Part shown: positions 1 to 48,722 of the stretch, piece by piece | Numbering within the stretch: the first letter of the stretch is position 1 | Layout: each line of letters starts with the position of its first letter | IMG/VR virus record: IMGVR_UViG_3300028392_000097 | Span: 1-48,722 of that record | From: a virus | Direction: 5' to 3' (one strand) | DNA: 48,722 bases | The notes under the pieces: generated by a model | Database searches by the model: none | Seen by the model: the letters and a program-made list of their open reading frames with translations, nothing else | Told to the model about the DNA's origin: nothing | Translations under genes and position numbers: made by a program

Positions 1-264
1 ATATCCATCAACGAAGAGGCAATGAACAGAGTTTTGCGTCAAGAGCAGATGACTCAGATGGAAACTGAATTGCGTGAAATGATTATTTATCAGGTTGGAA
101 TGCCCGGTCTTTGGTCAAAATTCACAGAAATGCGTGAGATTGTGCGTAAAGAGCGAGAAAAAGTCGAGCGTGAACAAAAAAAGCTGTGGCAGAAGTTGCG
201 TACAAACGTAGACTTCTTATTCAAAAATACCAAGTTCAAGCCACAATATACGCTGCAATTTTGA
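1..264 (+). CDS. Coiled-coil protein upstream of holin, probably 5'-partial
   Basis: The frame is open from base 1. The first ATG is at 22, but the GAGG before it is only 2 nt away, so the true start is probably outside the window. The visible product is highly charged (Lys/Glu/Arg) and strongly helical, with a coiled-coil-like stretch around residues 36-60 counted from the ATG. It has no membrane segment in its own frame. It lies directly before the holin and endolysin, so a role in lysis or its control is possible, but that is inference. At 177-183 the reading frame contains A AAA AAG in the correct phase for -1 slippage, and the -1 frame then encodes a membrane segment ending next to the holin start. 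I do not recognise the family. Confidence 0.6.
   Translation: MSINEEAMNRVLRQEQMTQMETELREMIIYQVGMPGLWSKFTEMREIVRKEREKVEREQKKLWQKLRTNVDFLFKNTKFKPQYTLQF
177..183 (+). other. Candidate -1 frameshift slippery heptamer (A AAA AAG)
   Basis: In the frame of the 1-264 gene the codons read caA AAA AAG, which is the canonical X XXY YYZ phase. The -1 frame has a stop at 171-173 and is then open to 344, so slippage here would enter the open frame immediately. I cannot see a convincing downstream pseudoknot. A 1-base sequencing or assembly error in this run of seven A is the main alternative. Confidence 0.45.
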
Positions 265-344
265 TCTTCGTGCTTGAGTTTGTAGGACTGATGTACTATG
301 TTCATAACGAGTATCAGAAGTCTAAGTATCATTTGGAGAAATAA
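183..344 (+). CDS. Membrane-segment ORF in -1 frame (frameshift extension or GTG-started small protein)
   Basis: After the stop at 171-173 this frame is open to the TAA at 342-344, which directly abuts the holin ATG at 345. It encodes about 53 residues: a basic stretch, a hydrophobic segment (ATIYAAILIFVLEFVGLMYY) and a short charged tail. It could be reached by -1 slippage at 177-183, giving a coiled-coil protein with a C-terminal membrane anchor, or by independent initiation at GTG 186, which has no good ribosome binding site. The zero-gap junction with the holin and the clean membrane helix argue that it is really translated. Its function is unknown; lysis control is a guess from position. 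Confidence 0.5.
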   Translation, partial: AVAEVAYKRRLLIQKYQVQATIYAAILIFVLEFVGLMYYVHNEYQKSKYHLEK

Positions 345-839
345 ATGGATTGGTTAAAGTCAATAGCACCCACGATAGCCACAGCTCTTGGCGGCCCACT
401 TGCTGGTCTTGCTGTCAACGCTGTCTCATCTGCTCTAGGTATAGACCCTAGTAAGGTAGAAGAAACCATACAGTCAGGAAAACTCAGCGCAGATCAAATA
501 GCATCTATCCAGCAAGCGGAACTTGGGTTGAAGGCTCGGGCGCAGGAGCTTGGTCTTGACTTTGCTAAGTTGGCTGTAGACGATAGAAAGTCTGCCAGAG
601 AACTTCAAGCCACAACACGCAGTTTTATCCCACCAGCCTTGGCTATTCTAGTCACGGTGGGTTTCTTTGGTATTCTGGTGGGCATGATGATGGAAACATT
701 CAGAACAAGTGAAGCTCTGATGTTGATGCTTGGGAGTCTAGGCACGGCTTGGACGGGGATCATTGCGTTCTATTTCGGGTCTTCTGCTGGTTCACAAGCA
801 AAAGATGATTTACTACACAAAAGCACACCCTCAAAATGA
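345..839 (+). CDS. Holin (GTA-holin-like, two visible membrane helices)
   Basis: This 164-aa protein has a helical, amphipathic N-terminal half (residues 1-90) and two hydrophobic helices at about 95-115 and 124-145. A short charged tail follows. This layout resembles phage holins of the GTA_holin_3TM type. Holins form lesions in the inner membrane that release endolysin to the cell wall at a timed moment. The ATG at 345 is preceded by GGAG inside the upstream ORF, and the stop overlaps the endolysin start as ATGA (836-839), so holin and endolysin are translationally coupled. Holin assignment rests on topology and neighbours rather than a catalytic motif. Confidence 0.75.
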   Translation: MDWLKSIAPTIATALGGPLAGLAVNAVSSALGIDPSKVEETIQSGKLSADQIASIQQAELGLKARAQELGLDFAKLAVDDRKSARELQATTRSFIPPALAILVTVGFFGILVGMMMETFRTSEALMLMLGSLGTAWTGIIAFYFGSSAGSQAKDDLLHKSTPSK

Positions 840-1267
840 CCATACTCACCAAAAACTTCACTCTTGAAGAGCTAACACACACCGATCATAGGGAGTTTTC
901 AAATGAACCTAACGAATCTGAAAGAGCAAATCTTGTCCGTCTCGCAGTCTTTTTGGAGCAAGTTAAAGAGCTTCTTGGTGGAAAGCCAATCATGGTTAAC
1001 TCAGGTTTTAGGTCTAAACAAGTTAACGACTCGGTTGGAAGCTCTGATCGTTCTCAGCATCGTGTGGGTTGCGCTTGTGATTTTCGTGTGCCTAATATGA
1101 CTCCCGATGAAGTCGTTAAATTAGTTATTGCCTCTGGTTTGGAGTATGACCAAGTCATCCGTGAGTTTGACCGTTGGACGCATATTTCAGTGCCAAACCA
1201 CCCAGACGATAAACCTAGACGGCAAGCACTTATCATTGATAAAATGGGTACAAGACCATACGCATAG
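836..1267 (+). CDS. Endolysin, M15-family (D-Ala-D-Ala carboxypeptidase-like) peptidase
   Basis: This 143-aa protein has the hallmarks of the peptidase M15_3 family, zinc enzymes that cleave peptidoglycan cross-link peptides. The motif SGFRS lies at residues 56-60. The zinc ligands fit H75 and D82 in SQHRVGCACDF, and H116 in WTHIS. It has no signal peptide, so export depends on the upstream holin, with which it shares an ATGA overlap. Length is normal for a single-domain M15 lysin without a cell-wall-binding domain. A second ORF with its own ribosome binding site is embedded in the +1 frame (903-1100). Confidence 0.88.
   Translation: MTILTKNFTLEELTHTDHREFSNEPNESERANLVRLAVFLEQVKELLGGKPIMVNSGFRSKQVNDSVGSSDRSQHRVGCACDFRVPNMTPDEVVKLVIASGLEYDQVIREFDRWTHISVPNHPDDKPRRQALIIDKMGTRPYA
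903..1100 (+). CDS. Embedded out-of-frame ORF with C-terminal membrane helix (candidate lysis accessory)
   Basis: This 65-aa ORF lies wholly inside the endolysin gene in the +1 frame. It starts with ATG at 903, preceded by GGGAG at 891-895 with 7-nt spacing, a better ribosome binding site than many genes here. Residues 1-44 are polar and helical. Residues 47-65 form one hydrophobic segment (LIVLSIVWVALVIFVCLI). Nested lysis genes are known in other phages (for example Rz1 inside Rz, or the single-stranded RNA phage lysis proteins), so a lysis role is plausible. However, the conserved M15 motif can itself produce a hydrophobic string when read in +1, so chance is a real alternative. Confidence 0.4.
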   Translation: MNLTNLKEQILSVSQSFWSKLKSFLVESQSWLTQVLGLNKLTTRLEALIVLSIVWVALVIFVCLI

Positions 1268-1274
1268 GTAAATC

Positions 1275-3386
1275 ATGCCACTTAAGAAGCTCGTTTTAAA
1301 ACCGGGGGTTAACCGTGAAAACACTCGATATACGAACGAGGGTGGCTGGTATGAATCCGACAAAATACGTTTTCGTCAGGGAAATCCTGAGAAGATTGGG
1401 GGTTGGGTTAGGTTTTCCACTTACACATTCCTTGGCATATGCCGTTCGCTTTGGAATTGGATTACTCTTAGTAATCTTAATTTGCTTGGGCTTGGCACTA
1501 ACTTAAAGTTCTACCTTGAAAACGGCGGTGGCTATAACGATATCACCCCTATCCGTAGCCATGCCACATTAAGCAATCCATTTGTTACTGTCAATACTTC
1601 AACTACGGTAACCGTCACCCATACTGGACATGGCGGCATCACAGGTGACTTTGTTACTTTTAGCAATGCTGCAACTGTTGGTGGGTTGAATTTAAACGGT
1701 GAATACCAAATAACTTATGTAAGCAACAATTCTTATACGATTGAATCTGCAACCGCAGCTACTTCATCTGTTCCGGGCGGTGGAGGTGGTACGACAGTTC
1801 AGGCTTTATATCAAATCAATGTAGGTTTGGAGTACGAAGTTCCATTAACTGGCTGGGGCGCAGGTGGATGGGGATTAGGTGTTTGGGGATATGGTAGCAC
1901 TTCAGTTGCTGGACTAAGGTTATGGAGTCAATCTAACTTTGGACAGAACTTGGTAGCCAGTTTTAATGGCAGTCAAATTTATTACTGGGATTCTCAGTAT
2001 GGCGTAACCCCTGCACCTTTTACTATAACTATTGCAACGCCAGCGGTAGTAACTTCTACTGTTAGTTTGACAAACAACTCACCTGTTATTTTAACCAATA
2101 CAGGCTATCCATCTGCTCTGCCTACTGGTTTAACTGCGGGTGTCACTTACTATGTAATTAACTCTACTGGATTTACGTTTAACTTAGCCGCTACAGCAGG
2201 CGGTGCGGCAATCAATACATCAGGAACGCAGTCTGGAACCCATTACATACTTCCAAATCTTATCCCGCTATCATCGTTATATGGTGCGTCCGATACACCT
2301 ACCGTTCAGAATTTTGTATATGTGTCTGATGTCAGTCGCTTTACTTTTGCTTTTGGCTGTAACGATTATGGTAGCTCTATACAAGATCCTATGCTCATTC
2401 GCTGGACGGATCAAGAATCTGTAACTCAATGGACTCCAAGTGCTACAAACCAAGCAGGTAGCGTTAGACTGTCTCATGGCTCTTACTTGGTTACATCTAT
2501 TCAAACCCGTCAAGAGATTGTGGTGTTGAGTGACTCAGCCGTGTATTCACTTCAATACGTTGGATTGCCAGCGGTATGGAGTAGTCAATTGCTTGGTGAC
2601 AACATCTCCATCATTGGGCAAAACGCCATAGCACAAGCATCTGGTGTTGTGTTTTGGATGGGGATTGATAAATTCTATTTCTACGATGGTCGTGTTCAAA
2701 CACTAAATTGTGATCTGCGTAGATATATTTATCAAGATATTAACTTGAGCCAAAACCAACAATGTTTTGCCAGTACCAATGAAGGTTTTAATGAAGTTTG
2801 GTTCTTCTATTGTTCTTCAGGCAGTACGGTCATCAATCGGTATGTTGTGTATAACTACGTTGAAAAGAACGCAAATGGCGGCATAGGCGTATGGTATTAC
2901 GGCACATTAGGTCGGACTGCTTGGCTTGATTCAGGGTTAAGAAGCTATCCTATTGCGGCTACATATAGCAAGAATCTAGTCAACCATGAATATGGAAATG
3001 ATGATGGAGAAACAGGTACTTTAGCCCCAATAACTTGTTATGTTTCTTCCTCAGAGTTTGACATCGATGACGGGGACAAGTTTGGGTTTATTTGGAGAAT
3101 GTTACCTGACTTGACGTTCTCAGGCTCTGATGCTTCACCTACACCACAAGCTACATTTACTTTCTATCCTATGCAGAACTCAGGTTCAGGTACAGGTACT
3201 CCAGTTGGCGGAACTGTCAGTCAATTAACAGGTGTTCAGTATACAGTTACAGAAGGATTCACAGGACAGATCAATACTCGAGTGCGTGGTCGCCAGTTAA
3301 TCCTTAAAGTTGGTTCAACAAACCTTGGTACGACATGGCAGTTAGGCTCGCCTCGTATCGACATCAGACCAGACGGACGCAGATGA
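1275..3386 (+). CDS. Structural protein, probable tail hub/nozzle or DNA-stabilisation protein (P22 gp10-like)
   Basis: This 703-aa protein begins with MPLKKLVLKPGVNRENTRY and a GGWYESDKIRFRQG segment. It is rich in Trp, Tyr, Gly and Thr, with many predicted short beta strands and recurrent aromatic Gly-Trp stretches. This is typical of beta-propeller tail hub or packaged-DNA-stabilisation proteins of short-tailed phages. A Thr/Gly-rich insertion (about residues 95-180) and another around 250-335 look like beta-sandwich decorations. The stop overlaps the next start (ATGA at 3383-3386). The family link is from overall character, not from a motif that settles function; tail or virion structure is secure, the exact ring is not. 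Confidence 0.6.
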   Translation: MPLKKLVLKPGVNRENTRYTNEGGWYESDKIRFRQGNPEKIGGWVRFSTYTFLGICRSLWNWITLSNLNLLGLGTNLKFYLENGGGYNDITPIRSHATLSNPFVTVNTSTTVTVTHTGHGGITGDFVTFSNAATVGGLNLNGEYQITYVSNNSYTIESATAATSSVPGGGGGTTVQALYQINVGLEYEVPLTGWGAGGWGLGVWGYGSTSVAGLRLWSQSNFGQNLVASFNGSQIYYWDSQYGVTPAPFTITIATPAVVTSTVSLTNNSPVILTNTGYPSALPTGLTAGVTYYVINSTGFTFNLAATAGGAAINTSGTQSGTHYILPNLIPLSSLYGASDTPTVQNFVYVSDVSRFTFAFGCNDYGSSIQDPMLIRWTDQESVTQWTPSATNQAGSVRLSHGSYLVTSIQTRQEIVVLSDSAVYSLQYVGLPAVWSSQLLGDNISIIGQNAIAQASGVVFWMGIDKFYFYDGRVQTLNCDLRRYIYQDINLSQNQQCFASTNEGFNEVWFFYCSSGSTVINRYVVYNYVEKNANGGIGVWYYGTLGRTAWLDSGLRSYPIAATYSKNLVNHEYGNDDGETGTLAPITCYVSSSEFDIDDGDKFGFIWRMLPDLTFSGSDASPTPQATFTFYPMQNSGSGTGTPVGGTVSQLTGVQYTVTEGFTGQINTRVRGRQLILKVGSTNLGTTWQLGSPRIDIRPDGRR

Positions 3387-3736
3387 GTTACATCATTACT
3401 TCTGAAAACGAGCTATTTAAAACAGTAGCTCCTAACTTGCCATTGGCTAGTGAAGAATATACTCGCCTGTACCAAGAGCAGTTAAACAATGTGCTGCGTC
3501 TGTACTTTAACCGTATAGATAAACTGATGGGGCAGTTGAATGCTACTGCTCCTTTAAACACAATTACTTTTACCGTTTACACGGTGGCTACATTACCAAG
3601 CGCAGTAACTTCTGGTGCTGGTGCTGTAGCGTTTGTATCTGATGCTTTGGCTCCTGTGTTTGGAAATACGGTTGTTTCTGGTGGTGCGGTCAAAGTGCCA
3701 GTGTATTCTGACGGAACTAATTGGAAGGTTGGATAA
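3383..3736 (+). CDS. Small tail-associated structural protein
   Basis: This is a 117-aa protein starting at ATG 3383, which overlaps the preceding stop. Residues 1-52 are helical (SEEYTRLYQEQLNNVLRLYF). The C-terminal half has a compact beta motif of the type AVAFVSDALAPVFGN followed by VPVYSDGTNWKVG. This motif recurs at the ends of phage tail and fibre proteins. Its position between the hub-like protein and a run of large structural proteins supports a virion role, perhaps as an adaptor. The next gene starts within its stop codon (TAATG). Confidence 0.55.
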   Translation: MSYIITSENELFKTVAPNLPLASEEYTRLYQEQLNNVLRLYFNRIDKLMGQLNATAPLNTITFTVYTVATLPSAVTSGAGAVAFVSDALAPVFGNTVVSGGAVKVPVYSDGTNWKVG

Positions 3737-5001
3737 TGGCAGACACCAAACTTCCAGTCTGGGCAAACAATGATTTAGCCACTTACTCGGCATTTACAGG
3801 CTTGCCCGCTGATCTTACTAAATCTGCGCCTAAAACTATTGACCCCCAAAAATCCACCAAAGGCTTGGAATTTGTGCCCGGGGATGAAGATAGTGGCACT
3901 CCGGGAACATATAGATTTTCAATTGATACCCCTGCGGGTTGGGATCCAAAAGTACCGCTCTACGCAAACTATGATAGCCAAGGTAATTTAGCTAACTTTA
4001 GTGGCGCTAATCCTGTCTTTCCTGCTGATGAAAACGGCAAATTAAACGGTAAATCTAAGTTTAATCCTGTTTGGGATGCTTCTGGTAAAGCCGAGCCCAT
4101 ACAAAATACAACTCATGGCGGGTGGGAAGGCACACCAATGGTCATGGCAGGGCTTTCAATGATTCCCGGCGTAGCCCCTGTCATGGCTGGTTTAAATGCA
4201 GCTAATTCTTTGGCTCATGGTAAATTTGATACGTCAACTATTCTTAATGGATTGACTGCTGCTACAGGTTTAGGCGCTAACTTTGGAATGGATCCAGCGC
4301 TTTTAGAAAATTTAAAAGTTGCACAAAAAGTAGCGGGCGGCATAAACGCTATTCAAACCAAAAATGTACCCGGCATAGTTAATGGTTTGATGCAAATGGC
4401 GGGCAGTTCAGATGACGCCAAAGTTGTTACAAACGCATTAAATGCCATAACTGCACTTAAGAAAAACAATCTTGCAGGGGCTTTAAGCGCGTTAAATAAT
4501 ATTACTGGGAGTGTTGACCCTCAAGTAGTTAATTTTGCTACTAAAGTTATAAACCAAATTCAAAGCCCAGGTTCTCTAACCACTCCCAGTATTAACGTAC
4601 CAGCAGTTCTTCAACCAACAGCGCAACCTGCGGCACAACCCGCTGCCCAACCAGCTAGTCAACCTCAAGCAAATACCGCGCCCACCGCAGATTTAAACGC
4701 TGTACAATCTATGCAGTTTGCAAATGCCTTGGGAATACCCACTTCTTTGCTTTACAAAGCTCCAAAACAAGAGTATTTTGGAGCAACCGCACAGGTTATT
4801 GACCCAAAAACTGGGGAGGTCAAGTTTGTCAAAGAAAGCCCAACGGACATACAACCCACCACTCCTGCGTTTGAATTACAAAACTCACCAATTGTTGCTA
4901 AAAGAGAGCAAACCAGCGAAAATGATAGAAATTCTTTTGCTGATAATCTTGCAAGCAACGACGTCACATTTGACGATGTTTTAAATATTTTAAGAGGTTA
5001 A
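3736..5001 (+). CDS. Virion structural protein, unknown family
   Basis: This 421-aa protein starts at ATG 3736, overlapping the previous TAA; an in-frame TTG at 3721 is less likely. The N-terminal ~130 residues look globular and Pro/Asp/Gly-rich. Residues ~135-280 are Ala/Gly/Asn-rich helices suggestive of membrane-interacting or ejected virion proteins. A linker of QPAAQPAAQPASQPQ repeats lies near residues 294-308, before a small C-terminal domain. It sits in the co-directional set of structural genes (1275-17687). I recognise no enzymatic motif. Confidence 0.5.
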   Translation: MADTKLPVWANNDLATYSAFTGLPADLTKSAPKTIDPQKSTKGLEFVPGDEDSGTPGTYRFSIDTPAGWDPKVPLYANYDSQGNLANFSGANPVFPADENGKLNGKSKFNPVWDASGKAEPIQNTTHGGWEGTPMVMAGLSMIPGVAPVMAGLNAANSLAHGKFDTSTILNGLTAATGLGANFGMDPALLENLKVAQKVAGGINAIQTKNVPGIVNGLMQMAGSSDDAKVVTNALNAITALKKNNLAGALSALNNITGSVDPQVVNFATKVINQIQSPGSLTTPSINVPAVLQPTAQPAAQPAAQPASQPQANTAPTADLNAVQSMQFANALGIPTSLLYKAPKQEYFGATAQVIDPKTGEVKFVKESPTDIQPTTPAFELQNSPIVAKREQTSENDRNSFADNLASNDVTFDDVLNILRG

Positions 5002-5002
5002 T

Positions 5003-7264
5003 ATGGCTAAAGTAGTAAGCTCAACTTATAACCCAGAATCCGAGCTGTATGATATCGAATGGGATAATGGCGAATCTACTACGTCTGGTTCTGATATGGA
5101 TGTGGGTACATCTGACGGTACTCCTTCTAGTTCCGCTGGTACTACTAAATCTACAGCAACCAATACAACAAAAAATGATATAGTTTTAAATAAACAATTT
5201 ACAACTGATACAGGTGAAACATATGGTATAACCGCAGATGGTAAATATGTAAGAATACCTGTTGGTGGCACAATGGCAGATGCCGAAGCAGTTGATAAAG
5301 CAGAATTTGATGGGATGGCTAAAGGGGTAGCAAGTTCTAGTTCTAGTCCCGGCGGAACAGGAACTGCTTCATCTACAGGATATGCGGCTTCTTCAACAAG
5401 TCCTAACCTTCTTACCCAAATGCAAAACTTGCTAAAGGGTGGCGGGCTTGGTACAGCAGGCGGTGTTGCCGCTTTAACTGCTATTAGTAAAGCATTAGGT
5501 GGTGGCTTAATTAACCCCGGCGGTACAACAGGCGTATACCGCGGATACCAAGGTGGTATTCCAGAGTTAACCGCAAACCGAACAATGAATCAAATACCTG
5601 CTAACTACAGGCCCGGCGGTGGTGGTTTATCTTATTTTTCACCTTTAACGTTTACAAATCCAGCAGGTAAAGTAGTTACAGGTATTGGCGGTAGCGGATC
5701 TCCTATGAACGCAGGGGACGCAACAGGTAATGTAACAGGTGCTACACAAGCAGGCGCATTGACTCCCACAAATACCAATATACCCGGCGGTATTACAACT
5801 GTTGGGGATACAACAGGATTAGCCAAACAACTGGCTGACCAACGCGCAGCCATTGATGCGGCAAACAAAGCCGCTACTGACGCTGCCAATAAAAACGCTG
5901 CTGATAAACTAGCTGCTGATAAACTAGCTGCTGATAAACTTGCGGCGGATAAACGTGCGACTGAAAAAACTGCGGCTGATGCGTTAGCTGCTGAAACCGC
6001 TAGAAAAGGTACGCAAACTGCGCTAGGTAATATTATTGCCAAGTATCCCAACGCAACTAAAGATCCGCATCAGATGAATCAAAGGAATGTTGAGCTTGCT
6101 AACTACATGGACACCCATGGCGTAAAAGCCGCTGATCTTCCTAGCATTTTAAAAGGCGCGTCATACGGGCAAGATTGGACACCTGATGTTATTAATTCAA
6201 CATATAAATCAATTGACCCATTGGCTCAAGTTATTTCTGCTTATAACGACAAAACAAAAACACCTGCACAAGTAGCCGCACTAGCGGCACAAAATAATAT
6301 TACTACCAAACAGTTGCAAGACTATGGAGTCGATACTACAAGTTTAAATAATCTAGCAACTCAAGGTTATTTATCTACACCGCTTTTAGCAGATACGTTA
6401 AAGCAAGACTACAACGCGGGAACTCCCGCGGGCATCGCTTCAATCAACAGCATCCTTGCTAGCAATCCATCTCTTACCGCTACAAAAATACAGGAAATGT
6501 TTCCTGGTATTAATTTAAATGAGGTTGCTGGAAAGGGTGTAAATATCCCTGGATATACGCCTACGTCTACAGCTACAACAGGTTCTACTACGGGGGGCGG
6601 TATAGGTTCACTTGCAAATACAGGTTCAACTGCAACACCTACAACTGGGCCTAATAGTTCAGCTTGGCTTAATTTTGTAAACAATGTTATTGGGCATCCC
6701 GTTACGCAAACTGCCGCCCCTGCCGCCGCCCCTGCCGCCGCCCCTGCTGTTGCTCCTACTTACACAAACTATTCAAATAGCGACATAGCTAATTATCTTG
6801 CAGCAAATAGTATTGATGTAGGTAATGCGGCCCAAGTGGCTGCTGCTGTGCAAGCTACAAATGCTGATCCAGGAGTTGTAAATAATTATATTGCTAGTAA
6901 TTACACTCCATCCACTGGAGAGGCCGAGGGCGGTATTATTAAATCTCACTACGCCATGGGCGGGTTTGCCCCCGGCGGTATCTCAGGGTTGGGTTCGTAT
7001 TCTGATGGCGGGCGTATGTTAAAAGGCCCCGGAGATGGCGTATCGGACTCCATTCCAGCGGTAATTGGTGGGCATCAAAAAGCAGCCCTTGCAGATGGTG
7101 AGTTTGTTATTCCCGCTCGTATTGTTTCAGAGATTGGTAATGGTTCTAGCGATGCAGGTGCGCGTAAACTTTACGCTATGATGGATAAAATCCAGAATGC
7201 ACGTAAGAAAACAACCAAAAATGTTGCTGCTAATACAAGAGCAGAAAAATATCTTCCAGCATAA
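5003..7264 (+). CDS. Large Ala/Gly/Thr-rich virion protein with conserved C-terminal assembly motif
   Basis: This 753-aa protein begins 1 nt after the previous stop. It has Ser/Thr-rich disordered segments, a Gly-rich middle, a charged Ala/Lys/Asp helix made of tandem ADKLA repeats (about residues 285-330) and an Ala-Pro linker (about 570-585). The C-terminal ~95 residues carry a GGI...GGF...DGG series and then DGVSDSIPAVIGGHQKAAL, ADGEFVIPARIV and DAGARKLYAMMDKI. That module recurs at the ends of structural proteins of aquatic podoviruses and is likely an assembly or packaging tag. Probably an internal or tail-associated virion protein. Confidence 0.6.
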   Translation: MAKVVSSTYNPESELYDIEWDNGESTTSGSDMDVGTSDGTPSSSAGTTKSTATNTTKNDIVLNKQFTTDTGETYGITADGKYVRIPVGGTMADAEAVDKAEFDGMAKGVASSSSSPGGTGTASSTGYAASSTSPNLLTQMQNLLKGGGLGTAGGVAALTAISKALGGGLINPGGTTGVYRGYQGGIPELTANRTMNQIPANYRPGGGGLSYFSPLTFTNPAGKVVTGIGGSGSPMNAGDATGNVTGATQAGALTPTNTNIPGGITTVGDTTGLAKQLADQRAAIDAANKAATDAANKNAADKLAADKLAADKLAADKRATEKTAADALAAETARKGTQTALGNIIAKYPNATKDPHQMNQRNVELANYMDTHGVKAADLPSILKGASYGQDWTPDVINSTYKSIDPLAQVISAYNDKTKTPAQVAALAAQNNITTKQLQDYGVDTTSLNNLATQGYLSTPLLADTLKQDYNAGTPAGIASINSILASNPSLTATKIQEMFPGINLNEVAGKGVNIPGYTPTSTATTGSTTGGGIGSLANTGSTATPTTGPNSSAWLNFVNNVIGHPVTQTAAPAAAPAAAPAVAPTYTNYSNSDIANYLAANSIDVGNAAQVAAAVQATNADPGVVNNYIASNYTPSTGEAEGGIIKSHYAMGGFAPGGISGLGSYSDGGRMLKGPGDGVSDSIPAVIGGHQKAALADGEFVIPARIVSEIGNGSSDAGARKLYAMMDKIQNARKKTTKNVAANTRAEKYLPA
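5897..5956 (+). repeat. 15-bp tandem repeat in structural gene
   Basis: The unit gctgctgataaacta is present in three near-perfect head-to-tail copies (5897-5941) plus a degenerate fourth (5942-5956). It encodes the repeating pentapeptide ADKLA inside a charged helix of the 753-aa virion protein. The in-frame unit length suggests slippage expansion of a helical spacer. Confidence 0.9.
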
Positions 7265-7273
7265 GGACTTATC

Positions 7274-8245
7274 ATGCCATTACCATCTACCCCTACATCA
7301 GCTCCCGGAGCGCAAGGTTCTCCTTATGCTGGCACAGCCAACGAAGGTAACATATCTTCATGGGCGGGCCCATATGTAACAGGCATGCTTGGTCAGGCGC
7401 AAGCTGTGGCCAATATGCCTTATCAGACATATCAAGGCCCTTTAACTGCTGGCCCTTCTTCGTTACAACAAAATCTATTTCAAGGTTTAGGTGGTCTGGA
7501 TCTTCCACAAAACTATGGTCAAAGTTTTAGTTCTTCTGGCGCATATCAAGCACCTTCTACTGGTGGGAGTCAGTACGGTCTTCAACCTATAGGTACTGGT
7601 CAAGATGGCACTGGAACTCAAGTAGCGGGCGGGCAAGGCGGTATTGGGTCTTTAGCTGGCCAACCTACGCAAGCTTCGCAATCATCAGGCACACCTGGAA
7701 TTGCATCGCAATACATGAATCCGTATTTGCAAAACGTGCTTGATCCACAATTGGCTGAGTTGCGTAGACAAAACGACATTACCCAACAAAAGACTAATGC
7801 TGGGTTGACAAGTCAAGGCGCATTTGGCGGCGGTCGTCAGGCAATTATGAATTCTGAAAACAACAGAAATATGTTGCAGGAAATGAATAAAACAATTGGC
7901 GCGGGCTACTCTAACGCGTTTAACAATGCTCAAAATCAATTTAATACTGAGCAAACGCAAGGTCAGAATCTGGCCAACACAGTTGCTAATATTGGTGGCC
8001 AACAGCAAGCGCTCAATCAAGCAGGTGTTACTGCGGATTACAATGAGTTCTTGAACCAACGCAATTACCCACAACAGCAGTTGCAGTTCCAACAATCTAT
8101 GTTGTCTGGATTGCCAATTTCCACAACATCCAATATTCCCGTTTCTCTTACGCCCGCTCAACAAGTTGTTGGCGGGATGACTGACATATCCGCCTTGTTA
8201 AATCAATTGGGCTTAATGCCATCCACCACTACACCTAAAGCGTAA
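7274..8245 (+). CDS. Virion structural protein, Gln/Gly-rich
   Basis: This is a 323-aa protein. The N-terminal half is low-complexity (Gly, Gln, Ser, Pro). The second half contains YMNPYLQNVLDPQLAELRRQ, then a Gln/Asn-rich helical segment with TSQGAFGGGRQAI, and ends in a short Thr-rich tail. This 'YMNPYLQNVLDPQL...GAFGGGRQAI' arrangement recurs in structural proteins next to large internal proteins of aquatic podoviruses. Its location between the 753-aa and 793-aa proteins fits a role in the virion core or tail. No enzymatic motif is visible. Confidence 0.55.
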   Translation: MPLPSTPTSAPGAQGSPYAGTANEGNISSWAGPYVTGMLGQAQAVANMPYQTYQGPLTAGPSSLQQNLFQGLGGLDLPQNYGQSFSSSGAYQAPSTGGSQYGLQPIGTGQDGTGTQVAGGQGGIGSLAGQPTQASQSSGTPGIASQYMNPYLQNVLDPQLAELRRQNDITQQKTNAGLTSQGAFGGGRQAIMNSENNRNMLQEMNKTIGAGYSNAFNNAQNQFNTEQTQGQNLANTVANIGGQQQALNQAGVTADYNEFLNQRNYPQQQLQFQQSMLSGLPISTTSNIPVSLTPAQQVVGGMTDISALLNQLGLMPSTTTPKA

Positions 8246-8246
8246 T

Positions 8247-10628
8247 ATGGACGATACAAATTTCTCCCAACCCGGACAAATAGACTACGCTCACCAGCAG
8301 GAGATGTTGGAGAACTTGCCTAATGACCCGCATACGTTGACGTATCTGCAAAGTTTGTTGAACAATCCAGCTACGCCCTTTTTGAAATTTTTAGTATTGG
8401 GTAAGCAAGAGCAAGTAAACAAAGCCATAGCCGCGGGCAATACGCAGAAGACATTGTCAGGCGGGCAGAACGCCGCTCCTCCCCCCACTATTAAAGATAA
8501 GATCCAGCAAGAGTCTGGAATTATGGCGTTACAAAACGCTCAACGTAACATGATGGGTGCTCCACAAGTTGGCGCAATTACTCCACCCACTAGCATTCCT
8601 CAAGCCGTACCTCAAGCTACACCAGAACCTACCAACAGTGTAGAACCAGAAAGCGTCCAACATGCAGCGAACGGTGGCATCATGCACGCCCCCGTTGATC
8701 CACGTATGTTTGATTTTGCACAGGGTGGTATTGTTGCGTTTAAAGAAGGCGAAGAAGTTGAAGATAAAAAGCCTACTCTTCGCTCCATGATGACAGATAC
8801 CATTGCCCGCCAAAAGGAAGGTCAAACAGCCTCTGCGCCACAGAGTGAAGAAGAAAAGATAGCGCAAATCATTAAAGATCTGCGTTTACCAAAGCCCGCA
8901 TCAGAAATGTCCGCCGCGGAAACTGAACGTTATCTTAATGAAGCAAAAGCTAAAAAAGTAGCCGACTTAAAAGGCGAATCTTTTACACCCACACCTTTAA
9001 CACACCAAGAAAAATTAACCGATATTAGAGAACGTAGAGGAAGTGAGCCATCAGCGTTTATGGGTAGAGCCCAAAGAGGCGCTGAAAATATAACGGGAGC
9101 TATAGCTGAACCAATTGAAAGAGGTATAGGTGCGATAGGTAATGCTGTTACTCAAGCGGGTAATTTCTTTACGTTGCCGGAATCGGAATACAACGCGCTC
9201 TATCAAGCTAAAAACAAAGTATCTGAAAACAAAATTGATCCTAGAACAGCATTAGCTGCAATACAAGCTAATTCTGCTGTATCAGGTGGTAACCCAAACG
9301 GTACATATGTTCCTTCTGAATTAAGAAAAAATATAGCTCCCCCTACAGCGAATGCTGCGCCTGCTGGTGGGGCGGCTCCTAGTGTTGCACCTGTTGGCGG
9401 CGGTGGAGCTGGTGTAGGCGGTGGTGGCATAGGCCAACTGCCCGCAGGTATGACCAGCATCACTCCACAAAAAGTTAAGGATATGGCAAATGCTTTAATG
9501 CAAACCAACCCTTACGAAGACGAAATTAAAGCCGCGTATGTAAAAAAGAAACCTGCTGAGTTTGATTTGCAAAAAGCAATTGACAACGAAAAACAAATTA
9601 ATGAAGCTCTTGGTATTGGCACGTATGGTAAAAACCGTCGTGAACAAATGGCGGAGTTGGAAAGAAAGTTTGAAGAAAACCAACCATCTTCGCTTGAAAA
9701 ATTAATAGGTTTGGGAAGGGCTTTTTCTCGCCCAGGTGCGCGTGCTGGGGAAATGGGCGCAGAAGGCGCAAGACAAATGCAAGAAGAACGTTCAGCAAAA
9801 ATGCAATTTGCTGAAGTTAAAAACAAAATGCAAGATGAGATTGAAAAAGCAGATGAAATTATTCGCACGGGCACTGCTAGTCAAGTTAGAGCTGCTAGAG
9901 CGAAAAAAGAAGAGCTTATGGAAGCGTATAAAAACGAAGAAGTTACCATGCTTGAGAAGCTTGCAACAATTCGTGGTACGGCTCAGAATACTGCAACAAC
10001 AAACGCATCACAAATACTGGAAAGAGAAAGCCAAAATGCCGCTAGTATCTTAGGTCATCAAATTTCAGCAAATGCGACGGTCAGATCCGCCGAGCTGCAT
10101 AGAATTGCCGCTAATATTATGGCCAATAAACCAACTGAAACAGAACGGTTTAAAGCTGAATTAGTAAACACTTATAATGACGCTGAAAAAGCAAAACCTG
10201 GTTCAGGCGAAGCTGCTGTTGATCGCGCAGTTGCATTACAAACAAGAGCCGGAACTGCCGTACAAGGTAAAAGGTATGACCAACCAAATAAAGATGCAGA
10301 GCATGCTGGACTGGTGTATAAAGCCTTGGCTGCCGATACTAGCTATGGTAGAGCTCAAGACAGAATACTTAGATTAAGTGGGAAAGAAAAATTAAATGCT
10401 AAAGAAAAAGCTTTATTAGATAGCGCACGAGATTTTGCTTCAAAACGGTACAACGAAGTTTCTTCAAATATAATGGGCGGCGCAAGGGGCAATGCTTTTG
10501 GCGGAGGGGCGGCACCTGCAAGTGAAGGGCAAGTATATCGCCCAACAAGTCAAGGGGATTTTGACAACGTCCCCGCAGGAGCAACTTTTGTAAATCCAGC
10601 AGATGGTAAGACATACATTAAAAAATAA
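8247..10628 (+). CDS. Large virion protein with GGI-type motif and long coiled-coil region
   Basis: This 793-aa protein starts 1 nt after the preceding stop. Residues ~130-170 carry ANGGIMHAPVDPRMF and FAQGGIVAFKEGEE, related in style to the GGI/GGF series at the end of the 753-aa protein. A Gly/Pro/Ala-rich linker lies near 365-400. A long Lys/Glu/Ala-rich helical region (about 420-600) looks like coiled coil, and the C-terminal ~150 residues are again helical. It is probably an internal or ejected virion protein made together with the neighbouring 753- and 2351-aa proteins. Function in detail is unknown. Confidence 0.55.
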   Translation: MDDTNFSQPGQIDYAHQQEMLENLPNDPHTLTYLQSLLNNPATPFLKFLVLGKQEQVNKAIAAGNTQKTLSGGQNAAPPPTIKDKIQQESGIMALQNAQRNMMGAPQVGAITPPTSIPQAVPQATPEPTNSVEPESVQHAANGGIMHAPVDPRMFDFAQGGIVAFKEGEEVEDKKPTLRSMMTDTIARQKEGQTASAPQSEEEKIAQIIKDLRLPKPASEMSAAETERYLNEAKAKKVADLKGESFTPTPLTHQEKLTDIRERRGSEPSAFMGRAQRGAENITGAIAEPIERGIGAIGNAVTQAGNFFTLPESEYNALYQAKNKVSENKIDPRTALAAIQANSAVSGGNPNGTYVPSELRKNIAPPTANAAPAGGAAPSVAPVGGGGAGVGGGGIGQLPAGMTSITPQKVKDMANALMQTNPYEDEIKAAYVKKKPAEFDLQKAIDNEKQINEALGIGTYGKNRREQMAELERKFEENQPSSLEKLIGLGRAFSRPGARAGEMGAEGARQMQEERSAKMQFAEVKNKMQDEIEKADEIIRTGTASQVRAARAKKEELMEAYKNEEVTMLEKLATIRGTAQNTATTNASQILERESQNAASILGHQISANATVRSAELHRIAANIMANKPTETERFKAELVNTYNDAEKAKPGSGEAAVDRAVALQTRAGTAVQGKRYDQPNKDAEHAGLVYKALAADTSYGRAQDRILRLSGKEKLNAKEKALLDSARDFASKRYNEVSSNIMGGARGNAFGGGAAPASEGQVYRPTSQGDFDNVPAGATFVNPADGKTYIKK

Positions 10629-10631
10629 AAA

Positions 10632-13600
10632 ATGGCACTTGATTTTTCTAAATACGCCACGCCTGTAGAAGAATCTACGGGCGGTGCTGACTTTTCTAAA
10701 TTTGGGACGCCTATAGAAAGACCTGCGGGCGGTGCTGATTTTTCTAGATATGGAACACCTGTAGAAGCCGGGCCCACAGAACAAGCTGGGTTCTTTGGTT
10801 CTTTCGGGTCTGCGCTAAAAGAACGTGCTAAAACAGCTCTGCCAGCCGCTGAGTTATTTACTGGTTTAGGCAATCAAAAACAGGCGACTGATGAACTTCT
10901 TAAAGCAAAACAAGAATCTGAAAACGCTTACAAACAAACTGAGTTTAGCGACATTGGTAAATCCTTCAAACAAGGCAACTATGGTGAAGCTCTTGGTAAA
11001 ACAATTGACAAGTTCAAAGAAGTCGCAGGATCATCGTTAGGCTCAATGGCCCCCGCTTATGCAGCGGGCGCAGGTGCTGGGGCCGTCGCTGCTTTAGCAG
11101 CTCCTGTTGCTTTACCAGCAGCAGCTATTGGTACAGCCGCGTTTGGCTTAACCGCTCTTGGTTCTTATATTGCGGATAACATATCCCGCCAAAAGGAAGA
11201 ACAAGATAAGGCAGGTAAGAAATACGAGGACATTAACCGTTTAACCGCAGGTGTTGCAGGTGCAGGTCAAACCGCACTTGACATTGTCGGGTTTAAGTTC
11301 TTTAAACCTCTAGGACGCTTAGTTGGTATTGAAGGCAAAGAAGCCGCTGAAAAATCAGCTATGGAGATTGTCAATGCAGCCACTAAACCTGGCGCGTATA
11401 AACGTGCGGTGGCTCGTGGTACTGCTCAAGGTATAGCCTTTGAAATACCCCAAGAGGTTACACAACAAGTATTGGAACGCTGGCAGGCGGGTTTACCCTT
11501 AAACCCATTTAATGATCCTAACGCCGCCAAAGAATACCTTGAAGCAGCCGGAGGTGCGTTATTATTGGGTGGGCCAATGGGAGCGTATAGCCAAGCTGCT
11601 AATACTTTCAAAGCCCGTCGAACTCCTGAAGGTCAAACAATATTAAAAGGAGTGACGGAAGGATCCCCACTAGATACTTTACTCAAGGAAGAAGAAAATG
11701 TTGGACAACCTATCAATCCACCAAGTGGAACAAGCACTGGACTGGCTGGACAGCCCAGTACAAACGTGGCCCCTCCCGGAGGAACTGAAGGAACTGAAAC
11801 CACAAGAGTGGTTCCTCCTAGAGAAGATGTTACAACACTTGATGTTAGAAAAAATGGTCAACCCCCTGCAATAAGTACAGTACGTCAATTAGCTTTAGAT
11901 GAACAAAAGAAAGCGGGATGGAATCTAGATTGGCCATTTATTCCTGCTGATTTGGGCAATGCAGATTTTAGACAGTCTATTGCAAATGATCCGTCTATTA
12001 CTGCTGAAGTAAAAAATCAAATTTTTGAGGCTGGTAAAAAATTAGGTGTAGTACCTAAGAATGAAAAAATTGAACAAGGAACAACAGTAAGTGGCACTCA
12101 AACCTCTCAAACCCAGCAAACAACGCCGCAAGGACAAACAACACCTGCCATCAACCCCAAACCAATAGAAGAGTTTGCAGATTCTTATAAGTATCTGCTT
12201 GGTGTTTTAGACGAAATAGACCAAAAGTTTGAAGCACAGGGTGAGTTGACCGATGGTCAAACTTATATGATGCATAAAACTTTAAAAGATCTGCATCAGT
12301 TGGTAGACGAGCAGGACTTAGATAAAGTTACCGCGACCCAATTAAAGAATGTAAGCACAGGCGCTGAAACAGTCAAAAGATTGCAGCCCCGTGCTATGCA
12401 GGGCAAGCTGTTCACAGGCGGCAAAGAAGAAAAAGTTGGCACAGAAGAACCTGAAAGTCTTGCTTCTGTATTTGGCAAAACAACAGATGAACGCGCTCAA
12501 GAACGTGCTAAAGAATTATCAGCAGAAATTGAAGCTAGAAATGCGCCAAAGACAACACGCATTAAAGAAAAGTTTACACCTCAAATTGACCTAGTAGACC
12601 GCCTAGCTAACGAAAAATCAAGAGAAAAGAAACGTTTTGCTGAAGATGAAGCTGAGAGATTAAGGGGTCTCATCGAAGAAAAGCAACGCCAACGCAAAGC
12701 CAAAGCTGAGGAGTTTGGTGCAATCACGGATGAAGATTTAGATTTATCTGATCTTGACACAGAACTAGAAGAGAAACAACCAATGCAAGAAGCGGAGAAA
12801 GCTCCCCTTGCTGTTGCGCCCGCTGAAACTACAGAACATATTGCAGAAACAGAAGAAGGTACTGCAATAAAAAACTTTTTCGGTAATATTAAATCAGGCG
12901 CAGGTACTGAAGACGAAAAAACAAAACACAACGCGTTAAAAAATGTAATTATAAACAACGCGCTTAGTTATGACATATCCAAGCCGGGTGAGAAAACCAG
13001 CAGCGGATTGCAGCAAGTATTAAAGTTTCTTGCCGATCGTGTAGGTGGTAGAGATCAACTTAACAAGTTAATGGCGAGCCTAAAAGATGCAACCCTAGTG
13101 GGTCAGTCAAGATTATTTAAAGGTTATTTTCTCCCTGATTTAACAACCCGCCGTGGCTTACAGGAATTCAACACCGATTTGCAAATCCAAATGGATAGCA
13201 TGCAGAGTAAAGGTGAAGGCCCAAAGATACCTAGAAGAAATATACCGTCTAAAGTAACAGGCGAACACAGAGGGATTTTGCCTTACGAAGAAAAAATAAT
13301 CCATATTCTTAATAAATCTGTAGCGCCCGGTGCGCTTCCAGAGGGAACTCCACGTAGTCCGAGTATTTACCATACAGAAAGCAAACATTTTATACAAGAC
13401 CCTACTGTGCGTGCAGCAGTGCGGTTTTTAAATGACCATATACATCAAAACCCAACCCGCGAGATGGTTGCTGCCTATGCTTATTTAAATAACAAAAGTC
13501 GCGGTGAAGAATCCCCACTTGGAAATGCTTTAAAAGATTTGGCGTTTGATATTGCTCATTTTGAAGATAATCCAGATTTTTATGGCGCTAATTCTACTTT

Positions 13601-16600
13601 TCAAAACGAAGGTGGTGAATACGCCTTGCAATTTCAAAAGTGGATTGAGGAAAATCTAAGCAAAGATACTGTTGAAACACTCAACAAACTAATTGCGGAA
13701 CAACGCAGTAATATTGTAGAAAATCAAAAACACGCAAATGCAGTTACAAAACATAATATTGATCTAAAATTATTCAAAGCAGAAAACAAAATTAAACGTG
13801 CTGAACAATCTTCTGGTAAAAAACTACCCCGTGCCCCCAAACGTGAGGCCATGAAAGAAGCTGAAACAGAAACTAATGAGCAAGAAGAAATAGCAGAGCC
13901 AAAAGTTTCTAGGAAAAATTTACCTCGTGTGAGGGAAGTTTCTCAAGTGCATCCTGCCATACACCGTTTGCTAGAAGCGGGCAAAGTACAAGAGGCTTTA
14001 AAATTAATAGCCGACGCAAGGGGTAATAACTATTATGGAGAGCTGGCTAAACGTTTGTTAGACGCGGGCATAACTGCAACGTCTCGTATTGTGGATGTAA
14101 ACGTTGTAGAGTCTTTGTCAGGTGATCCGCAAGTTAAAGCAACTTTAAATAACCAGATAAACGGTTTGGTAGACGCAGTGGTTGCTTACACACCTAAAAG
14201 TGAACACGACGTACTTGTTTCATATTTAACTTCCGATAACCTAACTGAAATTAGATCGGCTTTAGGTCGTTTAAATTCATTACTCAGAAATGCAAACGAA
14301 GCGCAAAAAGAAATACTGCGTGAGACACAAGCATTGCTCAACAAAGAATTTTCTTGGATTGGTAAGTACGATCCTAATGCAGATGAGATTGTATTGCGTG
14401 GCAGCAGTGCGGGCATCACCGATCATTTGTTCCTACATGAATCTTTGCACGCAGCGGCTATTGGGTTACTAGATAATCCAGATCAATTGAAAGGCGTACA
14501 ACGCGAGGGCTATGACAAGCTGTTAGAGCTCTACAACCATTCCAAAGGCATGTTGTCTTTGCAAGGTATGAACGAAGGCAATATATACGGTTTACAAGAC
14601 CTGCATGAGTTTGTATCCGAAGCCATGACTAACCCAGAGTTTCAAGCGCTGCTTCGTGCTTTGCGTTACAAAGCCGCACCGTTCTCTTTATGGACATCTT
14701 TTACAAATGCAGTCTCTAAACTATTTGGTGTAAAGCCAGGTACTGAAAGCAACGTAATGGTTGAAGTTATGCGTGCTACAGACGCATTGCTTATTGGTGG
14801 CGTGACAGGCAAAGAAGGTATGTCCACCTCAGAGCCTAAAGCTATGAAAATTGGACGCAGGATAACGGCGTTGCCCGCTGGCGTATCTAACCAGCCCGGA
14901 ATGTTTAAACAGTTAATGAGCTCTGAAAACTGGAACGCTGAAACATTTTCACGTTTTTTCAGTAGTGCAAAAGCATCAGTAAGGCCTTTTTTGTTAGGTG
15001 CGTTAACTATGCGTCAAATTGCTGACTTAGTAGGTAAACGTATTCCACAAGTCGATGCGTTTATTAGAGTCACCGAAGCTTTTCTTGCCCGCAAAAATAA
15101 TATTCTTGGAATATCTGGTGATATATCTAGGCGTTGGGAACGCATGCAATCTGCAAAACCTGAAATATCTAAATTGCTGGCTAACGTAATGCATGAAGCC
15201 ACAATTGTGCAGGTTGATCCTGATAAAGCCACAGCTATAGAGCGTAATGCAAATCAAAAATTAATGGAAAATTGGAGAGCGCTTCAAAAACACCCTGAAG
15301 CCATAGGTATTTATAGAAGCGTACGTAAATTCTATGAAGATAGAATTAGCGAGTACAAACAACTCATGGATAAACGCATAAACATGATGGCTCAGTTTGG
15401 CGCATCTGAAAAAACCATTACTGATCTTCGGAATGAGTTTGAACAGCAAAAGATGAAAGGGCCGTATTTCCCGCTTATGCGGCATGGTCGTTTTTATTAT
15501 CAGGTTGGCACAGGGCCTACTCGTGAATACTATATGTTTGAGACGGAAGGGCAAAAAGAAGCGCACATGAAAGAGCGCCTTTCTGAAGACCCCAATATTG
15601 TTATAACTGCTGAAGGCTCAACATACGCGGAACAAATGAGTCATCACGCTAAAGAATCTACGTTTTTAAAAAATGCACTTGCAGCTATTGATAAAGCAAA
15701 CTTTACAGGCGCAACGAGTATAAATCAAAAACAAGAACTCAAAGATAGTTTGTATCAAACTTTCTTAGCCAATCAACCAGATCGTAGTTTTAGAAACCAA
15801 TTTATACATCGTAAAAATATTGCAGGGTATTCAGAAGATGCTCTTCGTAATTTTGCAGCCTCTTCATTTCATATGGCCTATCAGCTATCACGTTTTGAAT
15901 ATGCGCCAGAAATGTTTGCTCAAGTACACGGCGCTAAAGCTCAAATTAAAAAAAGATACGATGTAAATAAAGGCAGAGAAATAAAAGTATCTAGAGAAAA
16001 TACAGAACTAACCGACTATATTACCGAAATTGACAAGCGCTTGAGTTCGATGTTAAATCCTACAGATGTAGGCACGATCCCTTCTTTGCTGTCTAATATT
16101 GGATTTATTTGGTATTTGACTGCACCTGCGTCTGCTGTTGTTAACGTAGTAGGCGGCATGATGGTGGGACTGCCTACACTTGTTGGTCAATACGTAAAAG
16201 CAAACCCTAATATGTCTTACGCCACTGCTACGTTAAAAGCATTGGGGGATATGAAAACAGTCACCGGACAAATTTTAGGTACAGGATTTGGTATAGAACG
16301 TGGCGAGCGTTTACGTGATAATCATGTGCTGTTTCCTTCTTTAGATCGTTCTAGCAAGTTAAGCGACATCGATCGTGCGGCGTACAATAAATTTGTAGCC
16401 GATGGAATAATTGACATTACTGCAACATACGATCAATCAGGACTTGCGGCTGCGCCAACAGATCAATACTTCGGCGTAAAACAACGCACAATGCAGGCCC
16501 TAACTGCGTTATTCCATAACACAGAAAGATTTAACCGCGAAGTTATGGCCATGTCATCGTTCCGTGCGGCTATGGAAAAACGCAAAGGTTACTCTGACCA

Positions 16601-17687
16601 AGAGAAAGCGTTTAACGAATCCATTGCAGATGCTAAAGATACAACTACGCGGTCAATGTTTGACTACTCTTCGCCAAACAAACCTCGTTATTTTCAACAT
16701 CCCACAGCCCGCGTGATATTGCAATTCAAGCAATTTCCACAACAAATGACGTTTTTCTTATTTCATAATTTTATCAATATGTTTAGAGGTGCGTCGCCTG
16801 AAGTTAAACGTGAAGCCACCGCAAGGTTTGTTGGCACAATGGGCATGGCGGCTATCTTTTCGGGAGGAACTGGTCTCTGGGGGTTCTCAACCGTAGCAAT
16901 GATTGCTAACGCAGTAATGAATGGTTTGGGCGATGATGACGACGAAATTGAACCGTTTGATTTTGAACTAGAGTTTGTCAATTGGGCGGTCGAAACGTTT
17001 GGGCAAAACGTAGGCACACTGCTTACACGCGGGCTTGGCAATGCCGCGGGTATTGATTTGGCCAGTCGTGTTAAGTTAGACGATATGTGGTTCCGTGATA
17101 ACCGCAAGAACGAGGATGAAGTTGAATGGTTACAAGGCAAACTAATTGATGCGTTAGGGCCAACAGTTGGGTTAGGTATTAATGTTGCACAAGCCGTAAA
17201 ATTGTTTAATGAAGGACATGGAGACAGGGCATTAGAAACTGTTATGCCAGCGTTCATTAAGAATCCGATGGTCGCAGCTCGCTATGCTAACGAAGGAGCC
17301 AATACTTTACGCGGCGATCCTTTGATGGAAGAAATTAGTCCGTTCTACTTGCTTATGCAATCCCTTGGTATTCGTTCCGCTGAGTTAGCTGAACGTCAGT
17401 TCTACAACATTGTTACTAAGGGTCAAGAACAAACCATATTAGCCAAACGCCAGAACCTTCTTAACTTGTACGCAATATCATTCATGTCTAACGACAACGA
17501 AAGTTTTGATAAAGCAATGGACAAGATTGACACGTTTAATTCCAACTACCCTGATGTCTCAATACCGTTGAAGAGTTTAAATGATTCTATTAAAGAACGT
17601 ATGAAAAAATCAGAACAATCTGAGCATGGTTTATTTATAGATAAACGTTTGCGTGGTCTATTAGGCGATAACGACTATTTGGATTAA
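10632..17687 (+). CDS. Giant (2351-aa) internal/ejected virion protein with HExxH metallopeptidase motif
   Basis: The N-terminus carries three 16-residue repeats of the form DFSKYGTPVE (residues 4-45). A hydrophobic Ala/Gly stretch follows at about 137-185. A long charged, partly coiled-coil region spans roughly 480-720. A zincin-like site lies at H1269-E-S-L-H1273 (FLHESLHAAAIGLL), with acidic candidates E1326 and E1330 downstream (DLHEFVSEAM), as in gluzincins. Hydrophobic segments near 1825-1850 and a C-terminal region at about 2015-2055 (TARVILQFKQFPQQ) resemble the large polyvalent proteins with PLxRFG-type domains. Such proteins are packaged and ejected with DNA and may help cross the envelope or modify host targets. 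It is the last plus-strand gene before the convergent terminator. Confidence 0.7.
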   Translation: MALDFSKYATPVEESTGGADFSKFGTPIERPAGGADFSRYGTPVEAGPTEQAGFFGSFGSALKERAKTALPAAELFTGLGNQKQATDELLKAKQESENAYKQTEFSDIGKSFKQGNYGEALGKTIDKFKEVAGSSLGSMAPAYAAGAGAGAVAALAAPVALPAAAIGTAAFGLTALGSYIADNISRQKEEQDKAGKKYEDINRLTAGVAGAGQTALDIVGFKFFKPLGRLVGIEGKEAAEKSAMEIVNAATKPGAYKRAVARGTAQGIAFEIPQEVTQQVLERWQAGLPLNPFNDPNAAKEYLEAAGGALLLGGPMGAYSQAANTFKARRTPEGQTILKGVTEGSPLDTLLKEEENVGQPINPPSGTSTGLAGQPSTNVAPPGGTEGTETTRVVPPREDVTTLDVRKNGQPPAISTVRQLALDEQKKAGWNLDWPFIPADLGNADFRQSIANDPSITAEVKNQIFEAGKKLGVVPKNEKIEQGTTVSGTQTSQTQQTTPQGQTTPAINPKPIEEFADSYKYLLGVLDEIDQKFEAQGELTDGQTYMMHKTLKDLHQLVDEQDLDKVTATQLKNVSTGAETVKRLQPRAMQGKLFTGGKEEKVGTEEPESLASVFGKTTDERAQERAKELSAEIEARNAPKTTRIKEKFTPQIDLVDRLANEKSREKKRFAEDEAERLRGLIEEKQRQRKAKAEEFGAITDEDLDLSDLDTELEEKQPMQEAEKAPLAVAPAETTEHIAETEEGTAIKNFFGNIKSGAGTEDEKTKHNALKNVIINNALSYDISKPGEKTSSGLQQVLKFLADRVGGRDQLNKLMASLKDATLVGQSRLFKGYFLPDLTTRRGLQEFNTDLQIQMDSMQSKGEGPKIPRRNIPSKVTGEHRGILPYEEKIIHILNKSVAPGALPEGTPRSPSIYHTESKHFIQDPTVRAAVRFLNDHIHQNPTREMVAAYAYLNNKSRGEESPLGNALKDLAFDIAHFEDNPDFYGANSTFQNEGGEYALQFQKWIEENLSKDTVETLNKLIAEQRSNIVENQKHANAVTKHNIDLKLFKAENKIKRAEQSSGKKLPRAPKREAMKEAETETNEQEEIAEPKVSRKNLPRVREVSQVHPAIHRLLEAGKVQEALKLIADARGNNYYGELAKRLLDAGITATSRIVDVNVVESLSGDPQVKATLNNQINGLVDAVVAYTPKSEHDVLVSYLTSDNLTEIRSALGRLNSLLRNANEAQKEILRETQALLNKEFSWIGKYDPNADEIVLRGSSAGITDHLFLHESLHAAAIGLLDNPDQLKGVQREGYDKLLELYNHSKGMLSLQGMNEGNIYGLQDLHEFVSEAMTNPEFQALLRALRYKAAPFSLWTSFTNAVSKLFGVKPGTESNVMVEVMRATDALLIGGVTGKEGMSTSEPKAMKIGRRITALPAGVSNQPGMFKQLMSSENWNAETFSRFFSSAKASVRPFLLGALTMRQIADLVGKRIPQVDAFIRVTEAFLARKNNILGISGDISRRWERMQSAKPEISKLLANVMHEATIVQVDPDKATAIERNANQKLMENWRALQKHPEAIGIYRSVRKFYEDRISEYKQLMDKRINMMAQFGASEKTITDLRNEFEQQKMKGPYFPLMRHGRFYYQVGTGPTREYYMFETEGQKEAHMKERLSEDPNIVITAEGSTYAEQMSHHAKESTFLKNALAAIDKANFTGATSINQKQELKDSLYQTFLANQPDRSFRNQFIHRKNIAGYSEDALRNFAASSFHMAYQLSRFEYAPEMFAQVHGAKAQIKKRYDVNKGREIKVSRENTELTDYITEIDKRLSSMLNPTDVGTIPSLLSNIGFIWYLTAPASAVVNVVGGMMVGLPTLVGQYVKANPNMSYATATLKALGDMKTVTGQILGTGFGIERGERLRDNHVLFPSLDRSSKLSDIDRAAYNKFVADGIIDITATYDQSGLAAAPTDQYFGVKQRTMQALTALFHNTERFNREVMAMSSFRAAMEKRKGYSDQEKAFNESIADAKDTTTRSMFDYSSPNKPRYFQHPTARVILQFKQFPQQMTFFLFHNFINMFRGASPEVKREATARFVGTMGMAAIFSGGTGLWGFSTVAMIANAVMNGLGDDDDEIEPFDFELEFVNWAVETFGQNVGTLLTRGLGNAAGIDLASRVKLDDMWFRDNRKNEDEVEWLQGKLIDALGPTVGLGINVAQAVKLFNEGHGDRALETVMPAFIKNPMVAARYANEGANTLRGDPLMEEISPFYLLMQSLGIRSAELAERQFYNIVTKGQEQTILAKRQNLLNLYAISFMSNDNESFDKAMDKIDTFNSNYPDVSIPLKSLNDSIKERMKKSEQSEHGLFIDKRLRGLLGDNDYLD
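10641..10768 (+). repeat. Three-copy protein-level repeat at N-terminus of giant virion protein
   Basis: Three consecutive ~16-codon units encode DFSKYATPVE, DFSKFGTPIE and DFSRYGTPVE, separated by a Gly-Gly-Ala junction. DNA is diverged but recognisable (gattttTCTAAATAcgcc-type starts). Probably a short assembly or docking motif used in multiple copies. Confidence 0.8.
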
Positions 17688-17692
17688 AAAAA

Positions 17693-17717
17693 CCCCACTA
17701 AGAATACCTTAGTGGGG
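17693..17717. terminator. Convergent (bidirectional) hairpin terminator
   Basis: A perfect 10-bp stem (17693-17702 with 17708-17717, CCCCACTAAG/CTTAGTGGGG) with a 5-nt loop sits between the ends of the plus-strand late genes (17687) and the minus-strand early genes (17724). The run of seven A at 17686-17692 becomes a T-tract on the minus strand, so it is a strong terminator for leftward transcripts. Plus-strand transcripts get only TAAACCTT after the stem, a weaker signal. Confidence 0.85.
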
Positions 17718-17723
17718 TAAACC

Positions 17724-17963
17724 TTACTTCAAAGGAAAATGCAACTGCGGTTGCATGGCAAGTTTACGTGGAATTCTCCAAACACGCAAGCCCTTTACCC
17801 CATCCTCTACAACAACTCTTACAATAACGGCAAGCTTTAAACGCCGCATTTTGCGTTTGATCGCCATGGAACCTTTGGTCACTCCTAGGCAGGGTATAAA
17901 AAATGAACTGCCTATGGTGAATTCGGGCCAATTTAAAGCATAGTCTATGCCATCAATTCTCAT
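17724..17963 (-). CDS. Hypothetical 79-aa protein, last gene of early module
   Basis: I start it at the ATG at 17963, 11 nt inside the end of the primase gene; an upstream TTG at 17990 is less likely. The product reads MRIDGIDYALNWPEF, then GSSFFIPCLG, and a basic segment with an alternating beta pattern (LKLAVIVRVVVEDGVKGLRVWRI). It looks like a small basic beta-rich protein, possibly nucleic-acid binding. It is translationally coupled to the primase-helicase and ends just before the terminator. No known family recognised. Confidence 0.65.
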   Translation of the reverse strand: MRIDGIDYALNWPEFTIGSSFFIPCLGVTKGSMAIKRKMRRLKLAVIVRVVVEDGVKGLRVWRIPRKLAMQPQLHFPLK

Positions 17964-20796
17964 CTGTGGGTACAGCCACTTCCGGTGCAATGCCTAGCTT
18001 GTCGGAATCAAACTCTAAAACCTCAACAGGAGGCGCTTTCATATCCGTACCAGCTTCCATGCGAGTACGGGCTACACCGAGGAAAGAACCTTCTTTGTTT
18101 AGCGCGGCCAGCATATCGTTAAGAACAACCTGCCTATCTACGCAGAACTCACGCAATGGGTTTCTTAAAATCAATATACGGTGTGTATCGGGCTCATACC
18201 GAGCAATGATCGCCCCACGGGGGTTGACGATCGGAGCCGCCGCTATGCCCGAGCGAGACGTACTGTTGTGGTTAATCACAAGAATGTTGGCGTTGTACTT
18301 CAGCAAGAACTCACCGATTACAGCCGCGTAGTCATCCATAGACAACTGGGTTTCAACTTGCATATCACCCACCTGGGACACAGCCCAATCAAACACACGC
18401 TTGGTATTGATGTCATGCAGGCCCAATTTATGAGCGATCATCCCACCCGTAATATTAGCCGCAACGGTAGCTGACCAAAATCTTTCGCGTGTTTCTACAT
18501 TAGCAAGAGTATCAAACGAACTCTGGATCTTCATCGCCGAGTCAATCACTTCCTCCAGATTCTGCACCAAGTACTGAGCATAAGGCGCACCTGCTAAGCC
18601 GTAGTTGCTTTGCAATTTACCAAACATATGCTTGGCTTCTCGCTTGTCCAAGTTATTTGTGGCTTCAATCTTGTACTGCATGAGCCTCATGAGCTCACCT
18701 TCCGAGGTTGACTTCAAAGCTTGTAACTTATCTATCATGCTCGAGTTGGAAGTACAAACCATCATAGTCGCCCAAAACCCTTCAGCCATCCGCTCTTCGT
18801 TAGAAGCCGCTTTCATCCTACGCCGAGGGGCCCCTTGCGTCACGCTATAAGCTAGATCAGAGAACTCATCTCCGCTCATCTTAGTAATCTCATCTACGCC
18901 CAAAGGTAAGTTACACATAACCGCTAGCCTGTGCATCTTCACGTTCATGGTATCTCGCCATTGAAGCATCAACTCATCAGGGTGACCCCAAACGCTGTTC
19001 ATAACTTGCAGAATAGTGGACTTGCCCGTGCCTGATTTGTTGTTAATCAAATTAATAATGCCTCCCTTGATGCCCATAAACTTAACCAAGGGCGCACCAA
19101 ACGCAGTAAAAGCTGCAAATGCGTGAGGTTCAAAGCCAGGAAGATCGTAGACGTTAAATATTCTCTTCCATGTATCTAAGTCCCCCACGGGTCTTAATGC
19201 ATTAGCCACATCACCTGTTGCTTTTGATGGCGGGCTATAACGAATATAGCTTGCGCCAATCTCTCTCGTGCCCAAAATAAACTTGTCATCATCATCTGTC
19301 CAACCAAATTGCAGTCTCATAGTTTCCACCTCTTGTATTACTTGTAATTCTTTTGCACACGCCACGATATAGTTAAGCACATGTTGCATCTTATCGGGCA
19401 ATTCAATGACGCCGTGAAACGCCATCACCTTTTTAAATTCATCTTTACTTAGTGTATCTACCACAGTAATAGGAAATTCTTTAAACCCATCACGCGGCAA
19501 GGTGCGTCTTACTAAAAGTGTTTCCCCGTGTATGGGGTCATGTAAGCGCTTGGTTACAAATAGATCATATCTGTACACACAAATAACCGTGTCCTCTTCC
19601 TCTTCGTCACCCGTCGCATCTTGTTTAGCTTTGCTTGGTTTCTTTTTAAAGTTTAAATATATCCCCCCGTTTTGCCCGCGAAAATAACCGTGCGGTAATG
19701 TAGGCACAACAAACTCTGCTTGCCCTTCTTGTAAAACTTCGTTCTCTTCGGCTTTTGCAATCTCGTGCCCAAGCACAATAGGAGACTTGATCTGTTTCCA
19801 ATGCGTACAGTTCGCGCAAACGTTCGGTCTAAAATCATTGAACGTATCGCATGTATACGGGCCCTTAATGTTATGCGCCTTGCGTTCCGTGTCTGCTTTG
19901 TCGTACCGAGGATGACGCTTGGAGATAATATGTATGGCTTTGTCACCATCCACACAATGCTTTGCAATAGATAGCCCCGCCCGCCACAACGGTTCCTCAA
20001 CTGATTCTTGATTCTCCATCAAGTAGCGCAGTTGATCGCACCCGTCGCCTTCAAGCGTTCGGTCAAAGATTTTCTTAAACCGTGACTGCTTGTTGCCAAT
20101 GACTGCCTTTGTGAAGTCATCCAACTGCTTTGTAACATGCACAGGTTTGGTAGGAACAAGAGGCCCCATCAAATCTGCAAATGCTTGAAACGTTATAGGA
20201 GTCGTCTCATGCATCAACAGTACGTCGATAGGTGGATCCTCTTTAAAGTTTAACGTACCTGGGATACGCAAGATACGGGCGGCATCAGCAGGGACAGCGG
20301 GATCAACAATAATCTTGAGTTCCGCACAACGAGCTTTAAACGTATGTGCAACAGGCAACCATTTCTCAATCTCAACAGGTTCAGTTAACGGCCAGTAAAC
20401 ATGCCAGCCACGACCCGAGTCCACTGTAGTTGGTCTTGGAAGTTTAAGTGCCCTGCATAAATCTTTGACCGCTTGAAAGCCAGTCGCTTGATCTACATAG
20501 CCCTGCACCCTGCCGTACTTATCCGGCGAAGCTTTTTCAGGCCCGCAATCAATATCGAGAAAGAAGGATTGCATCCACCCACAATTTTTTGCTTCTCTGT
20601 CAAAGTTAGTTTTAAACTTACCGCATCCGAAAAACGTATTGTAAGAACGGCTTACTAAGTCTTCAGCCTGCACTCTTACTTCTTCTAAGGTTTTGTGAAA
20701 GGTTTGAACTGTCTTCTTGTCTTTCGCTAACCCCATAACAACGTACCACCCATCCTCCTGTGGTACTACTAACTCAAGTAGTTTTGTATCTACCAT
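17953..20796 (-). CDS. Primase-polymerase / helicase (AEP-type primase fused to DUF927-like ATPase)
   Basis: This 947-aa protein is predicted to lay primers and unwind DNA at the phage fork. The N-terminal ~330 residues resemble archaeo-eukaryotic primases: FFLDIDCG with D81 and D83, SGRGWHVYWPL with H132, then DAARILRIPGTLNFK (171-185). A Cys-containing segment (PNVCANCTHW) follows the primase part. The C-terminal half is a DUF927-like ATPase with Walker A SGTGKS at 588-593, Walker B LPLGVDE (D635, E636) and a downstream polar motif MMVCTSNSS. The start ATG at 20796 has GGGA upstream. No separate replicative helicase is visible, so this gene probably supplies both activities. Confidence 0.85.
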   Translation of the reverse strand: MVDTKLLELVVPQEDGWYVVMGLAKDKKTVQTFHKTLEEVRVQAEDLVSRSYNTFFGCGKFKTNFDREAKNCGWMQSFFLDIDCGPEKASPDKYGRVQGYVDQATGFQAVKDLCRALKLPRPTTVDSGRGWHVYWPLTEPVEIEKWLPVAHTFKARCAELKIIVDPAVPADAARILRIPGTLNFKEDPPIDVLLMHETTPITFQAFADLMGPLVPTKPVHVTKQLDDFTKAVIGNKQSRFKKIFDRTLEGDGCDQLRYLMENQESVEEPLWRAGLSIAKHCVDGDKAIHIISKRHPRYDKADTERKAHNIKGPYTCDTFNDFRPNVCANCTHWKQIKSPIVLGHEIAKAEENEVLQEGQAEFVVPTLPHGYFRGQNGGIYLNFKKKPSKAKQDATGDEEEEDTVICVYRYDLFVTKRLHDPIHGETLLVRRTLPRDGFKEFPITVVDTLSKDEFKKVMAFHGVIELPDKMQHVLNYIVACAKELQVIQEVETMRLQFGWTDDDDKFILGTREIGASYIRYSPPSKATGDVANALRPVGDLDTWKRIFNVYDLPGFEPHAFAAFTAFGAPLVKFMGIKGGIINLINNKSGTGKSTILQVMNSVWGHPDELMLQWRDTMNVKMHRLAVMCNLPLGVDEITKMSGDEFSDLAYSVTQGAPRRRMKAASNEERMAEGFWATMMVCTSNSSMIDKLQALKSTSEGELMRLMQYKIEATNNLDKREAKHMFGKLQSNYGLAGAPYAQYLVQNLEEVIDSAMKIQSSFDTLANVETRERFWSATVAANITGGMIAHKLGLHDINTKRVFDWAVSQVGDMQVETQLSMDDYAAVIGEFLLKYNANILVINHNSTSRSGIAAAPIVNPRGAIIARYEPDTHRILILRNPLREFCVDRQVVLNDMLAALNKEGSFLGVARTRMEAGTDMKAPPVEVLEFDSDKLGIAPEVAVPTDEN

Positions 20797-20810
20797 ATTA
20801 ATCCCACAGG

Positions 20811-21038
20811 TCAGGTGACTTTGCTTAGAAATTCTTGAATACGAGGCGCATGAATCTTGCCCGGAATGTGAATACCCCAGAACCAGTTGTAAACAGTTTG
20901 TTTACTGACACTGAAGTAATCCATCACATCCAAGACGGGAATCTCTCGAGCGATGCAATATCGCCCGAGTTTCACCCCTAGATTTTTACTATCTGCTTCC
21001 CTATTCAAACGAACAGTTTGCTGAGAGTATCCAATCAT
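20811..21038 (-). CDS. Helix-turn-helix protein (candidate regulator)
   Basis: This 75-aa protein contains a recognisable helix-turn-helix in residues ~28-62: LGRYCIAREIPVLDVMDYFS then VSKQTVYNWFWGIHIPG, similar to small Cro/XRE-type or phage antisense-strand regulators. It starts at ATG 21038, overlapping the TAA of the single-stranded-DNA-binding protein gene by 1 nt, so it is co-translated with replication genes. It has no effector domain and may bind DNA as a dimer. It is a candidate binder for the repeated palindromes at 30-39 kb, but nothing in the sequence proves that. Confidence 0.7.
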   Translation of the reverse strand: MIGYSQQTVRLNREADSKNLGVKLGRYCIAREIPVLDVMDYFSVSKQTVYNWFWGIHIPGKIHAPRIQEFLSKVT

Positions 21039-21904
21039 TACTTGTCATCTCCCCAGTCATCGACCATTGCAGAAAGCCCCGCTTTGTTAGGCTTAACAGT
21101 ATCTGCTTTCTTTGTATCTACTCTCTTAGCAGGAGCTGTTAAGGCCGCTGCCGCTGAACCTTCGGGCGCAATCATCTTAGGCAGTTCCTTCTCAGGCTTC
21201 TTACCAAAGCTCAAACGGCTTGCATTGATTGCTAACTGAGACTCACCTTGCTGAATAGCAACGTCGTAGCTATCGCTATCAAGGAACTCAATATTGCTAA
21301 ACAACAACTTAGGATAGTCACTGTCGGTATCAAACGTCAAGCGGGTTGCAAGCATGTTCAAGTTATAGCCTGACTGCGCTACGTACTTGGCGTATTGCAA
21401 GAAGGGCATATGGTCAACGTCACCTGTGCCAAAGATGGACTTTGACGGCAACACAAGCTGATAGATGTCGCCCGCTATGTTGTTCTTTAAAACAACTGCA
21501 AGATTCCAAGAGAACTTGCACTGTGTTTTGTTGCTACTTGCAGAGCCTTTGATGGCGCGTGGGCACTCTTTGCAATGCGAAGCTTGAGGATCAGCTACGT
21601 CTGCGTCGGGGCGCTCGCCATTGCTAGACCAGCAATCAGCAGGGCCAACCTCGTCAGGGTCGTAAGCATTTGCATAGAATTTCTTCTGTACAGACTTGCT
21701 ACCGTTAACGATCACTACATCTAAATGTGGATCGGTGTTCTTTGCAATTTCTTTTCCGCCGTCAACAAGACGGAAGACACGCCCGCGTAGAGAGATGCGT
21801 TTGTTAGAGCCACCACTTGCAGTGAAGGCTTTAGTGAAATCATCTAACTTAACGTTTTGAAGATGGGCGGGAAGGTTGTCTTTGAATGTAGTAAGGTTAC
21901 TCAT
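21038..21904 (-). CDS. Single-stranded DNA-binding protein candidate, with Cys cluster and acidic tail
   Basis: This is a 288-aa protein. Residues ~35-70 and 130-215 have an OB-fold-like alternation. A Cys/His cluster (DCWSSNG, HCKECPRAIKG, QCKFSW; about residues 91-129) could bind zinc. The C-terminus is Ala/Pro/Lys-rich and ends in the acidic aromatic tail MVDDWGDDK, the kind used by phage SSBs such as T7 gp2.5 to recruit polymerase and helicase. It has an AGGAG ribosome binding site and lies between the primase-helicase and helicase genes. Family assignment is by architecture and context. Confidence 0.65.
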   Translation of the reverse strand: MSNLTTFKDNLPAHLQNVKLDDFTKAFTASGGSNKRISLRGRVFRLVDGGKEIAKNTDPHLDVVIVNGSKSVQKKFYANAYDPDEVGPADCWSSNGERPDADVADPQASHCKECPRAIKGSASSNKTQCKFSWNLAVVLKNNIAGDIYQLVLPSKSIFGTGDVDHMPFLQYAKYVAQSGYNLNMLATRLTFDTDSDYPKLLFSNIEFLDSDSYDVAIQQGESQLAINASRLSFGKKPEKELPKMIAPEGSAAAALTAPAKRVDTKKADTVKPNKAGLSAMVDDWGDDK

Positions 21905-21906
21905 AT

Positions 21907-22308
21907 TTACTCCTGTGGTTTACGTTTTACTGTTATTGCGTATCGACTATCAACATTTAACCCTTCTGGATACTCATCGGGGTTCTCTTCTAAAAACTGC
22001 TTCATATTCGTGTCATGCACTCTTTTCTGCAACAGACCATAAGCTTTGTGTTTATGAATCATGTCGTATACTGCACCCCAATTACTTGGGTTGTAGCGAT
22101 TAGAGACGCGACGAATAACGATCGCAGATTTTGTAGACACACTGCTAGCCTCTTGCTTGTTGAGTATGTCTAACAACTTGGATTCGATCTCTGCTATTTT
22201 TTCTTCTAGCAGTTTGTCCATATGATCGTAGTACTGTTTTATCTCTTCTCTCTCTTTTCGGATTTGAAGATATTCAGTGGACAGTTCATCTACAGATTGT
22301 TCATCCAT
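21907..22308 (-). CDS. Hypothetical replication-module protein with N-terminal coiled coil
   Basis: This 133-aa protein has residues 1-50 that are Glu/Lys-rich and coiled-coil-like. The C-terminal part contains IVIRRVSNRYNPSNWGAVYD, KAYGLLQKRVHDTN and a YAITVKRKP end. This C-terminal pattern (NW...LLQKR...V.VKRK) occurs in small phage proteins encoded beside SSBs. AAAGGAAC precedes the ATG at 22308, and the gene sits 2-3 nt upstream of the SSB candidate, directly downstream of a sigma70-like promoter (22334-22361). Probably an accessory replication or recombination factor; function unknown. Confidence 0.65.
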   Translation of the reverse strand: MDEQSVDELSTEYLQIRKEREEIKQYYDHMDKLLEEKIAEIESKLLDILNKQEASSVSTKSAIVIRRVSNRYNPSNWGAVYDMIHKHKAYGLLQKRVHDTNMKQFLEENPDEYPEGLNVDSRYAITVKRKPQE

Positions 22309-22333
22309 ATTAGTTCCTTTGAAGTGAATGATT

Positions 22334-22361
22334 ATTCTATATCAATTCTAGACTTTGTCAA
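22334..22361 (-). promoter_or_regulatory. Sigma70-like promoter driving leftward replication genes
   Basis: On the minus strand: -35 TTGACA (22361-22356), 16-bp spacer, -10 TAGAAT (22339-22334). The -35 is embedded in CTTGACAAAGTCTAG, also found at two other minus-strand promoters here (29.96 and 36.63 kb). It overlaps the 3' end of the helicase gene and would start transcription about 20 nt before the ATG at 22308. Confidence 0.65.
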
Positions 22362-23743
22362 GTATCTAGTAATTCTTTTTTGTAGAGATCAATAATCTTT
22401 TCGTGATTAGTGATATTGTTTTGTAGCATCATGTAGAGCTTGCGTTCTATCGGACTACCTTCAATATGCACGATGGTCATTGGGTGTTTTTGTCCCGGCC
22501 TATCTATACGTGCATTTGCTTGTAGGTATGTCTCTGTAGACGTTACAGGTGCGTACCAGATGATTGTGTCTGCCGCGGTAAGAGTGACACCGTGTGACGC
22601 GGCTTGGGGTTGGATGATTAATGCTTTGAGTTTAGTCCCTTCTTGAAATTGTTTAAATATATCTGTGCGCTTACGAACAGGGACATCACCATGAATCTCG
22701 TCGCACTCGATGCCCGCCTTTCTCAGGTGTGCGGATAGTAATTCGATGGTGTGCCTGAACGGTACAAATATAAGTACTTTCTGACTAGCCTCGTCAATCA
22801 CCTCCTCTATTACATTTAACCGAGTTGAAACATCAAAGTCAATTACCGCCCCGCTATCTGAATACACAGAACCGCAAGAGATTTGCAACAGCTTGCTCAT
22901 CTTTGCGGCCGCGTTTACTGAACTAATCTCTTCGCCCGCCGCTTCCATTAACAGTTTATCTTTAAGCAACTTGTAGTACTTTGCTTGCTGAGTTGTTAAT
23001 GGGGCGTGTCTACTTGTGTAGGTTACCGCAGGTAAATCAAGGCATTGAGACTTCTCAAAACGTATCGCGGGTTGTAGCATAGCGAATACCGTGTCCTTTG
23101 CATCGGGCCTTGGTATCCATCTATACATGCCTAGTTTAAGCATAACGGACTCGCGGTAGTCACCTAAAAATCTAGGTGCTTTCCCTGGTACGCAAAGCTT
23201 TGCCAATCCATAAGCATCCACAGGTGATTGAGCCGCTGGTGTTCCGGTCAACATCCATAACCAAGTATCAGGAGTGACTAGCTTACGCATGGTCTTCCAT
23301 CTTTTTGTTTGTACATTCTTATAAGCGTTGGCTTCGTCAATTACAATTAAATCAAATGTGCTTGTATCTTTGATAGCTTCTGCAACGGCGGGTATACCGT
23401 CATAATTTATGATTACAAATTCTGCGGTACTGTTAATTATTTTGTTTCTTTTATCAGAACTACCGTAGGCTACATCGACTGAGCGATGAACGGCAAACTT
23501 AAACAAATCATTTTGCCAAGCCGACTGCATGATGGATAAAGGGCAAACCACAAGCACGCGCTTGATAAGCCCTAGTTGCATTAAGTAATCCGACGCCCAT
23601 ATTACTGAAGCAGTCTTACCTGTGCCTTGTTCGTTAAAACAAAAGGCCCTAGTATTCTGTGTTAAAAAATCCGCAGTTATCTTTTGATGATTAAACGGCT
23701 CAAAGCCCATCGGCCTTGGCCATTTATAATTTTGTGTAATCAT
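22358..23743 (-). CDS. SNF2/DEAD-like superfamily 2 helicase
   Basis: This 461-aa DNA-dependent ATPase has the ordered superfamily 2 motifs: Walker A EQGTGKT (residues 38-44), motif Ia VVCPLS, Walker B as IDEAN (135-139, DEAN instead of DEAH), motif III LTGTP (165-169), motif IV LIFVPFR, and motif VI QANARIDRPGQ near 410. The Gln and Arg-rich motif VI is typical of SNF2-like phage helicases. It likely remodels recombination or replication intermediates. Length is that of a minimal two-RecA-domain enzyme. The start ATG overlaps the upstream HNH stop as ATGA. Confidence 0.9.
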   Translation of the reverse strand: MITQNYKWPRPMGFEPFNHQKITADFLTQNTRAFCFNEQGTGKTASVIWASDYLMQLGLIKRVLVVCPLSIMQSAWQNDLFKFAVHRSVDVAYGSSDKRNKIINSTAEFVIINYDGIPAVAEAIKDTSTFDLIVIDEANAYKNVQTKRWKTMRKLVTPDTWLWMLTGTPAAQSPVDAYGLAKLCVPGKAPRFLGDYRESVMLKLGMYRWIPRPDAKDTVFAMLQPAIRFEKSQCLDLPAVTYTSRHAPLTTQQAKYYKLLKDKLLMEAAGEEISSVNAAAKMSKLLQISCGSVYSDSGAVIDFDVSTRLNVIEEVIDEASQKVLIFVPFRHTIELLSAHLRKAGIECDEIHGDVPVRKRTDIFKQFQEGTKLKALIIQPQAASHGVTLTAADTIIWYAPVTSTETYLQANARIDRPGQKHPMTIVHIEGSPIERKLYMMLQNNITNHEKIIDLYKKELLDT

Positions 23744-24015
23744 TTCTTTGGCTTGTTCTTTTTTACTGTGTGATCTGAATTACGACTGAACGATCTGTTA
23801 GCACTGGGGGACTTTAGTTTTAAATTGCTTGGCGCATTTGTACCGCCTTTGGATAAAGGTACGGTATGGTCAATGTCTTTGCCCGTACGATCTACGCCCT
23901 TGGCATCCATCTCGCGCCTAGCTTTTTGTCTCTCCATGCGATTGTCATTCTCGCCTCTAGTTTTCTGTTGCTGATACTCTTTTTTGTATGGTCTTGGTTT
24001 GTTAACGTATGGCAT
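23740..24015 (-). CDS. HNH endonuclease (91 aa)
   Basis: I chose the ATG at 24015 because AAGGGGAA lies upstream; longer in-frame versions add non-conserved residues. The first 45 residues are Lys/Arg-rich. The HNH core follows: IDHTVPLSKGGTN (D49, H50, G57-N60), then SNLKLKS (N64) and ANRSFS (N73). This is a minimal beta-beta-alpha metal-dependent nuclease. Free-standing phage HNHs assist packaging or act as homing enzymes; here, in the replication module and coupled by ATGA to the helicase, a recombination role is more likely. Activity is not proven. Confidence 0.8.
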   Translation of the reverse strand: MPYVNKPRPYKKEYQQQKTRGENDNRMERQKARREMDAKGVDRTGKDIDHTVPLSKGGTNAPSNLKLKSPSANRSFSRNSDHTVKKNKPKK

Positions 24016-24025
24016 GATGTTCCCC

Positions 24026-24217
24026 TTAGATTGATAAAGGTTCAATGATAACTCTAACTTTAACAACTGTGTAGTCCCTTGGTAAGTCTAACGCAATACA
24101 CTTCTCAGCGTCTTTCTTGGTCTTAAACAATAAGTAAGGGGAATCATCTAAGAAAGGCTTAACGTACTGCCCGCCTTTCTTCACGATTGCAAACCTATCA
24201 GTACTAACTTTCTTCAT
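24026..24217 (-). CDS. Hypothetical 63-aa basic protein
   Basis: The ATG at 24217 is chosen because GGGAAG lies 6 nt upstream; ATGs at 24241 and 24223 are in frame but poorly spaced. The product is Lys-rich with the pattern FAIVKKGGQYVKPFLDD, LLFKTKKDAEKC and YTVVKVRVII. This beta-alpha-beta look is common in tiny phage proteins. It overlaps the end of the 84-aa gene by 14 nt. Function unknown. Confidence 0.65.
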   Translation of the reverse strand: MKKVSTDRFAIVKKGGQYVKPFLDDSPYLLFKTKKDAEKCIALDLPRDYTVVKVRVIIEPLSI

Positions 24218-24458
24218 TCGCATCTTCCCAATAAATATCATCTTTCCACACCAATACTGGAGTTGTCACCCCCAAGTACCCTCCTTCAATGTTGAACTCA
24301 ATGAACTCTCTTGCTTCATCAGCTTCCATGCCATCCCTGGTCATCAGGATCTTTCTGATCTCTTCGGCATCATAGACCAACACAGATACTTGCGTGCCGT
24401 CTCTCCATATAGATGCAGGGCCAATAATCGCTTCGTCATACCCGTCATACTTAATCAT
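24204..24458 (-). CDS. Conserved-looking phage protein, 84 aa
   Basis: The protein begins MIKYDGYDEAIIGPASIWRD and continues with VLVYDAEEIRKILM, EADEAREFIEFNIEGGYLG and VLVW. I recall this 'DEAIIGPAS.W...L.Y....I' layout as a recurrent small protein of unknown function in diverse phages, often in early clusters. It is acidic and probably a compact alpha/beta fold. Its ATG overlaps the stop of the upstream 75-aa gene as ATGA. No function can be assigned. Confidence 0.7.
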   Translation of the reverse strand: MIKYDGYDEAIIGPASIWRDGTQVSVLVYDAEEIRKILMTRDGMEADEAREFIEFNIEGGYLGVTTPVLVWKDDIYWEDANEES

Positions 24459-24682
24459 GTGTTTTTACTCCTAAGTATGGATTCAATGTACCGAATAAAG
24501 TCTTCGGGGTACATATCTGTGGTATGGATTCCAAGTCGGGCAATATCTTCAGAAGTCAGTCCTACCCAAGGCTTTTTGTAGTCTTGAATATCGTCATCGT
24601 CTTCAATGGCTTTTTGTATCTGCTTCTTACGCCACCCTGATTCTTTCTCAATGCGCTTGAACTCATCGTCTTCTGTGTTCAT
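24455..24682 (-). CDS. Small acidic protein with WVGLT...FIRYIE motif (75 aa)
   Basis: The C-terminal half, WVGLTSEDIARLGIHTTD followed by FIRYIESILRSKN, matches the C-terminus of the next upstream gene (WVGLTEEDL...FARYIEAKLKDKN). The two look like diverged copies of one module. The N-terminus is acidic and helical (GWRKKQIQKAIEDDDD). Both start and stop overlap neighbours by 4 nt (ATGA). Function unknown; the motif recurs in small phage early proteins. Confidence 0.7.
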   Translation of the reverse strand: MNTEDDEFKRIEKESGWRKKQIQKAIEDDDDIQDYKKPWVGLTSEDIARLGIHTTDMYPEDFIRYIESILRSKNT

Positions 24683-25116
24683 ATGTTTTTATCCTTTAGT
24701 TTGGCTTCAATGTATCTTGCAAAGTCATGCGTCCACGCTCCATAAACAATACGCCATTCATCACATATTGGTTTTAAATCTTCTTCTGTCAGTCCTACCC
24801 ATTCACGCTTTACAAACTTTTCAGCACACGCAACGCAATACAACGCATGACCACCATCAGCACCACATTCAGCACATTCCTCACGCTCACGCTCTGCTAC
24901 TTGCCACTCAAGCTCATCAAGCATATCAACGATAGTGTCTCCATGACCTGTAGCAAAACCTTTTCTCATCAGCCAATTAGCCACCGATTCACGCTCGGCT
25001 TTAATTGCACTGTTAACTAACCGCAAAACTTCTTCATCGCAATCCAGTAAGCGTTTAAACGCAACAAGGTTTAATTGTTCTTTGTGAAATAATTTTATGT
25101 ATTCATCTCTAGTCAT
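24679..25116 (-). CDS. Zinc-ribbon protein with WVGLT...FARYIE motif (145 aa)
   Basis: N-terminal residues 1-75 are helical and charged. A zinc-ribbon-like CAECGADGGHALYCVACAE segment lies near 80-98, followed by WVGLTEEDL and FARYIEAKLKDKN at the C-terminus, a paralogous module shared with the adjacent 75-aa protein. Cys spacing (CxxC...CxxC) suggests metal binding. It is joined to its neighbours by ATGA overlaps. Likely a small nucleic-acid or protein-binding adaptor; no enzymatic residues seen. Confidence 0.7.
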   Translation of the reverse strand: MTRDEYIKLFHKEQLNLVAFKRLLDCDEEVLRLVNSAIKAERESVANWLMRKGFATGHGDTIVDMLDELEWQVAEREREECAECGADGGHALYCVACAEKFVKREWVGLTEEDLKPICDEWRIVYGAWTHDFARYIEAKLKDKNI

Positions 25117-25253
25117 AACAACGCCTCCCCTACTTCATCGATTGTTTGTTGTTTGTCTTTACGCATGACTTGTTGAAGTATCTTGGGATCAACACGATCA
25201 AAAGGCCACCAATTATTAGCAAGGATCTGCTCTATGATTTCATCATCAGTCAT
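25113..25253 (-). CDS. Small 46-aa protein
   Basis: A short gene between two larger ones. ATG at 25253 with GAGGAG 5 nt upstream, ending TGA at 25113-25115, which overlaps the next ATG. The product reads MTDDEIIEQILANNWWPFDR, then KILQQVMRKDKQQTIDEVG. It is helical and amphipathic with no membrane segment. Strong ribosome binding site and 4-nt overlaps at both ends support translation. Function unknown. Confidence 0.7.
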   Translation of the reverse strand: MTDDEIIEQILANNWWPFDRVDPKILQQVMRKDKQQTIDEVGEALL

Positions 25254-25435
25254 GCGTGCTCCTCTATGTGCGTATCAACCTTGTTAAAAAACTCGGCTCT
25301 CAAATCTTTGTTTTCTATCAATGTAGATACAAGCCCTCTGTGGTTTCTCTCTTGGTCTCGATAATGCAATGCCATGCCTGTTGCTATGCCAGCCCACGCA
25401 AGCAATAGTATTTCTATTAAACTAAATTCAATCAT
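25250..25435 (-). CDS. Small single-pass membrane protein (61 aa)
   Basis: Residues ~4-22 form a membrane helix (FSLIEILLLAWAGIATGMAL), followed by a charged helical tail (HYRDQERNHRG...FFNKVDTHIEEH). The topology suggests a short N-terminus and a cytoplasmic tail. ATGA overlaps join it to both neighbours. It is one of at least four tiny membrane proteins in the early region. Such proteins often act in superinfection exclusion or host takeover, but there is no direct evidence here. Confidence 0.7.
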   Translation of the reverse strand: MIEFSLIEILLLAWAGIATGMALHYRDQERNHRGLVSTLIENKDLRAEFFNKVDTHIEEHA

Positions 25436-26601
25436 TTGTATGCCTTTCTTTCTTCAAAATCTGCCAACATTTTTCCAAGTTTACTTAGGTAAACCACGTT
25501 ACTTGTTTCTTGAGGATTCATATCTTCCATATTGGTAGCGCCGGGGGTAAATCCAGCGGATGTTTTTCGTTCTAATTTTGGAGATACAACCTGTACTTGA
25601 TACCCTTTCCAATTAAAGTCATGAAGTCCTCTAATGTGTTCTTTGACTTTAGACACACTGTTCTCGTTTATACGCTGATGCTCTTTAACATAATGAACAA
25701 TCTTTTTTGATTGGCCATTTGCGGTTTTAATTGTTTTATCTCTGTCTTTAAAGTATTGTTTGGTCATATTGTTTGGTACACCGAACGACAATCTATCACC
25801 GTTGTGTTTAACAATTACATTCCAACGCTCATCGCGCTTAACCCACCACTCCAACATGGTACAAAACATTCCCTTATATAACTGTTTAGTTTTTTCAACG
25901 TCATTGTCGAGTGTTCCATACAATAACGGAGCAGCACCCCATTGACGTCTTTTGATAACAGAGGCTTGCCCATTGGCATGTTTGGAAGCAACTGATTTAC
26001 TAGGTATAACATTTGTTATGTCCCGCAATTCATCACACATCTCAACGCGTCCTGAATGCCTGTTCACAGTCATGTACATGTGCAACCAAACTAATTTACC
26101 TCTCCATTCGTAAGCCATGCCAAATAAATATGGTGTACCTGTTTTATACGCAACATTCCAAGGTAGCTTTTTGTGTTTAATTGCAAACATAAATTTAGCG
26201 GGCATCTTGTCGTCTTCTTCTTTTGCGTATGCTTTATAACCAAGAGATACGCACATAATTGCGGGAAGTACTTTAACGTCTTCTACTTTGTAATCTCCTT
26301 CGTGATAAGGGTCGGGCATTACCCAAGGATTTGGTACATAAGCACCCAACTTTTTTAAGCCAATGATCGAGTCTTTATCTAACCATGATTCCGACTGTAA
26401 TGTTGGGAACTTATAAGACTCAAACGTAGACTCGATGCCGTCCAACAATTCACTAAAGTTAGCGCGGTCTTCTTTGTGTGATGTGTATTTTCTTTTTGGT
26501 TTTGGTGCAGGATCGCTGGGTTGTTCTTCAACTGCGGGAATAGGTTTAGCAAACCATTTGGCCAACAAGTTTTGCACCCATGTTTTAATTTGTTCAATCA
26601 T
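25432..26601 (-). CDS. Hypothetical 389-aa early protein
   Basis: I do not recognise this family. The N-terminus is amphipathic (MIEQIKTWVQNLLAKWF), followed by a Pro/Lys linker (residues ~25-40). A large, apparently globular domain contains PNPWVMPDPYHEGDY, WRGKLVWLHMYMTVNR, KRRQWGAAPLLYG and many Trp, Tyr and Lys residues. C-terminal residues 300-350 are Lys-rich. There is no ATPase, nuclease or membrane signature. Its position in the ATGA-linked chain beside DNA polymerase and helicase suggests an early or replication role. Confidence 0.65.
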   Translation of the reverse strand: MIEQIKTWVQNLLAKWFAKPIPAVEEQPSDPAPKPKRKYTSHKEDRANFSELLDGIESTFESYKFPTLQSESWLDKDSIIGLKKLGAYVPNPWVMPDPYHEGDYKVEDVKVLPAIMCVSLGYKAYAKEEDDKMPAKFMFAIKHKKLPWNVAYKTGTPYLFGMAYEWRGKLVWLHMYMTVNRHSGRVEMCDELRDITNVIPSKSVASKHANGQASVIKRRQWGAAPLLYGTLDNDVEKTKQLYKGMFCTMLEWWVKRDERWNVIVKHNGDRLSFGVPNNMTKQYFKDRDKTIKTANGQSKKIVHYVKEHQRINENSVSKVKEHIRGLHDFNWKGYQVQVVSPKLERKTSAGFTPGATNMEDMNPQETSNVVYLSKLGKMLADFEERKAYK

Positions 26602-26705
26602 TTACCATCTCCCCATGTCCAAACAATAAACCAAAACATTAAACCCAAACCACATATACCAAGCAACAATACAACCCAAGTTAATATGTTCCAAAACGTA
26701 TACAT
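26598..26705 (-). CDS. Tiny membrane protein (35 aa)
   Basis: ATG at 26705 with GAAAGGAGAATAAG just upstream, and a TGA that overlaps the next ATG (ATGA). Residues ~6-30 are a strongly hydrophobic, Trp-rich helix (NILTWVVLLLGICGLGLMFW). A perfect ribosome binding site and the 4-nt overlap make translation likely despite the length. Probably inserted in the inner membrane; function unknown. Confidence 0.65.
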   Translation of the reverse strand: MYTFWNILTWVVLLLGICGLGLMFWFIVWTWGDGK

Positions 26706-26706
26706 C

Positions 26707-26901
26707 TTATTCTCCTTTCAATGCGTTACTGACCACACTGCTGATAGAAGTAATTACAAATTCATAATCACTGCCATCTTTGTACATCTCTTTGATATGC
26801 TGATGAATTTCTTCTAACGCATATCGGTAGCGTTCCCCATTTAGTGCATCCTTTAACTTCTCTTCGTCATCAGGGTACGCAAACGATAATGTTGCGTGCA
26901 T
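26707..26901 (-). CDS. Small phage protein of the MHATLSF...EIHQHIK type (64 aa)
   Basis: I chose ATG 26901, preceded by AAAGGAGAACAT, since the product then starts MHATLSFAYPDDEEKLKDAL, matching a recurrent phage family with an N-terminal TLxF-P(E/D)D strand followed by two helices (ALEEIHQHIKEMYKD). An in-frame ATG at 26934 with its own GGAG is an alternative that adds 11 residues. Function unknown in the family as far as I know. It sits between the Cas4-like nuclease and the tiny membrane protein. Confidence 0.65.
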   Translation of the reverse strand: MHATLSFAYPDDEEKLKDALNGERYRYALEEIHQHIKEMYKDGSDYEFVITSISSVVSNALKGE

Positions 26902-26936
26902 ATGTTCTCCTTTGTGTATTGCGCTTGCTTGCATGT

Positions 26937-27599
26937 TTAAGCTCCTTCGTTATGTACGCATGTTTTAACAGGACACCAACCACGACAAGTAAAGTTTGGT
27001 TTGGCATTCCACATATCATTTTCTATTGACGCTTTCAATTGGTTGACATCTGAGAACCACTTGCCCCACATGTCGTCTTGGTTGTCTGCGTCATAAGATG
27101 TTTTTACAAGATCATCAGCAAACAAGAACATCAAGCCCGCTTTGACCTTCTTAACTTGCGGAAAGTGTTTAAAGATTGCCAACGATACGATCTCTAACTG
27201 TTTAATTTCAGGGTAGTTGTTCTTGCCAGTCTTGTAATCAATCGTGACCGCCTTATCCCCCTGCAAAATAATAATGTCAGCGACACCACGCCACCATACT
27301 TTCTTGTCAAAGAACCCGCAAGGCTCAAGATCAACGGTAAGCCCTAGCTTGTTCTCACACAACTTCTCACCTTCCATGTTGCGTACAGACTCAAGGGCTG
27401 CCTCAATCTTCTTATGCTTCTCAGGAATAGGAGCACCATTAGCAACGTATTCTTGAGCTAGCTTGTGAATTTCATTACCAAACGATATCGCTTCGCTTGG
27501 CGCTTCCTTTATGTCTTTCGCAACCCGTAAGTGATAGTACTTTTTAGGGCACTGCTGATACAGGGACAAACTACTATATGACCATACGACATTTGCCAT
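26937..27599 (-). CDS. Cas4/RecB-like PD-(D/E)XK nuclease with probable Fe-S cluster
   Basis: Starting at ATG 27599 (overlapping the polymerase TAA; GGAG upstream) this gives 220 aa. The nuclease core is visible: GNEIHKLAQEY (H45), WRGVADIIIL (D108), VTIDYKTGK (D121, K123) and Q134. C17 (YQQCPKKYY) together with C205, C209 and C214 (TCRGWCPVKTC) fits the four-Cys Fe-S arrangement of Cas4, AddB and related phage exonucleases. Likely processes DNA ends for recombination or replication with the neighbouring polymerase and helicase. No cas genes or CRISPR array are nearby, so this is not a CRISPR locus. Confidence 0.85.
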   Translation of the reverse strand: MANVVWSYSSLSLYQQCPKKYYHLRVAKDIKEAPSEAISFGNEIHKLAQEYVANGAPIPEKHKKIEAALESVRNMEGEKLCENKLGLTVDLEPCGFFDKKVWWRGVADIIILQGDKAVTIDYKTGKNNYPEIKQLEIVSLAIFKHFPQVKKVKAGLMFLFADDLVKTSYDADNQDDMWGKWFSDVNQLKASIENDMWNAKPNFTCRGWCPVKTCVHNEGA

Positions 27600-29425
27600 T
27601 AACAATCTCCATAATTTCGAGCCATGCCTGACTCGCAGTTGAGAGGCAACCCTTGCGCCCATGCAGGGGGAGTCCTCATACATTCTTCTACGTATGCTCT
27701 AGCTTCATGCGCTTCCTCGTCAGGTACAACGCAAGCAATAGCATCATGCACAGTTAGCACAACACGATACCTTTTTTCAATCTCAATCATCTGCTCACCA
27801 ATCACGCATCGCGCAACTGCCTGACATAAATTCTCGGCCACCTTACCACCGTATATCTTGTTAATGCCCATACGAGTCTTGTAAGTAAACTCTCCGGAGC
27901 TATGACGAGTTAGTTCCGGATAATTCAAAGACAGGCCGTTCGGTAGTTCAATGCCCGTAAGCGGATTGAGCACCACCACGTCCTGCGAGTCAACAATGTA
28001 TTCTTTACCTTTAATCATGGCGTCCAAAACATTGTTTAAATGATTCCACCATGTAGAGATCATGGGGTTGGTCTGCCTATACATTTTGATGATGAACTGA
28101 CATGTATCCAAATCCAAATCCGTGCCCATCGTCTTGAGCTGACGCTGAAACTTAACACCGCCCATACCGTAACCTGCACCAAGCACAGTGGTCTTGCCAA
28201 TAAAGCGTTCGGAAGGAGTTATATCTTCGGGGTGCTTGCTGTAGATCATCGACGCCATGAATTTATACACATCTTCTTTGTCCGCAAACTTCTTCACCAA
28301 ACTATGCGACCCAGTGAGCCACGCCAATATCCGCGCTTCAATTTGAGCCGAGTCACAGTCAATGATGACATGCCCGCGAGGAGCCACGATACATCTCTTG
28401 AGCTTGCCCCCTAACTCGCCACGACTTGGCAAGTTCTGTAGATTGATCTTGTCTGACCCGCCCCACCGCCCCGTATGAGCCGCGTAGTATTTCAACGGAA
28501 TAGGAAGACGGCGAAGGGCCCCACGGATATGCCCGCGTCGTGATATTGAGATAAACCGCTCAGTGCGTGTCTCCTCAAGCGTTGACTTAGCGCCCACTCG
28601 TGCAGATACAAGAGCTTGTATAACTTCGTTCTTATGATCGAGCAACTCCATAAACTCGTCATCACTCTTAGCGAACGCATAGGTTAAGTTGCCCGTCGCA
28701 GGGCTGACCTTCATCGGAGGCGTCACACCATTGATCGTCAACAACTCCGCAAACTTGGCACTACTGTTAAGTACTTCCTTGGTAATCTTGGCATCGGCAA
28801 ATAGTTTCTCTTTGCGCTCGCGCACGCCAATCAAATGCTTCTCAAGCTCCTCGGTGTTGAGTTCAAGCAAGGGATCGCTGAACATGCGTAACGTAATATC
28901 AATTAACCGCTTCTCTTTAATAGGGAAACCTCTGTTAAGCTCGTGATAGAGTGCATATGTCAACTCAACATCGTTCTTACAATATTCACCGTACTGCTCT
29001 AGTTGACTAACAGGAAAATCCAAGCGATGCAAGCCTAACGCGTCATTGACTTCTAAACCTTTAGTGCCAAGGCCAAAGTGTTGCACAAGATTCTTTAAGC
29101 TGACGCTCACGCTTGTACCAAACAGTGCGCGGGCCATCGACAGCGTATCAAGCCACGCCTTGGGTCTTTGCCCAAACACCCACGTCAAAATAGCCGAATC
29201 AAACATAGCATTATGGGCTAACACGAAATGATTCCCCCAATCATATTGAGCAAGCCATTCAGCCGTTTCTTGGAACTCGCCGGAAAACCAAACCGTTGGT
29301 TCGGAATTTACTTTTACGGCAACGCCAATCACCTCGAACCGAGGATCACGAACGTACTCTTCCGTTGTTAATTTCGACAAAGAAAAATCTCGGTCGTAAA
29401 ACGTTTCAAAATCTATCGTAATCAT
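27599..29425 (-). CDS. DNA polymerase, family A, with 3'-5' exonuclease domain
   Basis: ATG 29425 (GGAAG upstream) gives 608 aa. The DnaQ-like exonuclease comes first: IDFETF (D5, E7), LAHNAMFD (D76) and YCKNDVELTY (D152). The family A polymerase follows: motif A IIDCDSAQIEAR (D358), motif B ERFIGKTTVLGAGYG (R407, K411, Y419, G420) and motif C LTVHDAI (H560, D561). It is shorter than Pol I but normal for phage T7-like replicative enzymes. The start overlaps the preceding gene by 20 nt. It replicates the phage genome with the primase-helicase and SSB encoded downstream. Confidence 0.93.
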   Translation of the reverse strand: MITIDFETFYDRDFSLSKLTTEEYVRDPRFEVIGVAVKVNSEPTVWFSGEFQETAEWLAQYDWGNHFVLAHNAMFDSAILTWVFGQRPKAWLDTLSMARALFGTSVSVSLKNLVQHFGLGTKGLEVNDALGLHRLDFPVSQLEQYGEYCKNDVELTYALYHELNRGFPIKEKRLIDITLRMFSDPLLELNTEELEKHLIGVRERKEKLFADAKITKEVLNSSAKFAELLTINGVTPPMKVSPATGNLTYAFAKSDDEFMELLDHKNEVIQALVSARVGAKSTLEETRTERFISISRRGHIRGALRRLPIPLKYYAAHTGRWGGSDKINLQNLPSRGELGGKLKRCIVAPRGHVIIDCDSAQIEARILAWLTGSHSLVKKFADKEDVYKFMASMIYSKHPEDITPSERFIGKTTVLGAGYGMGGVKFQRQLKTMGTDLDLDTCQFIIKMYRQTNPMISTWWNHLNNVLDAMIKGKEYIVDSQDVVVLNPLTGIELPNGLSLNYPELTRHSSGEFTYKTRMGINKIYGGKVAENLCQAVARCVIGEQMIEIEKRYRVVLTVHDAIACVVPDEEAHEARAYVEECMRTPPAWAQGLPLNCESGMARNYGDC

Positions 29426-29648
29426 TCTTGCTTCCAATAACAAGTTCCATCGCACGATTCAAAACCCTAGCGCGTTTTTTTAACTTTATGGCGCGCCTTG
29501 CAATAAGACGTTCGTAAAAACGCATGTGGTCTATTAAATCATCAATCTTGGCCAGGGAACTGGCGTCATCGTCATCAAGCAAATCAATCTTTTCGCAGAG
29601 AGCTTTGATCTGATCGGGTAGCGGATACCGTAGCAAGCGTTCTAGCAT
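29406..29648 (-). CDS. Hypothetical 80-aa helical protein
   Basis: ATG 29648 has GGAAG about 8 nt upstream. The protein is highly helical and charged, with KALCEKIDLLDDDDASSLAK and a basic segment (LIARRAIKLKKRARVLNRAM) before the C-terminus. It overlaps the VRR-NUC gene by 65 nt and the polymerase gene by 20 nt, which is unusual here. A later ATG (residue 42) would remove the first overlap. No family recognised; possibly a polymerase accessory. Confidence 0.55.
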   Translation of the reverse strand: MLERLLRYPLPDQIKALCEKIDLLDDDDASSLAKIDDLIDHMRFYERLIARRAIKLKKRARVLNRAMELVIGSKNDYDRF

Positions 29649-29946
29649 ATTGTTCTTCCATCCAAGTAAGGTGTATCACGACATCGTGATAGTTTGTTTC
29701 GTTGACGACGAGTGCAACCCCATGGCTTTTTCTAATCCGTGCAAGTTCTCGTTCTTGTAATAATGTGGTGCGCCCCTTGCCCGCCTTGCATTCGATTGCA
29801 AGAAAGTATCCGCAGTGGCATACTATAATATCAGGTATGCCCGCACGACCAAAGCCGTTGCTAGCGGGTGAGAAGTGAAAGGCTCCGCGCTCCTCGAGGA
29901 TGCGCTTTACTTTTATCTTAACTTTTGTTTCTGGTGTTGTGCTCAT
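29584..29946 (-). CDS. VRR-NUC domain nuclease
   Basis: This 120-aa protein is a minimal VRR-NUC (PD-(D/E)XK-like) nuclease of the type that resolves branched DNA. The motifs are RAGIPDIIV (D39), FLAIECKAGKG (E52, K54) and LLQERELARIRKSHG (Q64), in the expected order and spacing. The start ATG at 29946 lies only 6 nt after a strong -10 box (29953-29958), so its mRNA may be leaderless or nearly so. The C-terminal ~25 residues extend beyond the domain. Confidence 0.87.
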   Translation of the reverse strand: MSTTPETKVKIKVKRILEERGAFHFSPASNGFGRAGIPDIIVCHCGYFLAIECKAGKGRTTLLQERELARIRKSHGVALVVNETNYHDVVIHLTWMEEQYARTLATVSATRSDQSSLRKD

Positions 29947-29952
29947 ACTCTT

Positions 29953-29980
29953 AGTATATGGGCAAACTAGACAAAGTCAA
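29953..29980 (-). promoter_or_regulatory. Sigma70-like promoter at VRR-NUC gene
   Basis: On the minus strand: -35 TTGACT (29980-29975), 16-bp spacer, -10 TATACT (29958-29953). The ATG at 29946 begins 6 nt after the -10, so the expected start of transcription coincides with the start codon. The region after the -35 (TTGTCTAG) resembles two other phage promoters in this window. Confidence 0.65.
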
Positions 29981-30006
29981 GTACTATTTTGAAAATATTT
30001 ATATAA

Positions 30007-30035
30007 AGAATTATCGACACGATGTCGATTATTCC
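30007..30035. repeat. Palindromic repeat, copy 1
   Basis: Core ATCGACA-CGA-TGTCGAT at 30013-30029 with outer AGAA/TTCC-type flanks. It lies between a leftward terminator (30040-30065) and the VRR-NUC promoter, 61 nt upstream of the ATG at 29946. Member of the eight-copy family. Confidence 0.85.
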
Positions 30036-30039
30036 AGAC

Positions 30040-30065
30040 AAAAAAAGACCCGCACTAGGCGGGTC
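30040..30065 (-). terminator. Rho-independent terminator (leftward)
   Basis: Stem GACCCGC (30047-30053) with GCGGGTC (30059-30065), loop of 5 nt. On the minus strand it is followed by seven T (30046-30040). It ends the transcript of the 285-aa gene (stop at 30082) just before a new promoter. Confidence 0.88.
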
Positions 30066-30081
30066 ATAAGATACTAAATTA

Positions 30082-30939
30082 TTATTTAATTATTGCAAAC
30101 GATTCGTTTGTGTATTTAAAGCCTACATCTCTCACGATTTCTTCGTCCGATACGAGTTGCAGTACTGCTAGTTTATTTTGCCAGTCTTCGGGTAAGTCCT
30201 CATATACTTTGCACACAACAGTATCGTTCTCGTAAAACATATAACCATCTTCGTGCTTTATTATGCTGATGACTTTGTTTGTATCAAGTAGTCTCTCTAT
30301 GTCCCGCGCTAGCCTGTAGTCCCCCATGTGCTTCTCATAGCTAGGGTTCGTAAAGATTGCCTCGACCTCTTGCTTGGTAACAGGACTGATCTCACGATTC
30401 GTCAGCATGTGAAACATGTAGACTTGTACCTTGACCCACTTATTACCAATCTCTGAACCACGCACTATCCGGTGCTTCAAGTTACTGATGCTATCCCTAA
30501 GTTCATTACGTACCTTCGCATTGCCTAAGCTGTATAGCTCTGCGAGATCCTTCGCCTTCCAATACTTCTTGGCATGACGCATGGCTATGTTGAGCTTGCT
30601 TGAGGATGTTACGTCCCTCGTGCCCCTTGTCTTCTGAATCCGATCTGATTGGATGCAGTACATGATGACACTCTTGCGCCAGTCCTTCTCGACATACACC
30701 GTGCCGACTTTCTGATTGTTGGAATACACAAGGAGCTCTCGCGTAAACCTCTTATCATCCGGTGCGCTTATGTAGTTGTCACCAATCTTGTCGATACTCA
30801 AGGTACTGCTACCCCTGTCTTTCTTCGTATTGGTGAATGAATACGTTGGGTTTGCAAGGGCAAAGGGCACGACGAAGTGCGCCAATGCGGGATCGAGAAT
30901 AATGTTCTCGGGCAGGGTTACATTTGCTAATGTTGTCAT
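30082..30939 (-). CDS. Hypothetical 285-aa early protein
   Basis: The ATG at 30939 lies close downstream of the DUF3150-like gene. The N-terminus (residues 1-90) has alternating strands and a Ser/Thr-rich turn (GSSTLSIDKIGDNYI). A basic helical region (120-160) contains NIAMRHAKKYWKAKDLAEL. The C-terminus is mixed alpha/beta with acidic patches and ends IVRDVGFKYTNESFAIIK. I recognise no catalytic motif. It is the last gene before a strong terminator, and probably belongs with the MoxR/VWA module by co-transcription only. Confidence 0.65.
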   Translation of the reverse strand: MTTLANVTLPENIILDPALAHFVVPFALANPTYSFTNTKKDRGSSTLSIDKIGDNYISAPDDKRFTRELLVYSNNQKVGTVYVEKDWRKSVIMYCIQSDRIQKTRGTRDVTSSSKLNIAMRHAKKYWKAKDLAELYSLGNAKVRNELRDSISNLKHRIVRGSEIGNKWVKVQVYMFHMLTNREISPVTKQEVEAIFTNPSYEKHMGDYRLARDIERLLDTNKVISIIKHEDGYMFYENDTVVCKVYEDLPEDWQNKLAVLQLVSDEEIVRDVGFKYTNESFAIIK

Positions 30940-30945
30940 GTTGTA

Positions 30946-31833
30946 TTACCAGTTGAATTTGTTAATGATTTCATCGACAGATGATTTGAGTTCGAGCCTA
31001 GCATGAGATGATGAGCGCAGATCATCGGGATCAACGTTGTTGATCGTCGACTCAAGCATACGCCTAGCCTTCTCTAGTTCGGGATCTTTCGTGACGTTGA
31101 GCCTAGTCAGCAGATCACAAAGACCCGTGGCATTCTCAACCAAGGTATCACGAAATATCTTGCGATCACCGTTGGGCTTGTCCGTCATCGTATTACTTAT
31201 GTGCATGAGTACTTCATGCAAGCGGTTCCACGGTTCACGCATAGCATCGGCCAGCTTGTCCGTGTACATCTTTTCGTACTGCTCTGCAAGATCCGCTTTG
31301 ACGCGCTCTTCACAGTTGATACGGAAGTCACCCTTCTCTGGAACAGGGAGAAAGTTATACTCGAACTTGAAGCGACGGGGCAATGTCTCCACATCAGGAA
31401 ACTCTTCGGCCTTGTAGTACTTGCCCAGCTTGAACGCCTGATCGCTCTTCAAGGTTGGATAGATGTCAATGAAGTCATTGACCAAGCCGTAGAAGTTAGT
31501 CTCCATCGTAGCAAGTTGCTCGCGATACTTGAAGAAGTTCTCCATGGGCAGTAAGCTGATGCCCTTCATCCAAGGCAAGGTCTGTGATGAGTTCCAAGCC
31601 CTAGCTTTCGCCGAGTACTTCTCTATCTTCTTGAGGTGGTCACTGCCCGCCATGAGATACTTGTACACCGAGCCCGCATCCTGATCTGCGTTCTTCTCGT
31701 TGTTCACATCCATGGTTGTCTCGTTGTCACGCTTACGCGCAGTCCATGTGCTGATCCGTAGTTCAACCAACATCGCCATAGAGGATAGCGATAATACCGG
31801 TGTAGGGTTAGTCGTCATTGTATTCTCTGTCAT
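30946..31833 (-). CDS. DUF3150-like protein (partner of MoxR/VWA module)
   Basis: I start at ATG 31833 with AAGGAGC upstream; a longer in-frame form adds residues encoded through the palindromic repeat. The 295-aa product is almost all helical: LVELRISTWTARKRDNETT, a long acidic/basic middle and a Leu-rich coiled-coil end. The opening (helical LVELRISxWxARKxD) and the neighbourhood of a MoxR ATPase plus VWA protein fit DUF3150 proteins found beside such pairs in other phages. The assignment is from layout, not an exact motif. Confidence 0.5.
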   Translation of the reverse strand: MTENTMTTNPTPVLSLSSMAMLVELRISTWTARKRDNETTMDVNNEKNADQDAGSVYKYLMAGSDHLKKIEKYSAKARAWNSSQTLPWMKGISLLPMENFFKYREQLATMETNFYGLVNDFIDIYPTLKSDQAFKLGKYYKAEEFPDVETLPRRFKFEYNFLPVPEKGDFRINCEERVKADLAEQYEKMYTDKLADAMREPWNRLHEVLMHISNTMTDKPNGDRKIFRDTLVENATGLCDLLTRLNVTKDPELEKARRMLESTINNVDPDDLRSSSHARLELKSSVDEIINKFNW

Positions 31834-31834
31834 G

Positions 31835-32920
31835 TTAAGCTCCTTGTTTTGGGTTAGGATTAATCGACATGATGTCGATATTTCCGATGGTGAATTCAAT
31901 CTCGTCATAGAAATTCAGATTGGTCTTGGTTGGTATCGCGCCCTGATCGAGACGCACCTTCTCAAACACTTGGTCTCTGAACAAGTACTTGACTAGCGCG
32001 CTCAAGTAATCATCCAATTCACGATGAGAGATGTTCATTTGCCTATCCTCAGAGTTTGAGGTATAGGTTTTATAACTACCTTGTTGTTGCAAGATCACGT
32101 ACAAGGCCTCAGTCCACTTACTGCCTGACTCGTCTGTGATCCAGTTGAACAACATCTCACAGCTAGGGCGATAAAAATCCGCATACTGTTTGCTATGCTG
32201 ACGATTACCCCTGAACGGAAGTTTGCCCGCTTTTCGTGACTCGTCCCACACACGGTGAACCAACTCATGTTCTTCTTCAGTTCGGTTCGCTGAATACACT
32301 AAATTACCGCGAAGTTTGTCGTACTGCGACTCAGACGGCACACCATTCGCGACCCTAAAGATTTCGTAGGTCTCGTTAACTGCTTCACCCTTGTGTGTCT
32401 CCGATATAGCATTCACGATGTTGAACCAGTCCTTAAACTTACTGACTTTCTTCATCGCTTCGGCGTAGGGCTTGCGTCTAATGCGTGTTGCGTAAGCAGT
32501 AGGTACGTTTAGGAAAAAGCATTTGCCACCATCCATTACTTGGAAGTTGTAACTCTGCCCACGCTCCATGGCGTAGAACTCACTGCCTACACGCAGTAGC
32601 AAGCGCCCGCGATTCCACCCAAACCCGAGGTTAAGTGGCACGAAGTTACAGATATTGTCAGGCACGAATGCCGACCAATACGCAGGGGCATGCACAGAGA
32701 AGGTATTGTCCGAGCGCCATGTGACGAGCGGATTACGATAGTAGTACAACTCAACGGTGCTAGAGTCCGGCATGCGTATGCTTGCCATTTCGTGATGCCG
32801 TCTTATACCGAGAGGCCTAACTTGCTGCGGATGACGCGCGATTGGTTTGATATTCTCGTACCATTTTTTAGCTTCCGCAAAGCTATTCAGCTTGCGTACA
32901 TTTGCGGTGTTGTAACCCAT
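31835..32920 (-). CDS. Hypothetical 361-aa early protein
   Basis: ATG 32920 has AAAGGAAAAT upstream; the longer open frame lacks a signal. The product begins MGYNTANVRKLNSFAEAKKW and continues with beta-rich segments containing many Tyr, Trp and Arg (TVELYYYRNPLVTWRSD, GFGWNRGRLLLRVGS) and a helical C-terminal half (DDYLSALVKYLFRDQVFEKV). I do not recognise the family. It is co-transcribed with the MoxR ATPase, VWA protein and DUF3150-like protein. Its final codons overlap palindromic repeat copy 2, which may constrain the C-terminus. Confidence 0.65.
   Translation of the reverse strand: MGYNTANVRKLNSFAEAKKWYENIKPIARHPQQVRPLGIRRHHEMASIRMPDSSTVELYYYRNPLVTWRSDNTFSVHAPAYWSAFVPDNICNFVPLNLGFGWNRGRLLLRVGSEFYAMERGQSYNFQVMDGGKCFFLNVPTAYATRIRRKPYAEAMKKVSKFKDWFNIVNAISETHKGEAVNETYEIFRVANGVPSESQYDKLRGNLVYSANRTEEEHELVHRVWDESRKAGKLPFRGNRQHSKQYADFYRPSCEMLFNWITDESGSKWTEALYVILQQQGSYKTYTSNSEDRQMNISHRELDDYLSALVKYLFRDQVFEKVRLDQGAIPTKTNLNFYDEIEFTIGNIDIMSINPNPKQGA
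31857..31885. repeat. Palindromic repeat, copy 2
   Basis: Core ATCGACA-TGA-TGTCGAT at 31863-31879. It lies inside the last codons of the 361-aa gene and 24 nt upstream of the DUF3150-like start codon (31833), just before its ribosome binding site. Confidence 0.85.
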
Positions 32921-32921
32921 T

Positions 32922-33104
32922 TTATTTTCCTTTAAAAAGATATGCTTTTTGAATAAGGGACATGGACAGAGAAAGCTTCTCTGCTTCATCCCGACGTTTT
33001 TGAGCGTTGTAGTAATCGTTAACGATCACCATCCGTCCGATCTGTGGACGCTCTTTCGGTTGTACAAAGACAACCTCTCCCTTGCCTTTAACTACGAGTG
33101 GCAT
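32922..33104 (-). CDS. Small basic 60-aa protein
   Basis: ATG 33104 with AAGGAG upstream, starting 2 nt after the stop of the RHH-like gene. The product reads MPLVVKGKGEVVFVQPKERP then a helical Lys/Arg/Glu tail (NDYYNAQKRRDEAEKLSLSM). It has no recognised domain. Tight spacing and a good ribosome binding site support expression. Confidence 0.6.
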   Translation of the reverse strand: MPLVVKGKGEVVFVQPKERPQIGRMVIVNDYYNAQKRRDEAEKLSLSMSLIQKAYLFKGK

Positions 33105-33106
33105 AG

Positions 33107-33256
33107 CTACTCCTTGTTATAGACAGCGATCAAGTGGCGAACCACCTGACCAAGAGTTGGTTCAAACCCTAGTTGTTTAACTAGGTCTTGTTGTACCTTA
33201 TGCAGTAGATCAAAGGTATCTCGATTGAGATTAATTGAATACGATGCGTTGCTCAT
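33107..33256 (-). CDS. Ribbon-helix-helix-like small protein (49 aa), candidate repressor
   Basis: The ATG at 33256 overlaps the VWA gene stop (ATGA), and the TAG at 33107-33109 precedes the next ATG by 2 nt. The product has the layout of a ribbon-helix-helix DNA-binding protein: a short strand (SYSINLN), helix A (RDTFDLLHKVQQDLVKQLG) and helix B (TLGQVVRHLIAVYNK). Such proteins dimerise and bind short palindromes in pairs. With eight palindromes in the surrounding 10 kb it is a natural candidate regulator, but this is inference; a non-DNA-binding role is equally possible. Confidence 0.55.
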   Translation of the reverse strand: MSNASYSINLNRDTFDLLHKVQQDLVKQLGFEPTLGQVVRHLIAVYNKE

Positions 33257-34569
33257 GACTTTTCCCTAATGACTATCAGTTGACCATGCGGTGGTTTGTA
33301 GTTGTCGTTGCCGATCACACACCAAAGCGATGGAGTTTTAATGAACGCCCAATTCCTGGGTTCACTGTGCATGTACCCATCCGTTAGCACGATGAGTGCA
33401 TCGGGGGCCAGCTTATGATCTCTCATGTGTGCGGACACACAGTCAGGGTTAGTACCACCACCGCCCCGAGGGTTGGTGCGATGCACGATAGATTTCTTAT
33501 CGCCACCCTTGAATGTCTCGTGGTTACACACGCTTGTGTCCCAGTACAAGATGTCGAGCTTTTCTGGATTCACATCCGTGACTACCTTGTTCAACTCGGT
33601 CAGGAACAGATCGAGCATAGGCCCGACGATAGAACCCGACGTATCGATGGCTATCACAAGATGTTTGACACGCTTGCCGATGATGCTCGGCAGTATCACG
33701 TCTTGCCACAGATAGTTGCGATGCGCCTTGCGCCATGATGGGGCGTCCCGATCTTTCAGATGAGTCTTGACAAAGCGTTGGAGAACCTCGCGCCAGTTGA
33801 TCTCTGGCTTGAGCAACTCTCCGATCTGTCTCGGCACGTTAGCGCCGACCTTGCCCGCGTAGATCGAACCTTGACGCAGAGCACTGTCGACTTCCTTGGC
33901 CAACTCTTCCTTCTCTTTCTCGGTCATCTCTTTGGCGTTGTCCCAGTCATGCTCGTCAAAGCCCTTGGGGTTATCCTTGGAATCATCGACACCATGTCGA
34001 TTGTTCCCATCGTCGCCATCACCACCTTCGTCGCCATCACCACCTTCGTTACCGTCGCCCTTCTCCCCTCTCTTACCCTTGGGAGGCTTGGCCTTCTTGC
34101 ATTTCTTTATCAGATCATCAAAGACCTGCTTGCTGTCCATGCCACGGTACTTGGCGTCGAGCACGCCCATACGCATACCCGTCTTCTTATCGATAGGCAT
34201 CATGATAAGTCTGCCGTTTGGATCCAGATCCACAAGTTGGATGTTGATAACGTAGTCACACGCGATGTTGGCAATCTCGCCGTTGATCTCATAGAGACTG
34301 CGCCACGTCGTGAGATGACGATAGCACTTGTGCATGTTCTCGTGCATGACAAGAAAGGCGAGTTCTTTGTCCGACAACTCGGATACAAACTCTCGACCAT
34401 ACCTTGCGTCACGCCCATTGGTACAAGCGGTGATCGGCTCATCCACCACCTCATTACTCCCGACCATGAACAAGCCCGCGAAGAGGGCAAACTCAGGCGA
34501 ACGCATGAGACTGACATGAACAAGCTCAAGGCGTTGCTCTGCGGTTAACTTACTTTTAGCAATTATCAT
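33253..34569 (-). CDS. VWA-domain protein with N-terminal HExxH metallopeptidase-like domain (DUF2201-type)
   Basis: This is a 438-aa protein. Residues 1-150 form a zincin-like domain with LVMHENMHKCYRHL (H76, E77, H80). A low-complexity Gly/Asp/Lys linker spans ~155-200. The C-terminal VWA domain has the MIDAS motif AIDTSGS (D309, S311, S313), a Thr in GGGGTNPD (T373) and VLTDG (D397). This is the domain pair of DUF2201/VWA-like proteins, which work with MoxR-type AAA+ ATPases such as the one encoded just upstream. Repeat copy 3 of the palindrome lies inside the linker-coding segment. Substrate unknown. Confidence 0.85.
   Translation of the reverse strand: MIIAKSKLTAEQRLELVHVSLMRSPEFALFAGLFMVGSNEVVDEPITACTNGRDARYGREFVSELSDKELAFLVMHENMHKCYRHLTTWRSLYEINGEIANIACDYVINIQLVDLDPNGRLIMMPIDKKTGMRMGVLDAKYRGMDSKQVFDDLIKKCKKAKPPKGKRGEKGDGNEGGDGDEGGDGDDGNNRHGVDDSKDNPKGFDEHDWDNAKEMTEKEKEELAKEVDSALRQGSIYAGKVGANVPRQIGELLKPEINWREVLQRFVKTHLKDRDAPSWRKAHRNYLWQDVILPSIIGKRVKHLVIAIDTSGSIVGPMLDLFLTELNKVVTDVNPEKLDILYWDTSVCNHETFKGGDKKSIVHRTNPRGGGGTNPDCVSAHMRDHKLAPDALIVLTDGYMHSEPRNWAFIKTPSLWCVIGNDNYKPPHGQLIVIREKS
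33979..34007. repeat. Palindromic repeat, copy 3 (inside VWA gene)
   Basis: Core ATCGACA-CCA-TGTCGAT at 33985-34001 with GGAA/TTCC flanks, in the coding sequence for the Gly/Asp-rich linker of the VWA protein. No start codon lies just downstream, unlike most copies. Confidence 0.85.
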
Positions 34570-34573
34570 TTTA

Positions 34574-34789
34574 TTATTCCTTAAATAATATGGGTTGAGA
34601 TTCTTGTTTGGCCAAATCAGCTCTATCTAGCATGATATGTATCCATCCTTTGTCGTTGTACGATTTCCATCCATCACATACACAGCACCCTTTCGCGTAG
34701 CTCTTGCATGGCTTGCCCAGTATAGCTTTGGCCTCGGATTTCGTTACGGGTAGTCTTACTTTGATCCAGTCTGGCATTTCTTTTTTCAT
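34574..34789 (-). CDS. Small Cys-rich protein (71 aa)
   Basis: ATG 34789 with AAAGG upstream, within 3 nt of the end of the MoxR gene. The sequence contains VRLPVTKSEAKAILGKPCKS, then KGCCVCDGWKSYNDKGWIH. Four Cys clustered within about 14 residues suggest a metal-binding knuckle. It lies between the MoxR ATPase and VWA genes, so it may be a module partner, but no family is recognised. Confidence 0.6.
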   Translation of the reverse strand: MKKEMPDWIKVRLPVTKSEAKAILGKPCKSYAKGCCVCDGWKSYNDKGWIHIMLDRADLAKQESQPILFKE

Positions 34790-34791
34790 GA

Positions 34792-35868
34792 TTAACCTTT
34801 CAATCCGGCAAACATATACTGGTTCTCACGCGCCCACGTTACGAACGCAGGGTGAGAGAGAGCCCAATTCTTTTTACTCTGATCTTCAAGCAAGGTGTTG
34901 ATAAACACCGCCTGTGTTTCCTTGGGCATGCGACGCACATACTTCATCCATACGCCGAACGTGTCCCGTGTCGATGCAGTGACGAGCTTGAACGCCAGAA
35001 TGCAAAGCGCCGCAGGACTCGTTGGAATCAGAGCAGTCTCAGGATTGTTCTGTATCGCCTCCTTCGTAGGTAACTGATCGGCCATGGAGATGTAGGCTTG
35101 CAGATCCCGCGATGCAGAGAACCCGATCGTGCCGTCGAGCGTAGCGACCAATGAATTCTCTGTTATCACGTCACGGCGCTTGACCCAATGCGATGCTTTG
35201 AACAAGGAACGGGGCGAGACGAACGCAATCTGCGACGCATCCGATGGGTTAAAGATGTATGGGTTTTCCTTCTGCCCGCCGTCCATGTAGGACGATAAGC
35301 AATGGGGATACTCTTTGACCCAAGCCAAGATCTCTTCTGCTACGCTGTTATTGATAGCCCACTTGATCCACTCATCAGCCGTTGGCTTCATGTAGGTGAG
35401 CCATGTTTGACGGTTGCGGGTATGCGCCTTGGCACTATCGCCGACATTGTCCGAGTCCATGTTGCCCGTTGTGAACACGATTGACTCGTCATGCAGTTTG
35501 TAGTCACCGAGGCGACGCTCATGCAAGAGGGGGTGCAAGGTGTTGCGGACATAGTCATCGGTCTTCGTCCATTCATCGATCATGAATACACACGGCTCGT
35601 TGGTATGGAGCTTGAAGTTGCCCGCTGGGTAGAAGTCAAGGATGCGCTTCTCATGGTTGGGAATGGGCATGCCCGCTTGGCCGACGTCTGTGTTTGGCCC
35701 GTCGATGTACACCTTGTGGAACCCTGTGCGCTCCACGATAACATCTTGAATTGCAGTCTTGCCAACACCTGGTTCGCCAGTAAGGTGAACCGAGTTATGC
35801 CCGCAGTTGAGGATGATGTCAACTGCTTCTGTGAAGTTGACGCGACGAGTAAATTTAATATCTGACAT
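34792..35868 (-). CDS. MoxR-family AAA+ ATPase
   Basis: This 358-aa ATPase has Walker A GEPGVGKT (residues 31-38), Walker B VFMIDEW (D98, E99), a sensor-1-like stretch (SIVFTTGNMD) and Arg-rich lid helices. MoxR ATPases act as chaperone-like motors for VWA-domain partners; the VWA/metallopeptidase gene two genes downstream fits. Cobaltochelatase CobS-like versions occur in other phages. The ATG at 35868 has AAGGAA upstream, and repeat copy 4 lies 31 nt upstream. Confidence 0.87.
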   Translation of the reverse strand: MSDIKFTRRVNFTEAVDIILNCGHNSVHLTGEPGVGKTAIQDVIVERTGFHKVYIDGPNTDVGQAGMPIPNHEKRILDFYPAGNFKLHTNEPCVFMIDEWTKTDDYVRNTLHPLLHERRLGDYKLHDESIVFTTGNMDSDNVGDSAKAHTRNRQTWLTYMKPTADEWIKWAINNSVAEEILAWVKEYPHCLSSYMDGGQKENPYIFNPSDASQIAFVSPRSLFKASHWVKRRDVITENSLVATLDGTIGFSASRDLQAYISMADQLPTKEAIQNNPETALIPTSPAALCILAFKLVTASTRDTFGVWMKYVRRMPKETQAVFINTLLEDQSKKNWALSHPAFVTWARENQYMFAGLKG

Positions 35869-35898
35869 TTTGATTTCCTTGATAAGGTAGGATTAAAA

Positions 35899-35927
35899 AG
35901 AATTATCGACACCATGTCGATTCTTCC
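35899..35927. repeat. Palindromic repeat, copy 4
   Basis: Core ATCGACA-CCA-TGTCGAT at 35905-35921, in the 63-nt gap between the zinc-ribbon gene and the MoxR ATPase gene, 31 nt before the MoxR start codon. Confidence 0.85.
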
Positions 35928-35931
35928 GAGC

Positions 35932-36234
35932 TTACGAACGAGGGGCTTTCTGATTGGTATCCTTGAGCGTCTGATATGCAGACTCAGGGGTGACCAACAT
36001 GTACGGCCCTTTGCCGTAGGTTTGCACAATGCACCATGAGGCGCGTTGTTGCGTGGCGAGCTTGTCGCCACAGTCCAAGCAGAGTGTTGAAATGGTATTC
36101 CAACGTTCCGCGCGGACGCCCCGCCCGCATTGTGTGCAGGGGGGAGATGAGAGAGATGATGAAGCGCCAGGGCCCTCATCATCATTCAATTCTATAGAAA
36201 TACGTGTTACTAGAAACTTCAATTGGGTCTCCAT
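35932..36234 (-). CDS. Zinc-ribbon protein (100 aa)
   Basis: I start at ATG 36234; longer frames need a TTG. The product has a CTQCGRGVRAERWNTISTLC-type zinc ribbon (two CxxC pairs near residues 38-62) and a C-terminal segment SWCIVQTYGKGPYMLVTPES followed by LKDTNQK. This 'YGKG...LK.TNQK' end is recurrent in small phage proteins of unknown role. It overlaps the tiny membrane ORF upstream by 16 nt. Probably a small nucleic-acid-binding or adaptor protein. Confidence 0.6.
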   Translation of the reverse strand: METQLKFLVTRISIELNDDEGPGASSSLSSPPCTQCGRGVRAERWNTISTLCLDCGDKLATQQRASWCIVQTYGKGPYMLVTPESAYQTLKDTNQKAPRS

Positions 36235-36314
36235 ACGATCAGGTCGAGCGCCAATACTATTAGTGCAACCAATACGGTGACACGGTAAAAGACTTCGGTT
36301 TTGTTGAGATTCAT
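36219..36314 (-). CDS. Tiny membrane protein (31 aa)
   Basis: ATG 36314 overlaps the upstream TGA (ATGA) and has GGGGGG 6 nt upstream. The product is MNLNKTEVFYR then a hydrophobic helix (VTVLVALIVLALDLIVW), ending RPN. It also overlaps the zinc-ribbon start by 16 nt. Coupling at both ends suggests it is translated. Function unknown. Confidence 0.55.
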   Translation of the reverse strand: MNLNKTEVFYRVTVLVALIVLALDLIVWRPN

Positions 36315-36517
36315 TTAGACCCCCCAATTGTTTCTCCTATTTCAATTAAGTCATTCACTTCCATCTCACCATTTACGCTATCCCCCATAGGATTCGCTCG
36401 GTCATACATAAGTAACTCGGCTTGCTCTTTCGTGTCAGCCAGTACTGTTAGTTCTTCTTGATATGTAGTTATTACTACACCTTTCCATGCTTTCATTTGT
36501 TTCTTAGTTGATGACAT
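36311..36517 (-). CDS. Hypothetical 68-aa protein
   Basis: ATG 36517 with AAAGGAG upstream, first gene after a strong promoter (36618-36646) and 18 nt from repeat copy 5. The product reads MKAWKGVVITTYQEELTVLA, then a helix (TKEQAELLMYDRANP) and an acidic tail. The N-terminal 'WKGVVITTYQEELTV' strand pattern looks like a small single-domain fold. No family recognised. Confidence 0.65.
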   Translation of the reverse strand: MSSTKKQMKAWKGVVITTYQEELTVLADTKEQAELLMYDRANPMGDSVNGEMEVNDLIEIGETIGGSK

Positions 36518-36534
36518 AAATACTCCTTTGAAGT

Positions 36535-36563
36535 GGAATAGTCGACATCGTGTCGATAATTCC
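36535..36563. repeat. Palindromic repeat, copy 5
   Basis: Core GTCGACA-TCG-TGTCGAT at 36541-36557 with GGAATA/AATTCC flanks (5 of 6 flank positions pair). It lies in the presumed 5' leader between the promoter (-10 at 36618) and the ribosome binding site of the 68-aa gene. Confidence 0.87.
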
Positions 36564-36603
36564 GTTTTGTTTTGTTTTGCCCATAGAACGCCCTGTAGTT
36601 TTT

Positions 36604-36620
36604 ACTCTACATAGTAGAGT
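36604..36620. promoter_or_regulatory. Operator-like inverted repeat at -10/start site
   Basis: ACTCTAC-ATA-GTAGAGT, a perfect 7-bp inverted repeat with 3-nt centre, overlapping the -10 box and the expected transcription start of the 36.6-kb promoter. A likely operator for a dimeric repressor. Confidence 0.45.
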
Positions 36621-36646
36621 ATACCACAGAAACTAGACTTTGTCAA
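36618..36646 (-). promoter_or_regulatory. Strong sigma70 promoter (leftward)
   Basis: On the minus strand: consensus -35 TTGACA (36646-36641), 17-bp spacer, -10 TATACT (36623-36618). The -35 lies in CTTGACAAAGTCTAG. It would drive the 36.5-30.1 kb genes (68-aa gene, zinc ribbon, MoxR, VWA and DUF3150-like) as one transcript to the terminator at 30.04 kb. Confidence 0.8.
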
Positions 36647-36648
36647 GT

Positions 36649-36682
36649 GCCTCTCCGTGTTTTGGAGAGGCTCTCCGCGTTT
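36649..36682. other. Mutually exclusive hairpins with direct repeat
   Basis: GCCTCTCC (36649-36656) can pair with GGAGAGGC (36664-36671); the same GGAGAG can instead pair with CTCTCC (36671-36676). The unit CTCTCCGYGTTT occurs twice (36651-36662, 36671-36682). It lies between the HNH-like stop and the promoter; no T-tract follows on either strand. Confidence 0.45.
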
Positions 36683-36703
36683 CAGGCATGTAGTCCGTTA
36701 GTA

Positions 36704-37336
36704 CTACGCATCCCACTCATCCACCATCTTTCTCAGCTTTTTCTTCTGAATGTGATTAAAGATTTGGTTAATATCCATGCCCGCGAACTCGGGATCGATG
36801 GGGGCTGGTTCGCGTTTCTCTACAATGCGTTTGATGGCGATCTTAACTTTGGGGCGGGGCTTGTCCGTTGGTTTGGGTATGCTGATGCCTCGTGCAAACT
36901 GCCCTGCCCGCGTGGCCGACTCGGTGATGAGTTGGACATGCAAAGGGTTCTTCACGGTCAGCGAGCGTAGCTTCTCATCGTCAGGAAAGACGGATCGGTC
37001 GACCGCGCCTTTAATCACTGTGTTTGCAGACAGTCCCATCTTCTCGAGGCTTTGCCGTTTCTTCACGATGTCGTAGGCCTCGGTGTGATGAAAGGGATTG
37101 ACGCAGAAGTTCGTGTGGCAATGCTGAACTAGGCGACGCGATGCAGGGGGGTGCTTCAGGATTGTGAACAGGATACGGGGCACGGAGTTCGTTCCCATCA
37201 GGTGCGCGAAGACGCCGTGGGGGTTTATCATGGGGCGGGCGAGGTTCGACTCGGGCCAGACCCAGCACCAAGTTTCACGGTTAATGGTGCAGTTCTCTAT
37301 CAAAGAATCGGCGTCATGGTACTTTGCAGTTCTCAT
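36704..37336 (-). CDS. HNH-like protein (210 aa)
   Basis: ATG 37336 with AGGAG upstream. Residues ~24-95 resemble the HNH nuclease family with a Cys/His zinc core: WCWVWPES, then RRLVQHCHTNFCVNPFHHTEA, which matches the 'H.C....CVNP.H' core. The C-terminal half (residues 110-210) is basic and ends in a helix (FNHIQKKKLRKMVDEW), with no known domain. Upstream HNH residues are only partly conserved, so activity is uncertain. It is the first gene after the candidate origin. Confidence 0.6.
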   Translation of the reverse strand: MRTAKYHDADSLIENCTINRETWCWVWPESNLARPMINPHGVFAHLMGTNSVPRILFTILKHPPASRRLVQHCHTNFCVNPFHHTEAYDIVKKRQSLEKMGLSANTVIKGAVDRSVFPDDEKLRSLTVKNPLHVQLITESATRAGQFARGISIPKPTDKPRPKVKIAIKRIVEKREPAPIDPEFAGMDINQIFNHIQKKKLRKMVDEWDA

Positions 37337-37358
37337 TAGGGTTTCTCCTAGTTACGGT

Positions 37359-37378
37359 TGTGGATAAGTTGTGGGTAA
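37359..37378 (-). promoter_or_regulatory. Two DnaA-like boxes
   Basis: On the minus strand, TTATCCACA (37367-37359) matches the DnaA consensus exactly and TTACCCACA (37378-37370) is one mismatch away. The two are 11 bp apart, one helical turn, upstream of the HNH-like gene. Confidence 0.5.
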
Positions 37379-37473
37379 GCTGTCAATAACGTGTGGTACG
37401 TTGCCAACACTCGGGAAAAAGGGGGTTTTTTAGGCCTTTCAAATGAGTGTATGGCGAGTTAGGTTACGTCGAT

Positions 37474-37500
37474 AGTATATGGTATCTTGGGGCTTGTCAA
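37474..37500 (-). promoter_or_regulatory. Sigma70-like promoter (leftward) in candidate origin
   Basis: On the minus strand: TTGACA (37500-37495) and TATACT (37479-37474) with a short 15-bp spacer; TACTAT with 17 bp is an alternative -10. It would give a ~130-nt leader before the HNH-like gene. Confidence 0.5.
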
Positions 37501-37700
37501 GTAAAATCAAGGGGTTACGTGGTAAATTGGTAAAACATAATTCATTCTGTATCGGTTTTTCAAATAGAGAGAAGACCTAAATAAAATAAAAAAGGGCTGA
37601 AACACGTGCTTCTCAAGTTTTTCTGTGTTTAGAAATTTATTTGTTTTAGGTGCTTTATAGTAGGAAAAAGGGTTAAGGGAATGAATTATGTTTTGTTGTA

Positions 37701-37737
37701 TTATTATTATTATTTTTAAAAAAGATAATAATAATAA
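37701..37737. repeat. AT-only hairpin (possible DNA-unwinding element)
   Basis: TTATTATTATTAT plus a T-run (37701-37717) faces an A-run plus ATAATAATAATAA (37718-37737), forming a long, nearly perfect AT stem with one unpaired G. It would melt or extrude easily. Confidence 0.7.
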
Positions 37738-37932
37738 GGACTTAGCTTATGTCCCCCTGTGCATATCATAAACTAAGGCCGTAACCTAAATCGGCTTTCA
37801 CTCATTTGAGTGGGTGTCGGCTCGGCTAAGGATATGGATTATGATTGAAATTGGCACGATGCTTGCTAGGGGGTTTTAGGGGCTGATTTACCTCTGTGAA
37901 ACGTGCTTTTTTGACCAGCAAATTTGAGCGTC

Positions 37933-38180
37933 GCCCGTTGCGGGCTAATCCGTTGTTCCATGCATTATTATTCCGCATTGTGAAACACTTTACCAAATCT
38001 GCACTTGCCGAGCATCCGACGCGGGCTCGGCCACGGATAAATCGACATCGTGTCGACAATTCCCGCCGAGCGGGCTAGGCCGTTGTTCAGGGAACTGGTA
38101 TATATAGAGAACGACGAGACGACGGAACGCTTGTTAATTCACCGCCCGCCGAGCTAACCCGTTGCTTCACAGGAACTGGC
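37933..38180. repeat. Three degenerate GC-rich repeats
   Basis: Copies at 37933-37959, 38062-38100 and 38142-38180 share CGGGCTAnnCCGTTGTTC; the last two also share CCGCCGAGC before and GGAACTGG after. A GCCGAGC/GCTCGGC hairpin (38007-38031) lies between copies 1 and 2. Confidence 0.65.
38035..38063. repeat. Palindromic repeat, copy 6
   Basis: Core ATCGACA-TCG-TGTCGAC at 38041-38057, followed by AATTCC. It lies in the non-coding block, with no start codon immediately downstream. Confidence 0.83.
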
Positions 38181-38226
38181 GTCAAAGACGCCGAGGGCAG
38201 GGAAAACCCTCAGAAAAATTTAGGCC

Positions 38227-38264
38227 AAAAAAAAGCCCGCCCCAGACCGAAGTCCAAGGCGGGC
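38227..38264 (-). terminator. Rho-independent terminator (leftward)
   Basis: Stem GCCCGCC (38235-38241) with GGCGGGC (38258-38264), 16-nt loop. On the minus strand it is followed by eight T (38234-38227). It ends the first early transcript (39.35-38.27 kb) 6 nt after the 46-aa gene. Confidence 0.88.
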
Positions 38265-38269
38265 GCGGA

Positions 38270-38410
38270 TTATTCCCCGAAGTAGAGGAACAAAGGGATA
38301 CAGGCTAGCGACGCCAGCCCGACATACAGAAACGCCGAATCCTGAGACCCGAACGCATAGCCCACTAAAAGTAATGGGCCTTTAATCATAAAGTAATGGT
38401 AAAACTTCAT
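38270..38410 (-). CDS. Small membrane protein (46 aa)
   Basis: ATG 38410 overlaps the preceding TGA (ATGA) and the TAA is at 38270-38272, just before the terminator. Two hydrophobic stretches: KGPLLLVGYAFG and FLYVGLASLACIPLFLYF. It is probably a two-helix inner membrane protein. Coupling and the terminator immediately downstream support it as a real gene. Function unknown. Confidence 0.65.
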   Translation of the reverse strand: MKFYHYFMIKGPLLLVGYAFGSQDSAFLYVGLASLACIPLFLYFGE

Positions 38411-38619
38411 GATAAATCGTCATCAAAAAATTCACGATAAACCCACTCAGCGCCGACATCTTTTACATCAGGGTTCAAAAACTTGAACTCGACCAGCTTA
38501 GCAGGCACTTCATCTTTAGTGCAATAAAAGTTGCACAGGTTCACTTTTTTACGGCGAGGACAATCGCCGTCAGAAGGGATAGAAATAATTTTAGCCAAAT
38601 ACAAAATACCGTAGTCCAT
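38407..38619 (-). CDS. Hypothetical 70-aa protein
   Basis: ATG 38619 with GGAGG upstream; a longer frame through the palindrome is less likely. Product: MDYGILYLAKIISIPSDGDC, a basic Cys-containing middle (RRKKVNLCNFYC) and an acidic end (FFDDDLS). Repeat copy 7, a perfect 29-bp palindrome, lies 30 nt upstream. No family recognised. Confidence 0.65.
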   Translation of the reverse strand: MDYGILYLAKIISIPSDGDCPRRKKVNLCNFYCTKDEVPAKLVEFKFLNPDVKDVGAEWVYREFFDDDLS

Positions 38620-38648
38620 GAGACCTCCAAATAAAGAAAGGAAAAAAC

Positions 38649-38677
38649 GGAACAATCGACACCATGTCGATTGTTCC
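38649..38677. repeat. Palindromic repeat, copy 7 (perfect 13-bp arms)
   Basis: GGAACAATCGACA-CCA-TGTCGATTGTTCC. This is the best copy: both 13-bp arms pair perfectly around a 3-nt centre. It lies between the 221-aa gene stop (38687) and the 70-aa gene start (38619). Confidence 0.95.
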
Positions 38678-38686
38678 AAAGGTTAC

Positions 38687-39352
38687 TTAAGCCGACGCAA
38701 TAGCTTCTAACTGATAGAGGATATCGTCCGCATCAGCAGTACCCGCCTTGACCAACTCGCGCACGCGCTTGATGATCGACTCGCCTTGTTCTTTGCGTCG
38801 CGCCTTCTCAGCGCCGAGCACGTCCGAATTACGTCGATCGATCTCCGCAGTAATCACTTGCGCCTCTTTGAGCGCTTTAACTGTACCCTGAGCGATCAAC
38901 TCCGCTTTCTTTTCTTCGATCGCGCAGTCATCAAACTCAGCGAGCTTTGCGATCAGCTCAGCTTTTTTCTCAGCTTTGCGAACCGCGTCCTTCGACTCAG
39001 ACTTAGGAGTGACGAAAGCAAAATTCGCTTTGCAACGATTTACCGCACGCTCCCACTGTTTCTGAGCGCCGTCATCGCTCACGCCCTTATCGATCACGCC
39101 CGCCTTGTAATAATCACGCACAAGCATAAACTCAGCGTAAACTAAACCCTTCACGATATCGTGAAGGTTCGCATCGAGCACATCGAGGGCTTGCTTACCC
39201 TCAGACATTTTCTTTTCAGCGATCAGCGATTCTTCACCAATGGTAAAGATCGTATCTTGCAACTCAAACGCCGGACGGTCACCGATCATTTGAACAGCAA
39301 CAGCAACAGCAGAAGGGGACGCAACTAACTCAGTGTTTATGGTTTTAGCCAT
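38687..39352 (-). CDS. Hypothetical 221-aa protein, first early gene
   Basis: ATG 39352 with GGAG 9 nt upstream. The N-terminal ~55 residues are Ala/Val-rich and may form strands. The middle contains NLHDIVKGLVYAEFMLVRDY. The C-terminal half is a Lys/Glu/Ala coiled coil (RKAEKKAELIAKLAEF, EEKKAELIAQ). As the first gene transcribed leftwards from the divergent region, it is probably made early and abundantly. A 20-bp perfect palindrome lies within the coding sequence (39148-39167). No family recognised. Confidence 0.7.
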   Translation of the reverse strand: MAKTINTELVASPSAVAVAVQMIGDRPAFELQDTIFTIGEESLIAEKKMSEGKQALDVLDANLHDIVKGLVYAEFMLVRDYYKAGVIDKGVSDDGAQKQWERAVNRCKANFAFVTPKSESKDAVRKAEKKAELIAKLAEFDDCAIEEKKAELIAQGTVKALKEAQVITAEIDRRNSDVLGAEKARRKEQGESIIKRVRELVKAGTADADDILYQLEAIASA

Positions 39353-39390
39353 GATGATATTCTCCAAGTAAAGGACGAGCAAAACGCTCC

Positions 39391-39419
39391 GGAAACATCG
39401 ACAACGTGTCGATAATTCC
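39391..39419. repeat. Palindromic repeat, copy 8
   Basis: Core ATCGACA-ACG-TGTCGAT at 39397-39413 with GGAAAC/AATTCC flanks, 39 nt upstream of the first early gene. It is the last copy before the divergent region. Confidence 0.87.
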
Positions 39420-39525
39420 GACGGCAGGGTTATCATTTCCGCCATGATTTAATAATAGCAGAACAAGAAAAAGCATGGGAAAATTCCACAGGGTCTCATG
39501 ATGCTACGAAATAAAAAATTTTCCT

Positions 39526-39612
39526 TCTTTCTCCGACTAAACCTAAAAAAAATAAAAAAATCTTTCTCCGACTAAACCTAAAAAATAAAAAAATCTTTCT
39601 CCGACTAAACCT
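39526..39612. repeat. Three iteron-like direct repeats
   Basis: The unit TCTTTCTCCGACTAAACCTA starts at 39526, 39561 and 39594 (periods 35 and 33 bp), with A-rich spacers; the third copy ends at CCTC. A phased, AT-flanked array in a divergent region suggests protein binding (activator or initiator) or DNA bending. Confidence 0.85.
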
Positions 39613-39770
39613 CGATACGAGAAAAAATACGGGGACACGGCGAACCCCACTACCCGGGCACCCCCAAGAAAAGACGGGAGCGGACACGGACACCATACAC
39701 AGTGTTTCGCGCAACCGGTAAGCAATTTTTAAAAAATCCAGAAACACCCCCCGTCACTTTTTATTTTGCC

Positions 39771-39786
39771 TACCCCCCGGGGGGTA
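39771..39786. repeat. C6G6 perfect palindrome with T-tract
   Basis: TACCCCCC/GGGGGGTA, followed by TATATATTTTTTT on the plus strand. It could act as a terminator hairpin (tight loop) or a protein site insulating the late promoter. Confidence 0.6.
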
Positions 39787-39897
39787 TATATTTTTTTGGT
39801 AATATTCAGTTGTTGGCGGGTCGGGTTAGCGCCGCGGGCTAGAAATATTAAGAGTGTTGTTGGCCCAACCCTGCTTTATGGGGCGCCAACACCCCCC

Positions 39898-39927
39898 TTG
39901 CATTTTTTGGTTCCCTGCTGTTACAAT
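39898..39927 (+). promoter_or_regulatory. Candidate late promoter for packaging genes
   Basis: TTGCAT (39898-39903), 18-bp spacer, TACAAT (39922-39927). Transcription would start near 39934, about 30 nt before the small terminase ATG. Matches are moderate; no other good candidate is visible upstream of the late genes. Confidence 0.4.
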
Positions 39928-39962
39928 CCGGATATTATTTTTTGGAGTGCCCAATTTCCTCC

Positions 39963-40676
39963 ATGACTATTCAGCTACACCCTGAACATACCGTCCCATA
40001 TCCAACCTCACTTGAGCCGGATGTGCCGTCGACCCTTCGCGAGAATATGCAGATCGCCGCAAACACAGCCGCGCTGCTTCGCGGGCTTGAAGGAATAGAG
40101 GACGAAGAAATCGACGAACCAAACAACGACCCCCGTATCCAAGCTCACGCGGACAAAGTATTTAAAGACTTTGCAGAGCTGGCCGAGCAACAGTTTGAAG
40201 AAACAATTGAGGACAAGCCGAAGAAGAAAGGCCGCGCCCCTAAACCGTCAACCAATCCTAGAGAATTAGAAAGCAGGTCTGTTGCTGAACGGATCGGCGC
40301 GATGCTTCAAGAGTACAACAGCCAGATAGTCGCGGATGCAGCAGAGTTACGCCAAGTGACTATTAATAAACTGCTTGACCTGACGATGTGTGGTGATCCA
40401 AGAATTGAGATAAAGGCTACAGAACTTTTGGGCAAAGTATCGGATGTGGGATTGTTTACAGAGAAGACCGAGATCACGGTTACTTACAATTCTGTCAGCG
40501 ATATAGATAATGCGATCAAGGATAAGATTAGAAAGATGATGAGACTGCATGCTCAAGAGGTAACTACGATTGACCTAGATGTGGAAAAAGAGTTAGGGTT
40601 AACCCCAGCTATTGAGTATACGGACGTCGTGCCTAAAGATTCGTTTGAGGAGCCCGAGGAACCCGAAGATGCGTGA
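39963..40676 (+). CDS. terS: Terminase small subunit (probable)
   Basis: This is a 237-aa protein starting at ATG 39963; an in-frame TTG at 39942 with no good signal is the alternative, and the nearest GGAG is far (17 nt) from the ATG, so the start is uncertain. A Pro/Lys linker (PKKKGRAPKPSTNPRELE, residues ~88-105) precedes a helical domain (RSVAERIGAMLQEYNSQIV, VTINKLLDLTMCGD) and an acidic tail. Small terminases recognise packaging sites and stimulate TerL. The identification rests on direct adjacency (8-nt overlap) to TerL and on size and architecture. Confidence 0.7.
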   Translation: MTIQLHPEHTVPYPTSLEPDVPSTLRENMQIAANTAALLRGLEGIEDEEIDEPNNDPRIQAHADKVFKDFAELAEQQFEETIEDKPKKKGRAPKPSTNPRELESRSVAERIGAMLQEYNSQIVADAAELRQVTINKLLDLTMCGDPRIEIKATELLGKVSDVGLFTEKTEITVTYNSVSDIDNAIKDKIRKMMRLHAQEVTTIDLDVEKELGLTPAIEYTDVVPKDSFEEPEEPEDA

Positions 40677-42198
40677 GCAATCGGTAGAAACCCTAGATCC
40701 TGAATTTAAGTTGCTCTTGGCGCAGCTAGATAAACTGCCCCAAGCGAAGAAAGAATTGATACTTAAAGATCTAGAGCATCGCGAACAGATGATGGAGAAG
40801 GAGCTGGCACAGAAAACCTTCATGGGTTTTGTCAATCAGGTGTGGCCAGAGTTCATTTCGGGGCGGCATCACAAGATTATGGCCAAAGCGTTCGAGCGAG
40901 TTGCCAACGGCGAGTGTAAAAGGCTGATTATCAACATGCCACCACGGCATACCAAGTCTGAGTTTGCGTCTTATTTGCTTCCCGCATGGTTTTTGGGCAA
41001 ATTCCCCAATAAAAAAGTGATCCAGAGCTCAAATACGGGTGAATTGGCGGTAGGATTTGGTAGAAAAGTACGTAATTTGGTTGATTCTGAGAACTATAAG
41101 GCTATTTTTCCTACTTTGCACTTGCAACAAGACTCAAAAGCTGCGGGGCGGTGGAATACCAGCAAGGGCGGCGACTATTTTGCGATCGGAGTGGGCGGAA
41201 CGGTCACCGGAAAAGGCGCGAACCTGTTAATTATTGATGATCCACACTCTGAACAGGAAGCTGCATTAGCTGCGGGCAACCCGGAAGTGTTCGACAAGGT
41301 GTATGAGTGGTACACGTCAGGCCCGCGTCAGCGTTTGCAGCCGGGCGGGGCGATTGTGATCGTGATGACGCGTTGGGCGCAACGAGATTTGACGGGCCAA
41401 GTACTCAAAGCAGCCGCAGCCAGAGGCGGGGAGCAGTGGGAAGTGATTGAGTTTCCTGCGATCATGCCCTCGGGTTTACCCGTATGGCCAGAGTTCTGGT
41501 CACTGCCTGAATTAGAGGCGTTGAGGAACGAGTTGCCCAACTCGAAGTGGCAAGCGCAGTATCAGCAAAACCCAGTGGGTAATGAGAGCGCGATTGTTAA
41601 GAGAGATTGGTGGCAATGGTGGGAGGAAGAGAAACCGCCGAGATGTGATTATGTTTTGCAGACCTGGGATACTGCGTTTGAGAAGAACCAGCGGGCTGAC
41701 TATTCAGCGGGCACGACTTGGGGGATATTTTATTTGGATGAGGATAAGAACAAACCTCATATTATCTTACTGAATACTTACAAGAAACGGGTTGAGTGGG
41801 TAGAACTTAAACGGGATGTATTGGAAGAATATAACGAGTGGGAGCCGGATGGGGTTCTTATAGAAAAGAAAGCAACAGGCGCTCCTCTTATTTATGAGCT
41901 GCGGGCCATGGGGATCCCTGTTCAGGAATATACGCCCAGTCGAGGCCAAGACAAAATCGCCCGTTTAAATTCCGTATCGGACATAATAGCGAGTAAAAAA
42001 GTTTTTCTGCCACGCACAGCTTGGGCTGAAGAGTTGGTTGACGAGATCGCTGCGTTCCCATCAGGGGAACATGATGACTTGGTTGATGCGACGACCCTAG
42101 CGTTGATGCGGTTTAGGCAAGGTGGATTTCTACGGTTGCCCATTGATGAGCCCGATGAGATTCAGTATTTCAAACGTCGCAACGCGGCTTTCTATTAA
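40669..42198 (+). CDS. terL: Terminase large subunit (ATPase and nuclease)
   Basis: ATG 40669 has GAGG upstream and overlaps the small terminase stop; product 509 aa. It translocates and cuts DNA during packaging. The ATPase has a variant Walker A PPRHTKS (residues 91-97), Walker B LLIIDDP (186-192) and a coupling-type VMTRWAQ motif (233-238). The nuclease domain has D334 (QTWDTAF), E399 (VLIEKK) and D470/D473 (HDDLVDAT). The PPRHTKS/WDTAF pattern fits the TIGR01630-type terminases common in podoviruses. Confidence 0.95.
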   Translation: MREQSVETLDPEFKLLLAQLDKLPQAKKELILKDLEHREQMMEKELAQKTFMGFVNQVWPEFISGRHHKIMAKAFERVANGECKRLIINMPPRHTKSEFASYLLPAWFLGKFPNKKVIQSSNTGELAVGFGRKVRNLVDSENYKAIFPTLHLQQDSKAAGRWNTSKGGDYFAIGVGGTVTGKGANLLIIDDPHSEQEAALAAGNPEVFDKVYEWYTSGPRQRLQPGGAIVIVMTRWAQRDLTGQVLKAAAARGGEQWEVIEFPAIMPSGLPVWPEFWSLPELEALRNELPNSKWQAQYQQNPVGNESAIVKRDWWQWWEEEKPPRCDYVLQTWDTAFEKNQRADYSAGTTWGIFYLDEDKNKPHIILLNTYKKRVEWVELKRDVLEEYNEWEPDGVLIEKKATGAPLIYELRAMGIPVQEYTPSRGQDKIARLNSVSDIIASKKVFLPRTAWAEELVDEIAAFPSGEHDDLVDATTLALMRFRQGGFLRLPIDEPDEIQYFKRRNAAFY

Positions 42199-42208
42199 AG
42201 GTATTTAA

Positions 42209-44752
42209 ATGGCTATCACTAAAAGTTTATATCAAGCTCCCACTGGGATGGACGAGAACATGGATGATGCGGATTTACAGATTGAGATTGAGAATCCCGA
42301 TTCGGTAACTATGTCTGATGGATCAGTTGAAGTTACCCTAGAACCTGAAAGCAAGGAAAAGACCAGTAAGAATCTTGCAGAAGACATGGATGAGGGAGAA
42401 CTGCAAAGTATCTCCGATGAGATCATGGAGCTGGTGGATGCCGATGTTTCGTCTAGAAAAGATTGGGTTGAGGCGTACGTCAAAGGCTTGGAGGTTTTGG
42501 GCTTGAGGTATGAAGAAAGAACCGAGCCATGGAACGGCGCGTGCGGCGTCTACTCAACGGTGTTGACAGAAGCTGCGATTAGGTTTCAGTCTGAGTCCAT
42601 CATGGAAACTTTCCCTGCCGCTGGGCCAGTCAAGACTGAGATCATTGGAGCGATTGATAAGCTGAAAGAACAAGCGGCCAAGCGGGTTCAGGATGACATG
42701 AACTATGAGTTGACCGAGGTGATGGTTGAGTATAGACCAGAGCATGAGCGCATGTTGTTTAACTTGGGGCTGTCTGGTTCTGCGTTCAAGAAGGTGTACT
42801 ACGACACGAACTTGGGTAGACAAGTATCGATGTTCGTTGCGGCAGAAGATGTGATTATGCCGTATGGGTCGAGCGGTGTGAGAACCGCAGAGCGGGTGAC
42901 GCACATCATGAGGAAGACGAAGAATGATATCAAGAAACTTCAGGCGGCTGGGTTCTACCGTGATATTGAGTTAGGTGAGCCCGTACAAAGTCATACAGAT
43001 GTTGAGAAAAAGAAAGCAGAAGAACAAGGTTATTCATTGACCGATGACGAGCGTTATCAGATTTGCGAGGTGCAAGTTGATTGGTTGTTAGACAAGGATG
43101 ATAGGGAAGAGGACGAGAAAGTCGCCGAACCTTACATTATAACAATCGAGAAGGGCACTGGGAAAATTCTCTCTATCTATGACAACGCAAGAGATGATAA
43201 GAGGAGTGAGTTCAAACAAAAGAGAGATCACTTCGTAGACTATTGTTACATCCCAGGCTTTGGTGCATATGGTATGGGCTTGATCCATATCATTGGTGGC
43301 TACGCGCGTGCGGGCACATCGATCATCAGACAGTTAGTAGATGCGGGTACGCTCAGTAATTTGCCAGGTGGTTTAAAGACCAGAGGCTTGAGAAGTAAGG
43401 GTGATGATACGCCCATCGCACCGGGCGAGTTCAGAGATGTTGATGTTCCAAGCGGAGCGATCAAAGACAACATCATGACCCTGCCGTACAAGGAACCGTC
43501 ACAGGTTTTGTTGGCGCTACTTAATCAGATCAACGATGAAGCGAGAAGATTGGGGTCGATCGCGGACATGAAGATCAGCGACATGTCGGCTCAGGCTCCT
43601 GTGGGTACGACGCTTGCTCTGTTAGAGAGACAGTTGAAGGTGATGGGGGCTGTCCAAGCTCGCGTGCATGACTCGATGAAGCAAGAGTTTAAGTTGCTCA
43701 AAGAGATTATCAAAGATCACACGCCCGGCGAGTATGAGTATGAGCCAGTGCATGCCAAGAAAACTGCTAAGCGTGAAGACTACGACTTGGTGGATGTGAT
43801 ACCTGTAAGCGATCCCAACGCGAGCACCATGGCGCAGAGAATCATGCAGTATCAGGCTGTGATGCAGTTGTCTACACAAGCTCCGCAGATTTATAACTTG
43901 CCGCAGTTGCATAGACAGATGATAGATGTATTGGGAATACCAAACGCTGATAAACTCGTGCCAGTAGAAGATGACCAGACGCCCAGAGATCCTGTCTCCG
44001 AGAACATGGCGTTTCTCAACGGTGAGCCAACGAAGGCGTTCATCTACCAAGATCATGATGCACACATTGCAGTGCATACGACCTTCATGCAAGACCCGAT
44101 GATTGCGGCTCAAATGGGTCAAAACCCGATGGCGCAGCAGATGATGCAAGCTGTGCAAGCACACATTGCAGAGCACTTGGCGTTTCTGTACAGACAGAAA
44201 ATTCAAGATCAGTTGGGCGTTCCACTACCTCCACCCAACGAGCAAATGCCTGAGCAAGTTGAGGTTCAGTTGTCTCAGTTGGTTGCACAAGCCTCTGCTC
44301 AGTTGCTCCAGCTTAACCAGCAGAAAGTGGCGCAACAGCAAGCTCAACAGCAAGCGCAAGATCCGCTCATTCAGATGCAGCAAGCTGAGTTGCAGATCAA
44401 GCAGCAAGAAGCCGCCACTGCCGCAAAGAAAGTGGATGGGGAGTTACAGATTAAACAAGGCGAGCTACAACTCAAAGCGATGGAGCTCCAGTCTAAGATT
44501 GGCGAGACTCCTGAGATGATGGCGCAACGTCACCAGATGGAGATGGCTCAGTCTCAACAACAGATGGCACAAGCTCAAGCGCAACATCAGCAAGAGATGG
44601 CGCACAACGCGCAGATTCAACAGCAGAACATGACGCATGGTAACCAGAAGCACATGACTGACTTGCTTACGACCGCGCAGAAAGCCAAGATGCAGATGGA
44701 TTTGGCTAGACAAAACGCGGCTAATCAAGCACCCACAGGAGTAGTTAAATGA
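42209..44752 (+). CDS. Portal protein (P22-like) with long Gln-rich C-terminal tail
   Basis: This is an 847-aa protein. Residues ~70-600 form the portal core: WVEAYVKGLEVLGLRYEERT, EPWNGACGVYSTVLTEAA, FVAAEDVIMPYG, and GTTLALLERQLKVMGAVQAR typical of podoviral portals. From ~650 on the chain is Gln/Met/Ala-rich, long and coiled-coil-like (QQQAQQQAQDPLIQMQQAEL), a barrel-like extension as in P22-type portals. The dodecameric portal forms the DNA entry and exit channel. It follows TerL by 10 nt and overlaps the next gene by ATGA. Confidence 0.9.
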   Translation: MAITKSLYQAPTGMDENMDDADLQIEIENPDSVTMSDGSVEVTLEPESKEKTSKNLAEDMDEGELQSISDEIMELVDADVSSRKDWVEAYVKGLEVLGLRYEERTEPWNGACGVYSTVLTEAAIRFQSESIMETFPAAGPVKTEIIGAIDKLKEQAAKRVQDDMNYELTEVMVEYRPEHERMLFNLGLSGSAFKKVYYDTNLGRQVSMFVAAEDVIMPYGSSGVRTAERVTHIMRKTKNDIKKLQAAGFYRDIELGEPVQSHTDVEKKKAEEQGYSLTDDERYQICEVQVDWLLDKDDREEDEKVAEPYIITIEKGTGKILSIYDNARDDKRSEFKQKRDHFVDYCYIPGFGAYGMGLIHIIGGYARAGTSIIRQLVDAGTLSNLPGGLKTRGLRSKGDDTPIAPGEFRDVDVPSGAIKDNIMTLPYKEPSQVLLALLNQINDEARRLGSIADMKISDMSAQAPVGTTLALLERQLKVMGAVQARVHDSMKQEFKLLKEIIKDHTPGEYEYEPVHAKKTAKREDYDLVDVIPVSDPNASTMAQRIMQYQAVMQLSTQAPQIYNLPQLHRQMIDVLGIPNADKLVPVEDDQTPRDPVSENMAFLNGEPTKAFIYQDHDAHIAVHTTFMQDPMIAAQMGQNPMAQQMMQAVQAHIAEHLAFLYRQKIQDQLGVPLPPPNEQMPEQVEVQLSQLVAQASAQLLQLNQQKVAQQQAQQQAQDPLIQMQQAELQIKQQEAATAAKKVDGELQIKQGELQLKAMELQSKIGETPEMMAQRHQMEMAQSQQQMAQAQAQHQQEMAHNAQIQQQNMTHGNQKHMTDLLTTAQKAKMQMDLARQNAANQAPTGVVK

Positions 44753-44940
44753 CAGAAGTTGAGTATTTATTAAAACAAAACGCGGAATTGATTCAAGGCG
44801 CACAGACTGTTCTTGTAGGCGGCGGCGCTAAGGATTATGCGGAGTATCGTGAGTTGGTCGGGTTTATTCGGGGTCTTAACCGAGCCAGCTCTAATCTTCA
44901 AGACCTCGATGAACGTATGAAAAAGGAAAATGATGAGTGA
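44749..44940 (+). CDS. Small structural-module protein (63 aa)
   Basis: This ATGA-coupled gene follows the portal. The product (MTEVEYLLKQNAELIQGAQT, then LVGFIRGLNRASSNLQDLDER) is helical and polar. Similar small proteins sit between portal and scaffold in aquatic podoviruses. It may be a minor head or assembly protein; no motif defines it. Confidence 0.6.
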   Translation: MTEVEYLLKQNAELIQGAQTVLVGGGAKDYAEYRELVGFIRGLNRASSNLQDLDERMKKENDE

Positions 44941-45337
44941 ATTACTCGTAAGCCAAGACGGTGCCACAGCGACTGTACTTCCCGCAACGGCTGAAGAGAA
45001 GGCGAAACAATTGCCTGATCCTGTGCGGTTTCAGATTCTCACGGTCTTACCAGAGATTGATGAAGAATATGAGAGTGGGTTGATAAAGTCTAACCAAGCT
45101 ATGCACTATGAAGAAGTACTGACCCCAGTATTATTCGTAGTCAAGCTTGGCCCCGATGCGTATAAAGACGCTTCAAGATTCCCCTCCGGGCCATCTTGTA
45201 AAGTGGGAGATTTTGTAATTGTTAGACCCAATACGGGCACACGACTCAAGATACACGGCAAAGAATTCAGGATCATCAATGATGACTCTGTTGAAGCTGT
45301 GGTTCAAGATCCCCGTGGTATCACCCGTGCAGCATAA
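44933..45337 (+). CDS. GroES/Cpn10-like protein
   Basis: I prefer the second of two tandem ATGs (44930, 44933), since AGGA at 44924-44927 lies 5 nt before it; product 134 aa. The C-terminal half matches a GroES-like fold pattern: LTPVLFVVKLGPDAYKD, FPSGPSCKVGDFVIVRPN, GTRLKIHGKEFRIINDD and VEAVVQDPRG. Phage Cpn10-like proteins can replace host GroES to help fold capsid proteins; its place in the head module fits. The first ~45 residues are an added segment absent from normal GroES. Confidence 0.65.
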   Translation: MSELLVSQDGATATVLPATAEEKAKQLPDPVRFQILTVLPEIDEEYESGLIKSNQAMHYEEVLTPVLFVVKLGPDAYKDASRFPSGPSCKVGDFVIVRPNTGTRLKIHGKEFRIINDDSVEAVVQDPRGITRAA

Positions 45338-45347
45338 GGAGTAAATC

Positions 45348-46325
45348 ATGGCTGAAATTGAAAAGACAGAATTCGAGTTTCCTGACGAAGTTGAGGAAAA
45401 ACAGTCCAAAAAAGGGGGTCGAGTGATCGATACTGCTGAAAAAGAGGACGCACCCGAGATAGAAATCATCGATGACACCCCAGAAGAGGACAGAAACGTC
45501 ACTCCGATGGCTGAATCTCCCGCAGATGTGACCGAAGATGAGCTAGAAAAGTACACAGATAAGCGTCTAAAAGACCGTCTGGCCAAGCTTGGCAAGGGTT
45601 ATCACGATGAAAGAAGGGCAAAAGAGGCCGCTTTTAGGGAAAAAGATGAGGCTTTACGCCTTGCTCAATCCATTGTAGAAGAGAATAAAAAGCTAAAAGG
45701 ATCGCTAAATAGCAACCAAGAAGTGCTTCTAGAGCAAGCAAAGAAGGTTGTATCAGGCGAAGTTGAGGCTGCTGAACGTCTTTATAGGCAAGCATACGAG
45801 TCTGGAGACCCAGATTTGTTGGTAAAAGCCCAAAAAGAACTCACTTCTGCGTCTATACGTGCTGACAAAGTAAATAACTTTAAGCACACCCCTTTACAAG
45901 ATGATGAGAATGTAGTACAAACTAATCAACTCACACAAGCGCCGAGGGTTGATCCTAAAGCGGAACGTTGGCATGCTAACAATCCGTGGTATGGGAAAGA
46001 CCGAGAAATGACCGGCTATGCGCTTGCGTTGCACGAAAAATTGGTCGTAGAGGAAGGAATTGATCCTAATACCGATGAGTACTATAGACGTCTTAACGGT
46101 AGGATTCGCCAAGTATTTCCAGAGAAATTTGCCTCTGGAGAGTCCGCTGATGCACCAGAATCTCAGCGCCAAAAAGCAAATGTAGTTGCCCCTGCAACGC
46201 GTAGCACTGCACCCAAAAAGATCGTGCTCAATGCGACACAGGTTCAATTAGCAAAGAAGCTTGGTGTTCCCTTGGAACTCTACGCTAAAAAAGTCGCGGA
46301 AGAAATGAGGAAACAAAATGGCTGA
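45348..46325 (+). CDS. Scaffold-like head assembly protein
   Basis: This is a 325-aa protein, strongly acidic over residues 1-80, then helical and coiled-coil-like (RRAKEAAFREKDEALRLAQS, IVEENKKLKGSL). The C-terminal region holds WHANNPWYGKDREMTGYALA and ends in a Lys-rich helix (KKLGVPLELYAKKVAEEMRK). This acidic-coiled-basic layout and the position between the GroES-like protein and capsid genes fit an internal scaffolding protein that guides capsid assembly. Inferred from architecture. AAGGAG lies upstream. Confidence 0.65.
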   Translation: MAEIEKTEFEFPDEVEEKQSKKGGRVIDTAEKEDAPEIEIIDDTPEEDRNVTPMAESPADVTEDELEKYTDKRLKDRLAKLGKGYHDERRAKEAAFREKDEALRLAQSIVEENKKLKGSLNSNQEVLLEQAKKVVSGEVEAAERLYRQAYESGDPDLLVKAQKELTSASIRADKVNNFKHTPLQDDENVVQTNQLTQAPRVDPKAERWHANNPWYGKDREMTGYALALHEKLVVEEGIDPNTDEYYRRLNGRIRQVFPEKFASGESADAPESQRQKANVVAPATRSTAPKKIVLNATQVQLAKKLGVPLELYAKKVAEEMRKQNG

Positions 46326-46776
46326 AACACAAAACAGAATGAGTCGTGAATTAGAGAATCGTGCAACTACAAGACGTCCACAAGCGTGGGCGGCTCCCGA
46401 GACTCTACCTATGCCCGATGATCGTCCAGGTTGGAAACACCGTTATGTTCGCACAAGTACTATGGGTACAGCAGACCCAAGTAATATTTCTTCTAAGTTC
46501 CGCGAAGGATATGAGCCCTGCAAAGCAGAGGAGTATCCAGAGATGATGATGCATGCCACTCAAGAAGGCCGATTCAAAGGCAATATTGAGATTGGTGGGT
46601 TATTGTTATGTCGCATTCCAGAAGAGTTTATGGTTCAACGTGCCGCTTATTACGACAATCAGAACAAAGCCCAGATGGAATCGGTAGACAATACGTTTAT
46701 GAGAGATAGTCACCCTAGTATGCAGAAATTTTCTGACAGACAAACTAAGGTGACTTTTGGTTCTGGTTCTAAATAA
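46318..46776 (+). CDS. Minor head/structural protein (152 aa)
   Basis: The ATG at 46318 overlaps the scaffold-like stop. The product begins with an Arg-rich segment (RATTRRPQAWAAPET), then WKHRYVRTSTMGTADPSNIS, then EIGGLLLCRIPEEFMVQRAA. Comparable proteins lie between scaffold and capsid in related gene orders. Probably a minor capsid or assembly protein; no catalytic motif. Confidence 0.55.
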   Translation: MAETQNRMSRELENRATTRRPQAWAAPETLPMPDDRPGWKHRYVRTSTMGTADPSNISSKFREGYEPCKAEEYPEMMMHATQEGRFKGNIEIGGLLLCRIPEEFMVQRAAYYDNQNKAQMESVDNTFMRDSHPSMQKFSDRQTKVTFGSGSK

Positions 46777-46795
46777 CTTTTTATAGGAGTCTTAA

Positions 46796-47620
46796 ATGGC
46801 TTATCCAACTGTCTCAGCCCCTTACGGCGCAAAGCCCGTAAACCTGATCGGTGGTCAAGTTTTTGCTGGATCGACAAGAAATTTGCCAATTCAGTATAAC
46901 TACGGCACCGCTCTGTATTACGGTGATCTCGTTACTTTATCTGCTGGTTATGTTGTTATCGCAACTTATCCCGTTAGCACTACCAATACAACGGTCGGTG
47001 TTTTCTTGGGTTGCTATTACACAAACCCTACGACTAAGCAACGTCAATACTCACAGTACTATCCCGGTAGCGTAACTGCTGGTGACATTACTGCGATCAT
47101 CGGTGACGATCCTGACCAAGTTATGAAAATTGCAGTTACCACAACTGCTTCTGGCACAACTATCGGTTCAGCTTCTTCAATCCTCGTTGGTGTCAACATG
47201 GCTGGCGGTACACAAACTGGCTCCGCATCTACTGGTAACAGTAGCATGTCTGTAGTTGGCGCGTCTGCTACTACCTCTGGTGGTGGTTTCCGTGTATTGA
47301 ACTTGGTTCCTGATACGCAAGTTAGCTATTCAAGCACATATGTGTCTGGTGGCGCTGCTTCAGCAACTTCTGTTGTTGTCTCAGGTTTGGCAGTAGGTAC
47401 TTTCTTACCAATCGGCACAGATGTGTTCAACTTGGTAAGTGGTCAGTTGCAGTTCACAGGTTCAACCTTGAGTTCAGCATCTACTGTATCAACCACAGGT
47501 AGTACGACTCTTACCATTACTTCGGTCACAACCGCAGTTGCTGGTACTGTTGTATTGGTCGTAACCCCCGAAGTGTTGGTTAAGTTCAACTTCGGCGCAC
47601 ATCGCTATTACGTAGCATAA
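46796..47620 (+). CDS. Head decoration or structural protein (beta-rich)
   Basis: This 274-aa protein has an N-terminal MAYPTVSAPYGAKPVNLIGG then VFAGSTRNLPIQ and many short strands (GTALYYGDLVTLSAGYVVI). The middle and C-terminus are Gly/Ser/Thr-rich with repeated Val-Thr stretches. This character fits a capsid decoration or fibre-like protein expressed together with the major capsid protein, which follows 13 nt downstream. Similar proteins open with YPTVSAPYG in aquatic phages. Exact role uncertain. Confidence 0.6.
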   Translation: MAYPTVSAPYGAKPVNLIGGQVFAGSTRNLPIQYNYGTALYYGDLVTLSAGYVVIATYPVSTTNTTVGVFLGCYYTNPTTKQRQYSQYYPGSVTAGDITAIIGDDPDQVMKIAVTTTASGTTIGSASSILVGVNMAGGTQTGSASTGNSSMSVVGASATTSGGGFRVLNLVPDTQVSYSSTYVSGGAASATSVVVSGLAVGTFLPIGTDVFNLVSGQLQFTGSTLSSASTVSTTGSTTLTITSVTTAVAGTVVLVVTPEVLVKFNFGAHRYYVA

Positions 47621-47633
47621 AGGAGCTTAAATC

Positions 47634-48545
47634 ATGGCTATTTCCCGCGCACAACTATTGAAAGAGCTGCTCCCAGGCTTGAACGCATTGTTCGGTTTAG
47701 AGTATGCACGTTATGGCGAAGAGCACAAAGAGATCTACGAAACAGAGAGCTCTGAGCGTTCATTCGAGGAAGAAACTAAGTTATCTGGCTTCTCAGCAGC
47801 ACCAGTCAAAAACGAGGGCTCAGCCATCGCTTATGATAATGCTCAAGAGGCATGGACAACTCGCTATAACCACGAAACCATTGCTTTGGGTTTCTCAATC
47901 ACTGAAGAAGCGGTTGAAGATAACTTGTACGACAGCTTGTCTGCTCGTTACACCAAAGGTTTGGCCCGTGCTATGGCATACACCAAGCAAGTAAAGGCTG
48001 CTGCTGTTATTAATAACGGTTTCAGTGCTGCTTACCCAGGTGGTGATAATGTTGCTTTGTTTAGCACAGCTCATCCTTTGATAAACGGTGGAACAAACTC
48101 TAACACTGCGTCTACCGCGGTTGATTTGAACGAGACTTCTTTGGAAGCCGCCGTTATTCAGATCGCTGCTTGGACAGACGAGCGTGGACTTTTGATCGCT
48201 GCAAAGCCCAAGAAGTTGATTGTTCCCCCAGCATTGATGTTCGTTGCAAAACGTCTGTTAGATACCGAACTCCGCGTCGGCACTACTGACAATGATATCA
48301 ACGCCATTAAGCAAATGGGTGCAATTCCTGAAGGCTACACAGTTAATCACTTCTTGACCGATACAAACGGTTGGTATTTGACTACTGATGTACCTAACGG
48401 CTTGAAGCACTTTGTGCGTACACCTTTGTCCAATTCAATGGATGGTGACTTCGATACTGGTAACGTACGTTACAAGGCTCGTGAGCGTTATTCTTTCGGT
48501 TGGTCTGACCCATTGGGAATCTGGGGTTCACCCGGTTCGTCCTGA
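47634..48545 (+). CDS. Major capsid protein (Mu gpT-like, HK97 fold)
   Basis: This is a 303-aa protein. Residues ~1-60 form an N-terminal arm (LLPGLNALFGLEYARYGEEH, YETESSERSFEEE); the core has AIAYDNAQEAWTTRYNHETI, GFSITEEAVEDNLYDSL, NNGFSAAYPGGDNVALFSTA and KKLIVPPALMFVAKRLLD. This order and the ITEE/FSTAHPL-type motifs match the Mu-like gpT major capsid family. A strong ribosome binding site (AAGGAGC) and the immediate downstream terminator fit high expression. The end is GWSDPLGIWGSPGSS. Confidence 0.85.
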   Translation: MAISRAQLLKELLPGLNALFGLEYARYGEEHKEIYETESSERSFEEETKLSGFSAAPVKNEGSAIAYDNAQEAWTTRYNHETIALGFSITEEAVEDNLYDSLSARYTKGLARAMAYTKQVKAAAVINNGFSAAYPGGDNVALFSTAHPLINGGTNSNTASTAVDLNETSLEAAVIQIAAWTDERGLLIAAKPKKLIVPPALMFVAKRLLDTELRVGTTDNDINAIKQMGAIPEGYTVNHFLTDTNGWYLTTDVPNGLKHFVRTPLSNSMDGDFDTGNVRYKARERYSFGWSDPLGIWGSPGSS

Positions 48546-48553
48546 TAAGATTA

Positions 48554-48579
48554 GGGGGCCTTGCGCCCCCTTTTCTTTT
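48554..48579 (+). terminator. Rho-independent terminator after major capsid gene
   Basis: GGGGGC (48554-48559) pairs with GCCCCC (48565-48570), loop CTTGC, followed by TTTTCTTTT (48571-48579). It would limit readthrough from the capsid genes into the next gene. Confidence 0.9.
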
Positions 48580-48678
48580 GATGTATATTAGAACCATTCC
48601 GGGCTTTCCGGTGTATCAAACAGTCCCGGCTGATGACATACCAATTGATACACTTAACTTGTATGTAAGGAGATCCTC

Positions 48679-48722
48679 ATGGGATTCGCAACTCACCTAG
48701 GCCCTTGGTTATTGGGCACTGT
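48679..48722 (+). CDS. Start of structural gene, cut by window end
   Basis: ATG 48679 with AAGGAG 6 nt upstream; the visible peptide is MGFATHLGPWLLGT and continues out of the window. Similar 'MGFATHLGPWLLGTVK' openings belong to small head or adaptor proteins following the capsid gene in aquatic phages, as far as I recall. Only 14 residues are visible, so function cannot be assigned. Confidence 0.6.
   Translation, partial: MGFATHLGPWLLGT

Follow-up and report, generated by a model that had tools for sequence, protein, structure and literature searches.

A conserved programmed -1 ribosomal frameshift, by which one gene would give rise to a soluble and a membrane-anchored protein, is the likeliest reading of the gene at the left end of the viral DNA analysed here; from the comparison of related sequences we put the probability of this reading at roughly 0.9. 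The stretch of DNA that was analysed (the window) comprises 48,722 bases and corresponds to positions 1 to 48,722 of the IMG/VR virus record IMGVR_UViG_3300028392_000097. Ribosomes would translate the gene in frame 0 up to the heptamer A AAA AAG, where a fraction of the tRNA-Lys pairs would slip to AAA AAA, a step that a hairpin located 8-12 nt downstream, and perhaps also an element upstream, would assist. Unshifted ribosomes would reach a stop 26-41 codons further on and release a helical, soluble protein whose tail is unconstrained. Ribosomes that shift would extend the chain by about 48-55 residues, which include one membrane helix, and their product would have the architecture found in those more distant relatives in which the whole protein is encoded by a single open reading frame (one-ORF relatives).

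The probable shift site and the frame under selection

The gene is truncated in the window by the left contig edge. Complete ORFs of relatives (L002 and L014) begin about 210 nt further upstream than this edge (MDPITIFAACKAAHAGI...), so that the 0-frame product would comprise about 157 aa; its codons 71-157 are located at 1..264 (plus strand, like all features of this region), and the first 210 nt lie outside the contig. For the subgroup of the window, 131 residues up to the slip, 157 aa for the unshifted and 184 aa for the shifted product are predicted, and across the entire frameshift group the soluble form would have 157-172 aa and the anchored form about 178-187 aa. The part common to both isoforms (1-183) ends with CAAAAAAAG (175-183). 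As the 0-frame codons are CAA (175-177), AAA (178-180) and AAG (181-183), the heptamer A AAA AAG (177..183) occurs in the phase X XXY YYZ, as stated in a preliminary description of this DNA. The same description located a stop of the -1 frame at 171-173 and an open -1 frame up to 344, ending at the ATG of the next gene. Both statements are correct: a TGA occurs at 171..173, six bases 5' of the heptamer, and past the slip no stop interrupts the -1 frame until the TAA at 342-344, which is directly adjoined by the ATG at 345. The -1 tail (183..344) consists of 53 codons and the TAA and contains a predicted membrane helix at about 246-302, and the peptide segment of the shifted product that spans the shift is predicted to be EREQKKAVAEVAYK. 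The tail of the unshifted form (184-264) consists of 26 aa and the stop.

AAAAAAG was observed 24 times in the window, while 18.4 occurrences are expected, so that the heptamer by itself proves nothing and its conservation is the evidence. Loci were collected by two scans of viral contigs, one with the 87-aa fragment and one with the next gene, which together yielded 160 loci; a profile scan added more. A script identified an in-phase slippery heptamer and, behind it, a -1 ORF encoding a membrane helix at 174 loci, some of them from the same contigs, which represent 80 distinct sequences from a large set of freshwater bacterial viruses (the frameshift group). L087 and L179 were left out because of an apparent frame break 5' of the heptamer. 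Counted by locus, the heptamer is A AAA AAG in 169/174 and A AAA AAA in 5/174, and the latter are five distinct sequences, each with a run of nine A. The codons CAA AAA AAG are invariant in all 33 dereplicated main-group representatives, as are GAG CGT shortly before them, which means that synonymous variation is reduced at the shift site; upstream of the heptamer, CAG accounts for 58% of the glutamines and AAG for 25% of the lysines in this group. The preliminary description had proposed conservation of the heptamer and of the -1 ORF in relatives as a test, and both are conserved among the 80 distinct sequences.

Homopolymer runs are the usual sites of indels, and the frame change might therefore be due to an assembly or sequencing indel in the A run, as was also considered in the preliminary description. 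The run comprises seven A in 70, six in 5 and nine in 5 of the 80 distinct sequences, which stem from many separate metagenome assemblies, and in none of them has an altered A run restored the frame to a single ORF. In addition, selection tracks the shifted frame. An indel can be regarded as excluded for all practical purposes.

Upstream of the heptamer, the mean pairwise variability at the 0-frame codon positions 1, 2 and 3 is 0.29, 0.20 and 0.51, and downstream of it 0.33, 0.585 and 0.41. The third-position signal moves by one base exactly at the heptamer, which indicates that it is the -1 frame, and no longer the 0 frame, that is under purifying selection from this site onward. The median NG86 estimates for frame 0 are dN 0.084 and dS 1.50 upstream (dN/dS 0.06) and dN 0.64 and dS 0.55 downstream (dN/dS 1.2), and those for frame -1 downstream are dN 0.39 and dS 1.39 (dN/dS about 0.28); since the compared sequences share kinship, these figures are descriptive and do not represent a formal test on independent events. 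Downstream, the amino acid sequences are on average 56% identical in frame -1 versus 33% in frame 0. Conservation of the -1 tail extends from the heptamer onward, the position of the 0-frame stop varies from codon 26 to 41 after the slip, and the 0-frame tail of the unshifted form appears, from these comparisons, to be free of selection.

A second in-phase A AAA AAG is located on the minus strand at 23764-23758, where a 108-aa HNH-like ORF has seven codons left, and from there the -1 frame continues without a stop for 466 codons into a SNF2-type helicase (24066-22358, minus strand; 461-aa frame). This candidate was rejected, because the helicase possesses its own ATG, which overlaps the stop of the HNH-like ORF, and the arrangement looks like an ordinary gene overlap.

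Elements flanking the shift site

A stimulatory hairpin is predicted at 191..217 of the window, with a stem that begins 8 nt after the heptamer (-9.9 kcal/mol, z -4.0), and in nearly all representatives a hairpin starts some 5-12 nt after the heptamer, with a register that varies among the subgroups. When 39 representatives were compared with controls obtained by synonymous-codon randomisation, in which the -1 protein was kept, stability peaked in the 42-nt stretch from 12 nt after the start of the heptamer (mean z -1.8; 64% of the sequences below -1.5). The signal was gone further downstream, and a second, weaker one was found about 160 nt upstream (mean z -1.2). The downstream hairpin seems to be selected beyond codon constraint, the evidence for this being stability and not pair-level covariation. 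Rfam yielded no match within positions 1-700 of the window.

The same two products would also result from transcriptional slippage, in which the polymerase adds or drops an A and generates a mixed mRNA pool. The run of seven A, or of nine A in L094, L095, L105 and L107, would be compatible with this, and the hairpin is absent in L094 and L095, two of the nine-A representatives. In contrast, the group of L086, L090, L099 and L104 has a run of only six A and nevertheless keeps the heptamer, the final G is retained in all members with six or seven A, which fits slippage of tRNA-Lys, and the downstream hairpin appears to be selected. Transcriptional slippage is hence improbable as an explanation for the group, while polymerase slippage is possible in the nine-A members named above, whose run (CAAAAAAAAAGG) carries A AAA AAA as the shift site.

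A possible upstream element is the sequence GAGCGT at 166..171, in which GAG and CGT each occur in 33/33 main-group representatives, compared to a usage of 55% and 28%, respectively, elsewhere. A bulged pairing of GAGCGUGA with the anti-Shine-Dalgarno (SD) sequence of the 16S rRNA, with the C bulged, would be weak (about -8 kcal/mol). Only 6/80 sequences contain a motif of the published SD-like set at a distance of 6-17 nt (criteria from PMC4066793), and a canonical SD is missing in 74/80. For this reason, a canonical upstream SD stimulator, as in a dnaX-type cassette, was rejected, and a role of GAGCGT as a stimulator that pairs with the anti-SD is suggestive only.

The -1 shift in dnaX of E. 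coli shortens the product. Here, it would lengthen the product and add a membrane helix, and the upstream SD of dnaX is absent from most of the sequences, as described above. Common to both are A AAA AAG, a hairpin a few nt downstream and two C-termini from one gene (PMC5009743). In E. coli, A AAA AAG ranks with the most efficient heptamers (PMC4066793), and the host of the virus investigated here may have a different tRNA-Lys set.

Two predicted protein forms and their one-ORF relatives

The contrast between a soluble and a membrane-anchored product, which the preliminary description had predicted, is supported by hydropathy: the 19-residue Kyte-Doolittle maximum is 2.15 for the -1 tail and -0.55 for the 0-frame tail. 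It is further supported by homologues encoded by one ORF, in which a C-terminal membrane helix is present in frame (53 further loci with 42 distinct C-termini; MW202701, MW202710 and MW202462, which are complete public virome genomes, belong to this type). AlphaFold predicted a four-helix fold for the soluble part (pLDDT 81), with three shorter helices and a long one, and in a one-ORF relative the long helix continues through the membrane segment.

Good Foldseek matches were restricted to uncharacterised phage proteins. Among public structure predictions, A0A6J5KX90 (157 aa, 72% identity) is the nearest; it is only as long as the unshifted product, so that the anchored product was probably missed in its annotation. 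Both the full frameshift product (E 1.7e-9) and the one-ORF relatives (E 3.2e-8) match phrog_32327, for which no function is recorded. Pfam gave nothing convincing for the frameshift protein, no known family of holins or antiholins was matched by its sequence, the 87-aa stretch had no relative in INPHARED, and the frameshift gene was not found in the bacterial genomes searched.

In an hhalign comparison, the profile of the shifted product aligned with that of the one-ORF proteins without a gap through the slip site (62 columns, probability 97.8). The post-slip tail alone gave a weaker match to the one-ORF C-terminus (29 columns, E 8.8e-5, probability 60). Most one-ORF relatives have about 120-270 nt between the one-ORF gene and the holin-like gene, and in most of those examined this region holds a small membrane gene, which is lacking from those frameshift members whose frameshift gene is directly followed by the holin-like gene. 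The small gene encodes about 50 aa (a membrane helix and a charged helix) and begins within the 3'-terminal codons of the one-ORF gene (ATGGGGTTTTTAG), as seen in L147, L150, L136, L152, L134, L142 and others. This overlap mimics G GGT TTT; a second frameshift at this motif in the L147 group was rejected, since start and stop overlap and the next gene begins at ATGGGGTTTTTAG or TTGGGG.

The small gene, which overlaps in the -1 frame and has its own ATG or TTG, raises the question of whether the -1 tail is likewise a separate small membrane protein with its own start, the two genes merely overlapping. The GTG at 186 in the window, which opens an ORF of 52 aa, would be such a start. However, this GTG is not conserved among the members, 11/39 representatives lack any ATG, GTG or TTG in the part of the -1 frame that extends from the shift to within the membrane helix, many members have no such codon between the upstream stop of this frame and the helix, and the tail is conserved right from the heptamer. 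Moreover, the tail matches the one-ORF C-terminus with the values given above, whereas its match to the small gene reaches a probability of only 8. Two overlapping genes are thus very improbable, and the idea that the -1 tail is a fused copy of the small downstream gene was rejected, as the profile comparison gave no support for it.

A maximum-likelihood tree of 51 sequences placed the frameshift members on one side of a branch with a support of 95/97, and with midpoint rooting they were nested among the one-ORF members; owing to long branches, the root of this tree is uncertain. Most likely, judging from the sequences, the frameshift was gained once by an ancestor that made only the plain anchored protein and has been kept since.

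Position in the lysis region and possible function

The frameshift gene is located in a lysis-cassette position, between tail-fibre-like genes on one side and a holin-like gene and an endolysin gene on the other. Directly after the -1 stop, a 164-aa protein with hydrophobic C-terminal segments is encoded at 345..839. This gene had been called a holin in the preliminary description. One relative annotated as holin in a public record agrees with this designation, but the family that it matches, phrog_1544, has no assigned function in PHROGs, and it is regarded here as a holin-like candidate. The endolysin gene at 836..1267 encodes a member of the M15 peptidase family (phrog_894, 9.8e-33; Pfam Peptidase_M15_3, 2.2e-16). 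At 127/143 loci with enough 3' sequence the holin-like gene follows next after the frameshift gene, mostly touching or overlapping it, and the M15 endolysin is present at 136/143 frameshift loci with enough sequence.

In L014:3347-5235, other genes take the place of the usual downstream ones: one for an Rz-like spanin, within which a second frame is embedded, one that is lipoprotein-like, and one for a protein of 79 aa that matches the holin-like gene only over the C-terminal membrane part of the latter. The true Rz-like spanin is separate from the frameshift gene and next to it in this contig. An identity of the frameshift protein as i-spanin (Rz) was rejected, because its membrane helix is C-terminal and not N-terminal before a periplasmic coiled coil.

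Further features were noted in other parts of the window. After the capsid gene, at 48546-48722, a sequence resembling a terminator (GGGGGCCTTGCGCCCCC with a T-rich run behind it) is followed by a gene start (MGFATHLGPWLLGTV) that is truncated by the contig edge. The named phages nearest to the terminase large subunit (40612-42195) are Phage DSL-LC04 and the pelagiphages HTVC027P and HTVC023P.

The link to lysis is positional, and a role of the frameshift protein in lysis is suggested by the order of the genes. In the model that we prefer, both forms would have a helical domain for oligomerisation in common and would work at the inner membrane, and the ratio of soluble to anchored protein would tune the neighbouring holin-like protein or another lysis step. 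We tentatively propose, at somewhat less than even odds, that this is a lysis-timing device in which the ratio is fixed by the frameshift, and that it was gained once in freshwater phages, where it replaced an anchored-only version with loss of the small gene.

As the 0-frame tail shows no sign of selection, the frameshift may merely throttle the anchored form. The shift would then be real, only the anchored protein would work, the short form would be a by-product, and the slip would hold the anchored and perhaps toxic protein at a low, fixed level. The unconstrained 0-frame tail (dN 0.64, dS 0.55) with its stop wandering from codon 26 to 41 is in line with this, as is the fact that the one-ORF relatives make the anchored form only. 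On the other hand, a weaker start site would be a simpler route to the same effect. The domain preceding the slip would be strongly conserved under either model, and its conservation therefore does not separate them; overall, a mere throttle seems rather unlikely.

Conserved frameshifts of tailed phages are known mainly from tail chaperone genes and virion structural genes. The lambda G/GT tail assembly chaperone resembles the case described here in being a phage gene with a conserved -1 shift near its 3' end that adds a C-terminal extension at a set ratio (PMC5009743, PMC10885494). The gene in the window is a different one, found in the lysis region after tail-fibre-like genes; its extension is a membrane anchor instead of a domain that binds the tail tube, and its relatives use one plain ORF. 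An identity as tail assembly chaperone G/GT was rejected, because the gene is not located before a tape measure gene. Short and extended forms, with counterparts that are read in frame, are also known from the frameshifts in phage capsid and tail proteins with Ig domains and in T7 gene 10 (PMC5009743). Unlike the protein discussed here, those are structural proteins with surface domains and without a membrane helix. In the holin/antiholin system of lambda S, two forms are produced from dual start codons. Here too, one gene in the lysis region would provide two forms that differ in membrane topology, with the differences that a frameshift takes the place of two starts and that the protein is no recognised holin.

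The mechanism as such, a hairpin-assisted -1 shift at A AAA AAG, is well known (PMC5009743, PMC4066793), and in open-access text no earlier report was found of a phage gene in the lysis region whose product gains a membrane anchor by frameshifting. If it is true, the membrane-anchor frameshift would extend the range of uses known for recoding and would constitute a fixed-ratio route to two protein forms in a lysis-region gene. The frameshift branch and its one-ORF relatives would, in addition, provide a natural before-and-after comparison of what the shift adds.
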